From assembly GCF_004799325.1 (NCBI RefSeq), contig NZ_SSMD01000001.1, positions 558,001-622,000 of the forward strand: a stretch of 64,000 nucleotides of DNA, read 5' to 3'. The notes under the pieces are model-generated. The model was given only the letters and a program-made list of their open reading frames with translations. It was not told the origin of the DNA and made no database searches. Position numbers and translations under genes: made by a program. The stretch's first letter is position 1, and each line of letters starts with the position of its first letter. The stretch comes from Thalassobius vesicularis (GTDB lineage: Bacteria > Pseudomonadota > Alphaproteobacteria > Rhodobacterales > Rhodobacteraceae). Positions 1 through 64,000 of this stretch are shown here, one piece after another.

Positions 1-330
1 GAACCCGATGCGCGCACCGGTGCCGGGCTGTTCGCCGGCGGGGACATCATCGACCTCCAGCCCGTAGGCCTCGATCCGCTTGCGGAAGGCGTCGACGCTT
101 TGCTGGCTGTCGGCCTTGAACGCGAAGAAGTCGATGCCGGCGGTGTCCGCCTCGCGCAGGACGACCGAGTGGTGATGGAATTCGTCGTACCCTTTCAGGT
201 ACACGCGGCCATCTTCGCCCTTGCCGACCATATCCAGGCCAATACGTTCGACGTAGTGGGTGATCGCTTCGTCCATATCCAGAACGCGGATCTGGGCGAT
301 CCCCGGACGCAGCAGTCCTTCTTGAGACAT
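1..330 (-). CDS. dmpB: catechol 2,3-dioxygenase, N-terminal part (cut by window edge)
   Basis: Extradiol ring-cleavage dioxygenase that opens catechol next to its hydroxyls. Only the first 110 residues lie in the window. The start MSQEGLLRPG, the following RVLDMDEAITHYVERIGL and the segment GRVYLKGYDEFHHHSVVLRE match the N-terminal VOC domain of DmpB/XylE-type enzymes. The metal-binding residues of the C-terminal domain lie outside. The ATG is preceded by a strong ribosome site (AGGAGG, 6-7 nt upstream). It follows the ferredoxin gene by 24 bp on the same strand, the order Q then B seen in phenol/toluene meta-cleavage operons. Class assignment is strong; the exact substrate is inferred. Confidence 0.85.
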   Translation of the reverse strand, partial: MSQEGLLRPGIAQIRVLDMDEAITHYVERIGLDMVGKGEDGRVYLKGYDEFHHHSVVLREADTAGIDFFAFKADSQQSVDAFRKRIEAYGLEVDDVPAGEQPGTGARIGF

Positions 331-354
331 TGGTAATCCTCCTACCCTTGGTTC

Positions 355-699
355 TCAGTTTTGCCCTTTGGGTGCCCGGCGGGGCCCCAGAAAGGCGGAT
401 TCAATTTCCATGTCGCTTTGCGGGTAAATCCGGCAGGCCAAGGCATAGCCCTGAGCCTGTTCGGCCTCGGTCACGTGGGCGCGGCTCATCTTGGCCGTGG
501 TGTAATCGCCCTTGGTCACCTTTACCCGGCAGGCGCCGCAGCCGCCCTGCCGACAGCCGACGCGCACCGGCTGCAGCCGGGAGTCGGGAAATGCCTGCTC
601 CATCGCGATCAGCACCTTCTGCGATTCATCGCAGGTGACGGGGCGATCGGCCCCTTTGAAACGGATGGTAAAGCTACGGGTCATGGTTCCATCGGCCAT
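355..699 (-). CDS. dmpQ: 2Fe-2S ferredoxin, XylT/DmpQ type
   Basis: Plant-type [2Fe-2S] ferredoxin of 114 residues. Cysteines 49, 54, 57 and 89 (C-x4-C-x2-C-x31-C, within VGCRQGGCGACRV) form the cluster site. In meta-cleavage pathways such ferredoxins reduce the oxidised active-site iron of catechol 2,3-dioxygenase, and the dioxygenase gene lies immediately downstream here. An upstream in-frame ATG at 747 would add 16 residues, but the ATG at 699 has a strong ribosome site (AGGAGGGGG, about 4 nt away), so it is preferred. The gene is divergent from a GntR regulator across an AT-rich, palindrome-containing intergenic region. Confidence 0.85.
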   Translation of the reverse strand: MADGTMTRSFTIRFKGADRPVTCDESQKVLIAMEQAFPDSRLQPVRVGCRQGGCGACRVKVTKGDYTTAKMSRAHVTEAEQAQGYALACRIYPQSDMEIESAFLGPRRAPKGQN

Positions 700-745
700 C
701 GCGTCCCCCTCCTTCGCTTGGCGTTGGGGGATCATGGTCTTGGGC

Positions 746-807
746 AATATCGTTTGTCAAATAAAAAAACGATATTTCTATTGGTGATCATAAAAAAACG
801 AGATTTT
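746..807. promoter_or_regulatory. AT-rich operator-like palindrome between ferredoxin and GntR genes
   Basis: A perfect 10-bp inverted repeat, AATATCGTTT at 746-755 and AAACGATATT at 767-776, is separated by 11 bp. A further related half-site, AAACGAGATTTT, follows at about 796-807. The element lies in the only strongly AT-rich stretch between the divergent ferredoxin and gntR genes. Its position suggests a binding site for the adjacent GntR regulator acting on both promoters. Binding is inferred; the palindrome itself is directly visible. Confidence 0.5.
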
Positions 808-875
808 AAGTTTTTGACGTTGTTTTTTGAATGGTGATAAGTTTATGTGAACATGGAGGAATGCAGGGGGAAGCC

Positions 876-1589
876 GTGAGTTTTCTGAAAGATATTAACG
901 ACCTGGACGGCGAATCGCAGAGCCGGACCACCATCGAGGCGGTCTATGAAGCCCTGCGCGGCGCGATCCTGTCGGGCGAAATCGAGCCGGAATCGCGGCT
1001 GCGGGTCGAGGTGCTGCGCAAGACATTCGGGGTGGGTGCCTCGACCGTGCGCGAGGCGCTGTCGCGGCTGCTGGTCGAGAATCTGGTGACCACCGAAGGC
1101 CAACGCGGGTTCCGCGCGGCGCTGGTATCAGTCGCGGATTTCAAGAACATCGTCGAGATGCGCGCCCTGCTGGAGGCGAAAGCCGTCCGCGAGTCGATCC
1201 AGAAAGGCGATGACGAGTGGGAGAGCGCCTTTGTCGCCGCCCATCACCGCCTGGCCAAGATCGAGACGGAAATGGAAGGCCGCGAGGAACAGGCCGTCGC
1301 CGAGTGGGAGCGCCGCAACCGCGCCTTTCACAACGCGATGATCGGGGCCTGCACAAATGCCTGGCTGCTGAACTTCCGCGAGATTCTGTACAGCCACTCG
1401 ATCCGGTATCTGCATATCGCGATCACGGATCGCTCGATCCCGCGTGACGTGCGCAGCGAACATCAGGCGATCTTTGACGCGGTAATCGCGCGCAACGCCG
1501 ACTTGGCCGAGAAGCTGACGATCGAACACATCTACCGCTCGGTCCCCGTGATCGAGGCGCGGCTGTCCGCGCTGGAAGCGAAGGGGTAA
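876..1589 (+). CDS. GntR-family transcriptional regulator, FCD type
   Basis: DNA-binding regulator of the FadR/FCD subgroup. The N-terminal winged helix (TIEAVYEALRGAILSGEI, then STVREALSRLLVENLV) is followed by an all-helical FCD ligand domain with the typical FHNAMIGA and SEHQAIFDAV segments that position metal and ligand. About 237 residues, usual for the family. The start is set at GTG 876 because AGGGGGA lies 3-5 nt upstream; in-frame ATG codons at 831 and 861 lack a well-spaced ribosome site. It is divergent from the ferredoxin/dioxygenase genes and 4 bp upstream of the peroxiredoxin-like gene, so it probably controls aromatic catabolism or the adjoining transporter. Ligand unknown. Confidence 0.85.
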   Translation: MSFLKDINDLDGESQSRTTIEAVYEALRGAILSGEIEPESRLRVEVLRKTFGVGASTVREALSRLLVENLVTTEGQRGFRAALVSVADFKNIVEMRALLEAKAVRESIQKGDDEWESAFVAAHHRLAKIETEMEGREEQAVAEWERRNRAFHNAMIGACTNAWLLNFREILYSHSIRYLHIAITDRSIPRDVRSEHQAIFDAVIARNADLAEKLTIEHIYRSVPVIEARLSALEAKG

Positions 1590-1593
1590 CGCG

Positions 1594-2130
1594 ATGGCGA
1601 CCCGTCTGTTCCCCGGCCAACCCGTACCGGCGCTGCGCTTTGCGGTAATGGGCCACGGCGGCGCAGATCTGGGCCAGTATGACGTGGGGCAGGATGCGCC
1701 TCCGGGCGGGACGCATGTGGTGTTTCACCGCGGGCGGCACTGCAAATGGACGCGCCTGATGCTGAAGGAACTGGACGACCGCATCGGCGATTTCGCGATC
1801 CGGGGTATCCGGGTGGTGGCCGTCTCGGCCGAGGATCGGGACACCACCGCGCGTCTGAAGGACGAGATGCAGCTGATCCGCCTGCCGCTGGGCCACTCGG
1901 TCGATGCAACGGCAGTTGCGCAGGAATGGGGTCTGTTTTTGACCCGCAACAGCACCGAACCCGACGCGCCCGCGCTGCATTTCGAGCCCGCGCAAATCTG
2001 GGTGAAGGCGGACGGGACGCTGGGGGGTGCCTCGGTCCAGAGCTTGCCGAATTTCTGGCCCGACGTGACGCAGACGCTGCGCGGGATCGAGAACACGCTG
2101 AAGAAATTCCCCGAGAGGGGCGCTGGCTAG
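1594..2130 (+). CDS. peroxiredoxin-like (AhpC/TSA superfamily) protein
   Basis: Thioredoxin-fold protein of 178 residues. The segment HVVFHRGRHCKWTRLMLKEL corresponds to the strand, loop and helix carrying the peroxidatic cysteine in AhpC/TSA proteins, and is followed by the typical GIRVVAVSAEDRD strand. Cys50 is the only cysteine in the protein, so it would be a 1-Cys enzyme or a divergent non-peroxidase member. The usual P-x3-T-x2-C motif is not present in standard form. It begins 4 bp after gntR and probably shares its transcript. It may protect the oxygen-sensitive neighbouring iron enzymes, but that role is inferred. Confidence 0.65.
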   Translation: MATRLFPGQPVPALRFAVMGHGGADLGQYDVGQDAPPGGTHVVFHRGRHCKWTRLMLKELDDRIGDFAIRGIRVVAVSAEDRDTTARLKDEMQLIRLPLGHSVDATAVAQEWGLFLTRNSTEPDAPALHFEPAQIWVKADGTLGGASVQSLPNFWPDVTQTLRGIENTLKKFPERGAG

Positions 2131-2160
2131 CGCCCGCCGGACCGCACTGAGGGAGGATAG

Positions 2161-2187
2161 ATGAGACACACAGACACGCGCACCTGA
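2161..2187 (+). CDS. possible leader peptide (8 codons)
   Basis: A minimal open frame, MRHTDTRT and stop, begins 10 nt after the start of a good ribosome site (GGGAGGATAG). It lies at the head of the 300-bp leader of the ABC transporter operon, before two repeated hairpins. Its three Thr, two Arg and one His codons do not point to branched-chain amino acids. It could be a translated upstream frame or chance. Confidence 0.25.
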   Translation: MRHTDTRT

Positions 2188-2230
2188 CCCGTAAGGGCAC
2201 GCCCGTTTCACCACACAATCCACGCGCCGC

Positions 2231-2276
2231 AGCCCCGAAATCGGATTTCGGGGGTCAGAGGAGCTTTGCGTCGCGC
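2231..2276 (+). promoter_or_regulatory. hairpin element, copy 1, in ABC transporter leader
   Basis: A CCCGAAATC / GATTTCGGG perfect stem is followed at fixed distance by CAGAGGAGCTTTGC and a CGCG block. The same arrangement recurs about 125 bp downstream (copy 2). It is followed by a second purine-rich tract (GAGGGAGGAG) and a TTG-initiated 11-codon frame at 2293-2328. It looks like an RNA element rather than a protein site, because the stem sequence differs between copies while pairing is kept. No known riboswitch class was recognised. Confidence 0.45.
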
Positions 2277-2355
2277 CAAAGAGGGAGGAGCCTTGATCCA
2301 CACCGAGGGGCCTGATCCGCAGGGTTAGAGCCTGATTTCCATTCCTACAGCCCAT

Positions 2356-2402
2356 GCGCCCCCGAAGCCGCCTTCGGGGAACAGAGGAGTTTTGCCGCGC
2401 GG
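2356..2402 (+). promoter_or_regulatory. hairpin element, copy 2, just upstream of the substrate-binding protein gene
   Basis: The second copy has a CCCGAAG / CTTCGGG stem with a four-base loop CCGC, followed by CAGAGGAGTTTTGC and CGCG. The ribosome site (GAGGAGG) of the binding-protein gene lies 20-25 nt further on. Position and repetition suggest post-transcriptional control of the ABC operon. Compared with copy 1, several stem bases differ with pairing preserved. Confidence 0.45.
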
Positions 2403-2430
2403 GCTGCATCCAAACCTGAGGAGGACCACC

Positions 2431-3705
2431 ATGACGAAACACACTCTGTCCCGCCGCGGATTCATGAAGGCGACCGGCGCCACCGGCCTGCTGGCCGCCA
2501 GCGGCATCGCCAGCCCGGCGATCGCCAAGACGAAGAAACTGAAGATCGGCTTCGTGACGCCGCAAACCGGCCCGCTGGCGATTTTCGCGGAACCCGACCA
2601 GTTCACCCTGAACCAGTTCGCCAAGAAGATCGGCGACGGGCTGATGATCAACGGCTCCAAGCACGAGATCGAGTTCATCGTGAAAGACAGCCAGTCGAAC
2701 TCGAACCGGGCCTCGTCGGTCGCGCAAGAGCTGATCCTGGGCGAGGAAGTGGACGTGATCTGCGCCACCTCGACCCCCGACACCACCAACCCGGTGGCAG
2801 ATCAGGCCGAACTGAACGGCGTGCCCTGCCTGACGAACGACACCCCGTGGCAGCCGCACTTCTTTGGCCGTCAGGGCGATCCGGCGAAGGGGTTCCAGTA
2901 TACGTACCACTTCTTCTGGGGGCTGGAGGACATCATCGGGTCCTTCGTCAACATGTGGGACAAGGTGGACACCAACAAGGTGGTCGGCGCGCTGTGGCCC
3001 AACGACCCCGATGGCAACGGCTGGGCGCACCCCGAGCTGGGCTTTCCGCCGGTGATGACGCAGCGTGGCTACAAGCTGGTCGATCCGGGCCGGTATCAGA
3101 ACATGTCGGATGATTTCAGCGCGCAGATTTCGGCGTTCAAACAGGCGGGTGTGGAAATCGTCACCGGTGTGGTCATTCCGCCCGATTTCACCACGTTCTG
3201 GACCCAAGCCGCGCAGCAAGGGTTCCACCCCAAGGTCGTGAACGCCGCCAAGGCGACCGAGTTCCCGCAGGCCGTGGGTGCCCTGGGCGACCGCGCCGAC
3301 GGGCTGAGCGTCGAGGTCTGGTGGTCGCCGCATCACCCGTTCAGCTCGGGGTTCACCGGGCAGACCTCGGCCGAGCTGGCCGCCGATTACGAGGCGCAGA
3401 CGGGCAACCCGTGGACCATGCCGCTGGGCTTCAAGCATTCGCTGTTCGAGGTGATCTTCGACAGCCTGCAACGGTCTGAAGATCCGACCGATCCCGACAG
3501 CATCGCGGCGGCGATCAAGGCGACCAACTACAACTCGGTCGTGGGCAACATCAACTTTGCGGGTGGTCCGGTGCCGAACATCGCCAAGACCCCGCTGGTG
3601 GGCGGCCAATGGCGGCTGGAGAACGGCAAGCCGGTGCTGGACATCGTGGAAAACGGTGCCCATCCCGACATCCCGCTGACCGGCGAGATGAAGGCAATCG
3701 GCTAA
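2431..3705 (+). CDS. ABC transporter substrate-binding protein, HAAT/Liv type, Tat-exported
   Basis: Periplasmic binding protein of 424 residues (Peripla_BP_6 family). The N-terminus has a twin-arginine signal: SRRGFMK at residues 7-13, a hydrophobic run and ASPAIA cleavage region. The mature part begins KLKIGFVTPQTGPLAIF, the usual first strand of branched-chain or amide binding proteins, with DSQSNSNRASSVAQELI further on. The ATG at 2431 follows GAGGAGGACCACC. It heads a complete importer with two permeases and two ATPases downstream. Proximity to a catechol dioxygenase gene suggests an aromatic or amino-acid-like substrate, but the ligand cannot be told from sequence. Confidence 0.85.
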   Translation: MTKHTLSRRGFMKATGATGLLAASGIASPAIAKTKKLKIGFVTPQTGPLAIFAEPDQFTLNQFAKKIGDGLMINGSKHEIEFIVKDSQSNSNRASSVAQELILGEEVDVICATSTPDTTNPVADQAELNGVPCLTNDTPWQPHFFGRQGDPAKGFQYTYHFFWGLEDIIGSFVNMWDKVDTNKVVGALWPNDPDGNGWAHPELGFPPVMTQRGYKLVDPGRYQNMSDDFSAQISAFKQAGVEIVTGVVIPPDFTTFWTQAAQQGFHPKVVNAAKATEFPQAVGALGDRADGLSVEVWWSPHHPFSSGFTGQTSAELAADYEAQTGNPWTMPLGFKHSLFEVIFDSLQRSEDPTDPDSIAAAIKATNYNSVVGNINFAGGPVPNIAKTPLVGGQWRLENGKPVLDIVENGAHPDIPLTGEMKAIG

Positions 3706-3713
3706 GGCCGCGT

Positions 3714-3741
3714 GGCCGGGGGTGGCGTCCCGCCCCCGGCC
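3714..3741 (+). promoter_or_regulatory. intercistronic stem-loop after the binding-protein gene
   Basis: A perfect 9-bp GC stem (GGCCGGGGG with CCCCCGGCC, 10-nt loop) lies between the binding-protein stop and the ATPase ribosome site. It has no T-tract. Such structures commonly stabilise upstream mRNA so that the binding protein is made in excess over membrane parts; that role is inferred here. Confidence 0.5.
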
Positions 3742-3759
3742 AAACCAAAGGAGGAGCCG

Positions 3760-4494
3760 ATGGCAACGATCCTGTCGCTGTCCAATGTGAATAAGAATTT
3801 CGGCGCGCTGACGGTCTCGGACGATGTGACGTTCGACATGCCCGAGGGCCAGGCGCTGGGGATCATCGGGCCGAACGGCGCCGGTAAATCGACCCTGTTC
3901 AACCTGATTGGCGGCACTTTGGCTGTCAGCTCGGGCACCGTGCAATTCGCCAAGCAGGACGTGACGCGCGTGCCCGCGGCGGAACGTTGCCGGATGGGGA
4001 TCGCGCGGTCGTTCCAGATCCCGCACCCATTCGTGGGGATGAGCGTTTACGAAAACCTGCTGGTGGCGTCGAGCTTCGGCAATTCGGGGCATCACGATGC
4101 CAAGGCCGAATGCCGGGACATTCTGGACCGCACCGGGCTGTTGCCCAAGGCCAACCGTCCGGCGGGCAGCCTGACATTGCTGGAGCGGAAACGGCTGGAG
4201 CTGGCGCGGGCGCTGGCCTCGGGGCCGAAGCTGCTGTTGCTGGATGAAATCGCGGGCGGGCTGACCGAGGCGGAGTGTCACGAGCTGGTCGAGACGATCA
4301 AGGGCATCCGGGACTCGGGCGTTTCGATCATCTGGATCGAACATATCGTCCACGCCCTGACCGCCGTGGTCGAGCGGCTGATCGTGATCGACTTCGGCAA
4401 GATCGTCGCCGAGGGCGAGCCGTCAAAGGTGATGGCCGACCCGCTGGTGCAGGAAATTTACATGGGGATTTCGGTCGATGACACGGCTGCTTGA
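3760..4494 (+). CDS. livG: ABC transporter ATP-binding protein, LivG type
   Basis: Cytoplasmic ATPase of 244 residues. Walker A is GPNGAGKST, Walker B is LLLLDEIAGGLTEAE and the H-loop lies in IIWIEHIVHAL. The signature motif is non-canonical: LTLLERKRLELARALA in place of the usual L-S-x-G-Q type helix. The start follows GGAGGAGCCG. It overlaps livF by 17 bp, indicating translational coupling. It pairs with LivF to drive the LivH/LivM importer. Confidence 0.85.
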   Translation: MATILSLSNVNKNFGALTVSDDVTFDMPEGQALGIIGPNGAGKSTLFNLIGGTLAVSSGTVQFAKQDVTRVPAAERCRMGIARSFQIPHPFVGMSVYENLLVASSFGNSGHHDAKAECRDILDRTGLLPKANRPAGSLTLLERKRLELARALASGPKLLLLDEIAGGLTEAECHELVETIKGIRDSGVSIIWIEHIVHALTAVVERLIVIDFGKIVAEGEPSKVMADPLVQEIYMGISVDDTAA

Positions 4495-5194
4495 GACACA
4501 GGGGCTGACGGCGTTCTACGGGGATTTCCAGGCGCTGTTCGGCATTGATGTGAGCGTGGACGAGGGCGAATGCGTGGCCCTTATCGGCTCGAACGGGGCG
4601 GGGAAATCGACGTTTCTGCGGGCGATCACCGGGATGATCCCGGCGCGCGGGCAGGACGTGATGTTCGCCGGTCAGCACATCGCGGGATGGGCCGCGGATC
4701 GCATCCACAAGGCCGGGATGGCGATGGTGCCCGAGGGGCGGCGGCTGTTCCCTTCGCTATCGGTCGAGGAAAACCTGCTGATCGGCGCGGCGGGCAAACG
4801 GCCGGGTCCGTGGTCGCTGGACGCGGTTTACGAGCTGTTCCCCGATCTGGTGGCGAAACGCCACAATCCGGGCACGGCGCTGTCGGGCGGGCAGCAGCAG
4901 ATGGTGGCCATTGGGCGGGCGCTCATGTCGAACCCTCAGCTGCTGTTGTGTGACGAAATCAGCCTCGGGCTGGCCCCGAAAGTCATCAAGGACATCTACA
5001 CCGCCGTGCCGAAAATCCGCGCAGGCGGCACCGCCATTCTGGTGGTGGAACAGGACGTGGGCCAGGCGCTGGCCGTGGCCGACCGGGTCTATTGCTTCAT
5101 GGAGGGGCGCGTGACCCTGACCGGCACCCCCGCCACCCTGACCCGCGCCCAAATCGCGGCGGCCTATTTCGGCACCACAGAGGAGGCCCACTGA
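4478..5194 (+). CDS. livF: ABC transporter ATP-binding protein, LivF type
   Basis: Second ATPase of the importer, 238 residues. It contains Walker A GSNGAGKST, signature ALSGGQQQMVAIGRALM and Walker B LLLCDEISLGLAP. The MVPEGRRLFPSLSVEENL segment is characteristic of LivF. The start overlaps the end of livG and the stop overlaps the livH start (TGATG), so the operon is tightly coupled. Confidence 0.88.
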   Translation: MTRLLETQGLTAFYGDFQALFGIDVSVDEGECVALIGSNGAGKSTFLRAITGMIPARGQDVMFAGQHIAGWAADRIHKAGMAMVPEGRRLFPSLSVEENLLIGAAGKRPGPWSLDAVYELFPDLVAKRHNPGTALSGGQQQMVAIGRALMSNPQLLLCDEISLGLAPKVIKDIYTAVPKIRAGGTAILVVEQDVGQALAVADRVYCFMEGRVTLTGTPATLTRAQIAAAYFGTTEEAH

Positions 5195-6054
5195 TGGTCT
5201 GGATCAATGCAATCGTGCAGGGCGTCCTGCTGGGCGGGCTCTATGCCCTGTTCGCGGCGGGGCTGAGCCTGATGTTCGGCGTCATGCGGTTTATCAACAT
5301 CGCGCATGGCGATTTCATCGTGACCGCAGCCTACCTGATGGTGGCCTTGGTCACCGGGCTGGCGGTGCATCCGGCGGTGGCCGTGGTGCTGGTGCTGATC
5401 GCGCTGACGACGGCGGGCTATGTCAACCAGCGCATCCTGTTGAACCGGGTGCTGGGCAAGGACATCCTGCCGCCCATTCTGGTGACGTTCGGCATGTCGA
5501 TCATCATCCAGAACGCGTTGTTGGAGATCTTCTCGGCCGACAGTCAGCGCCTGCCTGCGGGCTGGCTGGAAACGGGCAGCATCGTGCTGTCGGACGCCGT
5601 GGCGATTGGCTGGCTGCCGCTGCTGATGTTCGCCGCCGCCGTTGCGGTGATCGGCGGGCTGCAACTGGTGTTCTACAAGACGCCACTGGGGCGGATGCTG
5701 CGGGCGACCTCGGACGACCCGGAAATCGTGCCGCTGATGGGGGGCAACAACGCGCATATCTTTGCGATTGCGACGGCGCTGGCCAGTCTGGTCGTGGGCG
5801 TGGCCGGGATTTTCCTGGCGATGAAGACGAACTTTGACCCCTCGGCCGGCCCTGCCCGGCTGCTGTTCGCGTTCGAGGCGGTCATTATCGGCGGTCTGGG
5901 CAGTCTGTGGGGCACGCTGGTGGGCGGCATCGTTCTGGGTGTCGCGCAGACGCTGGGTGCGCAGATCGACGCAGGCGTGCAAATCCTGGCCGGGCACCTG
6001 GTGTTCCTGGCGCTGCTGGTCGTGCGTCCGCGCGGCCTGTTTCCCAAGATGTGA
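5194..6054 (+). CDS. livH: branched-chain amino acid-type ABC permease, LivH
   Basis: Inner-membrane permease of 286 residues with about eight hydrophobic segments. The N-terminus GLYALFAAGLSLMFGVMRFI followed by NIAHGDF is the diagnostic LivH motif. The conserved GGLGSLWGTLVGGIVLGV loop near the C-terminus contacts the ATPases. The start ATG at 5194 overlaps the livF stop; GAGGAGG lies 9-13 nt upstream. Confidence 0.9.
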   Translation: MVWINAIVQGVLLGGLYALFAAGLSLMFGVMRFINIAHGDFIVTAAYLMVALVTGLAVHPAVAVVLVLIALTTAGYVNQRILLNRVLGKDILPPILVTFGMSIIIQNALLEIFSADSQRLPAGWLETGSIVLSDAVAIGWLPLLMFAAAVAVIGGLQLVFYKTPLGRMLRATSDDPEIVPLMGGNNAHIFAIATALASLVVGVAGIFLAMKTNFDPSAGPARLLFAFEAVIIGGLGSLWGTLVGGIVLGVAQTLGAQIDAGVQILAGHLVFLALLVVRPRGLFPKM

Positions 6055-6063
6055 GGGGCCAAG

Positions 6064-7068
6064 ATGACTTCGATGGATATGACTCAGGGTCGGGGCATTT
6101 CGGTCTCGGTGGTGCTGCGGCTGGTGCTGCTGGCAGTGGTGGCCGGGCTGGCCGTGGCGCCGGTCTGGGCCGGGCGTTCGGACCTGCGCCTGCTGATGGA
6201 GGTGTTCAGCTTTCTGGCGCTGGCGCAGATGTGGAACCTGCTGGCGGGCTATACCGGGCTGATCAGCGTAGGGCAGCAGGCATTCGTTGGGCTGGGCGGC
6301 TACCTGTTCTTTGCGCTGGCGATGTTCGCGGGGTTGCCCCTGCTGATCGCCATCCCGGCGGCGGCGATTGCCACGGCGGTGATCGCGGTGCCCACAGGCT
6401 GGATCGCGTTCCGCCTGCAAGGCCCGTATTTCGCCATCGGCACCTGGGTGATCGCCGAGGTGTTCCGGCTGAGCGCGGCGCAGATCGGGGCACTTGGCGG
6501 TGGCTCGGGCATTTCACTGCCGGTGGCGCTGGCGAAATCGCTGGCCGACAGCCGCGGCGGGCGCGAGATGGTGATGTATTACATCGCGTTTACCATCGGG
6601 ATCGCCTCGGTTCTGATGGTGTGGGGGCTGCTGCGATCGAAATGGGGGCTGGCGCTGACGGCGATCCGCGACAGCGAACCGGCGGCCGAGGCGATGGGCG
6701 TCGCCACCCGGCGCGTCAAGTTCATGATCTACGTGCTGGCGGCGTTCTGGACCTCGCTGACCGGGGGCTTCGTGTTCCTGCAAAAACTGCGGATCACGCC
6801 CGACGCGGCCTTTAGCCTGAACGAATGGACGGCCTTCGTGATCTTCATCGTGGTGATCGGCGGAATCGGGTCCATCGAGGGGCCGGTGATCGGGGTTGTG
6901 ATCTTCTTTGCGCTGCGCGAGGTCGCCTCGGACTGGGGGACCTGGTACCTGATCATGATGGGCGGCATCGCCATCGCGGTGATGCTGGTGGACAAACGCG
7001 GCGTCTGGGGGGCGATCCGGGCGCGGACGAACCTGTCGATCTTTCCGGTGACCAAGGTTCTGGACTAA
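6064..7068 (+). CDS. livM: branched-chain amino acid-type ABC permease, LivM
   Basis: Second permease subunit, 334 residues and strongly hydrophobic. It contains NLLAGYTGLISVGQQAFVGLG, the family signature, and the cytoplasmic coupling segment GLALTAIRDSEPAAEAMGV. The conserved GGIGSIEGPVIGVVIF loop follows. It starts 10 bp after livH and ends the operon, converging with the large permease-fusion gene on the other strand. Confidence 0.9.
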   Translation: MTSMDMTQGRGISVSVVLRLVLLAVVAGLAVAPVWAGRSDLRLLMEVFSFLALAQMWNLLAGYTGLISVGQQAFVGLGGYLFFALAMFAGLPLLIAIPAAAIATAVIAVPTGWIAFRLQGPYFAIGTWVIAEVFRLSAAQIGALGGGSGISLPVALAKSLADSRGGREMVMYYIAFTIGIASVLMVWGLLRSKWGLALTAIRDSEPAAEAMGVATRRVKFMIYVLAAFWTSLTGGFVFLQKLRITPDAAFSLNEWTAFVIFIVVIGGIGSIEGPVIGVVIFFALREVASDWGTWYLIMMGGIAIAVMLVDKRGVWGAIRARTNLSIFPVTKVLD

Positions 7069-7085
7069 GGCGTTCGGCGCGGCCC

Positions 7086-10000
7086 CTAGGGGTCGCGCCG
7101 GATGTGATAAAGCGCACCGGCCGGGATCGGCCCTTGCACCACGGTTTCGGCCCCGTCGGCCCAGACGACACGCAGACCCGCGGCCTGCGTCTGCGCGCCC
7201 AGCCCGAAATAGGCGACGGGCGCGTCAAACGACATGAAGCCCCCGCCCAGCTGGATTTCGCGCAACTGCGTCTTGCCTGCGTCGTCGGTCAGATAGATGC
7301 GGGCGCCGATGCCGTCGCGGTTGCCCACCATGTCCTGCAACGCCACGCCCAGCGAATGCCCCTGCGCGTTGTTGCGGAAGGCGACCAACGGTCCGTTTAC
7401 GGTGTGGGTCAGGATGTCCAGATCGCCGTCCATATCCATGTCGAACTGGATCGCGGCGGCGGTCATCAGGTAATCCTCCAGCCCGAAGGGGCCGGACGCT
7501 TCCTTGAAGGTGCCGGTGCCGTCGTTGAGGAAAAAGAGGTTCGAGGGCGACACCTCGTTCGGGACCCAGGTGCCGTTGACCACGTAGACGTCCAGATCGC
7601 CGTCATTGTCGAAATCGGCCAGCTTGGTGTCCCAGGACCAGCCGCCGATTTCCAACCCGCGGGGGCCGGCCTTGTCCTGATAGGCCTTACCATCCCATTG
7701 CAGCAGCACGTTCGAGCGCTGCACCTGCTGGATGCTGTCGTCAGCCTCTTGCGCGGTGATGGGGCGGGCGGGGCGGAAATGGATGTCGCAATAGGCGCGG
7801 GGAATGGGCTGATCCGCCGGGATCAACGCGCAGATCGAGCGGTCGCGACGCTGGATCGCCAGATCCTTGACCAGCATTGCCTTGCATTCGGCGCGGTAAC
7901 GGCCCGTCAGCTCGGCGCATTTGCTGGCATAGGTCGGGTCGAAGTTGTTGCCCGACTTGTACCAGCTTTTGATCTGCATGTTCCGTTCGCAGGCCGCGCG
8001 GTCGTCGGGGTTGCGCACCGTGTCGCAGTATTTTTCCAACGGCTGCATCTTCAGCGTCTTGGACACCCCCGAGGAGCGGCCCGCGATCTGCGCCATGTAG
8101 ATTTCGTTCACCCCGTCGCCGATCAGATCGCCGACCTTGATCGCCATCGTGGTGTTGGTGGTGTGCGGGATCAGGCCGTCGGCATGGGTGATCATGCGCA
8201 GGCCGCCCTTGCCGTCGCCAAGGTAGAAATAGTCGGGGATCTCGAAGTCGTTGCCTTCGAGCAGGTCCATCGTGCCGTTGCTGTCGATGTCCGAAAACAG
8301 GATGGTCAGCGTCTCGCCGGGGATGCCAGGCAGGGCGGAAAACGCGCTGCCATCAAGGGTGCCGTTCTGGTTCCAGAGGACGCGGTTGCGCGACTCCTCG
8401 CCGGGGATGCGGCGGTACCAGCCGGCGGCCCAGTTGCCCAAGGCGACGTCCAGATCGCCATCCCGATCCGCGTCGGCAAAGCTGAGCGCCAGTGTCAGCG
8501 GGGTTTCGGGGTTGTTGGCGACGGGCTGCGGGGCCTCGGGGCCAAAGGAGCCGTCGACGTTGCGCCACAGCAGGTTGCCGCGTCCGTAGGTCGTCAGGAA
8601 CAGGTCGGGCCAGCCGTCATTGTCGATATCGGCCAGTGCGGCGTTGAACACGAGCAGCCCGGCCAGCGGCGTGAGATCAACGTTCATCCGGGTGAAATTG
8701 CCCGCGCCATCGTTGCGGAACAGGTAAAGCGCCTGCTCGGTCGAGGCGATGGCGATATCCAGATCGCCGTCGCGGTCGATGTCGGCGGCGGACAGGCTGC
8801 GCCCCTCCCAAAACGGGGGCCACATGTCGCGGAAGGAGAACTCCAGCGGTTTGTCGACGCCGATGTCGCGCGCCTCGAGCCGGGTGAAGCCGGTGTCGGC
8901 GGCGGGCGACGGGGCGGAGAAATACTGCGGGTCGATGGTGATGCGCGCGGCGTCCGGGCTGGTGACGGTCCACGTCGCATCAGCGGTAGCGGCCTGTGCG
9001 GCACCCCACATGATGACCTGCGGCGCCTGCGCTTGTTGCAGCATCTGCAAGGCACGGTCCGACTGGTACTGGTGCCACGCCTGAACGCCGTACCCCGCCA
9101 GAGCGCCGAACAGCGCGATCGCCCCGCCCAGCAGGATGCCCGCGCGCAAGCCCAGCGATTGCGACACGATAAGGAAGGAGTAGACCGAGAAACTGCCCAG
9201 CGTGAACAGCAGCGCCATGACATAGCCCTGGTCCAGCCCGGTCGCCAGCAAGGCCCCGGCCATCACCACGTCAAACCCGATGGGACAGGGCAGGAACACC
9301 CCGACCAGCACCAGAACGATCAGCACGAACACCGAGAACGGCAGGTCCATGATCATCTCGGCCGGCAGGATGACGGCGACGACGGTGCCCAGAAAACCGG
9401 CCATCAGCATCAGCGGCACGGTCATCTTGACGATGTACCAGAAGTTGGCGGCGTAGGTACGGACGACCCCGATCACCGCCTGAACGATGGATTCCGAGGG
9501 GGCGGCCTGCGTCAGCTCGGCCTGGGTCCAGGGGGTTTGGGGGCTCAGATCCGGCGCGGGGATTTGGGTCTGGGGCAGAAAGCGGCAGATCAGGGGAACG
9601 ACGCCCAGAATGATCGCAAGGCTGAGGACAATCTTGGTCACGGCCATGTAGAACGGCATCAGGCTGAACAGCATGGTCAGCACCACCACGTTCAGCGTGG
9701 GTGAGGCGATCATCGCGCTGAGCGTCGTCTCGGCCCGGAAACCGCCGGTATACATGCCCCGCGCAATGGGGGCGGCGCAGTTGACGCAAACGCCCAGCGG
9801 CGTGCCGATCACCAGACCGAGGAACGAGTTCGCCAGCCCATTGCGAAAGCTTTTGGCCCGCAGATAGGACAGCGCCGTCAGGAAAGCCGCGGCGAAGAGC
9901 ACGCCAAAGGTCATGCCCTTTTTGTTGGTGTTCACCCAGTTGAGCGTGGACCAGAAGATGCGGTCCAGCGTGCTCATGTCCGGGGTGATCGGGAATTTCG

Positions 10001-10172
10001 CCTCAAAGCTCAGCGCGTCCTCAAGCTGGATCGCGCCGGACATCATCGCCTTTTCGTTCAGCGCCGGATAGCGCGAGCCGGTCCAGAACAGGTAGGCCAG
10101 CACGCCGACGATCAGCAGGGCCAGCAGAAACCGTTTTTCGTAGGGCCGTTGGATGATGCCTGCGATGGACAT
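7086..10172 (-). CDS. permease (ArsP/DUF318-like) fused to FG-GAP repeats and an ASPIC/UnbV domain
   Basis: A 1028-residue protein. Residues 1-400 carry about nine or ten membrane segments with GVCVNCAAPIARGMYTGG near residue 125 and FLPCPIGFDVVMAGALLATG near 300, resembling two-fold permeases of the ArsP/DUF318 group whose Cys motifs handle metalloid or thiol ligands. Residues about 460-930 hold seven calcium-loop repeats of the D-x-D-x-D-G-D-x-D type (for example DIDRDGDLDIAIA, DFDNDGDLDVYVV). A Cys-rich insert with six cysteines in pairs occupies about 710-800. The end (about 945-1028) is an ASPIC/UnbV domain (GNRDGIGARIYL, then YFGLGAQTQAAGLRVVWADG). The repeats are presumably periplasmic. 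Transported substrate unknown; each part is recognisable but the fusion is unusual. Confidence 0.75.
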   Translation of the reverse strand: MSIAGIIQRPYEKRFLLALLIVGVLAYLFWTGSRYPALNEKAMMSGAIQLEDALSFEAKFPITPDMSTLDRIFWSTLNWVNTNKKGMTFGVLFAAAFLTALSYLRAKSFRNGLANSFLGLVIGTPLGVCVNCAAPIARGMYTGGFRAETTLSAMIASPTLNVVVLTMLFSLMPFYMAVTKIVLSLAIILGVVPLICRFLPQTQIPAPDLSPQTPWTQAELTQAAPSESIVQAVIGVVRTYAANFWYIVKMTVPLMLMAGFLGTVVAVILPAEMIMDLPFSVFVLIVLVLVGVFLPCPIGFDVVMAGALLATGLDQGYVMALLFTLGSFSVYSFLIVSQSLGLRAGILLGGAIALFGALAGYGVQAWHQYQSDRALQMLQQAQAPQVIMWGAAQAATADATWTVTSPDAARITIDPQYFSAPSPAADTGFTRLEARDIGVDKPLEFSFRDMWPPFWEGRSLSAADIDRDGDLDIAIASTEQALYLFRNDGAGNFTRMNVDLTPLAGLLVFNAALADIDNDGWPDLFLTTYGRGNLLWRNVDGSFGPEAPQPVANNPETPLTLALSFADADRDGDLDVALGNWAAGWYRRIPGEESRNRVLWNQNGTLDGSAFSALPGIPGETLTILFSDIDSNGTMDLLEGNDFEIPDYFYLGDGKGGLRMITHADGLIPHTTNTTMAIKVGDLIGDGVNEIYMAQIAGRSSGVSKTLKMQPLEKYCDTVRNPDDRAACERNMQIKSWYKSGNNFDPTYASKCAELTGRYRAECKAMLVKDLAIQRRDRSICALIPADQPIPRAYCDIHFRPARPITAQEADDSIQQVQRSNVLLQWDGKAYQDKAGPRGLEIGGWSWDTKLADFDNDGDLDVYVVNGTWVPNEVSPSNLFFLNDGTGTFKEASGPFGLEDYLMTAAAIQFDMDMDGDLDILTHTVNGPLVAFRNNAQGHSLGVALQDMVGNRDGIGARIYLTDDAGKTQLREIQLGGGFMSFDAPVAYFGLGAQTQAAGLRVVWADGAETVVQGPIPAGALYHIRRDP

Positions 10173-10186
10173 GGGATTACCGTCTG

Positions 10187-10468
10187 TTAAAGGGCGGACT
10201 GCATTTCACGGACGTAGGAGTAGACTTCGTACTCCAGCTTCCATTTTTCCCTGAATTGGTCTTGCAGATCAATTGGTATCGATCCCGAGCGCGGGGTCGC
10301 ATTGCGGTGCTGAAGGCCGTCAACCAGCGCGGTGTCCTTGCCCAGTTTGGTGGCGAAACGGGTCAGGGTGCGGGGCAGATCCTCGAACAGGCCGATGTCG
10401 ATGAAGAATTCCTCGATGATATCCTTGTAGTTGTCGAAGGTCACCGGTCTGGGGAAATGTTCCAGCAT
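10187..10468 (-). pseudogene. C-terminal fragment of a sulfotransferase-like protein
   Basis: A 93-residue frame with features of the C-terminal end of sulfotransferase family 2 proteins: LPRTLTRFATKLGKDTALVDG, then HRNATPRSGS and FREKWKLEYEVYSYV. It lacks the N-terminal PAPS-binding loop, so it cannot be a complete enzyme. It starts 2 bp after the stop of a complete sulfotransferase on the same strand and is probably a remnant of a third tandem copy. It could also be an expressed small protein. Confidence 0.5.
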
Positions 10469-10470
10469 GT

Positions 10471-11130
10471 TCAGGTGTCCTGCCCCCAGTCGATTTGCAA
10501 CAACTCAGCCGTCGGGCGGAAAACATCCATGATGCGTTCCCGCTGGTCGGGTGTAACCTGCTCGGGCGTGATCAGGCGGTTCTGCGAGTATTCGGACTTC
10601 GCCCGCGCGTTTAGCTGGAAATCCGGGATGCCGAAGGTGGCCATCAGCGCGGGCAAGTCGGTTTGCAACCTGTCATAGCGCAGCACATGGGTGACAAGGC
10701 TTTGGCGCTCGCCGTTGACGACTTCGCTGTAGCGTTCCAGATCGTTCGGAAATCGCCCCTCTTCGACGTATTCCTCCCAGCTGCGGGTCACACCATCGGG
10801 CCAGTCGTGGATCGGTGAATTCCGCAGCATGTGGAAATGGCTGATGCATTTCGCGACCGGCTCGCGCTCAACGCAGATGCGGGCCATGCTGTTGAACTGC
10901 TCAGCGCCCAGCCGCTCGCGGATCAGCGTGGCGGGCATGTGGTTGAAGTAAAGCGCCTCTCCGGCCTCGTTCTGGAAATTCCGGGCGACATGACCGGGTT
11001 CGGGTGGAATGATGGGAGTGACGATGGCCCCTTCTTCCAGACGCTGACTGAGATCGGTCTCCACACTGGTCCCGGCCGTCTTGGTGGTTTTCACGAAAAT
11101 GAGCCGGTATTTGAAAGAGATAAGTGCCAA
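10471..11130 (-). CDS. sulfotransferase family protein
   Basis: About 219 residues. The N-terminal LIFVKTTKTAGTSVE matches the 5'-phosphosulfate loop (F-x-K-x-x-K-x-[AG]-G-[TS]-S) of sulfotransferase family 2. CVEREPVAKCISHFHML corresponds to the 3'-phosphate site (R-x-P-x-x-R/K-x-x-S). It would transfer sulfate from PAPS to a glycan or protein hydroxyl. It lies between a second sulfotransferase (upstream) and a truncated one (downstream), all on one strand next to secreted surface proteins. Acceptor unknown. Confidence 0.7.
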   Translation of the reverse strand: MALISFKYRLIFVKTTKTAGTSVETDLSQRLEEGAIVTPIIPPEPGHVARNFQNEAGEALYFNHMPATLIRERLGAEQFNSMARICVEREPVAKCISHFHMLRNSPIHDWPDGVTRSWEEYVEEGRFPNDLERYSEVVNGERQSLVTHVLRYDRLQTDLPALMATFGIPDFQLNARAKSEYSQNRLITPEQVTPDQRERIMDVFRPTAELLQIDWGQDT

Positions 11131-11151
11131 GATCGTTCCCCCTTGCGACGG

Positions 11152-11790
11152 TCAGGCATAGCCAAACAACGCGGCATCTTCGTGGTATTGTTCCAAGACC
11201 AGATGTCTGAGCGCCGGATCGCGGGCCAATTTTTGTTTCAATGCGCCAGACGCGGCGGATTTGTTCACATGCGGCATAGACGGCAAGGCATTGGCATCCA
11301 GCCCGACTGCGCCCAGAAACCTTTTGAGATCATGCTCCAGCATCTCGAACCGGATCACGTGATCGGGCTGGCGGATGGTGCCATCCACACGCAGCCAATC
11401 CGCAGCAGAGCGCAGCTCGCCAGAGGCCAGAAACAAGGCGAAACGCTCTTCGCTCCAAACCGGATCGGAAAGGCGGTAGCTGCCGTCGTCATTCCGCGTC
11501 ATCCAGCGATGCGGGGAAAAATAGGCAGACAGGGCGCGATCGAACGGCTCGCGGACAGAAATCGCGATGCGGCTGATCTGCGCTATTCCGGGCTGACGCT
11601 GTTCATACTCGGCCAGAGTAGCATGTTTCGAGGGGGTCACCGGTCCACGCAACCCGAAGCGATCCACCCCATCCTGATGCGCGTTGATGATCATCTCATC
11701 CTCCGAGAACGGCAGCAGGATCTTCTGAATGGAATTGCCGCCGGTCTTGCTGACATGCAAGAACAAAAACCTGTGCGAGGGAGAATACAT
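11152..11790 (-). CDS. sulfotransferase family 2 protein
   Basis: About 212 residues. FLFLHVSKTGGNSIQKIL is a clear 5'-phosphosulfate-binding loop and ISVREPFDRALSAYF a clear 3'-phosphate site, so it is likely a PAPS-dependent carbohydrate or protein sulfotransferase. It is the first of a same-strand tandem of sulfotransferase genes and lies 81 bp after the fibre-like gene, from which it is separated by an intrinsic terminator. Its own promoter may overlap the short AT-rich interval at 11791-11819. Confidence 0.75.
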   Translation of the reverse strand: MYSPSHRFLFLHVSKTGGNSIQKILLPFSEDEMIINAHQDGVDRFGLRGPVTPSKHATLAEYEQRQPGIAQISRIAISVREPFDRALSAYFSPHRWMTRNDDGSYRLSDPVWSEERFALFLASGELRSAADWLRVDGTIRQPDHVIRFEMLEHDLKRFLGAVGLDANALPSMPHVNKSAASGALKQKLARDPALRHLVLEQYHEDAALFGYA

Positions 11791-11810
11791 GGTAACGCGC
11801 GTGCTATTCT

Positions 11811-11848
11811 AAATAAAAAGGATTTGGCACCTCGTCAGCGCCAAATCC
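11811..11848 (-). terminator. Rho-independent terminator of the fibre-like gene
   Basis: Read on the minus strand, a 9-bp stem GGATTTGGC / GCCAAATCC (11820-11848) is followed by TTTTTATTT (11819-11811). It lies 24 bp past the stop of the fibre-like gene and before the sulfotransferase genes, so it may attenuate rather than fully separate the two. Confidence 0.75.
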
Positions 11849-11871
11849 CGCGATGCTTCTGCCTCAGCCGC

Positions 11872-12999
11872 TTATTGCAGCGAGGTCGCCTTGTCGAGGC
11901 GGGCCTCCAGCTTGGCGATCTGAGCCTGTTGGTCCAGCGTGTACAGGGTCAGCTCTTCGATCTTTTCCAGCAGCGCCATCTGCATCTGGGTCATGTCCAG
12001 GGTGCCCGAGTTGATATCCTTCGCCGAAGGGATTTTCGGCAGGTGGCTGTTGGCTTCGATGAAGGCCGCAACTTCGGACAACGGCATCAGGTTGTAGCTG
12101 TCCGAGAACACATAGTCCGGAACGTTCAGCGTGGTGCCATTGGCGATGAAGCTGGTGGCCGTGACTGACCCCGCAGTGGTCAGGTCGCCGGATTGAGTCA
12201 GCTCCATTTCGATCGCACCCGTCCCGACAAAGGAGAAGCGCGCCGAGTTGTTCACCTGAATGCGGAACGCCGCTGCCGCGTCGCCGGTGTGGTCCAGCGT
12301 GATGTTCGATGGGGCTGCGTTTTCGATCAGGATGTTGCCACCATTCACATGCAGTTTCGAATCCGGCGATGCGGTGCCCAGACCGATATCACCGTTTGTG
12401 TTCACATACAGCGAGTTGGTGGGTGCCGAAGGACGAATCTTGAACGGCAGCAACGACCCGTTGGTTGCGTCGCGGATGAAGAAGTTGGTCTCGTTCCCAG
12501 CCACGTCCCAGGTCTGCGCGGTGAAGCCCGAGCTGCCATTCTGTTCCAGACGTACGGTCGGGGTGTTTCCATCCACGATGTGCAGCTCCACAACGGGGCT
12601 TGAAGTACCTAGACCGATTTCGCCTTGCGCATCAACGCGCAGCGAATCGTTCGGCGCGGTACCATCAACGCGGAACGGCCTTGTGCCGGAGGTCGAATCT
12701 TCGATCGCTAGGTAGTTGTCGCCACCATTGGCCGAGTCGTTCGCGATGATCCGCCAATCGAAATTGGGGAAGCTGGCCGATGCAGACGTATCGTCGAAAT
12801 GGAAACGCAGGTTGTTTTCCTTCAGTCGCATCGTGTCGAAGCCAAAGCTTTCAGACGCCGTACAGTCGGTCCCGACGCAAAGGCTGTTGTTAATGGTGCC
12901 GTCCGCGGTGGACAGAACATTGGTCGCCATCGCCGTGGTGCCAATCAGACCGGCAACCATGGTCAGCGCGGTGGATGCGAAAAGCTTGCTGTGTTTCAT
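11872..12999 (-). CDS. secreted fibre-like surface protein
   Basis: 375 residues with a Sec signal (KLFASTALTMVAGLIGTTAMA). The body contains at least two repeats of the form A-P-x-x-S-L-x-V, G-[ED]-I-G-L-G-T-[SA]-S-P, x-L-H-V, followed by beta-rich filler. The C-terminus has LMPLSEVAAFIEANSHLPKIPSA and a coiled-coil-forming LLEKIEELTLYTLDQQAQIAKLEARL. This architecture is typical of phage tail-fibre-like or trimeric surface proteins. Its likely location is outside the cell, and its neighbours (a small secreted protein upstream and sulfotransferases downstream) suggest a decorated surface structure. Exact role unknown. Confidence 0.65.
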   Translation of the reverse strand: MKHSKLFASTALTMVAGLIGTTAMATNVLSTADGTINNSLCVGTDCTASESFGFDTMRLKENNLRFHFDDTSASASFPNFDWRIIANDSANGGDNYLAIEDSTSGTRPFRVDGTAPNDSLRVDAQGEIGLGTSSPVVELHIVDGNTPTVRLEQNGSSGFTAQTWDVAGNETNFFIRDATNGSLLPFKIRPSAPTNSLYVNTNGDIGLGTASPDSKLHVNGGNILIENAAPSNITLDHTGDAAAAFRIQVNNSARFSFVGTGAIEMELTQSGDLTTAGSVTATSFIANGTTLNVPDYVFSDSYNLMPLSEVAAFIEANSHLPKIPSAKDINSGTLDMTQMQMALLEKIEELTLYTLDQQAQIAKLEARLDKATSLQ

Positions 13000-13048
13000 G
13001 ACTTTATCTTTCCGGGTTGAGTGCGGAGCCAGGCCAGACCCCCGCTAA

Positions 13049-13462
13049 TTATTCTTTGATGTCCTCTGGGGTGATGATGACATTGCGTGAAACGACGAAC
13101 ATGCCGTTCATCGAAAACGGCTTGTTCATGGTATTGCGGGCGGCGTCGCCGCGGCCGTTGTCCATCGGATTGCGGATCTCGATCATCTCGTCCGATGCGG
13201 CGACCAGTTCATAGCGGTAAACGCCGTCAACGACGGCATCGCCGCCCAGACGGAACACCGGGGTGCCCGATGCGGCGGACACCTCGATCAGGTCGCCCTG
13301 AGGGGTCAAAACCTTCATGGTCGCATTGCTAAGGCCGACCCAGTTTTCAAACCAGACCGCATTGGAATTGTGTTGCTGCACAGGTTCGGGCGACGCAGCA
13401 AATGCAGGCATCGCCAAGGCAGCCAGCCCGGCAACCACACAAGTGCGGAAATAGTTACGCAT
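13049..13462 (-). CDS. small secreted protein of unknown function
   Basis: 137 residues beginning MRNYFRTCVVAGLAALAMPAFA, a Sec signal with AFA cleavage site. The mature part, which contains SNATMKVLTPQGDLIEV and VDGVYRYELVA, is probably a beta-sandwich; no family was recognised. The fibre-like gene follows by 49 bp on the same strand, so the two are probably co-transcribed. The start at 13462 has a run of ten G as its only ribosome-site-like sequence, ending 7 nt upstream. A longer in-frame start at 13549 would read through the G run. Confidence 0.6.
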   Translation of the reverse strand: MRNYFRTCVVAGLAALAMPAFAASPEPVQQHNSNAVWFENWVGLSNATMKVLTPQGDLIEVSAASGTPVFRLGGDAVVDGVYRYELVAASDEMIEIRNPMDNGRGDAARNTMNKPFSMNGMFVVSRNVIITPEDIKE

Positions 13463-13469
13463 GATTTCA

Positions 13470-13479
13470 CCCCCCCCCC
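13470..13479 (-). repeat. poly-G(10) tract at the translation start of the secreted protein gene
   Basis: Ten consecutive C on the given strand, so ten G in the mRNA, lie 7 nt before the ATG at 13462 and replace the ribosome site. Runs this long are prone to slipped-strand length change. Changes would alter ribosome-site spacing and also switch the reading frame of any translation begun at the upstream ATG (13549). Confidence 0.7.
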
Positions 13480-13588
13480 GTACTGGAACATGTCTGCTGA
13501 ACAGACCAACAAGTATCGAAAGGTTAGCCGAAAACTTCTTAAAACTCAAAACTATTTGAAAACGTTTGAAATTCTATATTTGGAATAT
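13480..13588. other. AT-rich intergenic region upstream of the secreted-protein operon
   Basis: A 109-bp stretch much richer in A/T than its surroundings. On the minus strand it contains TTGAGT and TAACCT 17 bp apart (13555-13527 region), a weak sigma-70-like arrangement that could drive the secreted-protein/fibre operon. No gene is seen. Confidence 0.35.
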
Positions 13589-14746
13589 TTACTTTTGGCC
13601 CCTTTTCACCGCGGCCATGGCCTGTGCCTCGCTGATCTGGTCGCTGGTCATGCGGCGCGAAAGGTCGGCGTTCAGGCTGCGGGCGGGATCGAATCCGCTG
13701 GAACTGGCCAGCACCAGCCACATCTGCGCAAGCACGTAATCCTGCGGAACACCCCGCCCAGAGGCGTACAGCCAGCCCATATTCGCCATCGCCGGGGCAT
13801 AGCCCGAATTCGCCGACGCCATCATCATGGAAACGGCCTGACGGGTCTGATCAGGGGTGGTTTGGGGCTGGGACAGGATCAGCCAGGCCAATTGAAACTG
13901 CGCAACCGGATCGCCACCCGCAGCCGAGCGCATCAGCGCGCGGGTGGACTCGTCCGTGACTTGCAGCGGCAACAGCCGGTCGTCATAGGCCGGAAAATCC
14001 GAGGTGGCGGCGTCTTCGTTGCCACGGCCACCCAGGCGGTACAGCTCGGCCGAGCGGGCTTCGTCCAGGGGGACGCCGAAGCCGTTTTCGTACATCACCC
14101 CAAGGTTGGTCATGGCGACCTTCAGCCCCTGTTCGGCAGCGGCGGCGAATAGGGCTGCGGCCTTGCCGTAGTCCTGTTCAACCCCTTCGCCGCGAACGTA
14201 CAGCAGACCCAGATTGTTCTGGGCGCGGGCGTTGCCTTGGGCTGCGGGGCCTTCGTACAGGGTGCGCGCGCGGTCCAGATCCTTGGTCACGCCAATACCG
14301 TTCTGGTACAGCACGCCCAGGCTGGCCATCGCGTCCAGATGCCCCTGATCGGCGGCTTTGGTGTAGAACTCGGCGGCCAGTGCCGGGTCAGCGCGCCCGT
14401 CGCCTCGGGTTTCCAGGGCGGTGGCGTATTCATACTGAAAAGCGGCCTGCCCGGTCTGGGCGGCGGCGGCGAACAGGGTCAATGCGCGGGGGATGTCCTG
14501 CGGGCCGCCCAGCCCGTCGAACAGGTAGCGCGCGAGGGCGTTCTTAGCAGCGGGCAGACCCATCTGAGCCGACTTCTCGAACCATTCGCGCGCCTTGGCG
14601 TAGTTTTGCAGCACACCATCGCCCGCTTCGAGTCGGGCCGCCATTTCATAGGCGGTCTGCGCGCTGATCGCCGCGTCGGATTGCGCCAAAGCAGGCGCGG
14701 ACAGGCTGACGCAACCGATCAGGGCGATGACGGCCAGCCTGCTCAT
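13589..14746 (-). CDS. Sel1-repeat (TPR-like) exported protein
   Basis: 385 residues with signal peptide MSRLAVIALIGCVSLSAPALA. Multiple Sel1 repeats of about 36 residues are visible, with A-x-x-x-L-G-x-[LM]-Y-x-x-G-x-G-V-x-x-D at each (for example MASLGVLYQNGIGVTKD and QNNLGLLYVRGEGVEQD). Such solenoids bind partner proteins in the periplasm. The start overlaps the end of the upstream Sel1 gene by 4 bp (ATGA), so the two are translationally coupled. Position next to the prepilin peptidase suggests, without proving, a link to type II secretion. Confidence 0.8.
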   Translation of the reverse strand: MSRLAVIALIGCVSLSAPALAQSDAAISAQTAYEMAARLEAGDGVLQNYAKAREWFEKSAQMGLPAAKNALARYLFDGLGGPQDIPRALTLFAAAAQTGQAAFQYEYATALETRGDGRADPALAAEFYTKAADQGHLDAMASLGVLYQNGIGVTKDLDRARTLYEGPAAQGNARAQNNLGLLYVRGEGVEQDYGKAAALFAAAAEQGLKVAMTNLGVMYENGFGVPLDEARSAELYRLGGRGNEDAATSDFPAYDDRLLPLQVTDESTRALMRSAAGGDPVAQFQLAWLILSQPQTTPDQTRQAVSMMMASANSGYAPAMANMGWLYASGRGVPQDYVLAQMWLVLASSSGFDPARSLNADLSRRMTSDQISEAQAMAAVKRGQK

Positions 14747-16311
14747 TTCGAGGTCTCGCCGCGGGCGGTGGCAAAGAAGGCGCGGGCCACGGCCTGAGCC
14801 TCGGCCACCTGTTCGGGGGTCATCAGGTCGGTGATCGCGTCGCGCATCTTTCCGGCCTCGGAATGGCCACCGGCGGCGGCGATGTTCAGCCAGGAATGGG
14901 CCTGAACCACGTCCTGATCCAGCCCTGCGCCGGTGCTGTAGGCCATGCCAAGGCGGAACTGCGCCTCGGTATCGCCTTCCTCGGCGGCGGGTCGGAAGTA
15001 GGCGATCGCATCGGCGGGCTGGTCATGTTCGGCCAGCCAGATGCCATAGGCAGTGCGGGCCGGGCGCAGACCCTGATCCGCCTGCGCGTGGACCCAATCC
15101 AGCGCGGCCTGATCGCCCTGAGCGGCTGCCGCGATGGCCCACGGAACTGCCAGATGCGGGGGCGCCAGACCGTCCAGCAGACCAGCGCCAGCCATCTGGC
15201 CAAGGCGCAGCGCAGCGGCGGGGTCGCCCTGTTCCAGCGCCATCCGGTAAAGCGTGACGGCATTCTGTCGGTCAACGGGAACGCCCATGCCTTCGTCCAG
15301 CATGCGAGCCATTGCGGTGGTCGCTTCGGCCATCCCGGCATCAGAGGCCAGCTTGTAGAAATTCCACGACCGTTGCGGATCGGCGGGGATACCGAATGCG
15401 CCCGAGAAGGCGCGGCCAAGGTGATACTCGGCCACGGTGTCGCGGCGTTCGGCGCCTTTTTGAAGCCAGCGCAGCGCCTCGGTCGGGTTGGGCTGCACGC
15501 CATCCCCTTCGAGGTATTTGCGGCCCAGAACGCGATAGGCCACCGGGTAACCGTTCTCGGCGGCGCGGGTGAACCAGTTAAGCGCCTCGTTCCGGTTCTG
15601 CTGGGTCCCCTGGCCGTTATCCAAGGCAAGCGCCAGGTAGAACTGGGCCTCGGCATGGCCGCCCGAGGCTGCCTCGGTCAGCCAGTGCAGAGCCTGTTCG
15701 ACGTTTTCAGCCACGCCGTCGCCACGCGAGTAGGCGCGGCTGAGTTCGTACTTGGCTTCGAGGTAGTCATTCTCGGCGGCGGCAAGGAACCAGTTGAACG
15801 CGCTTTTGAAGTCGCGCTGCACGCCGCTGCCCGTGCGATAGAGCAGACCCAGGTAATACTGCGCCTCGGCGTTGCCACGGGCGGCGGCAGAGGCCAGCAA
15901 CTCGGCCGCTTTGGCCGGATCGCGGGCGGGGCTGGGGGTGTAGCCGGTCAGGTAGACCCGCGCCAGCAGGGTGGTCGCCTCAAGATGGTTTTGCGCGACG
16001 GATTTTTCCAGGAAACTGACGGCAAGCGGCACATCGACGGGCCCGCCGCGCCCTTCGAGCAGGACACGGCCATAGCGGTACTGCGCCAAGGCGGTGCCGT
16101 CACGCTCGGCCAGGGTTTTCAGGCCCTCGCGGACAAAAACATAGTCGCCCCGCGCCCAAGCCCGTTCGATCTGCGCCATTTCCGAGGGGGCGTCGTCGGT
16201 CTGCTCGGCCGGGGGCGTGGCGGTTTGCTGGGCAAACACGGCAGGCGCGGACAGGGCAAACGCCGCAACAAGCAGGGTCAGTCGGGGAAAAGTCATGTCG
16301 GGGTCTATCAT
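14743..16311 (-). CDS. Sel1-repeat (TPR-like) exported protein
   Basis: 522 residues; the true start may be the ATG at 16296, giving a clean signal peptide MTFPRLTLLVAAFALSAPAVFA. About ten Sel1 repeats follow (for example AQYYLGLLYRTGSGVQRD, AKYELSRAYSRGDGVAEN, AQFYLALALDNGQGTQQN). Likely a periplasmic scaffold. It overlaps the second Sel1 gene by 4 bp, and both are transcribed towards the fibre island. Confidence 0.8.
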   Translation of the reverse strand: MIDPDMTFPRLTLLVAAFALSAPAVFAQQTATPPAEQTDDAPSEMAQIERAWARGDYVFVREGLKTLAERDGTALAQYRYGRVLLEGRGGPVDVPLAVSFLEKSVAQNHLEATTLLARVYLTGYTPSPARDPAKAAELLASAAARGNAEAQYYLGLLYRTGSGVQRDFKSAFNWFLAAAENDYLEAKYELSRAYSRGDGVAENVEQALHWLTEAASGGHAEAQFYLALALDNGQGTQQNRNEALNWFTRAAENGYPVAYRVLGRKYLEGDGVQPNPTEALRWLQKGAERRDTVAEYHLGRAFSGAFGIPADPQRSWNFYKLASDAGMAEATTAMARMLDEGMGVPVDRQNAVTLYRMALEQGDPAAALRLGQMAGAGLLDGLAPPHLAVPWAIAAAAQGDQAALDWVHAQADQGLRPARTAYGIWLAEHDQPADAIAYFRPAAEEGDTEAQFRLGMAYSTGAGLDQDVVQAHSWLNIAAAGGHSEAGKMRDAITDLMTPEQVAEAQAVARAFFATARGETSK

Positions 16312-16378
16312 TGGGAACAGGTAAAGGCGTTGGCGGCAGACTAGGCGGACGGCCCCGCGATGGCAACGGTTTAGCCGT

Positions 16379-17152
16379 TCAGGGCCACCACGCCATCACC
16401 CTGAGAAACCACAGCACGGCGGCGGCACCGCACAGGGATGCGCCAAAAGGCAGCGCACGTTTGCCAAGGGGCGGCGCGTCGGATCGGGCGCGGCCGGTCA
16501 GGTGAAAGATCAGACCACCCGCCAGCCCGGACAGCGCGGCCAGCAAAACCAGCAGCGGCAGGTCCAAAGGCCCGGCAAAGGCGCCCAGCCCGGCCATCAG
16601 CTTGACGTCGCCAAGGCCCAACCCCTCGACCCCGCGCAGGCGGTGATAGGCGAAGCGCAGGGCCCAGAACGACCCAACACCGATCAGGGCGCCGATCAGC
16701 GCCGCCTCGGGACCGATGCCACCGGGCAGCAGCGACAACAGCATCGCGACGGCCAGCAGAATGCCGTTCAGCAGATCGGGCAGGCGAAAGCGCGTCAGAT
16801 CGGTCACGGCCAGCGTCAACAGCAGCCACAGGAACACCGCATCCAGCCAGGCCAGCACCGGATCGGAGTTGGCCAGCACCGACAGGATCGCGATGCCGGT
16901 CGCGGCGATCTCGGTATACAGCAGCCACGGCGGGATCGAGGCACCGCAGAACCGGCATTTGCCGCGGCGCATGACATAGGACCAGATCGGGATCAGATCG
17001 CGGAACGGCAGGTCGAAATGGCACGAACGGCAATGGGACCGGGCCAGGACCACGCTCTCTCCTCTGGGCAGGCGGTCGGCCAGAACGGCAAGGAACGACC
17101 CGACGAACGGGCCAAGCAGCACCAACAGCAGAGAAAACGGATCAACGATCAT
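16379..17152 (-). CDS. gspO: prepilin peptidase / N-methyltransferase (type II secretion)
   Basis: Inner-membrane aspartic protease of 257 residues that cleaves and N-methylates pseudopilin leaders. Features: N-terminal DPFSLLLVLLGPFVGSFLAVLADRLP, a zinc site of two CxxC pairs (CRSC and CRFC), and the two catalytic aspartates in AVTDLTRFRLPD and GLGDVKLMAGLG. Start chosen at 17152, where the family's N-terminal membrane segment begins; frames extending further upstream are antisense to gspG. It is divergent from the gspG-M operon whose products it would process. Confidence 0.88.
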   Translation of the reverse strand: MIVDPFSLLLVLLGPFVGSFLAVLADRLPRGESVVLARSHCRSCHFDLPFRDLIPIWSYVMRRGKCRFCGASIPPWLLYTEIAATGIAILSVLANSDPVLAWLDAVFLWLLLTLAVTDLTRFRLPDLLNGILLAVAMLLSLLPGGIGPEAALIGALIGVGSFWALRFAYHRLRGVEGLGLGDVKLMAGLGAFAGPLDLPLLVLLAALSGLAGGLIFHLTGRARSDAPPLGKRALPFGASLCGAAAVLWFLRVMAWWP

Positions 17153-17311
17153 GTGAAAACGGCTTTGCAACGATTGCGTGTAGTTTTGCCGGTTGGGCCG
17201 TGTTTGTCCATTGCCGTGAAGTTGCGCGCTGGCATAAGCAAGGCTGGACATGACCTTGGGCAGGCTAATACCCTGTCGTGGTTGACGAAGAACCAGAGGA
17301 CTCAGCCACCC

Positions 17312-17770
17312 ATGACGCGCGATCAGCATCGGCCCGCACAGCAAAATCGCGACGAGCGGGGCTTTTCCTTGCTGGAGTTGATGGTGGTGGTGGTCATCCT
17401 GTCGGTGCTGGCGCTGGTGATCGTGCCGCGCGTCATCGACCGCCCCGATCAGGCCCGCGCCGCGCGGGCGCAGGCCGATATTGCCGCCATCGTCAGCGCG
17501 GTGAACCTGTACCGGCTGGATAACTTCCGCTACCCCACGACCGAACAGGGGCTGGCCGCGTTGGTGGAAAAACCCGGCTCGGACCCGGTGCCGGCGAACT
17601 GGGCAGCGAACGGCTATATGGATCGGCTGCCGGTGGACCCGTGGGGTCAGACGTATCAGTACCTCGCGCCCGGCGTGCACGGGGATTTCGACGTCTTCAC
17701 CTATGGCGCGGACGGCGTGGCCGGGGGCAGCGGCGCGAATTCGGATATCGGATCATGGAGCATCCGCTGA
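17312..17770 (+). CDS. gspG: type II secretion major pseudopilin GspG
   Basis: 152 residues. The prepilin cleavage site is RG|FSLLELMVVVVILSVLALVIVP with Glu at +5. The C-terminal domain has TTEQGLAALVEKP and the calcium-site region DPWGQTYQYLAPG to DIGSWSI. It is the first gene of the plus-strand gsp operon and forms the body of the pseudopilus. The ATG at 17312 is preceded by AGAGGA at somewhat long spacing. It overlaps gspH by 16 bp. Confidence 0.92.
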   Translation: MTRDQHRPAQQNRDERGFSLLELMVVVVILSVLALVIVPRVIDRPDQARAARAQADIAAIVSAVNLYRLDNFRYPTTEQGLAALVEKPGSDPVPANWAANGYMDRLPVDPWGQTYQYLAPGVHGDFDVFTYGADGVAGGSGANSDIGSWSIR

Positions 17771-18192
17771 CCGGCACAACGCGGGGGTTTTCCCTGATCG
17801 AGCTGCTGGTGAGCGTCGCCATTCTGGCTGTGCTGGCGGTCGGCGCCACGCTGGCGCTGGGACGCCCACGGCCGGAACAGGCGGATGCGGCGCTGTTCCG
17901 GCAGACGTTTCTGGACCTGCGCGATCTGGCGATCACCGGGCAGGATATTCGCGGGATGCGCATCGGGCCGCAGGGCATGCGGCTGGCGCGGTTCAGCAAA
18001 GAGGGCTGGCAAGTCTCGGACAGCGAAATCCGGTGGAGCGGGCGTGTGACCCTGTCCGGCACCGGCTACGACGATGGTGCAGCCCCGCAAATCGTGTTGC
18101 TGCCCTCGGGGCAGAGCACGGGGTTCGCGGTGACTTTGGGCAAAATTCAGTGCCGCACCGATGGTTGGGGACCGCTGCAATGCGACGGGTAA
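17755..18192 (+). CDS. gspH: type II secretion minor pseudopilin GspH
   Basis: 145 residues beginning MEHPLTGTTRGFSLIELLVS, a prepilin leader cut before Phe with Glu at +5, followed by a hydrophobic helix and a GspH-type beta domain (FRQTFLDLRDLAITGQDI). Start at 17755 within the end of gspG, consistent with coupling. It overlaps gspI by 13 bp. Confidence 0.85.
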   Translation: MEHPLTGTTRGFSLIELLVSVAILAVLAVGATLALGRPRPEQADAALFRQTFLDLRDLAITGQDIRGMRIGPQGMRLARFSKEGWQVSDSEIRWSGRVTLSGTGYDDGAAPQIVLLPSGQSTGFAVTLGKIQCRTDGWGPLQCDG

Positions 18193-18548
18193 AGCGACCC
18201 CAGGCCGGGCTGACTCTGCTTGAGCTGGTGATCGCGATCATCATTCTGGCGATCGGCAGTCTGGCGGCGATCCGGGCCAGCGATCAGGCGCGGCTGGCGA
18301 TCGGCGGGGAAATGCCCCGGCTTTTGGCCTCGATCGCTGCGCATAACCGGGTGGAGGAGGTGCGCCTGCTGGGCGCGGCCTCGGGCAGCTTACCCGGGCA
18401 GGTCCAGATCGCGGGGCAGGATATCTCGCTGACGGTGACCCGCAAGGCCACCAGCGGGGGTCTGCAGAAGGTGACCGTGACGGCGCAAATCCCGGGCGGT
18501 CCGGGGGCGGTGCTGGGCACCTATATCGCCAACGAGGTGCCGCTATGA
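18180..18548 (+). CDS. gspI: type II secretion minor pseudopilin GspI
   Basis: 122 residues. The leader ends QAG|LTLLELVIAIIILAIGSLA, and the C-terminal segment NRVEEVRLLG matches GspI (N-x-x-x-x-x-R-L). It is one of the three tip pseudopilins with GspJ and GspK. It overlaps gspH by 13 bp and gspJ by 4 bp. Confidence 0.87.
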   Translation: MRRVKRPQAGLTLLELVIAIIILAIGSLAAIRASDQARLAIGGEMPRLLASIAAHNRVEEVRLLGAASGSLPGQVQIAGQDISLTVTRKATSGGLQKVTVTAQIPGGPGAVLGTYIANEVPL

Positions 18549-19201
18549 CCCGACGCACCCGAGGGCTGACCCTGATCGAGCTGGTCGCCGCGATGGCGAT
18601 CTTTGCGCTGGTCGCGGTCATGGGCGCGCAGGCTCTGTCCGGGATGATCCGGATGCGGGACGAGCTGGTTTCGCGCAGCACGCGCGCCGCTGATCTGGAG
18701 CGCGCGGTCAGCCTGTTGCGGGCCGATCTGGCGGCGGTGGTGCCGATGCAATTCTATCCGCCGGGGGTCGCGGCGCCGCAACTGGCGGTGCAGCAGACGG
18801 GCAACGGGTTCGCGATCTCGGTCGTCGGGCAACCCGGGCTGGACCTGACGGAAGCAAGGCCGATGCAACGGGTGGAATACCGCCTGTCGCGCGACGGACG
18901 GCTGACGCGGCAGGTCTGGCCCACGCTGTATCCGGCGCGGGCCGGGATGCAGTCGCCGGAACAGCTCGTGCTGGACGAGGTGTCAGCGGTGAAATTGCGC
19001 AGCTTCTGGCCTCTGGTTGGATGGCAGGACGGGGTGAGGCCGCCCTCCAGCGTCGTGGCTGTTCAGCCTGAGGCTACGGCGGACAGCGACCGGGCCACCG
19101 GCGCGCCCGAGGTCTATTCCAGCCTGTTACCCGACGCCGTCGAGGTCGCGCTGGAGGTCGAAACCCTGGGCCGCATCCCCATTCTGGAGACGCTGAGATG
19201 A
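18545..19201 (+). CDS. gspJ: type II secretion minor pseudopilin GspJ
   Basis: 218 residues. The cleavage site is TRG|LTLIELVAAMAIFALVAVMG, followed by LERAVSLLRADLAAVVP, the standard GspJ helix. It is a tip-complex pseudopilin in the periplasm. The start overlaps the gspI stop (ATGA). Confidence 0.88.
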   Translation: MTRRTRGLTLIELVAAMAIFALVAVMGAQALSGMIRMRDELVSRSTRAADLERAVSLLRADLAAVVPMQFYPPGVAAPQLAVQQTGNGFAISVVGQPGLDLTEARPMQRVEYRLSRDGRLTRQVWPTLYPARAGMQSPEQLVLDEVSAVKLRSFWPLVGWQDGVRPPSSVVAVQPEATADSDRATGAPEVYSSLLPDAVEVALEVETLGRIPILETLR

Positions 19202-20115
19202 GGCAGCGCGGGTTCGTTCTGGTCAATGCGCTGGTTCTGGTGGCCGTTCTGGCCGCGATTGCGGTGCTGCTGCTGTCCCGCTCGGATGCGGGGCGGACGC
19301 GATTGGCGGCTTCGTTGGGTGCCTCGCAGCTGGAGCTGAACCTGAGCGCCGCCGAGGCGCTGGCCGTGACCCTGCTGAACCGCGAAGGCGACGGGCGGCC
19401 GGATCACCTTGGGCGCGGCTGGGCGCGGGGGCTGGAGGATGCTGATCTTGATCCGGGCCGCGTTTCGCTGGTGATCGAGGACCTGCAGGGGCGGTTCAAC
19501 GTCAACTGGCTGAGCAGCGGCCAGAACGTCGCCGCCTCGGAGGCGTTCGCGCGGTTGCTGGCGGGGCTGGGCGTTTCGCAAAACGATCAAGCCCGCATCC
19601 GCAGCTTCGTGCAGCCGGGCGGGCCGTCGGACAAATCGGCATTCCTGGCGCTGGACCCGCCTCAGGATCCGGTGGGCGGCGCTGTGATGATGATTGACCA
19701 GATCATGGACCTGCCGCTGAGCGACCGGACCCGCGCGCGCCTTGGGCAGCTGCTGACGGCCCTGCCCGGCGAAAGCGTGCTGAACCCGAACACTGCCGCA
19801 AAGCCGGTGCTGGCAGCATTCCTGCCTGAACTGACCGCCGCCCAGATCGACGCGTTGATCGCGCAGCGGCGGAAAGAGCCGTTTCGCTCGGTCGGCGATT
19901 TTCTGGCCTTTGTGGGCCTGGCGACGCCTGACGACGGCACCCCCGCGCCGCCCCAACAGCTGGGCGCGGATATGCTGGGCGTGACCTCGGACTGGTTCGC
20001 GCTGACGGTGAACGCGCAGCTAGAGGAGAGGACAGCCACCCGGCGCGCGCTGTTGAATCGGCAGGGAAATCCGGCGCAGACGCGGGTTGTCTGGCGGATC
20101 ACCACCCGGCCCTGA
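19198..20115 (+). CDS. gspK: type II secretion minor pseudopilin GspK
   Basis: 305 residues. It begins MRQRGFVLVNALVLVAVLAAIAVLLL; residue +5 is Asn instead of Glu, as is usual for GspK at the pilus tip. It has the large GspK insertion domain with LQGRFNVNWL and two helix-hairpin-helix-like segments (GESVLNPNTAAKPVLAAF and PFRSVGDFLAF). It overlaps gspJ by 4 bp. Confidence 0.9.
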   Translation: MRQRGFVLVNALVLVAVLAAIAVLLLSRSDAGRTRLAASLGASQLELNLSAAEALAVTLLNREGDGRPDHLGRGWARGLEDADLDPGRVSLVIEDLQGRFNVNWLSSGQNVAASEAFARLLAGLGVSQNDQARIRSFVQPGGPSDKSAFLALDPPQDPVGGAVMMIDQIMDLPLSDRTRARLGQLLTALPGESVLNPNTAAKPVLAAFLPELTAAQIDALIAQRRKEPFRSVGDFLAFVGLATPDDGTPAPPQQLGADMLGVTSDWFALTVNAQLEERTATRRALLNRQGNPAQTRVVWRITTRP

Positions 20116-20175
20116 ACCATTGCACATTTCCCCCGCACCCGGCATCCTGCGCGCAGATCACCCAAAGGAACAGAC

Positions 20176-21327
20176 GTGACATCACCCGCCGAAACCGCTG
20201 CCGTGTTCGTCCGGCTGGATCAATCCGCGCCCGGACCGGGGCAGATTGCGCTGGTCTCGGGCGGGGATGTGCCGCTGTTCCGGCTGGATTTGCCCAAGGG
20301 GCTGCGGGGTCAGGCGCGCGAACAGGTGGCGCGCCGGCAGTTGAGCGACCGGTTTGGCCTGACGCCCGAGCAGGTCCAGATGCGGCCCTTTGCGCCCGGC
20401 GGACTGGGCGAGGGGTGGAACCGCGTGCTGGTGGCGCCCCCGTCCCTGCTGGCGGATTGGCGGGGTCTGGAGTGTCGGGCCGTGTTGCCGGACTACCTGT
20501 CGCTGCCCTGTGCCGAGGGGGTTTGGACGGTTGCCCCGCAGGGCGAGATGATGCTGGCCAGACTGGGGCCCGACGACGGGTTCTCGGCGACGCTGGCGCT
20601 GACACTGCCGATGCTGGAGCGTGCGCTGACCGAGCAGGGCCGTCCGGGTGCGCTATACCTGCCCGAGCCGATCCCGGCGTTGGAGGACTGGGCCAACAGC
20701 CAGAGCATCCCCGTTGCGCATAATGAGTCCGAGCTGACCGCGCAGGCACTGCCGATGCCTCAGATCCTGGCCCATGACGAGTTGTCCAGCGACCTGCGGC
20801 AAGACCCGATGGCCGCGCGCACCAGGCTGACGGCCAATGTGCTGCCGTGGCGCTGGCCGTTGCTGGCGGGTGCCTTGGCGGCCGCGCTGTTCGCCGCGTC
20901 GCAGATCGTTGCGATCCAGCGGCTGGGGGCCGAGACAGACAGCATCGCCGCGCAGACCCACGCGCTGGTGCAGCAGCATTTCGTGCCGTCCGGGCCGGTG
21001 CTGGACGTACGGGTGCAGGTCGCGCGGGCGCTGTCGCAATTGCGCGCGGCAACCAGCGGGCAGTCAAAACAGGTGGACCCGGTGCAAATGGGATGGCAGG
21101 TGGCCGAGGTTGTCGCCTCGCTAAGCGCCGTGCCGGACAGCCTGATCTGGCGTGACGGCGACGGCATCCAGCTGGTGCTGCGCCTGCCCGATTTCGCCGC
21201 GACGGACCGGCTGACCACTGCGTTTTCGTCCGCCGGCCTGAAAGCCGAGCTGGTGGAATCGCGCGCCTCGACCGATGCGCAGGGTGTGCGCGCCGAATTC
21301 CGTATCCAACCCGGAGGGAGCCAATGA
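20176..21327 (+). CDS. gspL: type II secretion inner-membrane platform protein GspL
   Basis: 383 residues with GTG start preceded by AAAGGA. A cytoplasmic actin-like half (residues 1-220, with LPDYLSLPCAEGVW) is followed by one membrane helix (PLLAGALAAALFAASQIVAI) and a small periplasmic ferredoxin-like domain. It links the GspE ATPase to the platform. It lies 60 bp after gspK and overlaps gspM by 4 bp. Confidence 0.85.
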   Translation: MTSPAETAAVFVRLDQSAPGPGQIALVSGGDVPLFRLDLPKGLRGQAREQVARRQLSDRFGLTPEQVQMRPFAPGGLGEGWNRVLVAPPSLLADWRGLECRAVLPDYLSLPCAEGVWTVAPQGEMMLARLGPDDGFSATLALTLPMLERALTEQGRPGALYLPEPIPALEDWANSQSIPVAHNESELTAQALPMPQILAHDELSSDLRQDPMAARTRLTANVLPWRWPLLAGALAAALFAASQIVAIQRLGAETDSIAAQTHALVQQHFVPSGPVLDVRVQVARALSQLRAATSGQSKQVDPVQMGWQVAEVVASLSAVPDSLIWRDGDGIQLVLRLPDFAATDRLTTAFSSAGLKAELVESRASTDAQGVRAEFRIQPGGSQ

Positions 21328-21815
21328 GCGCCCGGCTGATCGACCTTCTGCTGCCCCTCAGCGCGCGAGAGCGGCTGTTGCTGGGCCTTGCCGTGCTGGT
21401 GATCCTGCCGCTGGCCGTGGTGTTCGGCGTTCTGCTGCCGTTGATGCAGGCCCGTCAGGAGGCCGTCGCCGCACAATCCGACGCCGTGGCGCTGAATGTC
21501 TGGGTTCAGGACCGCATCGCCGAAAAGACGGTGCTGGAGCGGTTGCCGGTGCAGACCATCGGCGCGCCCGTCGGCTCGACCGCGATCGAACAGGGGCTGA
21601 TCGACGCCCGTTTGCGGCAGGATGTCAGCGCGCTGGGGGCCCAAAGCGGCGGCGTGATCGAGCTGCGCTTTGACCGGGTGGATTTCGTGCGGCTGGCCAA
21701 TTGGCTGTCGGTGCAGCATCCCGGCTGGGGCTACACGATCGACAGCTACCGGTTCGAAGCGATCGACGAACCCGGTAAGGTCGCCGCAAGCATCCTGTTG
21801 TCGCCGCGCAGCTAG
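21324..21815 (+). CDS. gspM: type II secretion protein GspM
   Basis: 163 residues. A short cytoplasmic tail (LLPLSARERLLLGLAVLVIL) and a membrane helix are followed by a periplasmic domain containing RFDRVDFVRLANWLSVQ, typical of GspM. It partners GspL and ends the plus-strand operon, converging with the lipoprotein gene 1 bp away. Confidence 0.83.
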   Translation: MSARLIDLLLPLSARERLLLGLAVLVILPLAVVFGVLLPLMQARQEAVAAQSDAVALNVWVQDRIAEKTVLERLPVQTIGAPVGSTAIEQGLIDARLRQDVSALGAQSGGVIELRFDRVDFVRLANWLSVQHPGWGYTIDSYRFEAIDEPGKVAASILLSPRS

Positions 21816-21816
21816 G

Positions 21817-22329
21817 TCAGAGCCGTTTCAGCTGCGCATCAATCGCGGCCTTGCGGGCGGACATCGCGTTCAGGGGGTCCAGCTCGGGGTAGGATTTCAC
21901 GACCTCTGCCATCGCGCTGCGGGCGGATTTCAGAAGCGGTTTGGCGGCATCGGTTTCACCCTTTTCAAGATAGAGCAGCGCCAGTTCATGCTGCGCCGTT
22001 GCGAAAACGGTCAGCGCAGCACCGCGCGCGTCCCCCTTTTGGGTTTGCGCAACCTCTCCGGCAAGGCGGGCGGCCGAGGCGTAGTTGCCAAGGCGCAGCT
22101 CGGAGTGAGCGTATTCCAATTGCAGACGCGGACGCAGCGGGCCGGCCTGATCCAGCAGCTTGCCGTAGGCGCGGCTGGCTTTTTGGTAGTCGCCTTTCTC
22201 GAGCGCGTCGCGGGCGTTGGAATAACGGGCCTGAAAGCTGTTCGCCCCGGCAAAGTCCTCTCCGCAGCTGACCAGAAGGGTGAGCGAGATCACCGCCACG
22301 GCGGTTCTGGAAAAGAGGGTTGCCTGCAT
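21817..22329 (-). CDS. TPR-containing lipoprotein within the gsp cluster
   Basis: 170 residues. The signal peptide ends LTLLVSCG, a lipobox with Cys22 as the lipid anchor. The rest is helical with a TPR-like stretch (ARDALEKGDYQKASRAYGKLLDQ and LGNYASAARLAGEVAQ). It lies convergent to gspM and divergent from gspC, in the position where other systems carry a pilotin or GspN/S. A pilotin-like role is inference only. Confidence 0.6.
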   Translation of the reverse strand: MQATLFSRTAVAVISLTLLVSCGEDFAGANSFQARYSNARDALEKGDYQKASRAYGKLLDQAGPLRPRLQLEYAHSELRLGNYASAARLAGEVAQTQKGDARGAALTVFATAQHELALLYLEKGETDAAKPLLKSARSAMAEVVKSYPELDPLNAMSARKAAIDAQLKRL

Positions 22330-22418
22330 CGTGCGCTCGTATCATTTTGTTTATTCAAGGGTAACACAGGCAGCCGAACGCGTCCACGACGCAACCGGAA
22401 TGCCAAAATGGGGATGCG

Positions 22419-22889
22419 ATGCGCCTGCTTTCTGCGACAGTGACGGTGGCGATGCTGGTCGGCGCGGCCTTGTCCGGGTTTGCCCTGTGGACGGAACTGT
22501 CCGCCCAACCCGTGACCAACACCCCAGCCCCCAAAGCCGTCGGAGCAGAGGCGCAACCGCCCCGGCAAGCCACGTCGCGGCTGTGGCCCGCGCTGTTCGG
22601 CGAACCACAGCCCCCTGCCCCGCAACCGCCCGCACCCCAGCCCGTTGAACCGGCGCGGAATGCCCCGCCGAAACCGCCGCTGTCCAGCCTTGGCTACAGC
22701 CTGAGCGGCGTGGTCACCACGGACACCGGCACCTGGGCGCTGCTGAGCCATCCGGCGGGCGGCAAGTTGGTCAAGGTCGGGGACGCGTTGGAACGGGGCG
22801 TCGAGGTCGTGCGGATCGACGCCGAGGGGCTGTGGCTGTCGCGCGATGGCGATGCGCCCGAGTTGCTGGCCTTCGCCGAGGCGAATTAA
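22419..22889 (+). CDS. gspC: type II secretion GspC-like protein (HR domain only)
   Basis: 156 residues. One N-terminal membrane helix (LLSATVTVAMLVGAALSGFALW), a Pro-rich linker and a small beta domain (LGYSLSGVVTTDTGTWALL, then KVGDALERGVEVVRIDAEGLWLS) matching the homology-region domain of GspC that contacts the secretin. The C-terminal PDZ or coiled-coil domain of classical GspC is absent. The gene stands alone on the plus strand between two minus-strand units. Confidence 0.72.
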   Translation: MRLLSATVTVAMLVGAALSGFALWTELSAQPVTNTPAPKAVGAEAQPPRQATSRLWPALFGEPQPPAPQPPAPQPVEPARNAPPKPPLSSLGYSLSGVVTTDTGTWALLSHPAGGKLVKVGDALERGVEVVRIDAEGLWLSRDGDAPELLAFAEAN

Positions 22890-24097
22890 CCGGCGACCAC
22901 CGTTTGCAGGTCAAAGATCGGCAGCAAGACCGCCAGCACGATCACCAGAACCATCCCACCGACCAGCATCATCAACAGCGGCTCCAGCAGGGTCGCGATG
23001 CGTTTGCGTTCGGTGGACAGGCGGTGCTCGACCAGTGTCGCCGCACGCTCGGTCATCTGGGCCAGCCGGACCGAGGTTTCCCCGGCCAGGATCAGCTGCC
23101 GCGCGACGGGGGGCAGAAAGCTGAGCCGTTCCAGCGCGCGAGAGAGGGAATCGCCGTGGCGGACGGCTGTGGCAACGGCGGCCCCTTCGTCCCGAAACTG
23201 GCGGATGGTCAGCACCTCGACCGCGTTGTCCACGGCGCTGAGGACAGCGTGGCGGCTGCCCAGGACCAGCGCAAGGGTGCGCATGTATTGCACAGACGCG
23301 GCCAGCTTGGTCAGGCGGCCAAAGACCGGCAGGCGCAGGATCATCCGGTCGCGCGCATCGCGCAGCGCCGGGACGCGGGGGGTGATCAGGGCAAGCAGGA
23401 TCAGCGCGGCGATGCCCGACAAGATGACGATCCAGTTTGCGCGGATCCAGTCAGAGGTGCCCATGACCACCTGCGTCAGTTGCGGCAGGGGGCGGTCGGC
23501 CATCTGGAACAGGGACACGATCTGGGGGGCGACGTTGACCATCAGGATGCCGCAGACCAGCAAAGATACGGCGGCGACGAAGCCCGGATAGATCAGCGCG
23601 GTCGAGATTTGCGCCTTGTCGGTGCCCAGCTGTTCCTGATGGTCGGCCAGTTCAGACACGACCATCGCCGTTTCGCCAGCGGCCTCACCCGCACGGATGG
23701 CGGCCAGGTAGTAGGGTGGAAATCCAGCCGCAGTTTGTTCCAAAGCTTCGGAAAGCGAGGCCCCCTCCATCACTGCGGCGCGGGCTTGGGCGGCGACGGC
23801 GTCCAAGGCTGGGTGGCCACCGGTCCGAACGGCCTCTAGCGCGGCTTCGACGGGCAGGTCGGCAGCCAGCATCACGGCCATCTGACGCGTGAACACGGCC
23901 TGCAAGTCGGCGCTGAGGCGCACACGTTTCAGGAAACGCACGCCCTTGGTCGCGCGTTCGCGGGCCGGGGAAATCTCGGATACGAACAGGTCTTGGCGCG
24001 TCAATTGCGCGGCAGCGTCGGTTTCGGTTTCGGCGACCACCGTGCCGGTACGGCGGCGCCCGTCTTGGGTGAAGGCGATGTAGGCGAATGCCCTCAT
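22886..24097 (-). CDS. gspF: type II secretion inner-membrane protein GspF
   Basis: 403 residues with two GspF repeats: VFTRQMAVMLAADLPVEAALEAV and MRTLALVLGSRHAVLSAVDNAVE. The segments SEALEQTAAGFPPYYLAAIRAGEAAG and SRALERLSFLPPVARQLILAGE are diagnostic. Three membrane helices, the last at the C-terminus. Its start overlaps the gspE stop (ATGA), so it is the last gene of a gspD-E-F operon. Confidence 0.92.
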   Translation of the reverse strand: MRAFAYIAFTQDGRRRTGTVVAETETDAAAQLTRQDLFVSEISPARERATKGVRFLKRVRLSADLQAVFTRQMAVMLAADLPVEAALEAVRTGGHPALDAVAAQARAAVMEGASLSEALEQTAAGFPPYYLAAIRAGEAAGETAMVVSELADHQEQLGTDKAQISTALIYPGFVAAVSLLVCGILMVNVAPQIVSLFQMADRPLPQLTQVVMGTSDWIRANWIVILSGIAALILLALITPRVPALRDARDRMILRLPVFGRLTKLAASVQYMRTLALVLGSRHAVLSAVDNAVEVLTIRQFRDEGAAVATAVRHGDSLSRALERLSFLPPVARQLILAGETSVRLAQMTERAATLVEHRLSTERKRIATLLEPLLMMLVGGMVLVIVLAVLLPIFDLQTVVAG

Positions 24098-25620
24098 GCC
24101 ACGTCACCGACGACGCGCAGGGTCTCTGTCAGGCTGGTGGCACCGGTCGCGGCCAGCGCCAGCCCTTGCCCGATCAGCGTTTCGCCCGCACCAAGGGCCA
24201 CGGCGCGCATCTCGGTCTCGGTGGCACCGGCGTCGATGGCGGCGCGCAGGGCGTCGCCGACCTCGACCATCTCGAAGATACCGACGCGGCCTGCGTGGCC
24301 GGTCGCGTTGCAGCGTTCGCAGCCCATCGGTTCATACAGTTGCTCGGGGACGGGCAGACGGTGGCGGCGGAAGCGGTCCGCCTCGGTCTCGGTCGGGGCG
24401 TGGGGGCGCTTGCAATGCGGGCAAAGCTTGCGCAGCAGCCGTTGGGCGATGACGCCGCGCAGGGTGGCGGCGATCAGGAAGTTGTCCAGCCCCAGATCGC
24501 GCAACCGCACCACCGCCCCGATCGAGCTGTTGGCGTGCAGCGACGAGAACACAAGGTGCCCGGTCAACGCGGCCTGCGTGGCGGTCGAGGCGGTTTCGGG
24601 GTCGCGAACCTCGCCCACTAGAATGACGTCAGGATCCTGGCGCAGGGTCGCGCGCAGGCCGGCGGCAAAGGTCATGCCGATGTCGGAATGCACCTGCGAT
24701 TGCGAGACGCCGGGCAGGTCGTATTCGATCGGGTCTTCGATGGTGACGATGTTGCGTTCGTGCCGGTTCGCCAGTTGCAACAGCGAATAAAGCGTCGTCG
24801 TCTTGCCTGCGCCGGTCGGGCCGGTGGCCAGAATGATGCCATTGGGCAGGGCAGAGAGGCGTTCCAGCACCTCTTGCTGTGCGGGGGACAGGCCCAGCGC
24901 GGTCAGGGGCATCAAGCCGCTGGAGCGATCCAAAATCCGTAGCACGATCCGTTCGCCGTAATGACCGGGCAGCGAGGACACGCGGGTGTCGATCACCCGG
25001 CCGCCCAGCGCCAGCGGGATGCGCCCGTCCTGTGGCAGGCGGGTTTCGGCGATATCCAGCCCCGCCATCACCTTTAACCGTGAAACGACACGTTTCACCG
25101 GGACGTCTGGCCGATCCATCACCTCTTGCAGGAAGCCATCCACGCGCATCCGGACGCGCAGGCCGTTTTCGTGCGGTTCGAAATGCAGGTCCGAGGCGCC
25201 GTTCAGCACCGCGCGGCGCAGCAGGCGGTTCACCAGCTGGATCACGGGTGCCTCGCCGGGGTCTTCCAGAAGGTCGCGCTGACGGTGGCCTTGTGCGGCT
25301 TCCTCCAGCTCGAACAACACGCCTGAGGTGACAGGCGCGCCGTCGTCATCGTCACCGCGATAGGCATTCGACAGCGCGTTGGCAAAGGCGGCCTCGTCCA
25401 CGCGGACAACCTCGATCCCGGTGACGGCACCGATGCGACGCTGGATTTCGCGCATGCCCAGCTGTGTCGCCGCCGGGCCCAACAGAACGCGGCCCGGTTC
25501 CAGCAACACCTGCTGATCCCGCGCGAAGACGAAGGGCAGCTTAGCGTCCGTCGAACTCGACCCGGCTGGGAAGCGGCGGAAATTTTCGGCTTTGTGCGAC
25601 GTCATCGACGAATCCGGCAT
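24094..25620 (-). CDS. gspE: type II secretion ATPase GspE
   Basis: 508 residues (or 503 if the ATG at 25605 is used). Walker A is GPTGAGKTTTLYS, the Asp box IVTIEDPIEYDLPG, Walker B VILVGEVRDPETA and the His box TGHLVFSSLHANSS. A zinc-binding CxxC pair (CPHC and CERC) lies before the C-terminus. It powers pseudopilus assembly through GspL and GspF. The 5' end overlaps the gspD 3' end by up to 80 bp in another frame; the weak ribosome site there suggests coupled translation. Confidence 0.92.
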   Translation of the reverse strand: MPDSSMTSHKAENFRRFPAGSSSTDAKLPFVFARDQQVLLEPGRVLLGPAATQLGMREIQRRIGAVTGIEVVRVDEAAFANALSNAYRGDDDDGAPVTSGVLFELEEAAQGHRQRDLLEDPGEAPVIQLVNRLLRRAVLNGASDLHFEPHENGLRVRMRVDGFLQEVMDRPDVPVKRVVSRLKVMAGLDIAETRLPQDGRIPLALGGRVIDTRVSSLPGHYGERIVLRILDRSSGLMPLTALGLSPAQQEVLERLSALPNGIILATGPTGAGKTTTLYSLLQLANRHERNIVTIEDPIEYDLPGVSQSQVHSDIGMTFAAGLRATLRQDPDVILVGEVRDPETASTATQAALTGHLVFSSLHANSSIGAVVRLRDLGLDNFLIAATLRGVIAQRLLRKLCPHCKRPHAPTETEADRFRRHRLPVPEQLYEPMGCERCNATGHAGRVGIFEMVEVGDALRAAIDAGATETEMRAVALGAGETLIGQGLALAATGATSLTETLRVVGDVA

Positions 25621-27508
25621 CGAAAGGTTGGTTCAGATTGGCGCCGTCAAAGGGCAACCCTCCACCAGATGTACGCGGAAAACTGCCATCATCCAACGGC
25701 TGTATCGCCTGAGCGGCCTGTTTCGCCTCGCGGCTGAGTTGCTGGGTCAGCTTGCGCGCCTCTTCCTCGGTGTTGACGACCTGCGGGCGCATCAGCACCA
25801 GCAGCACGCGCTGGTTCTTGGTCGCGTTCTTGCCGCGGAACAGCCCGCCCAGCAGCGGCAGCTTTGACAGACCGGGCACCCGTTGCGAGACCGAGCCCGC
25901 GCCGTTTTCCAGCAAGCCACCCAGCAGGATGACGTTGCCATCTTTGACCAGAACCGTCGTGCTGAGCGCGCGTTTCGCGGTGATTTCGCCACCGGCCGAG
26001 GACTCGGTGTTGGTCAGCGAGGAGACCTCTTGCTTGATGTCCAATTTGACGGTGCGGTCGGCGTTGATCTGCGGCGTGACTTTTAGCGTCAGGCCCACGT
26101 CCTGACGTTCGATCGTCTGGAACGGGTTGTCGACAGCACTGCCGCTAACCGTCGAATAGGAGCCCGTCACGAAAGGGACGTTCTGGGCCACGACGATCTC
26201 GGCCTCTTTGTTGTTCAGCGTCATGATTGACGGTGTCGACAGCAACCGGGTGGAGTTGGTCGCCGCAATGGCCGACAGCAGCCCGGCGATACCGCGATCC
26301 GTGTTGTCCGGCACCCCCGCGATCACCCCGCCAGAACCGACATCGATGGTCTGGCCGTTGATGACCGCCGACACGAGGTTGGTCAGGCTGGGACGCCCTT
26401 GCAGGGAAAACTGCGCGCCGCCGATGACGGCGTTATTCAGGATACCGGCGAATTGCACCGACAGGTCCGAGAACCCGTCCACCGACATCTCGAATATCAC
26501 CGCCTCGACCAGCACCTGACGCGGGCGGCGGTCCAGATAGCGGACCATCTGGATGATGTCGTCCATCCGGTCCTGCGGCGCGGTGATCAGCAGCGTGTTA
26601 GTCTGCGGTTCCGGAACGATGCGCACGGGGGCCTCGTTCGGCTGGGCCTCGCCCTCGATCACGCGCAGGATGATATCGGACAAAGAGGCAGCGTCGGCGT
26701 AGTTCAGACCAATGGCCTGACTGACGACGTTGTTCTGCTGGGTGTCCAGCCGGGCGGCCAGAACGCGGATTTTCTCGTACACCGCATCCGGGCCCGAAAT
26801 GATCAGCGCGTTCGAGCGGCGGTCCACGGTCAGCGCGGCCCCTTGGGGCAGGATTTCCATCGCCTGGATGACCTGAGCCACTTCGGCGGCATTGGCGTTG
26901 CGCAGACGGATCATCTGGATCGGATCGTCCTGCGGCTGGTCCAGCCGTTTGATCAGCGCCTCGATCCGGCGGTAATTCTGACCCCGATCCGACAACAACA
27001 GCATCGAGGTGCCGGGAACAGCGGTCAACACCGCCTCGGCGGGCAACAGGGGGCGGACGACGTCGATCACCTCTTGCGGGGGGATGTGGTCCACCTGGAT
27101 GACGCGGGTTTCATAGGTGCCCGCACTGCCTGCGACGTCCGGCCCCGAGGCCAGCTCTCGTGCGCTGCTCATCTGGACGATGCGGTCGGCACCGGCGCCT
27201 TCGATCAGGGTCAGCCGGTTCAGCTCCAGCACGGCCAGGAACACCTCGTACAGCTCGGCCGGGGTCATCTGTCCGGGGGCAAGAACGGTCACGGTGCCGC
27301 GAATGTTCGGGTCCAGCACGAAGTTGCGGCCCGTCGCCTCGGAGACGATCTCGACAAAGCTTTTCAGGTCAGCATCCCGCAGGTTCACCGTCACCTGCGC
27401 CTCGGCGCGCGCTGGCGTCAGCATGGACACGCAAACCGGGCCGATCCCATAGGATAGGATCAGACCGACAGCGACCGCGAAGGGCCGGATTGCGGCACGT
27501 AAAGTCAT
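25541..27508 (-). CDS. gspD: type II secretion outer-membrane secretin GspD
   Basis: 655 residues with signal peptide ending near ARAEA. N0 domain (VTVNLRDADLKSFVEIVSEATGRNFVLDPNIRG), three N-domain repeats (VIQVDHIPPQEVIDVVRPLL; MIRLRNANAAEVAQVIQAM; IGLNYADAASLSDIILRVI) and the secretin barrel with VPFVTGSY, DVGLTLKVTPQI and VPGLSKLPLLGGLFR. It forms the outer-membrane channel. It is the first gene of the minus-strand gspDEF operon. Confidence 0.93.
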   Translation of the reverse strand: MTLRAAIRPFAVAVGLILSYGIGPVCVSMLTPARAEAQVTVNLRDADLKSFVEIVSEATGRNFVLDPNIRGTVTVLAPGQMTPAELYEVFLAVLELNRLTLIEGAGADRIVQMSSARELASGPDVAGSAGTYETRVIQVDHIPPQEVIDVVRPLLPAEAVLTAVPGTSMLLLSDRGQNYRRIEALIKRLDQPQDDPIQMIRLRNANAAEVAQVIQAMEILPQGAALTVDRRSNALIISGPDAVYEKIRVLAARLDTQQNNVVSQAIGLNYADAASLSDIILRVIEGEAQPNEAPVRIVPEPQTNTLLITAPQDRMDDIIQMVRYLDRRPRQVLVEAVIFEMSVDGFSDLSVQFAGILNNAVIGGAQFSLQGRPSLTNLVSAVINGQTIDVGSGGVIAGVPDNTDRGIAGLLSAIAATNSTRLLSTPSIMTLNNKEAEIVVAQNVPFVTGSYSTVSGSAVDNPFQTIERQDVGLTLKVTPQINADRTVKLDIKQEVSSLTNTESSAGGEITAKRALSTTVLVKDGNVILLGGLLENGAGSVSQRVPGLSKLPLLGGLFRGKNATKNQRVLLVLMRPQVVNTEEEARKLTQQLSREAKQAAQAIQPLDDGSFPRTSGGGLPFDGANLNQPFDAGFVDDVAQSRKFPPLPSRVEFDGR

Positions 27509-27639
27509 GACCTGCTCTCTTGCTCTGGCTGTCAGCCTTCGGTTTTCCGAAGTGCCCGCCCTGCCTGTTTTCAGCGATCATACCCGAACTGCCGCGAAAT
27601 GGCAGCGTTTTCTGTATTTTGGCGGGAATTGTGGCTTCG

Positions 27640-28293
27640 TCAGCGCATCACAGAGGCAAGGATGCTTTCGACCACCTTCTTGCGCAGATCGGTCTGGGCG
27701 GTCTCGGAAAACAGGTCAGTGCCAAAGTTGATCGAGAACGTGTCGCGGTTCGAGACGTTGAAAAAGCTCATCGCGCTGATCTGCCAGTGGATGACCAGCG
27801 GTGTGACATCATCGCGGAACAACCCGGCCTTTTTCCCCGCCACACAGATACGTTCGATCTGCTGGATCGCCGAAGTGTTGGTGTCGATCAGCGACGCGAT
27901 GTTGTTCATGTGCCGCCCGGCGTGGATGTTTTCGATCATCACAAGGCGGATGAAATCCGTGTTGCTGCGGTGGTGGTCAAAGGTGAACTCGACCAGACGG
28001 GCCAGCGCCTGATCCGGCGGCAGGCCGTCGAGATTCAGCGCCGCCTCGGCCTTTCGGACGCTGCGATAGGCCTCTTCCAGGACCGCTTCGTACAGACGTT
28101 CCTTGTCTTGGAAGTAGTAGAAAATCATCCGTTTCGAGGTCTTGATTCGGTCGGCAATGTCCTGAACGCGGGCGCCAGACAGGCCGTGTTCGGCAAATTC
28201 GGCACGCGCGGCTTTCAGGATGTCGGCCTTGACTGCTTCGGGGTCTTGCTTCCACGTCCTTGTCTTTTTTGAACTTTTTTCGGTTTCGGACAT
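27640..28293 (-). CDS. TetR-family regulator, probably of the quinate/shikimate genes
   Basis: 217 residues. N-terminal helix-turn-helix (ADILKAARAEFAEHGLSGARVQDIADRIKTSKRMIFYYFQDKERLYEAVLEEAY) and a C-terminal ligand domain with HHRSNTDFIRLVMIENIHAGRH. The start at 28293 follows GAGGAGAG; in-frame ATG codons further upstream lack such a site. It is divergent from the shikimate dehydrogenase gene with a 128-bp intergenic region holding a promoter and a short palindrome, so it probably represses the TRAP/quinate operon until the substrate is present. Confidence 0.8.
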   Translation of the reverse strand: MSETEKSSKKTRTWKQDPEAVKADILKAARAEFAEHGLSGARVQDIADRIKTSKRMIFYYFQDKERLYEAVLEEAYRSVRKAEAALNLDGLPPDQALARLVEFTFDHHRSNTDFIRLVMIENIHAGRHMNNIASLIDTNTSAIQQIERICVAGKKAGLFRDDVTPLVIHWQISAMSFFNVSNRDTFSINFGTDLFSETAQTDLRKKVVESILASVMR

Positions 28294-28354
28294 GGGGTCG
28301 GCTCTCCTCGGGACTTGGTTCAACATACACAATTATCCCGGCGGTTCAATTCAC

Positions 28355-28386
28355 TTGACGAATTTAACCCTCTGGTACATTTTACC
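28355..28386 (+). promoter_or_regulatory. candidate promoter and operator of the quinate/shikimate operon
   Basis: TTGACG at 28355-28360 resembles a -35 box. The interrupted palindrome GGTACATTTTACC (28374-28386) overlaps the expected -10 position (TACATT at 28376, 15-bp spacing). A repressor binding there would block the promoter. The divergent TetR gene makes it the obvious candidate. Spacing is suboptimal, so confidence is modest. Confidence 0.35.
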
Positions 28387-28421
28387 CGAAATCAGCAGCC
28401 CGCGTCGCAGAGGAGAAGGCG

Positions 28422-29333
28422 TTGCAACTTGGCCCAAACACATCGACTCCGGTCCGCCAGCAGATGCTGGCCGGGTTGATCGGGCAGGGCATTTCCCTGT
28501 CGCGGACGCCAGCAATGCATATGGCCGAGGCCGCAACGCAGGGCCTTCAGGGGCTGTATCGCTTGCTGGACACGGACACGCCGCGCCTGCAGGGCAAGCC
28601 GCTGGCCGAAATCCTGAACGCCGCCGAACTGGCCGGGTTTGATGGGCTGAACATCACCTACCCCTACAAGATCGAGGTCATCGGCCTGCTGGATCAGCTG
28701 TCGCCCAACGCCCAAGCGGTCGGCGCGGTGAACACGGTGGTGCTCCGCGATGGCAAGCGGTTTGGCCACAACACCGACCTGTGGGGCTTTGCCCAAAGTT
28801 TTCGGCAGGGACTGCTGCCCGACGCAAAGCTGGACAACGTGTTGCTGCTGGGCGCGGGTGGTGCTGGCGTGGCGGTGGCCTTTGCGCTGATCGAATGCGG
28901 CGTGCGCCACCTGTCGATCTTCGATGCGGATCATGGCCGGGCGCAGGGGCTGGCCGACCAGATCACCCGGCGTTTTCCCGACAGCCAAGTGACCGCGATC
29001 ACCGATATCGCACAGCATGTCGCAGCCAGCCGCCCCGATGGTGTGGTCAACGCCACCCCGGTCGGCATGGCCAAGCTGCCCGGCTCGGCCTTTCCGCTGG
29101 ATCTGCTGGACGCCCGGATGTGGGTGGCCGACGTGGTCTACTTCCCGCTGGAAACCGCCCTGCTGGCCGCCGCGCGCGCCAAGGGATGCCGGGTTCTGCC
29201 CGGCTCGGGGATGGCGGTGTTTCAGGCGGTCCGCGCCTTTGAGCTTTTCACCGGCCGCAAGGCCGACCCGACACGGATGAAGGCGACCTTTGACGCCTTT
29301 GACGCAAAACCCGTCCAAAGGACGAAATTCTGA
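28422..29333 (+). CDS. shikimate/quinate dehydrogenase
   Basis: 303 residues with a TTG start 3 nt after GAGGAGAAGG. NAD(P)-dependent oxidoreductase interconverting shikimate (or quinate) and the 3-dehydro form. Motifs: SLSRTPAMHMAEA (substrate loop), FDGLNITYPYKIEVI with catalytic Lys, GAVNTVV, the nucleotide loop LLLGAGGAGVAVAFAL and GVVNATPVGM. The context, a TetR regulator, a TRAP transporter and 3-dehydroshikimate dehydratase, indicates a catabolic enzyme rather than the biosynthetic AroE. Confidence 0.85.
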   Translation: MQLGPNTSTPVRQQMLAGLIGQGISLSRTPAMHMAEAATQGLQGLYRLLDTDTPRLQGKPLAEILNAAELAGFDGLNITYPYKIEVIGLLDQLSPNAQAVGAVNTVVLRDGKRFGHNTDLWGFAQSFRQGLLPDAKLDNVLLLGAGGAGVAVAFALIECGVRHLSIFDADHGRAQGLADQITRRFPDSQVTAITDIAQHVAASRPDGVVNATPVGMAKLPGSAFPLDLLDARMWVADVVYFPLETALLAAARAKGCRVLPGSGMAVFQAVRAFELFTGRKADPTRMKATFDAFDAKPVQRTKF

Positions 29334-29355
29334 ACGTTTCTAGGGAGGAACCAAA

Positions 29356-30363
29356 ATGACGTTCGCATTCAGCAAACTAGCCGCAGCCGCGGTTATCACC
29401 ATGGGTCTGGCGACTGCCGCGCAGGCTCAGACCATCCGCGTGGCCCACGTCGATCCCGACGATTGGACCGCGTCCAAGAAGGGCGCCGCCGCCCATGTCT
29501 TCAAGAACATCGTCGAAGGCGAAACCGGCCTGACCGTGGAAATCTTCCCGGCTGGCGCGCTGGGGAACGAGACCGAGCTGGTCGGCCAGGCTCAGGAAGG
29601 TCTGACCCAGGTTGCGCTGGTGTCCGGCGCGATGTCCAAGGTTTGCCCGGCGGCCTCGGTTCTGGATATCCCCTACACCTTCGCCTCGGCCACGATTGCT
29701 TGGGACGTGCTGGATGGCCCGTTCGGTGACGCGCTGGCACAGCACTGCCTGGAACAGACCGGCCTGCGCACCCTGGCCTTTGGTGAAACCGGCTTCCGCA
29801 ACTTCACCAACAACCAGCGTGAAATCCGCACCCCGGACGACATGAAGGGCCTGAAGTTCCGCGTTCAGCCGATCCCGCTGTATGTCGAAATGGTCAAGGG
29901 TCTGGGCGGCGAGCCGACCCCGATCGCCTGGACCGAACTGCCGAACGCGCTGTCCACCGGCGTGGTTGACGGTCAGGAAAACCCCGTTGGCGTGATCTAC
30001 AACAACAGCCTGCACAAGCTGCAGAAGTTCATGACGCTGGACGGCCACGTCTATGCCGCTGACTTCATCGTGATCTCGGACGAGTTCTATCAGTCGCTGA
30101 CCCCCGCCGAGCAGCAGGTCGTCGCCAAGGCCGCCCGCGTCGCCGGCACCATGGGCCGCGCCATCCAGCAGTGGGGCACCGCCGAGGGCGTGAAGAAGGT
30201 GCAGGCCGAGGGCATGCAGGTCTACTCGCCCACCGCGGACGAAATCGCAGCCTTTGCCGCCAAAGCACAACCCGCCGTGGTAGAGTACCTGCGGGGCGAA
30301 CTGGGCGACGATGCCGTCTGGATTGACCGCCTGCAAGAGGCCGTGGCCGAGGCCAGCAAGTAA
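29356..30363 (+). CDS. dctP: TRAP transporter solute-binding protein, DctP family
   Basis: 335 residues. Signal peptide with cleavage at ATAAQA|Q, then TIRVAHVDPDDWTASKKGAA. The segments TGLRTLAFGETGFRNFTN and DDMKGLKFRVQPIPLYVEMVKGLGGEPTPI contain the conserved Arg (FRVQP) that salt-bridges an organic acid carboxylate. It is followed by GVVDGQENPVG. With the downstream DctQ and DctM it probably imports quinate, shikimate or a related acid. Ribosome site GGGAGG upstream. Confidence 0.88.
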   Translation: MTFAFSKLAAAAVITMGLATAAQAQTIRVAHVDPDDWTASKKGAAAHVFKNIVEGETGLTVEIFPAGALGNETELVGQAQEGLTQVALVSGAMSKVCPAASVLDIPYTFASATIAWDVLDGPFGDALAQHCLEQTGLRTLAFGETGFRNFTNNQREIRTPDDMKGLKFRVQPIPLYVEMVKGLGGEPTPIAWTELPNALSTGVVDGQENPVGVIYNNSLHKLQKFMTLDGHVYAADFIVISDEFYQSLTPAEQQVVAKAARVAGTMGRAIQQWGTAEGVKKVQAEGMQVYSPTADEIAAFAAKAQPAVVEYLRGELGDDAVWIDRLQEAVAEASK

Positions 30364-30369
30364 CGAAAC

Positions 30370-30394
30370 AAAGGGCCGGTTCGACCGGCCCTTT
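30370..30394 (+). promoter_or_regulatory. intercistronic stem-loop between dctP and dctQ
   Basis: A perfect 11-bp stem, AAAGGGCCGGT with ACCGGCCCTTT around a TCG loop, lies 6 bp after the dctP stop. It is not followed by a T-run. It is likely a 3' stabiliser or partial terminator that raises binding-protein levels over the membrane subunits. Confidence 0.65.
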
Positions 30395-30416
30395 CCCTGA
30401 GAGGGGGATGGATCCC

Positions 30417-30950
30417 ATGACACGCCTGAACTACGCCGCACGCCGGTTCTTTGCCTTCGGAGCGGGCGGTTGCATGATGCTGGTTTTTGGCATCATCTTC
30501 CTCAACTCTCTGCGCCGCTACACGATGGGCCGTTCCGTCCCGTGGGGCGAGGAACTGCCGATCTACCTGACCATCTATGGCGTCATGTTCGGCATCGCGC
30601 TGGCCTACATGCAGGATCAGCACATCCGCTTTACCGTGCTGACGGACACCCTTTCGGCCAAGGTCAAGACCCGGCTTTTTGCCGCCGTGGATTTCGTGAT
30701 GATCGGCTGTGGTCTGGCGCTGGCGCGCTCGGGGCATGAATTCGCCACCAAGCGCGGCAACATCGACGCCTCGGGCCTGAAATCCGTGGCGAAAAGCCTG
30801 GCGGAAAGCACTGGGTTCGACTGGATGATCTGGATCGGCAAGGTCGGTACCTGGCAATACGCGATGGTTCTGGGCGGCGTGATGCTGGCCGTGGCCGCCG
30901 CGCTGAAACTGCACGAGCGGCTGGCCGCTGCAAAAGGAACCTCGGCATGA
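30417..30950 (+). CDS. dctQ: TRAP transporter small permease, DctQ family
   Basis: About 177 residues with four membrane segments (FGAGGCMMLVFGIIFLNSL; LPIYLTIYGVMFGIALAYM; LFAAVDFVMIGCGLALA; WQYAMVLGGVMLAVAAAL). The stretch SVPWGEELPIYLTI is the family hallmark. Start placed at ATG 30417 with GAGAGGGGG about 9 nt upstream; an ATG at 30408 abuts that site. The stop overlaps the dctM start (ATGA). Confidence 0.83.
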   Translation: MTRLNYAARRFFAFGAGGCMMLVFGIIFLNSLRRYTMGRSVPWGEELPIYLTIYGVMFGIALAYMQDQHIRFTVLTDTLSAKVKTRLFAAVDFVMIGCGLALARSGHEFATKRGNIDASGLKSVAKSLAESTGFDWMIWIGKVGTWQYAMVLGGVMLAVAAALKLHERLAAAKGTSA

Positions 30951-32221
30951 TCTTTGTCGTCCTGATCGTCGGCCTGCTGGCCGGAGTGCCCATCGCCTTT
31001 GCCATCGTCGCGGCACTGCTGTCGTTCATGGCCACCCATGACGCGCCCTATGCGCTGCGGATCGTTGCCACGCAGATGTACAAGGGGCTCGACTCGTTCC
31101 CGCTGTTGGCCATCCCGCTGTTCGTCCTGGCCGGAGAGGTCATGAACGAAAGCGGCATCACCGGGCGCATCATCGCGTTTGCCAACGTGCTGGTGGGCCG
31201 GATGCGCGCCGGGCTGGCGCTGGTGAATATCTGGGCCTCGGTGATCTTTGCCGGGCTGTCCGGGTCCGCCGTGGCTGACACCTCGGCCATCGGGCGGGTG
31301 TTCATCCCCGAGATGGAAAAGCACGGTTACAGCCGTGAATTCGCGGCGGCTGTCACGGCGGCCTCCTCGGTGATCGGGCCGATCATTCCGCCCTCGATCC
31401 CGGTCATCATCTATGCGCTGATCGTGTCGGGCGTCTCGGTTCCCGCGCTGTTCATGGCGGGTGTGATCCCCGGTATCCTGCTGGCGATCTTCCTGTCCGG
31501 CTACGTCATGCTGACCGTCAAGGTCGACGCGGGCAACCAGTCCGAGGGGCTGACGACCCAACCCGCAAGCCAGGCGCTGCTGGGGGGTATCCTGCCGCTG
31601 CTGATGCCGGTATTCGTCGTCGGCTCGATCCTGGCCGGGATCGTGACCCCGACCGAGGCGGCCAGTTTCGCCGTGGGCTATGCGCTGATCCTGGGCCTGT
31701 TCGTCTATCGCAAGATCACCCTGACCGCCCTGCCCCGCATCTTCGTGGGCGCGATGCGCGACAGCTCGGTCATCCTGATCATCATCGCCGCCGTCACCGC
31801 CGCCAACTGGCTGCTGACCTATAACCGCCTGCCCAACATGTTGACCGACTGGGTTCTGTCGAACGTTGACAGCAAGTTCACCTTCCTGATCGCCGTCATC
31901 ATCCTGTTCCTGGTCATCGGCCTGTTCCTGGAAGGCATCGCTGCCATGCTGGTGCTGGTGCCGATCCTGCATCCGATCGCCGTGTCGATGGGCGTGGACC
32001 CGGTGCACTTTGGCATCATCGTGATCTTCAACCTGATGATCGGGCTGATCACGCCGCCGCTTGGGCTGTGTCTGTTCGTGGCTGAAAGCATAGCCAACGT
32101 TGGGATGACACGGCTAACCCGCGCGATCCTGCCGTTTTTCCTGGTCGAGGTGCTGGTCCTGCTGATCCTGACCTTCGTGCCGGAAACCGTCACTTGGCTG
32201 CCGCGCGTTTTGGGGTACTGA
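30947..32221 (+). CDS. dctM: TRAP transporter large permease, DctM family
   Basis: 424 residues, about twelve membrane segments. PLLAIPLFVLAGEVMNESGI, IFAGLSGSAVADTSAIG, IIPPSIPVIIYALI and GLITPPLGLCLFVAESIANV are characteristic. It is the sodium-driven transport subunit working with DctP and DctQ. It ends 1 bp before the 3-dehydroshikimate dehydratase gene. Confidence 0.92.
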   Translation: MIFVVLIVGLLAGVPIAFAIVAALLSFMATHDAPYALRIVATQMYKGLDSFPLLAIPLFVLAGEVMNESGITGRIIAFANVLVGRMRAGLALVNIWASVIFAGLSGSAVADTSAIGRVFIPEMEKHGYSREFAAAVTAASSVIGPIIPPSIPVIIYALIVSGVSVPALFMAGVIPGILLAIFLSGYVMLTVKVDAGNQSEGLTTQPASQALLGGILPLLMPVFVVGSILAGIVTPTEAASFAVGYALILGLFVYRKITLTALPRIFVGAMRDSSVILIIIAAVTAANWLLTYNRLPNMLTDWVLSNVDSKFTFLIAVIILFLVIGLFLEGIAAMLVLVPILHPIAVSMGVDPVHFGIIVIFNLMIGLITPPLGLCLFVAESIANVGMTRLTRAILPFFLVEVLVLLILTFVPETVTWLPRVLGY

Positions 32222-32222
32222 C

Positions 32223-34109
32223 ATGAAAACGTCCATCGCCACCGTTTCGATCTCGGGCAATCTGATTGAAAAGCTGGAGGCCATCGCCGCCGCCGGTTTC
32301 GACGGGATCGAAATTTTCGAGCAGGATTTCATCGCCCATGACGGCAGCCCGCGGGATGTGGGCAGACTGGTGCGGGATCACGGGCTGGAGATCACCTTGT
32401 TCCAGCCATTCCGCGATTTCGAATGCCTGCCGGAACCCCTGCGGTCCAAAGCATTCGACCGGGCCGAGCGTAAGTTCGACCTGATGCAGGAATTGGGCAC
32501 CGACCTGATCCTGGTCTGCTCGTCCGTGCATCCCAACTCGCTGGGTGGCATCGACCGCGCCGCGAACGACCTGCACGAACTGGGCGAGCGCGCCGCCAAG
32601 CGCGGCCTGCGCGTGGGCTACGAGGCGCTGGCCTGGGGCCGTCACGTCAATGACCATCGCGACGCCTGGGAAATCGTGCGCCGCGCGGATCACCAGAATA
32701 TCGGGTTGATCCTGGACAGCTTTCACACGCTGGGGCGGAAACTGTCGCCCGAGTCCATCCGCTCGATCCCCGGCGACAAGATCTTTTTCGTGCAGCTGGC
32801 CGACGCGCCGCTGATCGACATGGACCTGCTGTATTGGTCGCGTCACTTCCGCAACATGCCGGGCGAGGGCGATCTGGATGTCCGCGCCTTCATGCAGGCG
32901 GTGATGGCGACGGGCTATGCCGGGCCGATCAGCCTTGAGATTTTCAACGACCAGTTCCGCGGCGGGAACCCGAAAACCGTGTCGCGGGACGGGTATCGCT
33001 CGCTTGTGGCGCTGATGGATGACGTGCGACAGGCCGAACCCGAAGCCCCGGTTGACCTGCCGACAATCCCGCCCCGCATTTCGGTGCAGGGGGTCGAATT
33101 CATCGAGTTCGCCGCCCGTGGTGCCGAAGCCCAACAGATGGCCGAACTGCTGTTCTCGCTGGGCTTTGCCCGCGTGGGCCAGCACCGGAACAAGGCGATC
33201 GAGCTGTGGCAGCAAGGCGAGATCCGCATCGTCGTCAACGCCGAGACCGAGGGCCACGCCGCCCATGTCTGGAACGCGCGCGGGCTGAGTGTGTGCGACA
33301 TCGGCCTACGGGTCCATTCCGCCAGCCAGACGGTGCAACGAGCCAGCGCCCTAGGCATCAGCCCGTTCCAGCAGCCCATCGGCCCCGGAGAGTTGCAGAT
33401 CCCTGCGATCCGGGGGCTCGAAGGCTCTGTTCTGCATTTCATTGATGAGGCCAGCGGCCTGTCCCGCGTCTGGGATCTGGAATTCCGGGCCGAGGCTTCT
33501 GCCCCCTCGGACACTGGCCTCCAACGGATCGACCACATGGCGCAGACCATGAGCTATGACGACATGCTCAGCTGGACGCTGTTCTACACGGCGCTGTTCG
33601 ACATGCGGAAATCCCCCATGGTCGACGTGATCGACCCCGATGGGTTGGTGCGGTCACAGATTGTCGAGGCTGGTGACGGCGCGTTACGCATCACCCTGAA
33701 CGGCGCTGAGACCCACCGAACCTTGGCGGGCGATTTCCTGGCGCGGAACTTCGGCGCGTCGGTGCAGCATATCGCGCTGTCGACCAGCGACATTTTCCAG
33801 TCGGCCGAAGCCCTGCAAAAACGGGGCTTTCAGGCGCTACCGATCCCGGAAAACTACTATGCCGATCTGGCCGCCCGGTTCGATCTGAACCCACAGCTGC
33901 TGACCCGCATGAAGGCCGCCAACATCCTGTATGACGAGGTCAACGGCGCCCCGTTCTTTCAGCTGTACTCGCGCAGTTTCGCTGGCGGTATGTTCTTCGA
34001 GATCGTCCAGCGCGACGCGTCCTATGCCGGGTTCGGTGCGCCGAACGCGCCGTTCCGGATCGCCGCGCAAAAACGGCTGGGCCGCACGAAAGGCCTGCCC
34101 GAGAGCTGA
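32223..34109 (+). CDS. quiC: 3-dehydroshikimate dehydratase (QuiC/QsuB type, fused to an HPPD-like VOC domain)
   Basis: 628 residues. Residues 1-270 are a sugar-phosphate-isomerase-like TIM barrel (AAAGFDGIEIFEQDF, RVGYEALAWGRHVNDHRDAW, IGLILDSFHTL, GYAGPISLEIFNDQFRGG) with metal-binding Glu, Asp, His and Glu. Residues about 290-610 are a 4-hydroxyphenylpyruvate-dioxygenase-like two-module VOC region (VEFIEFAARG; RIDHMAQTMSYDDMLSWTLFYTALF; GGMFFEIVQRD). The enzyme dehydrates 3-dehydroshikimate to protocatechuate. It completes the pathway begun by the dehydrogenase in this operon. No protocatechuate dioxygenase is in the window. Confidence 0.85.
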   Translation: MKTSIATVSISGNLIEKLEAIAAAGFDGIEIFEQDFIAHDGSPRDVGRLVRDHGLEITLFQPFRDFECLPEPLRSKAFDRAERKFDLMQELGTDLILVCSSVHPNSLGGIDRAANDLHELGERAAKRGLRVGYEALAWGRHVNDHRDAWEIVRRADHQNIGLILDSFHTLGRKLSPESIRSIPGDKIFFVQLADAPLIDMDLLYWSRHFRNMPGEGDLDVRAFMQAVMATGYAGPISLEIFNDQFRGGNPKTVSRDGYRSLVALMDDVRQAEPEAPVDLPTIPPRISVQGVEFIEFAARGAEAQQMAELLFSLGFARVGQHRNKAIELWQQGEIRIVVNAETEGHAAHVWNARGLSVCDIGLRVHSASQTVQRASALGISPFQQPIGPGELQIPAIRGLEGSVLHFIDEASGLSRVWDLEFRAEASAPSDTGLQRIDHMAQTMSYDDMLSWTLFYTALFDMRKSPMVDVIDPDGLVRSQIVEAGDGALRITLNGAETHRTLAGDFLARNFGASVQHIALSTSDIFQSAEALQKRGFQALPIPENYYADLAARFDLNPQLLTRMKAANILYDEVNGAPFFQLYSRSFAGGMFFEIVQRDASYAGFGAPNAPFRIAAQKRLGRTKGLPES

Positions 34110-35465
34110 TCAGACGACGAAGCCGTAGCGACGCCACTCAACCTCGGTCACTTCGCTGGCCATTTGTAGCCATTCGGCGCGCTTCACGGCGGCGAACCCG
34201 TCATGCAGTGGCGCGCCCAGAATGCGGCGCATGGTGGCCGAGGCGGCGAACGCCTCGATCGCCTCGCGCCAGTCGATGGGCAGCGGCGGGTGATCGGTGT
34301 GACCCTCGGCGCCGGGGGTGCCAGCGCCCTGCCCCGCCTCAATCCCGTCCAGCGCGGTGCCCAGCGTGATCGCAGCAACCAGATAGGGGTTCGCGTCGAC
34401 GCCCGCGATGCGGTGCTCGAAATGGCGGGACTTGGCCGCGCCCGAGGGCACGCGCAAAGCGACCTGACGATCCTCGATCCCCCAGGTATTGGTGGCGGGG
34501 GAATAAACCGTCGACACGAACCGCCGCCACGAGTTCAGGAAGGGCGCGACGATCAGCATCGTGTCGGCCATTGCAGCGCGGATACCACCGATGGCGTCCA
34601 GCATCAGGGGCGATAGTTCTCCGTCGTGATCGGCGAACAGGTTGTTGCCCGCCTCATCCGCCAGCGACAGATGCAGGTGCATCCCCGAGCCGGACTGATC
34701 CCCGAAGGGTTTCGCCATGAAGCACGCCTCGAACCCGAAACGGCGGGCGGTGGCGCGGATCATGCGCTTGGCCAGCACGATGTCGTCGGCGGCACGGGCC
34801 AGATCGCGGTAGCGCAGGGTCAGCTCGTACTGGCCGGGCGCGTATTCCGAAATCAGCGTCTCTAGCGGCAGGTCCATCTGTTTGCCAGCGGCATAGACGG
34901 CATCAAAGAAGGGGGCCATCTCGTCCAGCTCGTCCACGGACATGGTGTTGGTGGCGTGGCTGCGGCGCTCGGTCAGGGGGTAGGTGGCGGGGTGGACGCG
35001 GCCATCGGCATCGCGGCTGACCAGATAGAACTCCAGCTCCAGCGCGCCCATCGGGGTGAACCCGGCGGACTGGGCGCGGGCGATCTGGGCCAGCATGGCG
35101 TGACGCGGATCGCCGGGGTGCGGAGTGCCGTCGCGGTCGTACATGCCCAGCAGCACCATGCCGCGCCCGGTCGAGGGGATGTACCCCAGCGTCCCCGGCA
35201 CCGGCCAGCACCAGCTGTCACCGCCGCCGTCGTTCTGAGTGGCCAGCGCGGCCTCGACATCGTCTCCGTCCACGTCCTGTGCGAACAGCGATCCGGGCAT
35301 CCCGCGGCCGTTCTTGTACAACCCTTCCAGTTCATGCCGGCGGATGATCTTGCCGCGCCCGATCCCGTGGGCGTCGATCAGGACGATGTCGATCGCCTCG
35401 ACCTCGGGGTGGGTGTCCAGAAAGGCGGTGGCTTCGGACAATTGCGCGCCGGAAGGGGGAGTCAT
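34110..35465 (-). CDS. glutamine synthetase family protein (gamma-glutamyl-amine ligase type)
   Basis: 451 residues. EAIDIVLIDAHGIGRGKII is the N-terminal beta-grasp of the PuuA-like group. LELEFYLV, GQYELTLRYRDLARAADDIVLAKR, CFMAKPFGDQSGSGMHLHLSL, NSWRRFVSTVYSPATNTWGIEDR and SRHFEHRIAGVDANPYL carry the metal, ATP and glutamate sites. It likely couples glutamate to an amine rather than ammonia; the amine is unknown. The gene converges with the 3-dehydroshikimate dehydratase and has its own promoter region at 35466-35567. Confidence 0.85.
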   Translation of the reverse strand: MTPPSGAQLSEATAFLDTHPEVEAIDIVLIDAHGIGRGKIIRRHELEGLYKNGRGMPGSLFAQDVDGDDVEAALATQNDGGGDSWCWPVPGTLGYIPSTGRGMVLLGMYDRDGTPHPGDPRHAMLAQIARAQSAGFTPMGALELEFYLVSRDADGRVHPATYPLTERRSHATNTMSVDELDEMAPFFDAVYAAGKQMDLPLETLISEYAPGQYELTLRYRDLARAADDIVLAKRMIRATARRFGFEACFMAKPFGDQSGSGMHLHLSLADEAGNNLFADHDGELSPLMLDAIGGIRAAMADTMLIVAPFLNSWRRFVSTVYSPATNTWGIEDRQVALRVPSGAAKSRHFEHRIAGVDANPYLVAAITLGTALDGIEAGQGAGTPGAEGHTDHPPLPIDWREAIEAFAASATMRRILGAPLHDGFAAVKRAEWLQMASEVTEVEWRRYGFVV

Positions 35466-35493
35466 GGGCTAGCCCTGCGTATGTTCACTGCGT

Positions 35494-35505
35494 ATTTGAT
35501 CAAAT
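35494..35505. promoter_or_regulatory. 12-bp perfect palindrome in the promoter of the glutamine-synthetase-like gene
   Basis: ATTTGATCAAAT is fully self-complementary and lies 29 bp upstream of the start codon, the right place for a repressor operator or an activator site near the promoter. Regulator not identified. Confidence 0.35.
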
Positions 35506-35567
35506 TATTCATGCGCAGCAGACAGGGGGGTCTGTCAAGAGGGCCTGACCTGTCGGAGGGGAGGAAG

Positions 35568-35643
35568 TGGTGCCGGTGAAGGGACTCGAACCCCCGACCC
35601 CATCATTACGAATGACGTGCTCTACCAGCTGAGCTACACCGGC
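35568..35643 (-). tRNA. tRNA-Thr (anticodon CGT)
   Basis: Complete cloverleaf on the minus strand: acceptor GCCGGTG / CACCGGC, D stem GCTC/GAGC, anticodon stem CGTCA / TGATG around loop TTCGTAA (anticodon CGT, reads ACG), T loop TTCGAGT, discriminator A, and an encoded CCA at 35570-35568. The length of 76 nt is standard. Confidence 0.95.
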
Positions 35644-35679
35644 ACTTCCGGGAAGGCGGGCGCGTAACGCCGCCTTGTG

Positions 35680-35703
35680 GACCGGGGCTATAACACCCCG
35701 GTC
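35680..35703 (-). terminator. GC hairpin between hemY and the tRNA gene
   Basis: An 8-bp stem GACCGGGG / CCCCGGTC lies 16 bp past the hemY stop. A second smaller GGCGG/CCGCC stem follows. No T-run is present, so this may be a weak terminator or only a boundary structure between the hemY operon and the tRNA gene. Confidence 0.4.
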
Positions 35704-35718
35704 AGGCTTGGGAAAGAC

Positions 35719-37215
35719 CTATTTTTGCACGCCCGGATCGTCGGGCATATGGGGGTTGTCCTCGACGATCTCGGCGTCCAGAACCACGTCATCCGCCGTG
35801 CCTTCGGTGCTGTCGTCAGCTTCACCGCTGTGATCCTCCAGCGCGCCGACGATCAGGGGCAGCATCGCCACGCCGGTGGCCGAGCTGACCTCGGACGCCG
35901 GCGGGGCTTTCCATTCCAGCGTGTCGAAGGCCTGGCAGTTTTCACAGACCGGCACCCATTCGGAATGGATGTTATGGCAGTTCGTGCAGACCCATTGCGG
36001 ACCGCGCGGCGCGGTCAGCGCACGGGCCAGCCAGCCCTTGACCACCTGATCCGACGCACCCTCGCCCCGCTCCACCGCGGCCATGATCGTCAGGGCGCGC
36101 GAGTCGGGGTTTTCGTCGACCAGAGAGCCAAGAGCGCGGCGCGCAGCCGGGAAATCCTCGGCGGCGATCTGCAGCTCGGCTTCGATCAGACGGGTTTCGC
36201 TGTTTTCGGGGTGGATTTTCAGCAGCAGCTGAAAGCGTTTCAGGCGCTCGGCCGGGGTTTCATTCGGCACGATCGCGGCGAAAGCAGCGGCCAGATCGGG
36301 GTGCGGCTGGGCCTCCCACGCTTTTTTCAGGATGCGAGTCGCCAGCTTGGGCTTGCCCTTTTCGATATACCCACGCGCAGCGTAGCAGGCGGCGGGGATC
36401 AGGTCGGGCGACAGGCGGTTCGCCTCGATCGCGGCTTCGCGGGCGTCAATATCGTTGCCTTCGTCCAGCACGCCCTTGGCCTGCGACAAGGCCAGCACGG
36501 CATCGCGCCGCTTGTGCACGTCACGCGGCAGGGTGCCTTGTTTCAGCTTCAGGCTCAGGGTTTCGCGGGCACCGGACCAATCGCGCGCCTGCGCCTGCAG
36601 TTTCAGCAGGATGTCCTGCGTTTCTTCGTGCTTGGGACGCAGCGTGATCGCTTTTTCCGCCAGTTTCCGCGCGGTGTCGGTGTCACCATCGGCCAGCTTC
36701 TGTTTCATGATCCCACGGACACCGACGAAACGCGTGCGGTCATCCGACAGCAGCTTTTTGTAGGTTTCCTCGGCCTTCTTGCGGTCGCCGGCCATTTCAG
36801 CGGCCTGCGCGGTCAGCAGGTTGGTCAACTCTGGCTGATCCAGGTATTTCTCGGCCTTGGCGGCCTTGGACATGGCCAAACGCGCCTCGCCCGAGGCAAG
36901 GGCCATCATCCCTTCGGTCAGGGCCTTGTAGCCCTTCCGCTCGCGGTTGCGGTCGAAGTAGCGCGACAGGGCGGTTTCGTCCCCGTTGAGGAATTTCAGC
37001 ACCGCGACGGTCAGCGAGGCCAGCTTGAGCAGCAGCCAGATCGCGACGACCATCATCAGCAGCGCCAGAACCGCGTTCAGGGGGGTCAGGTTCAGCTCGA
37101 TCCCGCCGACGGCAACGCGAACGCCGCCTTCCAGCTCCAGCAGATACCCCGCACCCAGCGTTGCCGCACCAACGAGGGCGACGAAAACGACAATCTTAAT
37201 CAGAGACCACAGCAT
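35719..37215 (-). CDS. hemY: HemY-like TPR membrane protein (heme biosynthesis locus)
   Basis: 498 residues. Two N-terminal membrane helices (LIKIVVFVALVGAATLGAGYLL and LNAVLALLMMVVAIWLLLKL) are followed by the HemY N-domain motif GYKALTEGMMALASGEARLAMSKA and TPR repeats. A zinc-ribbon (WVCTNC and VCENC) and an acidic tail close the protein, as in alphaproteobacterial members. It lies downstream of hemD and mic60, 13 bp after the latter. Involvement in late heme synthesis is inferred from family and position; the molecular role is not settled. Confidence 0.85.
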   Translation of the reverse strand: MLWSLIKIVVFVALVGAATLGAGYLLELEGGVRVAVGGIELNLTPLNAVLALLMMVVAIWLLLKLASLTVAVLKFLNGDETALSRYFDRNRERKGYKALTEGMMALASGEARLAMSKAAKAEKYLDQPELTNLLTAQAAEMAGDRKKAEETYKKLLSDDRTRFVGVRGIMKQKLADGDTDTARKLAEKAITLRPKHEETQDILLKLQAQARDWSGARETLSLKLKQGTLPRDVHKRRDAVLALSQAKGVLDEGNDIDAREAAIEANRLSPDLIPAACYAARGYIEKGKPKLATRILKKAWEAQPHPDLAAAFAAIVPNETPAERLKRFQLLLKIHPENSETRLIEAELQIAAEDFPAARRALGSLVDENPDSRALTIMAAVERGEGASDQVVKGWLARALTAPRGPQWVCTNCHNIHSEWVPVCENCQAFDTLEWKAPPASEVSSATGVAMLPLIVGALEDHSGEADDSTEGTADDVVLDAEIVEDNPHMPDDPGVQK

Positions 37216-37228
37216 GTTCGTTTCCCTC

Positions 37229-38446
37229 TCAGTTCGACGCCACCTGGGCGCTCAGATCTTCGGCTGCGGCGACAGCCTCGGCACGACGGGTAGCTGCTGC
37301 CATCCAATCGGTCAGTTCCACGCGGCCTTCTTCGGGCAGCACGTCCAGTTCGGCCAGTGCGTCGTTCAGACGTCCGTCAGCCAAGGCGGACTCGGCGCGC
37401 GACAACACGGCATCGGGGTCGGTGCCCTCTTTCGGTTCCAGCGAGCGCATCCCCAACTGGTTGCGCAGGAAGTTCCAGACATTCCCACCATCCCCTGCGG
37501 CCTTGCGCGAGGCGTTCAGCGCCTTGCGTGCGGCGGCCGGGAAATCTGCGGACAATTGCGCCATCGTCGCAATCCCGTTTTCGGCAGCTTCCGTCAGAGC
37601 ACCGGGCACGGCGACGCCCGCGGATTTCAGATCCGACAGCGCGTCCGTGAATTCGGCGCCGGTGTCCATCGCGATCCGAATGCGGGAGACGGCAGACCGG
37701 ATCATCGCCTGCTGGGCGGTGACTTCGGCACTGGCCTTGTCCTCTTCGGCGGCGGCGACAAGGGCGTCTACCTCGGATTTCTGTTTCTCCATCGCGTCGC
37801 GCAGGGCCTTGACCTCGCGCTCATACGCCTCGACCGCGGCCGCGTTGGCACCCCCTTCGGAGGGGCGCTTTTCCAGCTCGGTCAAGCGAGTGTCGAGCGC
37901 CGCAAGTTTTGCCCCCAGATCGGCCGCTTCGGCGCGAAGGGCGTCCACGGCGTTCGTGACAGGCGTCAGATCGGCTTGGGGCGCGGGTTTATCCTCTTGC
38001 GCGGCAAGGCGTTTTTCCAGCGCACCGACCAGTTGCGTTTGCTTTGCCAGCTGCGCGGTCAGCGTCTCAAGCGCCGCTGAATCCCCGGTTCCGGGCCATC
38101 CATCGGGGAACATCACACGCGCGCCACCGACGCCTAGACCAGCGGCAACGATCCCGCCCAGAACCAGCGGCAGAAAACCCGACCGTTTCGGCGCTTCGGC
38201 CGGGGTGCTTGCGGGTTGCGCTACGGGTTCGGGCTCAAGTTCGGCAACCTCTTCCGGGGTGTCCTCGATGATCGCATCGACGATGTCTTCTTCCTGATCG
38301 TCACCCTCAGCCTCGTCGCTGTCGTGAGGCTCGCCCTCCGGCTCTTCCTCGACAATCACGGCGTCCTGGATTTCCTGAGGGTCATTTTCAGTAACGTCTT
38401 CGACCGGAACCTCGGGGGTCTTCTTGTCTTTGTCGGGATCGGACAC
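37229..38446 (-). CDS. Mic60/mitofilin-like protein (COG4223)
   Basis: 405 residues. A very acidic, disordered N-terminal region (1-90) precedes one membrane helix (GFLPLVLGGIVAAGLGVGG), a long coiled coil (LETLTAQLAKQTQLVGALEKRL, then ELEKRPSEGG, then EAYEREVKALRDAMEKQKSEVDALVAAAEEDKA in pieces) and a C-terminal helical mitofilin-like domain (ALSDLKSAGVAVPGALTEAAENGI; LNDALAELDVLPEEGRVELTDWMAAATRR). It is placed between hemD and hemY, the alphaproteobacterial arrangement. It shapes inner-membrane invaginations in related bacteria. Confidence 0.85.
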   Translation of the reverse strand: MSDPDKDKKTPEVPVEDVTENDPQEIQDAVIVEEEPEGEPHDSDEAEGDDQEEDIVDAIIEDTPEEVAELEPEPVAQPASTPAEAPKRSGFLPLVLGGIVAAGLGVGGARVMFPDGWPGTGDSAALETLTAQLAKQTQLVGALEKRLAAQEDKPAPQADLTPVTNAVDALRAEAADLGAKLAALDTRLTELEKRPSEGGANAAAVEAYEREVKALRDAMEKQKSEVDALVAAAEEDKASAEVTAQQAMIRSAVSRIRIAMDTGAEFTDALSDLKSAGVAVPGALTEAAENGIATMAQLSADFPAAARKALNASRKAAGDGGNVWNFLRNQLGMRSLEPKEGTDPDAVLSRAESALADGRLNDALAELDVLPEEGRVELTDWMAAATRRAEAVAAAEDLSAQVASN

Positions 38447-38525
38447 CGCGGTAATTCCTTTCGAATCTGAAATCTGAATGGCTTAGCCAAAGATAAGACT
38501 AAATCCCCAACACATAAGCCTCAAG

Positions 38526-39209
38526 TCACGCGAGTGCGTCCATGAGTCTCTGGGTCGCGTCCAGCATCGCATTTGCATCCGGGGTTGCTGCAATTTCCAG
38601 CAGTTTCACCGGCACGTCCCCAAGGGCCTGCGCGACAGCGGGGCTCATCGCGGCGATGGCCACCGGGGCCTGTGGGCGCTGCGCTGCGAATATCCGGGCC
38701 GTCCGGGGCGAGAAAAGCGGCACTAACACGGGCGACTTTCCATCCAACACCGCCTGCGCCTCCGGGGTCAGCGGGCATTCCTTTTGGGCGTAAACCACCG
38801 CTTCGTCAGCCTGTATGCCCGCATTGGTCAGCGTCTGCGCAATATCGCCACGCGCGTGTTCACCGCGCAGATGCAACAGCGGCCCGGCCACGCGATCAGC
38901 CAAAATCCGCCGGATCAGAGCCTGCGCCTCAGCCTCGACCGTTTGCACGTCCAGCCCGGCGGCGCGCGCAGCCTGCGCTGTTGCCTGGCCGACAACGTGA
39001 CATGGCACCCCAATCGCACCGTTCGGCACCCCATTGGCAGAGGTCACGATCACCCCGCGATAGGGTGTCAGATCGGGCTGTGGCCCGGTTGGTTCGATCC
39101 GCAACAGGGGTGAAAACACGACCGGAATATCCCCAAAGCGATCCCTGAGCTGTTGAACAAACCGCTCGGCGCCGTCTTCGGGTCTGGTAAGCAGGATCGT
39201 GGGGCGCAT
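38526..39209 (-). CDS. hemD: uroporphyrinogen-III synthase
   Basis: 227 residues. It cyclises hydroxymethylbilane to uroporphyrinogen III. ILLTRPEDGAERFVQQL at the N-terminus, VIVTSANGV, LHLRGEHARGDIAQTL and VPLFSPRTARIFAAQ are the low-level conserved HemD segments. It is the first gene of the hemD-mic60-hemY minus-strand operon and diverges from tsaD across 72 bp. Confidence 0.88.
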   Translation of the reverse strand: MRPTILLTRPEDGAERFVQQLRDRFGDIPVVFSPLLRIEPTGPQPDLTPYRGVIVTSANGVPNGAIGVPCHVVGQATAQAARAAGLDVQTVEAEAQALIRRILADRVAGPLLHLRGEHARGDIAQTLTNAGIQADEAVVYAQKECPLTPEAQAVLDGKSPVLVPLFSPRTARIFAAQRPQAPVAIAAMSPAVAQALGDVPVKLLEIAATPDANAMLDATQRLMDALA

Positions 39210-39281
39210 GGTCGTCCCGGGATTGTTTGAAGCTGCTTCTGGTGTTACCTGCCATACACCCTCGTTGCAACGGACAAGGCC

Positions 39282-40376
39282 ATGACGCGCACGATCACCA
39301 TCCTCGGACTCGAAAGCAGCTGCGATGACACCGCGGCGGCCGTGGTGCGTGTCGGATCAGAGGGCGCAACGATCCTGTCCTCGGTGGTCTTTGGCCAGAC
39401 GGATCTGCATGCGGCATTCGGCGGCGTGGTCCCCGAAATCGCCGCTCGCGCCCACGCCGAGAAGCTGGATACCTGCGTTAAACAGGCTCTAACACAGGCC
39501 GAAACGGGGCTAGAGGGGATCGACGCCATCGCCGTCACCGCCGGCCCGGGCCTGATCGGCGGGGTGCTGTCGGGCGTGATGTGCGCCAAGGGGATCGCCG
39601 CCGCGACGGGCAAGCCGCTGGTCGGGGTGAACCACCTAGCCGGCCACGCACTGACGCCTCGGTTGACGGATGGCGTGGCGTTTCCGTATCTGATGCTGCT
39701 GGTCTCGGGCGGGCACTGCCAGTTTCTGGTCGTGAAAGGCGTGGATGATTTCACCCGACTGGGCGGCACGATTGACGACGCCCCGGGTGAGGCGTTCGAC
39801 AAGACCGCGCGCCTGCTGGGACTGCCGCAACCAGGTGGGCCGTCGGTGGAAAACGACGCCCAAGTCGGTGATTTAAAACGGTTTCCTTTCCCGCGGCCTT
39901 TGCTGGATCGGCCGGGGTGTGACATGTCCTTCTCGGGGCTGAAAACCGCTCTGCTGCGGACTCGCGACGCGGTGATTGCCGAAAAAGGCGGGCTGACGCG
40001 GCAGGACCGCGCGGACATGAGTGCCGGGTTTCAAGCCGCAATCTGCGACGTGCTGGCCGAGAAAACCCGCCGCGCCATTGCTGAGTACATGGCCCTGAAC
40101 CCTGCTGAGCCTGTTCTGGCCGTCGCCGGTGGCGTGGCCGCAAATCAGGCCATTCGTGCAAGGTTAGAGACTGTTTGCGCCGAAAACGGCGTGCGCTTTA
40201 CTGCGCCACCCCTGCGGCTGTGCACCGATAACGCGGCGATGATCGCCTATGCCGGGGCCGAGCGTTTTCTGGCCGGTGAAACCGACGATATGACCCTGGC
40301 CGCGCGCCCGCGCTGGCCGTTGGACAAACGCAGCCCGGCCTTGCTGGGCGGCGGCAAGAAAGGCGCCAAGGCTTGA
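39282..40376 (+). CDS. tsaD: tRNA N6-adenosine threonylcarbamoyltransferase TsaD
   Basis: 364 residues. [40 protein letters not shown], the metal site [13 protein letters not shown] (HxxGH) and [15 protein letters not shown] define the Kae1/TsaD family; the second metal ligand is in [14 protein letters not shown]. With TsaB/C/E it makes t6A at position 37 of ANN-reading tRNAs. The partner gene tsaE is also in this window (55246-55707). Confidence 0.95.
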
Positions 40377-40438
40377 CGGCTTCGCGCGTTCCCTCAACCT
40401 TGCGTTAACCGCGAGAATCGTAAGATCGGAGACCAAAA

Positions 40439-40711
40439 ATGTACGTAGCCCTGATTGCCCGTGACAAACCCGGCGCACTGGAAATCCGCAAGGCCAACCG
40501 CGCCGATCACCTGGCCTATATCGAGGCGACGGGGATCGTGGCTCAGGCCGGGCCGCTTCTGGATGATGCGGGTGAGATGGCGGGCTCGCTGGTCATTCTG
40601 GACGTCGAAACGATGGCCGATGCCAAAGCATGGGCCGCGGGCGATCCCTATGCCAAGGCCGGGCTGTTCAGCGGCGTCGAGCTGATCCAGTGGAAAAAGG
40701 TCATCGGCTGA
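40439..40711 (+). CDS. YciI family protein
   Basis: 90 residues, beginning MYVALIARDKPGALEIRKANR, with the conserved His in RADHLAYIEATG and Asp-containing end DVETMADAKAWAAGDPYAKAGLF. Small dimeric ferredoxin-like fold related to muconolactone isomerase; function not established. Ribosome site GGAG upstream. The stop overlaps the start of the EVE gene (TGATG). Confidence 0.87.
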   Translation: MYVALIARDKPGALEIRKANRADHLAYIEATGIVAQAGPLLDDAGEMAGSLVILDVETMADAKAWAAGDPYAKAGLFSGVELIQWKKVIG

Positions 40712-41127
40712 TGCGCTACTGGCTGTTCAAATCCGAACCCGACACCTGGAGCTGGGACGACCAACTCGCCAAGGGGGACTCGGGCGAGGAATGGAACGGC
40801 GTGCGCAACTATCAGGCGCGCAACTTCATGCGAGAGATGGCCCTGGGGGACCGGGGCTTCTTCTATCACTCGCAGACGGACAAGGCGGTGGTGGGCGTGG
40901 TCGAGGTGATCGCCCTGGCCCATCCCGACAGCACCACCGACGATCCGCGTTGGGAATGCGTGGACATCAAGGCGGTGAAACCCGTCAAAACCCCCGTTAC
41001 GCTAGAGCAGATCAAGGCCACGCCCGCGCTGGCCGAGATGGTGCTGGTCAAGAACTCTCGCCTGTCCGTGCAGCCAGTGACGGCGCAGGAATGGGCGACG
41101 GTCTGCGCTATGGCGGGGATTGAATAA
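40711..41127 (+). CDS. EVE-domain protein
   Basis: 138 residues. RYWLFKSEPDTWSWDDQ, WNGVRNYQARNFMREM and GFFYHSQTDKAVVGVVEV are the signature segments of the EVE/PUA-like fold, which binds modified bases in DNA or RNA. It is translationally coupled to the YciI gene. This pair next to tsaD is a common alphaproteobacterial arrangement. Confidence 0.9.
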   Translation: MRYWLFKSEPDTWSWDDQLAKGDSGEEWNGVRNYQARNFMREMALGDRGFFYHSQTDKAVVGVVEVIALAHPDSTTDDPRWECVDIKAVKPVKTPVTLEQIKATPALAEMVLVKNSRLSVQPVTAQEWATVCAMAGIE

Positions 41128-41157
41128 GCCCTTGTTAGAGACTGTTTGAGGCACGAA

Positions 41158-41553
41158 ATGCAGCATCTGGGAATACTGGTCGCGGCACTGGCCGCCTACG
41201 GGTTCGGGGCGGTGTGGTACATGGCGCTGGCCCGTCATTGGGTGCGCGCAGCCGGGATTGCCACGGATGCGACGGGGCAACCGCTGAACAAGGGCGCGCC
41301 GTTGCCGTATATCGTGGCGTTTGCCTCCTGCCTGCTGGTGGCGGGGATGATGCGGTTCGTGTTCGACCAGATCGGTGTCACCGGCTGGGACGAAGGGCTG
41401 CTGGGCGGGCTGGCCGTGGGGCTGTTCTTTGCCACGCCGTGGCTGGCGACGTGCTATGCCTTTGCCGGGCGTCCGTTGGCGTTGCTGTTGATCGACGGCG
41501 GTTATGCGGTGGGGGGCAGTGCGCTGGCCGGGCTGGTGCTGAGCCTGTTGTGA
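41158..41553 (+). CDS. DUF1761 membrane protein
   Basis: 131 residues with four membrane segments (LGILVAALAAYGFGAVWYMAL; YIVAFASCLLVAGMMRFVF; LLGGLAVGLFFATPWLATCYAF; LALLLIDGGYAVGGSALAGLVLSLL). The pattern G-x-x-W-Y at helix 1 and the final D-G-G-Y are DUF1761 features. Role unknown. It is 30 bp after the EVE gene and converges with glmM. Confidence 0.75.
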   Translation: MQHLGILVAALAAYGFGAVWYMALARHWVRAAGIATDATGQPLNKGAPLPYIVAFASCLLVAGMMRFVFDQIGVTGWDEGLLGGLAVGLFFATPWLATCYAFAGRPLALLLIDGGYAVGGSALAGLVLSLL

Positions 41554-42894
41554 TCAGGCCACCGATTCCACGGCGTCGCAGATCTTGGTGATGATCGTGT
41601 CGAGCAGCGCCTCGTCCTCGGCCTCGCCCATGACGCGGATCAGGGGTTCGGTGCCGGATTTGCGGATCAGCAGGCGGCCGGATTTGCCAAGCGTCTTTTC
41701 CCCGTCCGCAATCGCGGCCTGAACGCAGTCGGCCTCTAGCGGGGTTTTGCCCTTGGTGAAGCGGACATTGCGCAGGATTTGCGGGACCGGGTCGAAAACC
41801 TTGGTCAACGCGCTGGCGGGTTTGCCGGTTTCGACCATCGCGCGCAGGAATTGCAACGCAGCGATCAGGCCGTCGCCGGTGGTGGCGTAGTCGGTCATCA
41901 CGATGTGGCCGGACTGTTCGCCGCCCAGGTTGAAGCCGCCTTCGCGCATGCGTTCGACGACGTAGCGGTCACCGACGGCGGTGCGCTCCAGCCCGATGTT
42001 CTGGTCATTCAGGAACCGCTCTAGCCCCAGGTTCGACATCACCGTGGCGACCAGAGAGCCACCCTGCAGCAGCCCCTCGCGCGCCCACATCGAGGCGATC
42101 AGGCCCATGATCTGGTCCCCGTCCGCGACCTTGCCGGTTTCGTCCAGAATGATCACGCGGTCAGCGTCACCATCCAGACAGATGCCCAGATTGGCGCGGG
42201 TCTCGCGCACCTTGCGGGCGGCGGCCTCGGGCGAGGTAGAGCCGCATTCCTGGTTGATGTTGTGGCCATTGGGCGTGACGCCGATCGAGATCACCTCGGC
42301 CCCAAGTTCCCACAGCACGTTGGGCGCGGCCTTGTAGGCAGCCCCGTTGGCGCAATCCAGCACGACGCGCAGCCCGTCCAGACGCAGCCCGCGCGGGAAG
42401 GTCGTCTTGGCGTATTCGACATAGCGGCCCAGAACATCGTCGATCCGCTTGGCGCGGCCGATGTTTTCCGGCGCGGCAAGGGCGACGCCTTCGTTCAGCA
42501 GGCGCTCGATCTCGATCTCGGCGTCGTCGGACAGTTTGAAACCGTCGGGGCCAAAGAACTTGATCCCGTTGTCATAGGCCGGGTTGTGACTGGCCGAGAT
42601 CATCACGCCCACATCCGCCCGCATCGAGCGCGTCAGGTAGCCAATCGCCGGCGTCGGCATCGGCCCCAGCAGGTACACGTTCATCCCCGTCGAGGTGAAC
42701 CCAGCCGTCAGCGCGTTTTCCAGCATGTAGCCCGACAGGCGCGTGTCCTTGCCGATCACGACGCGGTGGTCCTGCTGGTCGCGGCGGAAATAGCGGCCCG
42801 CAGCGGCGCCCAGTTTCATCGCCAGCTCGGCGGTCATCGGGTGGGTGTTGGTCAGGCCGCGCACGCCATCGGTGCCGAACAGGGAACGGGACAT
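41554..42894 (-). CDS. glmM: phosphoglucosamine mutase
   Basis: 446 residues. It converts glucosamine-6-phosphate to glucosamine-1-phosphate for cell-wall precursors. [11 protein letters not shown] at the start, catalytic phosphoserine loop [19 protein letters not shown], metal loop [14 protein letters not shown], sugar-binding loop GGEQSGHIV and phosphate-binding [12 protein letters not shown] are all intact. Confidence 0.96.
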
Positions 42895-43054
42895 AGGGAA
42901 AACCGCCTGTGAAAGAGTATCGCCCTACTGTCTAAACCGGGTGTGCGCGCGTGTCCAGAACGGCCGGGGCGATCAAAAACCCGGCAGAATCCGGCGCTGA
43001 TGCTGTCCAGCGAAAAACCGCGCGCAAGGCTTGCCCGACTCGGGCCGCGTCACG

Positions 43055-43799
43055 ACGCTGTACCGGTTGGTGCGCGACCTGACGCGTGCGCACAAGGCGC
43101 TGATCCCGATGGGGGCCGAGGGGGGCCGCCTATGCGGTCGCTTGCCTGGCGCTGGGGCTGAACCATGCCCGGCTGATCGCCTATCGCGGCCCTGAGATCC
43201 TGCAGTCCGGTCTGGTCGCCGTGGCTGTGGCGGTTGCGGCGATGACCCTGCCCGCGATGGCTGGACATCCCCTGCCCGCCCGGTTCGGCGCCTTGTTCGG
43301 GCTGTCCTGCCTGGCGCTGACGATCCTGGCACGACTGGTGCTGCGGCAGTCGGTGATCCACCTGTACGAGATGGGCACCGCCCGCAAACGCGTGCTGGGA
43401 TCGTCCGGGTCGGTGGTACCGATGTTCCGCGAACAGATCGGGCGCGGCGGGCCGGTGACGGTAACCCACCCCGAGGTGTCGCGCTATTTCATGACGATTT
43501 CCGAGGCGGTGCGACTGGTGCTGCTGGCGGGTTCTTTCGCAGCCGAGGGCGACATCGAGATCGTCTATACCGGCCTGCGCCCCGGCGAAAAGCTGGACGA
43601 GGACATGATGACGACACCGCATGGCAAGATCATGCGCTCGCCCGAACGCGGGCTGTCCGAGCTGGAAATGGCCGTCGCCTTGCGCGATCTTCGCGGTGCG
43701 ATTGCGGCGCGCAACACGGATGCCGCCCATGCCCTGCTAGATCGCCGGGTCGAGGGCCGCGCGCTGATCGGCCCGCAACGTGCGGTACCGGCTGAATAA
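43055..43799 (+). pseudogene. decayed nucleoside-diphosphate-sugar epimerase/dehydratase (WbpM/CapD family)
   Basis: The segment [16 protein letters not shown] (43058 on) belongs to the N-terminus of these membrane-anchored enzymes, but the frame shifts between about 43110 and 43128, after which the hydrophobic region continues as [20 protein letters not shown]. The NAD-binding SDR core that should follow is missing: the sequence jumps from ILARLVLRQ to the C-terminal part ([36 protein letters not shown]). A second deletion joins EGDI directly to [13 protein letters not shown], losing the usual VLDMG strand. So there is at least one frameshift and two deletions. The intact gene would act in capsule or O-antigen synthesis. 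Confidence 0.75.
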
Positions 43800-43864
43800 T
43801 CAGTTGGGCCTGTCGCCCCGGAGGATTGCCTGTTAGAATTTGCGAAAGCAAAGACGATCAGGCT

Positions 43865-44230
43865 ATGACCGACACCCCCAAGGGCAGCAAAACATACTCT
43901 CGCCGCGACGCATTGCGCGCCGTTGGCAAGTATTCCGTTGCGCTGAGCGGGGCCTCGGTCGTCGCCCTGTCCGCCGAGGAAGCCGCAGCCCAGGCCGCAT
44001 GCAGCCGCCAGAACCCACCTTGGTGGTGCGCCACAGGGGGCAATCCGGGCAATGGCGGCGGCGGCTCGACCGGGTCAACCAGCACCGGAACTGGCACTGG
44101 AAATGGCAATGGTGGCGGGAACGGGAACGGGAACGGCCGGGGCAACGGAAATGGCAACGCCTTTGGCCTTGGCCAAGATCCGAACAACAATCCGAAATAC
44201 GACTTCAAGTCGTTCGAGACCAACGACTGA
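43865..44230 (+). CDS. small Tat-leader peptide 1 (Cys-loop, Gly/Asn-rich tail)
   Basis: 121 residues; first of four related genes. The leader has YSRRDAL at 12-17 with twin arginines 13-14, VGKY at 20-23, a short hydrophobic stretch and AAAQA ending near 44. The loop C-SRQNPPWW-C spans Cys46 to Cys55. The remaining tail is low-complexity Gly/Asn/Thr with in-frame GGGAAC-type DNA repeats, ending in an acidic, aromatic KYDFKSFETND. Export by Tat and cleavage after AQA are inferred from the leader. No enzyme activity is expected. The downstream PqqD-kinase and nucleotidyltransferase genes suggest modification. Start ATG 43865; the ribosome site is weak. Confidence 0.65.
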   Translation: MTDTPKGSKTYSRRDALRAVGKYSVALSGASVVALSAEEAAAQAACSRQNPPWWCATGGNPGNGGGGSTGSTSTGTGTGNGNGGGNGNGNGRGNGNGNAFGLGQDPNNNPKYDFKSFETND

Positions 44231-44275
44231 CCCCCTGAACCTGCGTAGTTTCCCGCGACAAACCCTTGGGTTCAT

Positions 44276-44296
44276 GCTATCGATTTGAAAAAATCG
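44276..44296 (+). other. short hairpin between peptide genes 1 and 2
   Basis: TCGATTT and AAATCGA can pair around a four-base A-rich loop, just before the ribosome site (GAGG) of peptide gene 2. It could modulate expression; weak evidence. Confidence 0.3.
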
Positions 44297-44311
44297 ACCA
44301 CGAGGCAGGTC

Positions 44312-44500
44312 ATGAGCGAGCAAGAGTCCGGGCGCGAACAGTATTCGCGCCGCGACGTATTGGCATCCGTCGGAAAATACATGGGCGCAGCCACCGGGGC
44401 TGCGGTTGTCGCCATGACAGCGCAAGAGGCACTGGCCAGCAACGCCTCTAGCAACCCGTGTGAAAACAAGAACCCCCCACCCCGATGTTTCGGAAGGTAA
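44312..44500 (+). CDS. small Tat-leader peptide 2 (Cys-loop)
   Basis: 62 residues. YSRRDVL (twin arginines 13-14), VGKY at 20-23, GAAVVAM and QEALAS reproduce the leader of peptide 1. The loop C-ENKNPPPR-C is Cys50 to Cys59, followed by only FGR. It is the shortest member, lacking a tail. Ribosome site CGAGG, 6-9 nt before the ATG. Confidence 0.62.
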   Translation: MSEQESGREQYSRRDVLASVGKYMGAATGAAVVAMTAQEALASNASSNPCENKNPPPRCFGR

Positions 44501-44566
44501 ACCTGGTACTTTCCGGGTTCTTGCACGGGCATAATTGTGCTACTTTGCACCAAAAAAGAGCAGAGT

Positions 44567-44788
44567 ATGACACAGGCATCCCAATCAGACAGCGCGTTCA
44601 CGCGTCGCGAAGCCCTGCGTGCCGTGGGGAAATATTCACTTGCTGCGTCCGGCGCGGCCCTTGTTGCGCTTAGCGCCGAGGAAGCCGCCGCACAGGCCGC
44701 ATGCAGCACTCCGAACCCGCCGCACTGGTGCTTTGGCGGCGGTGGCGGAGGCGGCGGAGGTGGTGGCCGCGGTGGCGGTCGCGGCTAA
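44567..44788 (+). CDS. small Tat-leader peptide 3 (Cys-loop, poly-Gly tail)
   Basis: 73 residues. FTRREAL (twin arginines 13-14), VGKY at 20-23, and an Ala-rich end identical to that of peptide 1 (ALSAEEAAAQAAC). The loop C-STPNPPHW-C is Cys46 to Cys55, then Phe, eleven Gly and RGGGRG. The Gly codons are a GGN repeat that could vary in length. If cut after AQA the product would be about 29 residues. Confidence 0.65.
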   Translation: MTQASQSDSAFTRREALRAVGKYSLAASGAALVALSAEEAAAQAACSTPNPPHWCFGGGGGGGGGGGRGGGRG

Positions 44789-44824
44789 GCCACCCTTCGT
44801 AACGGTGAATTTTGAAAGTACCCA

Positions 44825-45121
44825 ATGTTTGAAAATCCAGACCCCCCCGAGGGACAACGTTACCTGACCCGGCGCGAGGTTCTGAAATCCGTGGGCAAGT
44901 ATTCGTCCTTGGCCGCCGGGGCAACCGTTGTCGCGATTTCCGCCACCGAGGCACTGGCCCAAGCCGCCGCCAGCAACTGGAAATGCCGGGATCACTATCC
45001 CTGGTGGCTGTGCTGGTTCCTGGGCTATCAAGACACCAGACAAGCGCCCGAATATGGCGGCTGGCAGGATTTCCCCGAGAACCGGAACCTGCCGGATCAC
45101 TGGGAAAAGACCTATGACTAG
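44825..45121 (+). CDS. small Tat-leader peptide 4 (Cys-loop, Trp-rich tail)
   Basis: 98 residues. LTRREVL (twin arginines 16-17), VGKY at 23-26, GATVVAI and TEALAQA match the other leaders. The loop C-RDHYPWWL-C is Cys54 to Cys63, keeping the eight-residue spacing but with Tyr-Pro-Trp for Asn-Pro-Pro. The tail is non-repetitive and aromatic (WFLGYQDTRQAPEYGGW and NLPDHWEKTYD). It is the most divergent member and ends 9 bp before the PqqD-kinase gene, so the two are probably co-transcribed. Confidence 0.62.
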   Translation: MFENPDPPEGQRYLTRREVLKSVGKYSSLAAGATVVAISATEALAQAAASNWKCRDHYPWWLCWFLGYQDTRQAPEYGGWQDFPENRNLPDHWEKTYD

Positions 45122-45130
45122 CGCAAACCC

Positions 45131-46240
45131 ATGCCATTGATACACGCTCACCCGTTGGGGGAGGCGGTTGCCCTGCATGCCCCGACCTCGGGCGCGATCG
45201 TGCTAAGCAATGAGTTTGGGCGCGAGATCGCCAAGGGCGTCAATGACGGGCTGACGGCGGCTCAGATCGCTGCAGAGCTGGCCGATCCGTCCGAGCGGGC
45301 CGAGGCCGAGGCGGCCATCCATCAGGTTCTGCAAGCGTGGGACGACGCCGGCCTGCTGCATCGCACGCCTCTGCCGTTTCCCGATCCCGTCGATCACCGC
45401 CCGGTGCCGCATTGGCGCGATCTGGGCGGTCTGGCGGGGACGGCGGCGCTGCACCTGCCCGACGGAATCCTGGCCGAGCAAATCGACACCGTGATGGGCC
45501 ACATGCCCGCCCAGCCGGGCCGGCCCGTACGACGGCTGGAGGCCGTGGCTGATCGCGACGGCTATGGCATCTTTCGGGACGGTGATGCGATCACCGGCCG
45601 GATCGATCTGGACGCCGCACGCTTTGTGCTGATGCGCGAGGTCGCTGAAATCACTTGTGGCGCTGCGGATGTCTCTGCCGTTTTCCATGCGGGGTGTGTC
45701 GCGCGAAACGGTCGGGCTCTGATCCTGTGCGGCGACAGTGGCAACGGCAAATCCACGCTGACCTTTGGGCTGGTGAACGCCGGTTGCGCCTATCTGGGCG
45801 ACGACCATGTGCCGCTGCATCGGGACGGGCGCCGCGTGATGGCCTTTGCAACCGCCGCGGGGGTCAAGGCCGGGGCCTGGGATCTGCCCGAAATCAAAAG
45901 CCTGCAAGCGCGCTATGGCCTGACCGCCCAAAGCCCGCGGGTTGGCGTGCGCTACCTGCCGCTGCACTTGGCCGATGGCCCGGACACGGGTGCGGATTTC
46001 CCGGTTTCCGCGCTGGTTTTTCCGGAATTTCGACCCGGTCAGCCATTCTCACTCACACGAATTGCGCCGGAACAGGCTCTGATTCAGGCCCTGAAGGCGG
46101 GCAGTCGCCTGTCAGCCTCGCACCGAAGCAACCTTGCGCCTTTGGCGGATTTCCTGAACCATGTGCCCGCCTATCAATTGCGGTATGGCGCGTCGGATCA
46201 ATCGGTGACTGCATGTCTGGACCTGCTGAACCAGTGCTAG
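45131..46240 (+). CDS. PqqD/RRE-like domain fused to an HPr-kinase-like domain (HprK-related kinase A type)
   Basis: 369 residues. Residues 8-80 (FGREIAKGVNDGLTAAQIAAEL and VLQAWDDAGLL) resemble PqqD, the fold that binds RiPP leader peptides. The central part resembles HPr serine kinase: FHAGCVARNGRALILCGDSG with Walker A GDSGNGKS at residues 201-208, then CAYLGDDHVPLHRDG. Kinases of this kind occur in some lasso-peptide clusters, where they phosphorylate the precursor. It lies directly after the four peptide genes and overlaps the nucleotidyltransferase gene by 28 bp. A role in recognising the shared leader and modifying the peptides is inferred. Confidence 0.75.
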   Translation: MPLIHAHPLGEAVALHAPTSGAIVLSNEFGREIAKGVNDGLTAAQIAAELADPSERAEAEAAIHQVLQAWDDAGLLHRTPLPFPDPVDHRPVPHWRDLGGLAGTAALHLPDGILAEQIDTVMGHMPAQPGRPVRRLEAVADRDGYGIFRDGDAITGRIDLDAARFVLMREVAEITCGAADVSAVFHAGCVARNGRALILCGDSGNGKSTLTFGLVNAGCAYLGDDHVPLHRDGRRVMAFATAAGVKAGAWDLPEIKSLQARYGLTAQSPRVGVRYLPLHLADGPDTGADFPVSALVFPEFRPGQPFSLTRIAPEQALIQALKAGSRLSASHRSNLAPLADFLNHVPAYQLRYGASDQSVTACLDLLNQC

Positions 46241-47301
46241 GGCTGTGCCCCTCGGCGCCGCATCGGGCGGTGCTGGGGCTGATGGCCGTCGCGCTGGGGC
46301 GGCCCTGTCCTGCGTCGTTGCCGAGCGACTTGAACGCCAGCGCGCCCGAGCAGATCGCCGCCATCGCCAATCAGGGCCACGCGCAAACGATCCTGCACAG
46401 TGCGTTCGTGCGCCTGCCCGAGCTGGGCAACGCCCTGCCCCGCGATCTGCTGATCTACTTTGCCGAGATGCAGCGCGCCAATGCGGACCGCAATCAGCAA
46501 GCGGTGGCCCAGATGCGGGAAATCGCCGGGATTCTGACCGCGCACCAGATCCCCATCATGGCACTGAAAGGCGCAGCGGATGTGCTGGACCCGCTGCACG
46601 ACATCCCCGCGCATCGCTATATCAGCGACCTGGACCTGCTGGTGCCCGCAGATCGCGCAGCCGAAGCGGCGCGGCTGTTGCGGGCCGAATGGGGTCTGCC
46701 GGACGAGGATCAAGACGCCGGGCCGCATCACCACCTGCCGCAAATCATCAGCCCCGCGCATCTGTTCACGGTCGAGCTGCACGTCCGCCCCGGCTCGGAT
46801 GCCGTATCAGGGGTGCTGCTGCCGGACCAGATGTTCGCGCGGGCAGAACGTGTCGAGGGGATGCTGATCCCCTGCCCCGAAGATCGCCTTTTGCACCACG
46901 TCCTGCACGGGATGGAGCTGCGGCACGAGACCGCGACGCTGAACCTGCGACTGTTGGCGGATCATGTGCAGTATCGTCTGCGGATGCCGCAAGAGACCCG
47001 AAATCAGGCCCTAACCCGGCTGGATGCGACGGGCCACGGCGACTGGCTGCGCGATCTGGATCGGTTGGCCGATGCGATGCTGGGACTGAAACCAAGCGGT
47101 TGGGCGGCGCAGGCGTTGATCCGGTTTGGCGACCCGCAGGCGGCGATGCGGCGTGATACGCTGTTTTGGGCGCGGCATTATCTACGGCGGCTGGGAACCA
47201 GCGCCACGTATCGACGGCATATCATGCGCAAGGTGTTTTCGCCCGCCGCCTGGGCCGAGTTCTTCCACTTTCACCGCGAACGGCGCGGGCGGTTCAAATG
47301 A
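46213..47301 (+). CDS. nucleotidyltransferase family protein (NTP_transf_5 type)
   Basis: 362 residues. IMALKGAADVLDPL and RYISDLDLLVP (catalytic D139-x-D141) are hallmarks of the family often found beside PqqD/HprK-like genes; FTVELHVRPG carries the third acidic residue. The C-terminal half is helical. It may transfer a nucleotide to a peptide or protein; the substrate is not known. The start at 46213 overlaps the kinase gene, suggesting coupled synthesis. Last gene of the peptide cluster, followed by a strong hairpin. Confidence 0.75.
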   Translation: MSGPAEPVLGLCPSAPHRAVLGLMAVALGRPCPASLPSDLNASAPEQIAAIANQGHAQTILHSAFVRLPELGNALPRDLLIYFAEMQRANADRNQQAVAQMREIAGILTAHQIPIMALKGAADVLDPLHDIPAHRYISDLDLLVPADRAAEAARLLRAEWGLPDEDQDAGPHHHLPQIISPAHLFTVELHVRPGSDAVSGVLLPDQMFARAERVEGMLIPCPEDRLLHHVLHGMELRHETATLNLRLLADHVQYRLRMPQETRNQALTRLDATGHGDWLRDLDRLADAMLGLKPSGWAAQALIRFGDPQAAMRRDTLFWARHYLRRLGTSATYRRHIMRKVFSPAAWAEFFHFHRERRGRFK

Positions 47302-47306
47302 TGTAC

Positions 47307-47336
47307 GGAGGGGCCATGGCGTTGGATGGCCCCTCC
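47307..47336 (+). terminator. strong hairpin ending the peptide cluster
   Basis: A perfect 11-bp stem, GGAGGGGCCAT with ATGGCCCCTCC around an 8-nt loop, lies 6 bp after the nucleotidyltransferase stop. There is no clear T-run, so termination may be partial or Rho-assisted. The following 47337-47470 holds no recognisable gene. Confidence 0.55.
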
Positions 47337-47469
47337 GCTCCCCACGTGCTCCCTACTCACCACACGTGTAACTGGATTGGGTCCGGCCATCCTGACTCGG
47401 CTTTCCTTGACCATAGCGCATATCCGCCAACCAAGGAACGACCGAGTGTTTAGAATACGCCTCAAATGC

Positions 47470-47491
47470 AAAACGCCCGCCAAGGCGGGCG
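47470..47491 (-). terminator. Rho-independent terminator of the DUF2853 gene
   Basis: On the minus strand, GGCGGGCG-type 8-bp stem (47474-47491, CGCCCGCC with GGCGGGCG, loop of two bases) is followed by TTTTGC. It lies 22 bp after the DUF2853 stop. Confidence 0.8.
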
Positions 47492-47513
47492 CTGCGAAAA
47501 CTTGTGGGCAGGA

Positions 47514-47855
47514 TCAGCCGTAGACGGATTCTTTGCCGAAATGCTTGGTCAGCATGTAGTAGACCACGGCGCGGTACTTGTTGCGCTCGGAACGGCCATA
47601 GGTCTCGATCACCGAGTTGATGGCGTCCATCAGCGCGGGGCCGTCGGCCAGGCCCAGCTTCTTGATCAAGAAGTTGTTTTTGACGGTCTCCAGCTCGCCT
47701 TCCTGCGTGGCAGCGACGGTCGAGGCATCATCATTGTAGATCGCGGGGCCGCAACCGATAGTGACCTTGGTCAGCAGGTCCATATCGGGCTCCATCCCGC
47801 ATTTGTTTTTCAGATCTGCCGCATATTTGGCGATCAGGTCATCGCGTTTACCCAT
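47514..47855 (-). CDS. DUF2853 family protein
   Basis: 113 residues, all helical. KRDDLIAKYAADLKNKCGMEPDMDLLTKVTIGCGPAIYNDDASTVA in consecutive pieces and RNKYRAVVYYMLTKHF match DUF2853. Function unknown. Start at 47855 preceded by GGGAG 7 nt upstream; an ATG two codons earlier abuts it. Confidence 0.85.
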   Translation of the reverse strand: MGKRDDLIAKYAADLKNKCGMEPDMDLLTKVTIGCGPAIYNDDASTVAATQEGELETVKNNFLIKKLGLADGPALMDAINSVIETYGRSERNKYRAVVYYMLTKHFGKESVYG

Positions 47856-47957
47856 GAGCATACTCCCATTCCGACGGCATTGTGTGCCATTGCTCGTTAA
47901 CAAACTCCGGCGCGGAGTTGCGCCAAAGCCTATCGCGTAATGCCACTGGAACAAGAA

Positions 47958-48033
47958 TTTTCTCCGGCCACGCCTCAAATCTGAGGCGCGTCGGAGGAAA
48001 ATTCCCCCCTTCCGTAACGGAAGGAGGGAATTT
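47958..48033 (-). terminator. double hairpin terminator after ahcY
   Basis: Two adjacent inverted repeats: AAATTCCCCCCTTCCG with CGGAAGGAGGGAATTT (47999-48033, one mismatch) and, further on, TTTTCTCCG...GCCTCA with TGAGGC...CGGAGGAAAA (47958-48001). Both are in the 179-bp gap after ahcY on the minus strand. The first ends in TTT and could act alone. Confidence 0.65.
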
Positions 48034-48034
48034 C

Positions 48035-49420
48035 TTAGTACCGGTAATGCTCGGGCTTGAAGGGGCCTTCGGGGGTGACACCGATATAGTCCGCCTGCTC
48101 GGTCGAGAGTTTGGACAGTTTCACACCGATCCGCTCCAGATGCAGGCGGGCGACTTTCTCGTCCAGATGCTTGGGCAGGATGTAGACCTTGTTCTCGTAC
48201 TGGTCGGCCTTGGTGAACAGCTCGATCTGGGCCAGAACCTGGTTGGTGAACGACGCCGACATCACAAACGACGGGTGGCCGGTGGCATTGCCCAGGTTCA
48301 GCAGGCGGCCTTCGGACAGCAGGATGATGCGCGAGCCCGAGGGCATCTCGATCATGTCCACCTGGTCCTTGATGTTGGTCCACTTGTGGTTCTTCAGCGC
48401 CGCGACCTGAATTTCGTTGTCGAAGTGGCCGATGTTGCCGACGATCGCCATGTCCTTCATCTCGCGCATATGCTCGATGCGGATGACGTCCTTGTTGCCA
48501 GTGGTGGTGACAAAGATGTCGGCGGTGCGCACGGCGTCTTCGAGCAGGACAACTTCGTAGCCGTCCATTGCCGCTTGCAGGGCGCAGATCGGGTCGATCT
48601 CGGTGACTTTCACGCGGGCACCGGCGCCACGCAGCGACGCGGCCGAGCCTTTGCCCACATCGCCATAACCGCAGACCACGGCGACCTTACCGGCCATCAT
48701 GGTGTCGGTGGCGCGACGGATACCATCGACCAGCGATTCCTTGCAGCCATACTTGTTGTCGAACTTCGACTTGGTGACCGAGTCATTGACGTTGATCGCC
48801 GGGAAGGGCAGGCGGCCCGATTTCTGCAGCTCGTACAGGCGGTGAACGCCGGTGGTGGTTTCCTCGGACACGCCGATGATCGCATCGCGGGTCTTGGTGA
48901 ACCAGCCGGGCGACGCTTTCATGCGCTTCATGATCTGCGCCTTGATGACGGTCTCTTCCTCAGAGGCGGGAACCGGGATGATGTCCTCTCCGGCTTCGGC
49001 GCGTGCGCCCAACAGGACATACAGCGTGGCGTCGCCGCCATCGTCCAGGATCATGTTTGCGCCCTCGGGGAACATGAAGGAGCGGTCCAGATAATCCCAG
49101 TGCTCCTCCAGCGTCTGGCCCTTGATCGCAAAGACCGGGGTGCCGCCCGCGGCAATCGCGGCGGCTGCGTGGTCTTGCGTCGAGAAGATGTTGCACGACG
49201 CCCAGCGCACGTCGGCACCCAGCGCAACCAGGGTTTCAATCAGAACGGCCGTCTGAATGGTCATGTGCAAAGACCCGACGATGCGCGCACCTTTCAGCGG
49301 CTTGCTGTCCCCGAATTCAGCGCGGCAGGCCATCAGGCCCGGCATCTCGGTTTCGGCGATGTCCAGTTCCTTGCGGCCATACTCGGCCAGGGCGATGTCT
49401 TTGACGATATAATCGGTCAC
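48035..49420 (-). CDS. ahcY: adenosylhomocysteinase
   Basis: 461 residues with a GTG start and AGGAG 8 nt upstream. NAD-dependent hydrolysis of S-adenosylhomocysteine to adenosine and homocysteine, removing the product of methyltransferases. [38 protein letters not shown] in pieces, [22 protein letters not shown] (NAD site) and [11 protein letters not shown] are canonical. The C-terminal KPEHYRY is complete. Confidence 0.97.
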
Positions 49421-49498
49421 GGGTCTTGCTCCTGCGTTGTTGAGGGGCGTCTAGCACTCTTGCAGTGATGTAACAATGACAAGCGCCGGGTCAAATCC

Positions 49499-50245
49499 TT
49501 GCCAAAGGGCCTGCTGGATGGTTCTTTGCGGGTATTGGGCGGTACGAGCGGCGATATGGACAAGTTTCCGGAAATCCTGGCCAGCAACGAATACGGGCGC
49601 TACTCGGTCCCCGAGGGGTTGGAGCATCGCCCCGCCGTGCGGCTGGTGACTGACGGACAGGTCTATGAGCCCGAGACGATCCGCTTCATGCGCGAGCACG
49701 CGGGGGATGGCGATATCATCCATGCCGGCACGTTCTTCGGGGACTTCCTGCCGGGGCTGAGTGCGGCAATCGCCCCCGACGCCCGGATCTGGGCGTTCGA
49801 GCCGAACCCGAATTCCTACGCCCATGCGACGCGGACCATTGCGCTGAATGGGTTGGAAAACGTGGTGCTGACCCATGCCGCCGTATCAAACTCGGACGCG
49901 CCGATCCGGTTCCGGACGCGTGATGCGCAGGGCAATCCGCTGGGCGGGCACAGCCGTTACGTGACCGAGGACGGGCCCGGCGTAGAAACCGTTCCGGCGA
50001 TCCAGCTGGACACGGTGATCCCGGATGACCGGCGCATCAGCATCCTGCAACTGGACGTCGAAGGGCACGAGCGCGCGGCGCTGGACGGGGCCTTGCGGCT
50101 GATCGCCCGTTGCCAGCCGATCCTGATCCTAGAGGAGTTCCGCCACAAACGCTGGATCAAGGCGCGGCTGGGCCACCTGGGGTACGAGCTGAAACGCAAG
50201 CTGCACGCCAACAGGGTCTTTGCCCCGGCGGATCGGGTGCTATAA
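49499..50245 (+). CDS. FkbM family methyltransferase
   Basis: 248 residues with a TTG start. GDIIHAGTFFGDFLPGLSAAI is the SAM-binding first motif (G-x-F-x-G), AFEPNPNSYAHATRTIALNGLENV the acidic second motif and ILQLDVEGHERAALDGA the FkbM signature. It transfers methyl groups to a hydroxyl of a small molecule or glycan; acceptor unknown. Divergent from ahcY. Confidence 0.85.
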   Translation: MPKGLLDGSLRVLGGTSGDMDKFPEILASNEYGRYSVPEGLEHRPAVRLVTDGQVYEPETIRFMREHAGDGDIIHAGTFFGDFLPGLSAAIAPDARIWAFEPNPNSYAHATRTIALNGLENVVLTHAAVSNSDAPIRFRTRDAQGNPLGGHSRYVTEDGPGVETVPAIQLDTVIPDDRRISILQLDVEGHERAALDGALRLIARCQPILILEEFRHKRWIKARLGHLGYELKRKLHANRVFAPADRVL

Positions 50246-50269
50246 CCGGGGCAAAACCCTGAGGTAGAC

Positions 50270-50866
50270 ATGGCAAAGCCCCCCCGCGCATGGCAACGCA
50301 TGCTGTCCGGCCGACGGCTGGATCTGCTGGACCCGACTCCGATGGATATCGAGATCGAGGACATCGCCCACGGTCTGGCCTTTGTCGCCCGCTGGAACGG
50401 GCAGACGCTGGGCGACTATGCCTATTCGGTGGCCGAACACTCGCTGCTGGTCGAGCAGCTGTTCAACCGGATGAACCCCGGCATCGGTGTGAAATGGCAG
50501 GTGGCGGCGCTGCTGCACGATGCGCCCGAGTATGTGATCGGAGACATGATCAGCCCGGTGAAGGCCGCGATCGGCCCCGCCTACGGCGAGCTGGATCAAC
50601 GCCTGACCGCCGCGATCCACATCCGGTTCGGGCTGCCCGCCCATATCCCGGCCGCGATCAAGAAACAGATCAAGCGCGCCGACACCATCAGCGCCTGGAT
50701 GGAGGCGACCCAGATCGCCGGGTTCTCGGAATCCGAGGCGAACAAGCTGTTCGGCAAGCCCGATCCGTTCTTTACCAAGGGCATGGACATCCGCCTGCGC
50801 CCCCCGGTCGAGGTACGCACGGCCTACACGGCGCGGCTGGACGATCTGTTACGGCAGATGGCTTAG
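50270..50866 (+). CDS. HD-domain phosphohydrolase (YfbR-like)
   Basis: 198 residues. Metal ligands are in SVAEHSLLVEQLF (His), ALLHDAPEYVIGDMISPVK (HD) and IKRADTISAWMEATQIAGF (Asp). This pattern, H...HD...D, fits 5'-nucleotidase YfbR-type enzymes. It converges with regA, overlapping by 4 bp. Confidence 0.85.
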   Translation: MAKPPRAWQRMLSGRRLDLLDPTPMDIEIEDIAHGLAFVARWNGQTLGDYAYSVAEHSLLVEQLFNRMNPGIGVKWQVAALLHDAPEYVIGDMISPVKAAIGPAYGELDQRLTAAIHIRFGLPAHIPAAIKKQIKRADTISAWMEATQIAGFSESEANKLFGKPDPFFTKGMDIRLRPPVEVRTAYTARLDDLLRQMA

Positions 50867-51414
50867 CGCGGGCTACGCTTGGCCAGGATGCGCTGCAGCG
50901 TACGGCGGTGCATGTTCAACCGGCGCGCGGTTTCGGAAACGTTGCGGTCGCACAGTTCGTACACGCGCTGGATATGTTCCCAACGGACGCGATCCGCGCT
51001 CATCGGGTTTTCCGGGGGCGGGGGCAGGGCATCGCCATTGGCCAGCAGCGCGTTGGTGATGTCGGTCGCATCCGCCGGTTTCGACAGATAGTCAGTAGCG
51101 CCGATCTTGACCGCGGCCACGGCGGTGGCAATCGCGCCATAGCCCGTCAGCACGACGATCCGGCAATCGGGGCGTTTCTCACGCAGCACTTCGACCACGT
51201 CCAGGCCATTGCCGTCCTCAAGCCGCAGGTCGCAGACCGCGTAGGCGGGCGGACGGGCGGTGGCGATGGCCTTACCAGCGGCGACAGAGCCGGCGGTTTC
51301 CACCTCGAACCCGCGCTTTTCCATCGCTTTGGCCAGTCTTTTCAGGAACGGCTCGTCGTCATCCACCAGAAGGAGGGTTTTGTCCTCGCCGATATCCTGA
51401 TGCGCCTCAGCCAT
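50863..51414 (-). CDS. regA: redox response regulator RegA (PrrA/ActR)
   Basis: 183 residues. Receiver domain with acidic pocket LLLVDDDEPFLKRL, phospho-acceptor Asp in AVCDLRLEDGNGLDVVEVL, Thr in VVLTGYGAIATAVAAVKIGATDYLSKPAD, then a Pro-rich linker and a Fis-type HTH (CDRNVSETARRLNMHRRTLQRILAKRSPR), the highly conserved RegA end. It is the global regulator of anaerobic and energy genes and is activated by RegB, whose gene is 800 bp away in the opposite direction. Confidence 0.95.
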   Translation of the reverse strand: MAEAHQDIGEDKTLLLVDDDEPFLKRLAKAMEKRGFEVETAGSVAAGKAIATARPPAYAVCDLRLEDGNGLDVVEVLREKRPDCRIVVLTGYGAIATAVAAVKIGATDYLSKPADATDITNALLANGDALPPPPENPMSADRVRWEHIQRVYELCDRNVSETARRLNMHRRTLQRILAKRSPR

Positions 51415-51495
51415 GCCAGTCTCCTCCGGGCCGCTACGATGGGTTAAAAGTTGTTCTATCCCGGCCCGTTGCCTGCGTCAAACATTCGCAGGTTG

Positions 51496-52128
51496 TTATC
51501 TGGCATCCATAAAGCACTGGATCTGCTCGGCCATACTTTCGGGTGACTGATCGCGTCGGAAGAACTCGATGAACCCGTCTTCGGGGAAAACCAGATAGGC
51601 AAAGGTCGAGTGGTCGATCAGATAGTATTCCTCGTCGCCTTCGTCCGGTTTCTGTTTCTGGTAGAAGGTGCGATAGGCCTGGCTGGCGGCCTTCACCTGC
51701 TCGGGCGTGCCGGTCAGGCCCAGCATACGGGGGTGCAGGTTGTCGGTGAAATCGCGGACGACCTCGGGGGTGTCGCGGTCCGGGTCGATCGAGATGAAGA
51801 CCGGCTTCACGATGGTGCCGCGGTTTTCCAGGATCTCGATCGCATCGGCGTTGCGGGAATTGTCCAGCGGGCAAACGTCGGGGCAGAAGGTATAGCCGAA
51901 ATACAGCAGGCTGGGCTGGTCGATCACGTCCTTGTCGGTGACGGTCTTGCCGTTTTCATCCACCAGCGTGAACGCCCCGCCGATCTGCGAGGTTCCGCCC
52001 GCGACAGCCCCGGTCCGGCATTGCGCGTACTTGTCCGTCTGGTCGGGCCCCGAGGACACGTACCAAGTGGCGCCCAGCATGGCGGCAACGGCAACGGCAG
52101 AGGTGACGGCAATCAGGGCGCGGGACAT
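51496..52128 (-). CDS. senC: SCO1/SenC copper chaperone (PrrC)
   Basis: 210 residues with an N-terminal membrane anchor (ALIAVTSAVAVAAMLGATW). The copper-binding CxxxC is in YFGYTFCPDVCPLDN, with the third ligand His in DHSTFAYLVFP. It assembles the CuA site of cytochrome oxidase and modulates RegB signalling in Rhodobacter. Located between regA and regB, divergent from regB, the usual arrangement. Confidence 0.93.
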   Translation of the reverse strand: MSRALIAVTSAVAVAAMLGATWYVSSGPDQTDKYAQCRTGAVAGGTSQIGGAFTLVDENGKTVTDKDVIDQPSLLYFGYTFCPDVCPLDNSRNADAIEILENRGTIVKPVFISIDPDRDTPEVVRDFTDNLHPRMLGLTGTPEQVKAASQAYRTFYQKQKPDEGDEEYYLIDHSTFAYLVFPEDGFIEFFRRDQSPESMAEQIQCFMDAR

Positions 52129-52216
52129 GGGATTCCCTCCTCGGGAACGTTATTGATCTGTTGTCCATGCATATTTAACACTGAACCCCAAAGTTCAACG
52201 GGACGAAGCGGCGCAC

Positions 52217-53614
52217 ATGAACCAGACGAATTTCGGGGTGACCAAGGGCCGCGACCGCGGCAACTGGATCAAGTTGCGCACGATCACGCTGCTGCGCTGG
52301 GTTGCCATTGCGGGCCAGGTGATTGCCCTACTGGTCGCCCAACACGTGCTGAACCTGAAGCTGGAATTCGGTCTGTGCCTGCTGGTGGTCAGCGTGTCCG
52401 TCGTCGGCAACCTGATCGCGATGTTCATCTTTCCGCAAAGCAAGCGCCTGACGGAAAACGAAAACCTGCTGATGGTTCTGTTCGACCTGCTGCAACTGAG
52501 CCTGCTGCTGTACCTGACCGGTGGCCTGCACAATCCGTTCTCGATCCTGATCCTTGGGCCGGTGACGGTGTCGGCCTCGGCGCTGACGTTGCGCTCGACG
52601 GTGTTTCTGGCGATCACGGCGATCCTGGCGGTGACGCTGCTGGCCGAATTCCACCTGCCGCTGCGGACGGAACAGGGCTTTATCCTGCGGGTGCCCGAGA
52701 TTTTCGTGTTCGGCAACTGGGCGGCGATCGTGATCGCGGTGGTGTTCCTGGGGATTTATTCGCGCAAGGTGACGGTCGAGATGCACTCGATGTCCGACGC
52801 GTTGCAGGCCACCTATATGGCGCTGTCGCGGGAACAGAAGCTGACCGATATCGGCGGCATCGTCGCGGCGGCGGCGCATGAGCTTGGCACGCCCCTTGCC
52901 ACGATCAAACTGACCAGCGCCGAGCTGATCGAGGAGCTGGACGACCGCCCCGACCTGCAAGAGGACGCGCGCCTGATCAAGGAACAGGCGGATCGGTGCC
53001 GGGACATCATGCGCTCGATGGGCCGGGCCGGTAAGGACGACCTGCACATGCGTCAGGCGCCACTGTCCGCCGTGATCCGCGAAGCCGCCGAGCCGCATAT
53101 GGGCCGCGGCAAGGACATCCACCTGGATCAGCACGCCGAGGGGCTGGACCCGACCCAGCAACCCTCGATCCTGCGGCGGCCGGAAATCATCCACGGGCTG
53201 CGGAACCTGATCCAGAACGGCGTGGATTTCGCCACCGATAACGTCTGGGTCGAAACCGAGTGGAGCGACGACACCATCGTCATCCGCATCATGGACGACG
53301 GGGCCGGATACCCCGCGCATCTGATCGGCAAGATCGGCGATCCATTCATGCGGCGGCGACGCAGTTCCGCAGACCACGCCCAGCGCCCGGAATACGAGGG
53401 CATGGGTCTGGGCCTGTTCATCGCAAAGACGTTGCTGGAACGGTCCGGGGCCGAGCTGAGCTTTGCGAACGGGCGCGAACCGGGGTCGCATCGTCACAAT
53501 CCGACTCAGCAGATCGGCGCTATCGTAGAGGTTGTTTGGCCGCGCACGAAAATTGACGCGCAAATCGGGGAAAATGTTGTTCCGTTGGGTGAAAACAAGC
53601 CTCTAAGCCTCTGA
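52217..53614 (+). CDS. regB: redox sensor histidine kinase RegB (PrrB)
   Basis: 465 residues. Six membrane helices in the first 170 residues, with the quinone-binding GGLHNPF between helices 3 and 4. The H-box is AAAAHELGTPLATIKL, the redox-active Cys is in EQADRCRDIMRSMGRAGKDD, and the ATPase domain has RNLIQNGVDFA (N box), MDDGAGYP (G1) and GMGLGLFIAKTLLERSG (G2). It phosphorylates RegA. Confidence 0.95.
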   Translation: MNQTNFGVTKGRDRGNWIKLRTITLLRWVAIAGQVIALLVAQHVLNLKLEFGLCLLVVSVSVVGNLIAMFIFPQSKRLTENENLLMVLFDLLQLSLLLYLTGGLHNPFSILILGPVTVSASALTLRSTVFLAITAILAVTLLAEFHLPLRTEQGFILRVPEIFVFGNWAAIVIAVVFLGIYSRKVTVEMHSMSDALQATYMALSREQKLTDIGGIVAAAAHELGTPLATIKLTSAELIEELDDRPDLQEDARLIKEQADRCRDIMRSMGRAGKDDLHMRQAPLSAVIREAAEPHMGRGKDIHLDQHAEGLDPTQQPSILRRPEIIHGLRNLIQNGVDFATDNVWVETEWSDDTIVIRIMDDGAGYPAHLIGKIGDPFMRRRRSSADHAQRPEYEGMGLGLFIAKTLLERSGAELSFANGREPGSHRHNPTQQIGAIVEVVWPRTKIDAQIGENVVPLGENKPLSL

Positions 53615-53626
53615 AAGCTTGTGATG

Positions 53627-53641
53627 TTAACCTTTTGTTAA
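53627..53641 (+). promoter_or_regulatory. CtrA-binding box upstream of the DivL-like gene
   Basis: TTAACCTTTTGTTAA is a perfect TTAA-N7-TTAA CtrA consensus, extended by the preferred C after each half. It lies 46 bp before the ATG of the PAS gene, within the likely promoter. The adjacent gene's synteny with DivL makes a cell-cycle or motility regulatory link plausible. Confidence 0.7.
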
Positions 53642-53686
53642 CCTTTGTCTCCGCAACCTCTCCGAGTATTTCCACCCGGGGGCGCC

Positions 53687-55204
53687 ATGATTGCGTTGAC
53701 CACGATCCTGCTAACCTCGTTGTTCTCTGCAACCGCTGCCGGGGCCGCCGCCTATCACATCATGACACATGTGCGCCCGGTCCGGTCCGCGCGCGGTTTG
53801 CCAGACCACGATGCGCGCTTTCTGTTCGAAGGGCGGCGCCTGCTGAATGCCTCGGGCGGGGGCGAATGGCTGCTGGAGACCGGGCAGGGCAGGGGTGCCA
53901 CCGATTGGGAGCAACTGCGCGAAGTGCTGATGCCGCGTTTTCCCAGCCTGCCCGAAGCCCCCGAGGAGATGGACGCCGATATCATCACCTGCCCGACCAA
54001 TATCCCCGAGGATGACGCCGAACTGCTGCTGGAACGCATCAACGACCTGACGCGCGTCACGCTGCTGCAAGCCGGAAACACCCTGGCGCAACCCGCCGAT
54101 ATCCACGCCAAACTGCTGTCCGACCGCAAGATGGACACGCTAACGCAAGCCGTCGAGGGCAGCCCCTATCCAATCTGGGCTACTGACTGCGAAAACCGGA
54201 TCACCTGGGCGAACGAGGCTTATCTGCATCTGGCCGACAACGCACACACGACCAGCGGCACCGGCCTGCCGGTTCTGTTTGACCTGCCCGAGCCATCGCC
54301 CACCGGGAACCCCCGCACGCGGCTGTCGCTGACGTTGAAGGACAACGACAGCAACATCTGGTTCGATGTCACCTCGTCGAAAACCAAAAACGGGCGGATG
54401 CATTATGCCATCGACATCAACGCAGTGGTGCAGGCGGAAATCGCCCAACGCAATTTCGTGCAAACCCTGACCAAGACCTTTGCGCAACTGTCGATCGGGC
54501 TGGTGATCTTCGACCGCAAACGCCAGTTGGCGCTGTTCAACCCCGCGCTGATCGATTTGCTGAGCCTGTCTCCGGAATTCCTGAGCGCGCGCCCCTCGTT
54601 GCTCAGCTTCTTTGACCGGCTGCGCGACATGCAGATCATGCCCGAGCCGAAGAACTACGGCAGCTGGCGCGAGAACCTGACCGAGCTGATCGATGCGGCA
54701 GCGGATGGGCGCTATGCCGAGACGTGGAGCCTGCCCAACGGCCTGACCTATCGCGTCAGCGGCCGGCCCCACCCGGACGGCGCGATTGCGTTCCTATTCG
54801 AGGATATCAGCTCGGAAGTGTTGCTGACCCGCCGATTCCGCGCGCAGTTGGACATGCTGCAATCGGTGGTGGATGGGCTGCCCCAGGCGGTCGCGGTGTT
54901 TTCGTCGGCCAAGGTTCTGCTGTTCGCCAACAGCGCCTATCGCGTGATGTGGGACAGCGATCCCGACAGCACCTTTGCCGACATGAGCCTGACCGACGCC
55001 ACGCGGCTTTGGCGCACGCGCCTTGCGCCGGGGGCCGACCTGTCCGAGCTGCGCCCCGGCCTGACACATGCGTTGAACCTGCCGCTGGATGACGGGGGGT
55101 GCCTGTCATGCTCCGTCCGCCCGCTAATCGGGGGCGCATTCGCCGTCAACTTTACCGAGATACAGGCCCAACCCCGGTTGCCGTTGCTGGAACAGCCCGC
55201 CTGA
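53687..55204 (+). CDS. divL: PAS-domain protein, DivL-like, without kinase domain
   Basis: 505 residues. One N-terminal membrane helix (ALTTILLTSLFSATAAGAAAYHIM) and three PAS-like modules: near 165-250 (SPYPIWATDCENRITWANEAYL), 275-390 (LSIGLVIFDRKRQLALFNPALIDLL) and 400-490 (VVDGLPQAVAVFSSAKVLLFANSAYRVMW). No HisKA or HATPase region follows. The downstream run tsaE-amgK-murU-addB-addA-trxA is as for divL in other alphaproteobacteria, and a CtrA box precedes it. Start ATG 53687 with GGGGGCG upstream. The DivL name rests on synteny and domain layout. Confidence 0.65.
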   Translation: MIALTTILLTSLFSATAAGAAAYHIMTHVRPVRSARGLPDHDARFLFEGRRLLNASGGGEWLLETGQGRGATDWEQLREVLMPRFPSLPEAPEEMDADIITCPTNIPEDDAELLLERINDLTRVTLLQAGNTLAQPADIHAKLLSDRKMDTLTQAVEGSPYPIWATDCENRITWANEAYLHLADNAHTTSGTGLPVLFDLPEPSPTGNPRTRLSLTLKDNDSNIWFDVTSSKTKNGRMHYAIDINAVVQAEIAQRNFVQTLTKTFAQLSIGLVIFDRKRQLALFNPALIDLLSLSPEFLSARPSLLSFFDRLRDMQIMPEPKNYGSWRENLTELIDAAADGRYAETWSLPNGLTYRVSGRPHPDGAIAFLFEDISSEVLLTRRFRAQLDMLQSVVDGLPQAVAVFSSAKVLLFANSAYRVMWDSDPDSTFADMSLTDATRLWRTRLAPGADLSELRPGLTHALNLPLDDGGCLSCSVRPLIGGAFAVNFTEIQAQPRLPLLEQPA

Positions 55205-55245
55205 ACCTGCTTGCGGGTGGCGCGCGGTCGGGTAATCTCGGGCGC

Positions 55246-55707
55246 ATGCCAGACGCGCCCCTGACCACCCGGTTTCAAGACCCAGACGACACCGCTCGCT
55301 TTGCCGCAGAGCTGGGAAAACGGCTGCATGCCGGTGACGTGATCCTGCTGGAGGGCGGGATCGGCGCGGGCAAGACCCATTTCGCCCGCAGCCTGATCCA
55401 ATCGCTGATGGCCGAGCCCGAGGACGTGCCCTCGCCGACCTTCACCTTGGTGCAGGTCTATGACGGCCCCGCGTGTGAAATCTGGCACGCCGATCTGTAC
55501 CGCCTGACCGACCCGAACGAGGCGATCGAACTGGGCCTGGAAGAGGCGTTCGAGACCGCGATTTGCCTGGTGGAATGGCCCGACCGGCTGGGCGATCTGG
55601 CGCCGGACACTGCCTTGACGCTTGCCTTTCGGGCCGAACCCGACGACAGCCGTATCATGACGGCAACCGGCCCCGGATGGGCCACCCGGCTGGAGGGCCT
55701 GCTATGA
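55246..55707 (+). CDS. tsaE: tRNA threonylcarbamoyladenosine biosynthesis ATPase TsaE
   Basis: 153 residues. Walker A in LLEGGIGAGKTHFARSL, then PSPTFTLVQVYDG, HADLYRLTDPNEAIELGLEE and CLVEWPDRLG, all diagnostic. It partners TsaD, encoded at 39282. It overlaps amgK by 4 bp (ATGA). Confidence 0.93.
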   Translation: MPDAPLTTRFQDPDDTARFAAELGKRLHAGDVILLEGGIGAGKTHFARSLIQSLMAEPEDVPSPTFTLVQVYDGPACEIWHADLYRLTDPNEAIELGLEEAFETAICLVEWPDRLGDLAPDTALTLAFRAEPDDSRIMTATGPGWATRLEGLL

Positions 55708-56714
55708 CCGACCGCGCAACCCTAGCGGACCGTTTCGTTGCCACGACCGATTGGGCCGGGGCGCGGCGTGAAAATCTGGCGGGCGATGCCTCGAACCGGA
55801 AATATTACCGGCTTTGGCGCGGCGATGCCTCGGCCGTTCTGATGGATGCCCCCCCGGAAAAGGGCGAGGATATCCGCCCCTTCGTCCGCATCGCCCGGTT
55901 TCTGGACGGCGCCGGGCTAAGCGCGCCGCGCATCCTAGCCGAGGACGAAGCGCATGGCTTTCTGCTGCTCGAGGATCTGGGCGACGATCTGTTCGCCCGC
56001 GTCGTCGCCCGTGACCCCGCGACCGAGCAACCGCTGTACGAGGCCGCTACCGATGTCCTGCTTACCCTGCACCGCACCCCGCCGCCCGAACTGGACGCCT
56101 ACTCGCCCGAGTTCATGACCCAGATGGCCGGCCTGGCCTGGCGCTGGTATCGACGTGGGGTCCTAGGGGACGAGGCTGGACAGGCTGAATTCGAGGCCGC
56201 GTTCCTACCAATCCTGAAGACGCACGCGCCCGACCAGACCGTCCTGATCCAGCGCGACTATCACGCCGAAAACCTGCTGTGGCTGCCGGACCGCGAGGGC
56301 GCGCAACGGGTCGGGCTGCTGGACTTTCAGGACGCCCGAACCGGGCACCCCGCCTATGATCTGGTGTCGCTGTTGAAAGACGCGCGCCGCGATGTCTCGG
56401 CCCCGGTCGAGGCCGCGATGATCGCCCACTATATCGCCAAATCCGGCTGGAATAGTGACGCATTCACCGCCGCCTACCAAGTGCTGGGCGTTCAGCGGAA
56501 CCTGCGCATTCTGGGGGTGTTCGCCCGCCTGTCGCTGCACTTCAACAAACCGCATTACGTCGACCTGATCCCCCGCGTCTGGGATCACCTGATGGCCGGC
56601 CTGAACCACCCCGCGCTGGCACCCGTCGCCGACATGATCCGCGCCCTGCCGGCGCCCACACCCGACGCGCTGAAGAAACTCAAGGATCAGGCCGGATGCG
56701 TCCCGACTCTGTGA
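55704..56714 (+). CDS. amgK: anomeric kinase AmgK (aminoglycoside phosphotransferase fold)
   Basis: 336 residues. GDASNRKYYRLWRG, FLLLEDLGDDLFARV, catalytic VLIQRDYHAENLLWLPDR (H-x-D/N type) and VGLLDFQDARTGHPAYDLVSLLKDARRDV match AmgK, which phosphorylates N-acetylmuramic or N-acetylglucosamine sugars at C1 in peptidoglycan recycling. It overlaps murU by 19 bp, so the two-step pathway genes are coupled. Confidence 0.88.
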   Translation: MTDRATLADRFVATTDWAGARRENLAGDASNRKYYRLWRGDASAVLMDAPPEKGEDIRPFVRIARFLDGAGLSAPRILAEDEAHGFLLLEDLGDDLFARVVARDPATEQPLYEAATDVLLTLHRTPPPELDAYSPEFMTQMAGLAWRWYRRGVLGDEAGQAEFEAAFLPILKTHAPDQTVLIQRDYHAENLLWLPDREGAQRVGLLDFQDARTGHPAYDLVSLLKDARRDVSAPVEAAMIAHYIAKSGWNSDAFTAAYQVLGVQRNLRILGVFARLSLHFNKPHYVDLIPRVWDHLMAGLNHPALAPVADMIRALPAPTPDALKKLKDQAGCVPTL

Positions 56715-57382
56715 TGTTGTTCGCGGCGGGGTTTGGCACCCGGATGGGGGCACTGACCGCCGATCGCCCCAAACCGATGATCGAGGTCGCGGGCAAACCG
56801 CTGCTGGACCACGCGCTGGAACTGGTCGAGGCGATCCAGCCCGCTCGGACGGTGGTGAACGTGCACTACCTGCCCGACGCGATCCGCACCCATCTGGCGG
56901 GCCGGGACATCGCGATCTCGGACGAAAGCGACCGCATTCTTGAAACAGGCGGCGGGCTACGAAAAGCTCTGCCTTTGCTGGGCAATGGCCCGGTTTTCAC
57001 GATGAACACCGATGCGGTCTGGGCTGGCCCGAACCCATTGCAACAGCTGCTGCACGCGTGGAACCCTGACCAGATGGACGCGCTGCTGCTGTGCATCCCG
57101 CTGGAAAACGCGGTGGGCCATACCGGGCAGGGGGACTTTGTCGCCGACAGCGAAAACCGCCTGACGCGCGGGCCGGGGCAGGTTTATTCCGGTCTGCAAA
57201 TCCTGAAACCCGATCTGCTGGCCGAGATCCCCGAGGACGCTTTCTCGCTCAACCTTTTGTGGAATCGCATGCTGGCCCAACGGCGGCTGTTCGGACTATC
57301 CTATCCCGGTCAGTGGTGTGATGTCGGCCGTCCCGAAGGGATCGCGCTGGCCGAGCGTATGATCGGGTACACGCATGTTTGA
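56696..57382 (+). CDS. murU: N-acetylmuramate-1-phosphate uridylyltransferase MurU
   Basis: 228 residues. VMLFAAGFGTRMGALTADRPKPMIEVAGKPLLDHAL is the nucleotidyltransferase signature (given in pieces: GFGTRM, DRPKPMIEV). FTMNTDAVW provides the metal Asp. It transfers UMP onto sugar-1-phosphate made by AmgK, returning wall sugars to UDP-MurNAc and bypassing the fosfomycin target. Eight bases overlap addB. Confidence 0.88.
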   Translation: MRPDSVMLFAAGFGTRMGALTADRPKPMIEVAGKPLLDHALELVEAIQPARTVVNVHYLPDAIRTHLAGRDIAISDESDRILETGGGLRKALPLLGNGPVFTMNTDAVWAGPNPLQQLLHAWNPDQMDALLLCIPLENAVGHTGQGDFVADSENRLTRGPGQVYSGLQILKPDLLAEIPEDAFSLNLLWNRMLAQRRLFGLSYPGQWCDVGRPEGIALAERMIGYTHV

Positions 57383-60302
57383 GCCTTCGGACAAGCCTCG
57401 CGTCTTTGGCATCCCTTTGGGGGTGGATTTCCCGCGCGCCTTGGTCCGGGGCCTGTCGCAGCGCCACGAAGGCCGCCCACCCGAGGCGCTGGCCCGCACG
57501 CAACTGGTGCTGAACACACGCCGAATGCAGCGCCGCGTCCGCGATCTGTTCGACGCTGGCCCCGCGCTGCTGTTGCCCCGCCTGCAACTGGTCACCGACC
57601 TGTCGCTGGGTGCCGGTTTGCCGCAAATCCCCCCGCCCGTGCCCCCGCTGCGCAGGCGACTGGAGATCACGCAGCTTGTCTCGGCCCTGCTGGAGACCGA
57701 ACCGGACCTGGCGCCTCGCTCCTCGCTTTACGATCTGGCCGACAGTCTGGCCGCCCTGCTGGACGAAATGCACGGCGAGGGCGTGGACCCCGAAACCATC
57801 CAGACGCTGGACGTCAGCGACGAGTCCGGCCACTGGAAACGCGCGCTGCGGTTCCTGGACATCGTCCAGCACTATTTCGACAACACACTTGAGGCGCCCG
57901 ACAAGGAAACCCGCCAGCGCATGGTGATCGAGACGCTGGCAGAGATCTGGCAAGCCTCCCCGCCGCAAAACCCGGTGATCATCGCGGGCTCGACCGGGTC
58001 GCGCGGCACGACGATGCAGCTGATGCGCGCCGTGGCCAAGCTGCCGCAAGGTGCGATCGTGTTGCCCGGCTTTGACTTCGACATGCCGCTGTCGGGCTGG
58101 GACGACCTGGCCGACCCGCTTAGCTCCGAGGACCACCCGCAATACCGGTTCCGCAAGCTGATGGACGAGCTTGGCCTTGCCCCTCAGGACGTCCAGCCAT
58201 GGGACGACAGCATTGGTATCTGTCCGGAGCGGAACACGCTCGTCTCTCTGGCGTTGCGGCCCGCGCCGGTGACAGACAGATGGCTGACCGAGGGGCCGTC
58301 GCTGCCTGATCTGTCCACGGCGATGGAGCGCGTCACGCTGCTAGAGGCCCCCTCGCAGCGCGAAGAGGCGTTGGCGATCGCCATGCGTCTGCGCCAGGCC
58401 GCGGCCGAGGGGATCACCGCCGCGCTGATCACGCCCGACCGGATGCTGACGCGGCAGGTGACGGCCACCCTAGCGCGCTGGAATATCGTCCCCGATGACA
58501 GCGCGGGCACGCCGTTGCAGCTGTCGCCTCCGGGGCGGTTCCTGCGGCACGTTTCGGCTCTGTTTCACCAGAAACTGACCTCGGAATCGCTGCTGACCCT
58601 GCTGTTTCACCCGCTGACCCACTCGGGTGGCGGGCGCGGTCCGCACCTGCGCTGGTCGCGCGAGTTGGAGCTGCACATCCGCCGCAAGGGCATCCCTTAT
58701 CCGACCCCCGACACCCTACGCGCCTTTGCCGTCAGGCATGAGGGATCCGCCGATTGGATCGAGTGGGTGATCGCCTGTTTCGTGGATCAGATCGCCGACA
58801 CGATGCCCCTGACCGACTGGCTGGACCGGCACCTTGCCCTGGCCGAGGCGCTGGCTGATGGCTCGACCCCCGAACGGCAGTCCGAGCTTTGGAAGGAAGA
58901 CGCCGGGCGCAGCGCGCGCAAAACCGTTGACGAACTGGTGCAGGAATCCAACAGCGGCGGCGAGATGAACGCCCGCGATTATGCCGACATGTTCGGCGCG
59001 ATCCTGTCCCGGCAAGAGGTCCGCAACCCGGACACGCCCCACGCAAACATCCTGATTTGGGGTACGCTGGAGGCACGCGTTCAAGGCGCCGATCTGCTGA
59101 TCCTGGCCGGGCTGAACGAGGGCAGCTGGCCCGAGGCACCCTCGCCCGATCCGTGGCTGAACCGGCAGATGCGGCTGAAATCGGGTCTGTTGTTGCCCGA
59201 GCGTCGAATCGGCCTGTCCGCCCACGACTTTCAGCAGGCTATCGCCGCGCCCGAGGTGTGGCTAACCCGCTCGATCCGCTCGGACGATGCGCAAACGGTG
59301 CCGTCGCGCTGGGTCAACCGCGTCATGAACCTGCTGAACGGGCTGCCGGAACAGGATGGCCCCGCCGCGTTGCAAGGCGCGCGGGATCGGGGTGCCGGAT
59401 GGCTTCTCATGGCGCGCGAGCTTGAAAAACCCGGCCAAACCGACCCCGCCCAGCGCCCATCCCCGTGCCCGCCCGCCGAAGCGCGGTTGCGCGAGATGTC
59501 GGTGACGGATGTGTCGAAACTGATCCGCGACCCCTATTTCGTCTACGCCAAGCGCATCCTGAATCTGCGCCCGCTGGACCCGTTGATGAAAGTGCCCGAC
59601 GCGATGCTGCGCGGTACCATCCTGCACAGCGTGTTCGAGGCGTTCATCAAGGACTCTGCCCCCGACCAATTGACCGCCGCGCGCCTGAACCAGATCGCGC
59701 AAGAGGTGCTGGACGCCAAGGCCCCCTGGCCCGAGATCCGCAGCCTCTGGCTTGCGCGGATCGCGCGGATTTCCGACTGGTTCGTGCAGCAGGAACTGAA
59801 ACGCCGCGAGACCTCCAACCCCGCCCGGCTAGAGGCTGACGGCAAGGCCGAGCTGCCCGCGCTTGGCTTTACCCTGACCGGCAAGGCCGACCGTATCGAC
59901 GTGGACGACCACGGGCAGGCGGTGATCTACGACTATAAGACCTCGACCCCGCCATCGAAGAAACAACAGCAACAGTTCGACAAGCAGCTGCTGCTTGAGG
60001 CCGCGATGCTGGAGCGCGGCGGCTTTGATCCCATCGGCCCGCTGAAAGTGGCCGCCGCGATCTATATTGGCCTTGGCGCCAGCCCGGTCGAGGCGCCCGC
60101 GCCGCTGGAGACTGAGCCCGCGGATGTGGTCTGGCAGAAGTTCCAAAACCTGATTTCGGCCTATTTAGAGCCTGATAAAGGCTTCACCGCCCGCCGCGCG
60201 ATGTTCAAGGAACAGGATGTTTCCGACTACGATCCGCTGTCGCGCTTTGGCGAGTGGGATTTGACCTCGGACCCCGTCAAAGAGGACCTGAGCGATGCGT
60301 GA
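57375..60302 (+). CDS. addB: double-strand-break repair protein AddB
   Basis: 975 residues, alphaproteobacterial AddB. It contains a degenerate helicase-like region (AREQALAIAMRLRQAAAEGITAALITPDRML in part) and ILIWGTLEARVQGADLLILAGLNEGSWPEAP. The C-terminal PD-(D/E)xK nuclease is in MLRGTILHSVFEAFIK, GKADRIDVDDHGQAVIYDYKTS and QFDKQLLLEAAML. With AddA it resects broken ends for RecA. It overlaps addA by 8 bp. Confidence 0.93.
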   Translation: MFEPSDKPRVFGIPLGVDFPRALVRGLSQRHEGRPPEALARTQLVLNTRRMQRRVRDLFDAGPALLLPRLQLVTDLSLGAGLPQIPPPVPPLRRRLEITQLVSALLETEPDLAPRSSLYDLADSLAALLDEMHGEGVDPETIQTLDVSDESGHWKRALRFLDIVQHYFDNTLEAPDKETRQRMVIETLAEIWQASPPQNPVIIAGSTGSRGTTMQLMRAVAKLPQGAIVLPGFDFDMPLSGWDDLADPLSSEDHPQYRFRKLMDELGLAPQDVQPWDDSIGICPERNTLVSLALRPAPVTDRWLTEGPSLPDLSTAMERVTLLEAPSQREEALAIAMRLRQAAAEGITAALITPDRMLTRQVTATLARWNIVPDDSAGTPLQLSPPGRFLRHVSALFHQKLTSESLLTLLFHPLTHSGGGRGPHLRWSRELELHIRRKGIPYPTPDTLRAFAVRHEGSADWIEWVIACFVDQIADTMPLTDWLDRHLALAEALADGSTPERQSELWKEDAGRSARKTVDELVQESNSGGEMNARDYADMFGAILSRQEVRNPDTPHANILIWGTLEARVQGADLLILAGLNEGSWPEAPSPDPWLNRQMRLKSGLLLPERRIGLSAHDFQQAIAAPEVWLTRSIRSDDAQTVPSRWVNRVMNLLNGLPEQDGPAALQGARDRGAGWLLMARELEKPGQTDPAQRPSPCPPAEARLREMSVTDVSKLIRDPYFVYAKRILNLRPLDPLMKVPDAMLRGTILHSVFEAFIKDSAPDQLTAARLNQIAQEVLDAKAPWPEIRSLWLARIARISDWFVQQELKRRETSNPARLEADGKAELPALGFTLTGKADRIDVDDHGQAVIYDYKTSTPPSKKQQQQFDKQLLLEAAMLERGGFDPIGPLKVAAAIYIGLGASPVEAPAPLETEPADVVWQKFQNLISAYLEPDKGFTARRAMFKEQDVSDYDPLSRFGEWDLTSDPVKEDLSDA

Positions 60303-63300
60303 CGATGCAACCGAAGCCCAGGTTCAGGCGGCCCGGCCCGATTGGTCCACCTGGCTGTCCGCAAATGCGGGGTCCGGCAAAACCCGCGTTCTGACCGACC
60401 GCGTGGCGCGCCTGTTGCTGCGCAAGGTCCAGCCGCAGCACATCCTGTGCCTGACCTACACCAAGGCCGCCGCCTCTGAGATGCAGAACCGGTTGTTCAA
60501 GCGTCTGGGCGAGTGGGCCATGCTGCGCGACGATGACCTGCGCCACCAACTGGTTGATCTGGGGGTCGAAGGCGACGTCACCTCCGAGGAACTGCGAAAC
60601 GCCCGCACCCTGTTTGCCCGCGCCATCGAGACGCCGGGCGGGCTGAAAATCCAGACCATCCACTCGTTCTGCGCCTCGCTGCTGCGCCGCTTTCCGCTAG
60701 AGGCAAAGGTCAGCCCGCAATTCACCGAGATGGAGGATCGCGCCGCCGCGCTGCTGCAAGAAGAAGTCCTGCGCGAGATCGCCGAGGGCCCCCAGCGGCA
60801 CAAGCTGGAGGCCGTCGCCGCCTATGTCACCAGCAACGATTTCGCCGGGCTGACACGAGATCTGGTCGGGCGGCGGGCAGAATTTCAGCCGCCGATGACG
60901 CTGCCCGCCTGCCTGGAACGGCTGGGCGTCCCAGAGGATTACACCGAAGCCGCCCTGCTGGCCGAGGTCTTTCTGGGCGGCGAGGTCGAGCTTTTGGCCG
61001 AGATCTTGCCCGTCCTGAATGCTGGCACCACGAATGACGTAAAGGCCGCGACCCAGCTGGCCACCGTCACCGGGCCGGGGCTGGACGCGATGCAAACCCT
61101 CGAAGGGGTGTTCCTGAACAAGTCCGGCCAAAAGGCGTTTCAGGCCAAGATAGGCTCTTTCCCGACCAAGGATACCCGCCCACTGCTGGGCACGAAGCTG
61201 GACCAGCTAGAGGCGCTGATGCGCCGGGTCGAGGATGCGCGCCCCCGGCGGCTGGCGCTTGCTGCGGCGCGCAAGACCGCCGTTTTGCACGATTTCGCGG
61301 GGCTGTTCCTGCCCACCTACGAACGCAAGAAGCAAGAGCGCGGCTGGCTGGATTTCGACGACCTGATCCTGCGCGCCCGCGATCTGCTGACCGACCCGAC
61401 CGTCGCCGCGTGGGTGCTGTACCGATTGGACGGCGGGATCGACCACATTCTGGTGGACGAGGCGCAGGATACCTCGCCGGCGCAGTGGCGCGTGATCGAG
61501 TTGCTGGCGCAGGAATTCACCAGCGGCGAGGGTGCCCGCGGCGGGGCCGAACGCACGATCTTCGTGGTGGGCGACAAGAAACAGTCGATCTACTCGTTCC
61601 AGGGCGCCGATCCGCGCGAGTTCGACCGGATGCAGGCCGAATTCGCCGCGCGCCTGGATGGCACGGACCGCCCGCTTGCGCAGAAAGAACTGAAATACTC
61701 GTTCCGCTCGTCTCAGGCCGTTCTGGGGTTGGTGGATGAAACCTTCCGCAACCACGCGGACTCGGGCTTTCCGGACACCGGCCAGCACATCGCCTTCAAG
61801 GGCCAGATGCCCGGCCGGGTCGATATCTGGCCCGTCATCGCCAAGGTGAAAGACGACACCGAGGAGGAATGGGACGATCCCGTCGACAGGCTGAGCGAAA
61901 AGCACCACAACGTGCGCCTGGCCGAGCATATCGCCGACACGATCGAACGCCTGATCCGCGACCGCCACCCGATCCCCGAAGAGATCGGCCATAGCGGGAC
62001 GTACCGGATGCGCGCGGTGACTCCGGGTGATTTTCTGGTGCTGGTGCGCAAACGCTCGGGCCTGTTCCCCGAGATCATCCGCGCCTGCAAGGCCCGCAAC
62101 CTGGACATCGCCGGGGCTGACCGGATGAAGGTCGGGGCCGAACTGGCGGTCAAGGATCTGGCCGCGCTTTTGTCGTTCCTCTCTACGCCCGAAGACAGCT
62201 TTAGCCTGGCCGTCGCGCTGAAATCCCCGCTGTTTGGGTGGTCGGAAAAGCAGCTGTTCCAACTGGCGCACAGCCGCAAAGAGCCGTTCCTGTGGGAAGC
62301 GATGCGTAAACGCGCCGCCGAGTATCCGGCGGAAATGGCCGTGCTGGACGATCTACGTGGCCAAACCGACTTCTTGCGCCCCTACGACCTGATCGAGCGC
62401 ATTCTGACCCTGCATGACGGCCGCCGCAAACTGCTGGCCCGCCTTGGGGTCGAGGCCGAGGACGGCATCAACGCCTTCCTCGCGCAGGCGCTGGCGTATG
62501 AGCGGAACGCGATCCCCAGCCTCAAGGGCTTTCTGGAATGGATGGTGACCGACGATCTGGAGATCAAGCGCCAGATGGACGCCGCGCAGGACCAGATCCG
62601 CGTCATGACGGTGCACGGCGCCAAGGGGCTGGAGGCTCCGATCGTGATCCTGCCCGACGCACTGAACCGGCCCTCGCCCAATCGCGGGGATGTGCAGGTC
62701 GTGGACGGCGCGCCCTACTGGAAACCGCCTAGCAGTGACCTGCCCCCCCTGCTGGACGCCGCCCGCGCCGAGGATGCCGCGCGAGAGCAGGCCGAAAGCG
62801 ACCGGCTGCTTTACGTCGCCATGACGCGCGCCGAAAAGTGGCTGATGCTGGCCGGTGCTGGCGACTGGAAAGAGGGCGACGGCAGTTGGTACGACAAGGT
62901 CCGTCAGGCCGCGCTTCGGCTTGGGGCCGGGGCGCTGCCCACGCCTGCTGGTGAGGGGTTGGGCCTGTCTGTGGGTGACTGGACGCCGCCCGTGTCAGAA
63001 CCCGAGGGGCAGGCAGCGCAGACCGAAACGATCTTGCCCGGATATTTCACCGAACCCGCGACGCAGCCCGAGAAGACCACGGGCACGCTCAGCCCCTCGG
63101 ATCTGGGCGGCGCCAAGGCCCTTGCCGGAGAGGCAGGCCTAGACGAAGAGGCCGCGATGGAGCGCGGCAGCTGGTTGCACGCCCTGTTGGAACACCTGCC
63201 CGGCACCGACCCCGACGACTGGCCGACCGTTGCGCAGGTTGTCTGCGACGGCAGCCCTCAAACCGAAGAACTGCTGTCCGAGGCGGCGGGCGTTCTGGGC

Positions 63301-63648
63301 AATCCGGCGCTTGGCTTTCTGTTCGGCCCGGACTCGCTGCCCGAGGTGCCGGTGACCGCCGACCTGCCCGGCCTTGGGCGGCGGATGCATGGCGTGATCG
63401 ACCGGCTGGTGCTGACCTCGGACCGGGTGCTGATCGTCGATTACAAGACAAACGCCGTTGTACCAAATCGCCCCGAAAACGTACCAGATGGCCTGCTGCG
63501 GCAGTTGGGGGCATATGCCGTGGCGCTGGCGCAGATTTACCCGGACCGGCGGATCGAGACGGCAATCCTGTGGACAAGAACCGCGGAATTGATGCTGCTG
63601 CCCACTGAATTGACGACTGCGGCACTGGAACAGGTGACGCTCCCTTGA
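60295..63648 (+). CDS. addA: double-strand-break repair helicase-nuclease AddA
   Basis: 1117 residues, UvrD/Rep-type helicase. Motif I WLSANAGSGKTRVLTDRVARL, Ia LCLTYTKAAASEMQNRL, II ILVDEAQDTSPAQW, III VVGDKKQSIYSFQGADP, V IRVMTVHGAKGLEAPIVIL and VI RLLYVAMTRAEKWLMLAG are intact. The C-terminal nuclease is marked by GSWLHALLEHLPG, HGVIDRLVL and VLIVDYKTN. It forms the AddAB complex. Confidence 0.95.
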   Translation: MRDDATEAQVQAARPDWSTWLSANAGSGKTRVLTDRVARLLLRKVQPQHILCLTYTKAAASEMQNRLFKRLGEWAMLRDDDLRHQLVDLGVEGDVTSEELRNARTLFARAIETPGGLKIQTIHSFCASLLRRFPLEAKVSPQFTEMEDRAAALLQEEVLREIAEGPQRHKLEAVAAYVTSNDFAGLTRDLVGRRAEFQPPMTLPACLERLGVPEDYTEAALLAEVFLGGEVELLAEILPVLNAGTTNDVKAATQLATVTGPGLDAMQTLEGVFLNKSGQKAFQAKIGSFPTKDTRPLLGTKLDQLEALMRRVEDARPRRLALAAARKTAVLHDFAGLFLPTYERKKQERGWLDFDDLILRARDLLTDPTVAAWVLYRLDGGIDHILVDEAQDTSPAQWRVIELLAQEFTSGEGARGGAERTIFVVGDKKQSIYSFQGADPREFDRMQAEFAARLDGTDRPLAQKELKYSFRSSQAVLGLVDETFRNHADSGFPDTGQHIAFKGQMPGRVDIWPVIAKVKDDTEEEWDDPVDRLSEKHHNVRLAEHIADTIERLIRDRHPIPEEIGHSGTYRMRAVTPGDFLVLVRKRSGLFPEIIRACKARNLDIAGADRMKVGAELAVKDLAALLSFLSTPEDSFSLAVALKSPLFGWSEKQLFQLAHSRKEPFLWEAMRKRAAEYPAEMAVLDDLRGQTDFLRPYDLIERILTLHDGRRKLLARLGVEAEDGINAFLAQALAYERNAIPSLKGFLEWMVTDDLEIKRQMDAAQDQIRVMTVHGAKGLEAPIVILPDALNRPSPNRGDVQVVDGAPYWKPPSSDLPPLLDAARAEDAAREQAESDRLLYVAMTRAEKWLMLAGAGDWKEGDGSWYDKVRQAALRLGAGALPTPAGEGLGLSVGDWTPPVSEPEGQAAQTETILPGYFTEPATQPEKTTGTLSPSDLGGAKALAGEAGLDEEAAMERGSWLHALLEHLPGTDPDDWPTVAQVVCDGSPQTEELLSEAAGVLGNPALGFLFGPDSLPEVPVTADLPGLGRRMHGVIDRLVLTSDRVLIVDYKTNAVVPNRPENVPDGLLRQLGAYAVALAQIYPDRRIETAILWTRTAELMLLPTELTTAALEQVTLP

Positions 63649-63706
63649 CGCTGGGGGGGTTGCTTTCTAGGTTCCTCTCCAAACCCACTCTTTCAGGAGA
63701 ACTGAT

Positions 63707-64000
63707 ATGGCCACCGTCGCCGTTACCGATGCAACCTTCGACGCCGAAGTCAAAAACTCGGACATCCCCGTTGTGGTGGATTTCTGGGCGGAATGGTGCG
63801 GCCCCTGCAAACAGATCGGCCCGTCGCTGGAAGAGCTGGCGAAAGAGCTGGAAGGCAAGGTGAAGATCGCCAAGGTCGACGTGGACCAGAATCCGAACTC
63901 GGCCGCTGCAATGGGTGTGCGTGGCATCCCCGCGCTGTTCATCTTCAAGGACGGTCAGGTGGTTTCGAACCGCGCTGGCGCCGCGCCCAAGGCCGCGCTG
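63707..64000 (+). CDS. trxA: thioredoxin, N-terminal part (cut by window edge)
   Basis: 98 residues are visible. [27 protein letters not shown] carries the CGPC redox site, and [16 protein letters not shown] has the conserved cis-proline. Start follows CAGGAGAACTGAT. Last gene of the divL-tsaE-amgK-murU-addBA-trxA run. Only the C-terminal helix is missing. Confidence 0.95.

Follow-up and report, generated by a model that had tools for sequence, protein, structure and literature searches.

A stretch of 64,000 nucleotides from Thalassobius vesicularis (the window) contains four consecutive small genes whose products share a leader, followed by genes for a kinase-like fusion protein and a nucleotidyltransferase. 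The question raised by this locus is whether the enzymes act on the peptides and, if so, how the products leave the cell. The answer developed here, which we consider probable, if modestly so, is a linear RiPP-like system in which the leader is also a Tat signal, with leader-guided phosphorylation, a possible nucleotidyltransferase step, and export through Tat.

The six genes lie on the forward strand. Peptide 1 (P0006, 121 aa; 43865..44230) has the Tat-like leader YSRRDALRAVGKY..., an AQA site, the core ACSRQNPPWWC, and a Gly/Asn-rich tail. Peptide 2 (P0001, 62 aa; 44312..44500) joins leader YSRRDVLASVGKY... to core NASSNPCENKNPPPRCFGR, peptide 3 (P0002, 73 aa; 44567..44788) carries leader FTRREALRAVGKY..., core ACSTPNPPHWCF, and a poly-Gly/Arg tail, and peptide 4 (P0003, 98 aa; 44825..45121) combines leader LTRREVLKSVGKY... 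with core AASNWKCRDHYPWWLCW... Peptide 4 is followed, after a gap of nine bases, by the ATG of the fusion kinase (P0004, 369 aa; 45131..46240), which is RRE-like over residues ~1-85 and HprK-like in its C-terminal half. The NTP_transf_5 nucleotidyltransferase (46213..47301) has 362 aa from an ATG at 46213, a start picked by inspection that gives a 28-nt overlap with the kinase gene; P0005 is the portion from 46240. An earlier note, made from the letters of this DNA, had described four leader-sharing genes followed by an overlapping PqqD/RRE-HprK fusion and nucleotidyltransferase, and both descriptions hold, with the kinase and PqqD models matching below their thresholds. The GC content of the cluster (0.61-0.67) is similar to that of the upstream flank. 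A promoter scan found none, and terminator-like sites number 7 against 3.5 in shuffled sequence.

The first 47-50 residues of the four peptides align with 18 columns identical in all, including R13, R14, L17, V20, G21, K22, Y23, G29, A30, V33, A34, and S47, an invariant Ser immediately past the leader. The GAxVVA element ascribed by the earlier note to the common leader does not extend to peptide 3, which has GAALVA, and its claim of different C-terminal tails is right in part, since all four peptides carry a C-x4-P-x3-C motif (recognized by eye) near the AxA site: CSRQNPPWWC, CENKNPPPRC, CSTPNPPHWC, and CRDHYPWWLC. The tails look disordered, which speaks against Tat export, since Tat normally carries folded proteins. 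Tat signals have a textbook layout of RR-x-[FL]-L, a weakly hydrophobic stretch, and then AxA. The window leaders have this layout, with an SRRxxL-type motif, a weakly hydrophobic region, and an AxA cleavage site predicted by eye, and the genome encodes TatC. A first Tat-pattern scan was noisy, returning 15 rows in the 64-kb window, four of them the peptides. The leader as a query found four matches (E <= 0.001) in the 3.79-Mb, 46-contig genome, every one in this cluster. Peptides 1 to 4 score 58.5, 58.2, 55.5, and 55.7 bits by a leader model built with these same peptides included, so that their scores are not independent; another Tat-like protein of the window (2329-3702) scores 5 bits.

The kinase matches TIGR04352 (HprK_rel_A) with E 6e-17 and 61.6 bits against a cut-off of 200, TIGR04353 (PqqD_rel_X) with E 0.017 and 16.1 bits against 35, and PF05402 (PqqD) with 22.9 bits, just under the gathering value of 23.4. 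A profile of nine kinases matches the RREs TbiB1 (5v1u) and TfuB1 (6jx3) over its positions 3-88 (E about 1e-5), and HprK structures over the P-loop; judged by these matches, the N-terminal domain resembles the RRE/PqqD fold. Structures predicted from single sequences were of low confidence (mean pLDDT 37-38); that of the kinase runs strand-strand-strand-helix-helix-helix over residues 6-72, with pLDDT >50 only for the helices (27-75). The motif residues are H186, the P-loop K207, and D224-D225. His and Lys are conserved in all nine kinases and the Asp-Asp pair in seven, being replaced by D-E and E-D in L035 and L036; in lasso-peptide kinases this HKDD set is essential, according to the accessible part of a review (PMC9266682). 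The nucleotidyltransferase matches PF14907 (NTP_transf_5) at E 1e-26 and 94 bits (gathering 31.2). In 18 of the 25 kinase loci its gene, on the same strand, abuts or overlaps that of the kinase, and at L177 the two are a single ORF. Among the six cluster genes and their direct neighbors, whose ORFs were read, no macrolactam synthetase or B2 leader peptidase was found; neither was a peptidase or exporter gene, among the six (Pfam, NCBIfam) or among the neighbors (ORFs read).

Directly upstream, on the same strand, lies a partial polysaccharide-biosynthesis gene (Polysacc_synt_2, PF02719; 43221..43796; E 4e-26) whose best-matching stretch covers 171-227 of the 293-position model. We treat it as context, as its membership of the cluster is not proven. 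It and the cluster occupy a 4.6-kb stretch (42895..47513) between glmM and DUF2853, and in a same-genus genome these two neighbors stand ~0.15 kb apart with the stretch absent between them. Three of seven annotated relatives, from two genera, sit in polysaccharide clusters. Polysaccharide neighbors at some loci suggest that the product is a cell-surface or matrix component.

The leader-kinase pairing recurs in Alphaproteobacteria. Across 629 genomes, a strong leader and a full-length fusion kinase occurred together in 12, a leader only in 3, a kinase only in 2, and neither in 612 (Fisher p 6e-21, kinship among genomes ignored). A kinase was counted as full-length when its match began at model position 24 or earlier and reached 359 or beyond, at E <= 1e-20; G614, whose match is split into two pieces at contig ends, was added. 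Partial matches, for instance G369 (12-242) and G274 (57-364), were left out. Scoring covered the best 5 candidates per genome for the kinase and the best 18-28 for the leader, and some cases may therefore have been missed. Among the genomes scored as having both, all 4 of the family sample and 6 of the 9 of the class sample had supplied leaders to the leader alignment, A4, which limits leader-side independence to G605, G325, and G614. A stricter leader model that omits the class-sample leaders except those of the window still recovers the five class-sample leader loci that had gone into the first model, in fetched stretches, at E 3e-7 or better. Most of the 96 class genomes matched contain weaker leader matches (down to E 0.01), many of which resemble ordinary Tat proteins. 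In 20 of the 25 kinase loci read, a leader gene lies within ~1.6 kb of the kinase; at the other five (L082, L083, L099, L176, and L177) none was found in the stretch read. The earlier note had proposed this survey across alphaproteobacteria and had held that leaders found widely without the enzyme pair would speak against its pathway. The survey came out in favor of the pathway and the leaders are not widespread alone, yet in three genomes (G368, G360, and G539) a strong leader was found with no kinase detected, and some additional leaders lie far from the kinase, about 50 kb and 2 Mb away in G605 and on other contigs in G627, G089, and G325. Searches with the kinase itself were less selective. 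P0004 matched in 203 of 248 family genomes; most of the matches listed cover the P-loop region only and look like ordinary HprK, and 11 longer ones were read. L037, L041, and L042 were dropped, the HprK part alone having matched, and a search of genome contigs with profile A3 gave three loci, each matching around the P-loop only.

A candidate acceptor can be placed by counting from the twin arginines. The position 34 residues beyond the first Arg (RR+34) is Ser, Thr, or Tyr in 30 of 36 distinct strong leader peptides (model E <= 1e-7, a threshold set after the list was seen) and lacks a hydroxyl in six, in a set that the leader model, which contains the RR+34 column, recalls with a bias toward it; with three weaker L181 paralogues, also lacking the hydroxyl, the count is 30/39. 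It lies mostly 2-3 residues beyond the AxA site. Peptides 1, 2, and 3 of the window have Ser there, five residues beyond ALA in peptide 2; peptide 3 has no hydroxyl residue after AQA other than the S and T of CST, and in peptide 4 the sole Ser beyond AQA is at RR+34. In a filtered set of 32 peptides (35 rows minus L185, L106, and the second L171 peptide, the last two near-copies), 29 have a hydroxyl at RR+34 (24 S, 4 Y, 1 T), and no position from 35 to 49 exceeds 6; the alignment-start filter had already left out L178/L120, the three L181 paralogues, the second L173 peptide, and the truncated L077, and none of these whose sequence could be read carries S/T/Y at position 34 itself. All four Tyr residues come from one genome, on three contigs, and are found in all four peptides of that genome. 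Among other proteins that match the model weakly (E 1e-5 to 1e-3, L185 omitted as another leader type), S/T/Y occurs at RR+34 in 2 of 10, one with a misplaced RR, and in a first control of ordinary Tat proteins in 0 of the 4 extracted out of 14. Measuring from the last AxA instead blurs the position (S/T/Y at +2 in 20/34). The pattern suggests that the RR+34 hydroxyl is one likely modification site.

In the proposed pathway, the N-terminal PqqD/RRE domain of the kinase would bind the leader in the cytoplasm, probably through a region that includes the conserved RRxxLxxxGK[YF], and so bring the RR+34 hydroxyl into the active site of the HprK part for phosphorylation, perhaps repeated. In the least certain step, the nucleotidyltransferase may attach a group to the phosphate or nucleotidylate it, a role also suggested for PsmN and LppN. 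The modified peptide would then exit via Tat, a step argued for by the leader anatomy, the AxA site, the TatC of the genome, and the lack of an exporter gene in the cluster, and a general signal peptidase would cut off the leader, so that the modified residue would end up close to the start of the mature peptide. Until modification is complete, RRE binding may also hide the Tat signal, and the four tails may be alternative cargos of one enzyme pair.

By analogy, the closest precedent for the cluster is the "linear polyphosphorylated peptides" (LPP) of Bacillota, in which, according to the available portions of the report (Popov et al., May 2026, PMC13381572), LppK polyphosphorylates core Ser3 and deletion of lppN has no visible effect. 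An RRE, an HprK-like kinase, and an NTP transferase occur together in both, the window kinase with its sub-cut-off matches; LPP clusters likewise encode small precursors (one to three) with a conserved N-terminus and variable C-terminus, often lie in capsule or polysaccharide loci, and lack a cyclase, and Ser3 is just past the cleavage site, as is the hydroxyl mostly 2-3 residues past the predicted AxA here. The earlier note had taken the locus for no known RiPP type; its core is that of LPP, whereas the leader type, peptidase, and exporter differ. In the same portions of that report, the LPP leader motif is YxxPxVLxHQxIxFETxxS, whereas window leaders have RRxxLxxVGKY without YxxP; the LPP RRE is a separate protein rather than fused to the kinase; LPP clusters have their own genes for a SipW-like peptidase (LppS) and for an MsbA-like exporter (LppD), neither seen in the window cluster; and the authors restrict LPPs to Bacillota, whereas the window is alphaproteobacterial. 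Phosphorylated or glycosylated lasso peptides (paeninodin PadeK, pseudomycoidin PsmK/PsmN) likewise pair an HprK-like kinase bearing His-Lys-Asp-Asp with a nucleotidyltransferase-family partner, but are cyclized and phosphorylated at a C-terminal Ser, as the consulted part of the review has it (PMC9266682), whereas here there is no cyclase and the candidate residue would lie close to the N-terminal end of the mature peptide. In bufferins and other MNIO-modified RiPPs the leader is also the signal peptide of a general export pathway; this is Sec, however, not Tat, and the machinery is an MNIO enzyme and partner protein rather than an RRE-kinase-nucleotidyltransferase set, in the parts of PMC12452194 consulted.

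Such Sec-signal RiPPs lend some weight to the reading that the leader is purely an RRE leader, its twin Arg binding the RRE while cleavage and export proceed via other housekeeping systems such as Sec. Conservation around RRxxLxxxGK[YF] does extend past the twin Arg, and curated Tat-signal models (NCBIfam, Pfam) match the leaders weakly, below cut-off; the complete Tat layout is nevertheless present in all three sub-systems examined, and we think this reading unlikely. Tat substrates are also served by proofreading chaperones of the TorD type. PqqD-HprK might be one, with ATP/GTP only timing release and the nucleotidyltransferase acting on something else, as the conserved, Tat-like leader, the NCBIfam name "peptide chaperone" for TIGR04353, and the altered Asp pair in two of nine relatives would allow. 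H186 and K207 are retained throughout, however, the nucleotidyltransferase and kinase genes are linked by overlapping frames and, at one locus, by fusion, and the RR+34 hydroxyl, including its consistent Tyr form in one genome, is what an acceptor site would predict, which makes a chaperone quite unlikely.

A further alternative would have the peptides as ordinary small Tat substrates of the surface or matrix, with the kinase pair beside them by chance in a decayed polysaccharide island. The partial gene upstream, the absence of the stretch in the same-genus genome, and the polysaccharide clusters of relatives fit this, but an isolated chance cluster is disfavored by the surveys, the pairing recurring in 12 genomes and 20 loci with varied surroundings, and the other Tat-like window protein scores far below the peptides (themselves in the model); we regard it as very improbable.

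The preferred reading of leader-guided phosphorylation and Tat export may extend to the HPr-rel-A families (TIGR04352 and TIGR04353), in which an HprK-related kinase likewise has a PqqD-family partner. Canonical loci presumably keep PqqD separate, going by the NCBIfam name, whereas in the window it is fused and the kinase falls below the 200-bit cut-off. All 10 HPr-rel-A loci above that cut-off have a nucleotidyltransferase match, and 7 of the 10 a nearby Tat-like protein (Tat-pattern scan), each with Ser/Thr at +2 after AxA. Tentatively, and as a possibility we would not yet lean on, the Proteobacterial HprK-related "peptide kinases" (PqqD-HprK, HprK-PqqD, and HPr-rel-A) may constitute a single RiPP class whose RRE leader is the Tat signal itself, acting also as a ruler, the RR-to-acceptor distance being ~34, 30, or 26 by architecture and placing a Ser/Thr/Tyr about two residues past the signal-peptidase site, so that proteins exported by Tat would bear a phosphate or phosphoglycan tag at the N-terminus, perhaps for attachment to surface polysaccharide.

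Signal-peptide-bearing RiPP precursors are called rare, and those described are Sec-dependent, in the parts of PMC12452194 consulted. Text searches of PMC12710340 and PMC7470986, as far as their searchable text extends, found no mention of kinase, HPr, or twin-arginine, and no paper on "HPr-rel-A" was found in the open PMC literature. A Tat-leader RiPP class, if true, would be new so far as that literature shows. It would raise the question of how a signal peptide is kept off the Tat gate until the RRE-kinase has finished, and the HPr-rel-A families, named by NCBI, would gain a substrate and a target residue as well as a chemistry open to direct testing.

Four small genes on the + strand of the window encode peptides 1-4 (43865-44230, 44312-44500, 44567-44788 and 44825-45121), open reading frames (ORFs) that share a Tat-like leader with 18 invariant alignment columns over their first ~47 residues and, by inspection, a C-x4-P-x3-C motif near AxA, the putative signal-peptidase site. 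Past this motif their tails differ, being Gly/Asn-rich, short, poly-Gly/Arg and aromatic-rich. A leader query against the window's genome returned no matches beyond these four peptides, and a TatC gene was found in that genome. On the same strand lie genes for a 369-aa PqqD-HprK kinase (45131-46240), which matches the HprK_rel_A and PqqD models, in all cases under the model cut-offs, and for a nucleotidyltransferase (NTase; 46213-47301) that matches PF14907 (E 1e-26) and carries an SDLDLLV stretch. The DxD motif is catalytic in the NTase fold. A profile of nine kinase relatives matches the lasso RRE structures TbiB1 and TfuB1 across positions 3-88 and HPr kinases across the P-loop region, with E values of ~1e-5 to 1e-7 for RREs and kinases; numerous unrelated P-loop proteins follow in the same list at weaker E values. 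H186 and K207 are conserved in all nine kinases, and the D224-D225 position is D-D in seven, D-E in that of locus L035 and E-D in that of L036; a His-Lys-Asp-Asp set is essential to lasso kinases according to a review (PMC9266682). Judged from these sequence features, the RRE-like part of the kinase may bind the leaders, the peptides would be phosphorylated, the NTase may act in the same putative pathway, and Tat export with leader cleavage would follow.

Kinase-led searches of 248 family genomes, 385 class genomes and 10 examined of 29 matching plasmid records yielded additional PqqD-HprK loci, the plasmids being those of Sinorhizobium, Ensifer, Rhizobium, Leisingera, Parasedimentitalea, Methylobacterium, Methylosinus and Novosphingobium. 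The relative at L101 is carried by pSymB of Sinorhizobium meliloti strain Ak57. A pattern scan for Tat-like leaders, blind to the leader profile, placed a leader-like ORF near the kinase at 17 of 22 PqqD-HprK loci, and the leader profile with its stricter version placed a leader within ~1.6 kb at 20 of 25, a count in which the split kinase L178/L179 is one locus and L102 is nearly a copy of L106. With these profiles no leader was found within ~1.6 kb at L082, L083, L099, L176 and L177; the leader of L077 is interrupted by a contig end. Leader placement varies, from 5' of the kinase to 3' of the NTase or the opposite strand. At 18 of the 25 loci the NTase gene abuts or overlaps that of the kinase in the same orientation; at two (L083, L100) it lies within 1.7 kb on the opposite strand, and at five (L077, L081, L099, L176, L178/L179) it was undetected. 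At L177 (G478:C1:260500-273000) a single ORF (4488-6779) encodes a fused NTase and PqqD-HprK of ~760 aa, the NTase match starting at 52 and the kinase match covering 369-751, and no leader was found in that stretch. The L176 kinase (G472:C622) lies in the C-terminal half of an 820-aa ORF (891-3350).

The pairing was also recovered from the leader side, with a leader alignment run on class and family samples totalling 629 genomes (four common to both). At E <= 1e-7, a threshold set after the list was seen, a strong leader occurs in 15 of the 629, the full-length kinase in 14 and both in 12 (Fisher p 6e-21, kinship ignored), with family-sample kinase calls resting on a single-sequence search and individually read loci. 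Three genomes (G368, G360, G539) carry a strong leader and no detected kinase, and two (G558, G472) the kinase and no strong leader, that of G558 being truncated by a contig end. Because the alignment contained leaders of six of the nine class genomes with both (G000, G627, G431, G333, G592, G478) and of all four family ones, leader-side independence is limited to G605, G325 and G614; a stricter model, keeping only the window's leaders from the class sample, regains the other five, all with E <= 3e-7, in fetched stretches only. The alignment's training cannot explain the scarcity of strong leaders in other genomes. Additional leaders of G605, G627, G089 and G325 lie far from the kinase and look like substrates in trans.

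With the first Arg of the leader RR as origin and no gaps allowed, position 34 (RR+34) is Ser, Thr or Tyr in 30 of the 36 distinct peptides that reach E <= 1e-7 against the model, or 30 of 39 once three weaker L181 paralogues are included. A filtered set of 32 peptides has a hydroxyl there in 29 (24 Ser, 4 Tyr, 1 Thr); positions 35-49 are each S/T/Y in at most six, and positions 24, 25 and 28, within the leader, in 15-18. Weak matches resembling other Tat proteins have S/T/Y at RR+34 in two of ten. The position typically falls 2-3 residues beyond AxA (five beyond ALA in peptide 2), and it is Ser in all four window peptides, in peptides 3 and 4 the sole Ser past AQA. A hydroxyl at such a largely fixed position would be expected of an acceptor site whose location a bound leader dictates, making RR+34 a candidate for phosphorylation. 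The four Tyr are those of all four leader peptides of G089, spread over three contigs, and these peptides (L035, L194 and L196) have highly dissimilar tails (Arg-rich, Asp/Glu-rich and others). L181 (G325:C61, 4930-5988, - strand), on a different contig from the G325 kinase, holds three consecutive paralogous leader peptides with Cys-rich cores (e.g., CEDLVVNCEPCSTCTPC), in which RR+34 is non-hydroxyl and a Tyr follows 1-2 residues further on. Two tandem, near-identical leader peptides at L171 (G539:C226, 6031-6504, - strand), in a genome with no PqqD-HprK kinase detected, have Tyr at RR+33, not +34. An NNGxGNG-type tail motif, followed in several cases by DGxPG, recurs in otherwise unlike peptides of L078, L079, L080, L101, L104, L169, L170, L172, L174 and L175.

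In G076, a genome of the same genus, glmM and the DUF2853 gene are ~0.15 kb apart, so a 4.6-kb stretch comprising the cluster and a partial polysaccharide gene is absent there; the comparison is informative for G076, the stretches of the other four family genomes being without glmM. This polysaccharide-biosynthesis gene (43000-43800), immediately upstream of the cluster, is probably decayed. Among seven annotated relatives, three from two genera (L102, L105 and L106) are embedded in polysaccharide clusters, and L099, L100, L101 and L104 lie outside such clusters. Capsule loci around clusters for linear polyphosphorylated peptides (LPP) of Bacillota are described in Bacilli (PMC13381572).

The working scheme, known here from sequence alone, resembles those of the LPP and phosphorylated lasso pathways. 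LPP clusters combine a leader motif of their own with a cluster-encoded peptidase/exporter, whereas the window cluster is without both features, and its kinase lies below the model cut-offs of the HPr-rel-A system (NCBIfam TIGR04352/TIGR04353); for these reasons the cluster is placed as a variant outside both. The LPP kinase modifies core Ser3 (PMC13381572). Searches of the open-access PMC literature showed neither a Tat-leader RiPP nor the pairing of this leader with PqqD-HprK.

HprK-first proteins with a PqqD-like end, recognized by eye and by model for L084 only, occur at L039, L040, L043, L044, L045 and L084, with Tat-like peptides nearby and no NTase match found at these loci; six of their seven leaders place Ser at RR+30, and that of L045 places it at +29. 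Above the TIGR04352 cut-off, a pattern scan found a Tat-like protein at seven of ten loci (L086, L087, L088, L090-L093); L089 and L095 (alias L049 and L055) gave weaker leader-like matches in a separate search, and L094 none. Five of these seven leaders have Ser at RR+26, L086 has Thr at +26 counted from a second RR and L087 Thr at +25 (by eye), and the hydroxyl is two residues past AxA in all seven. Shorter HprK-like genes near Tat-like peptides, the latter matching the HprK-PqqD leader model more weakly (L159, L163, L165, L168), are a possible additional sub-type. The RR+30 and RR+26 hydroxyls of the HprK-first and TIGR04352 sets, which are small and consist of individual loci, lead to a broader proposal, held tentatively and at somewhat less than an even chance: that proteobacterial HprK-related peptide kinases of all three architectures may serve a single RiPP class, in which the Tat signal would act as both RRE leader and ruler.
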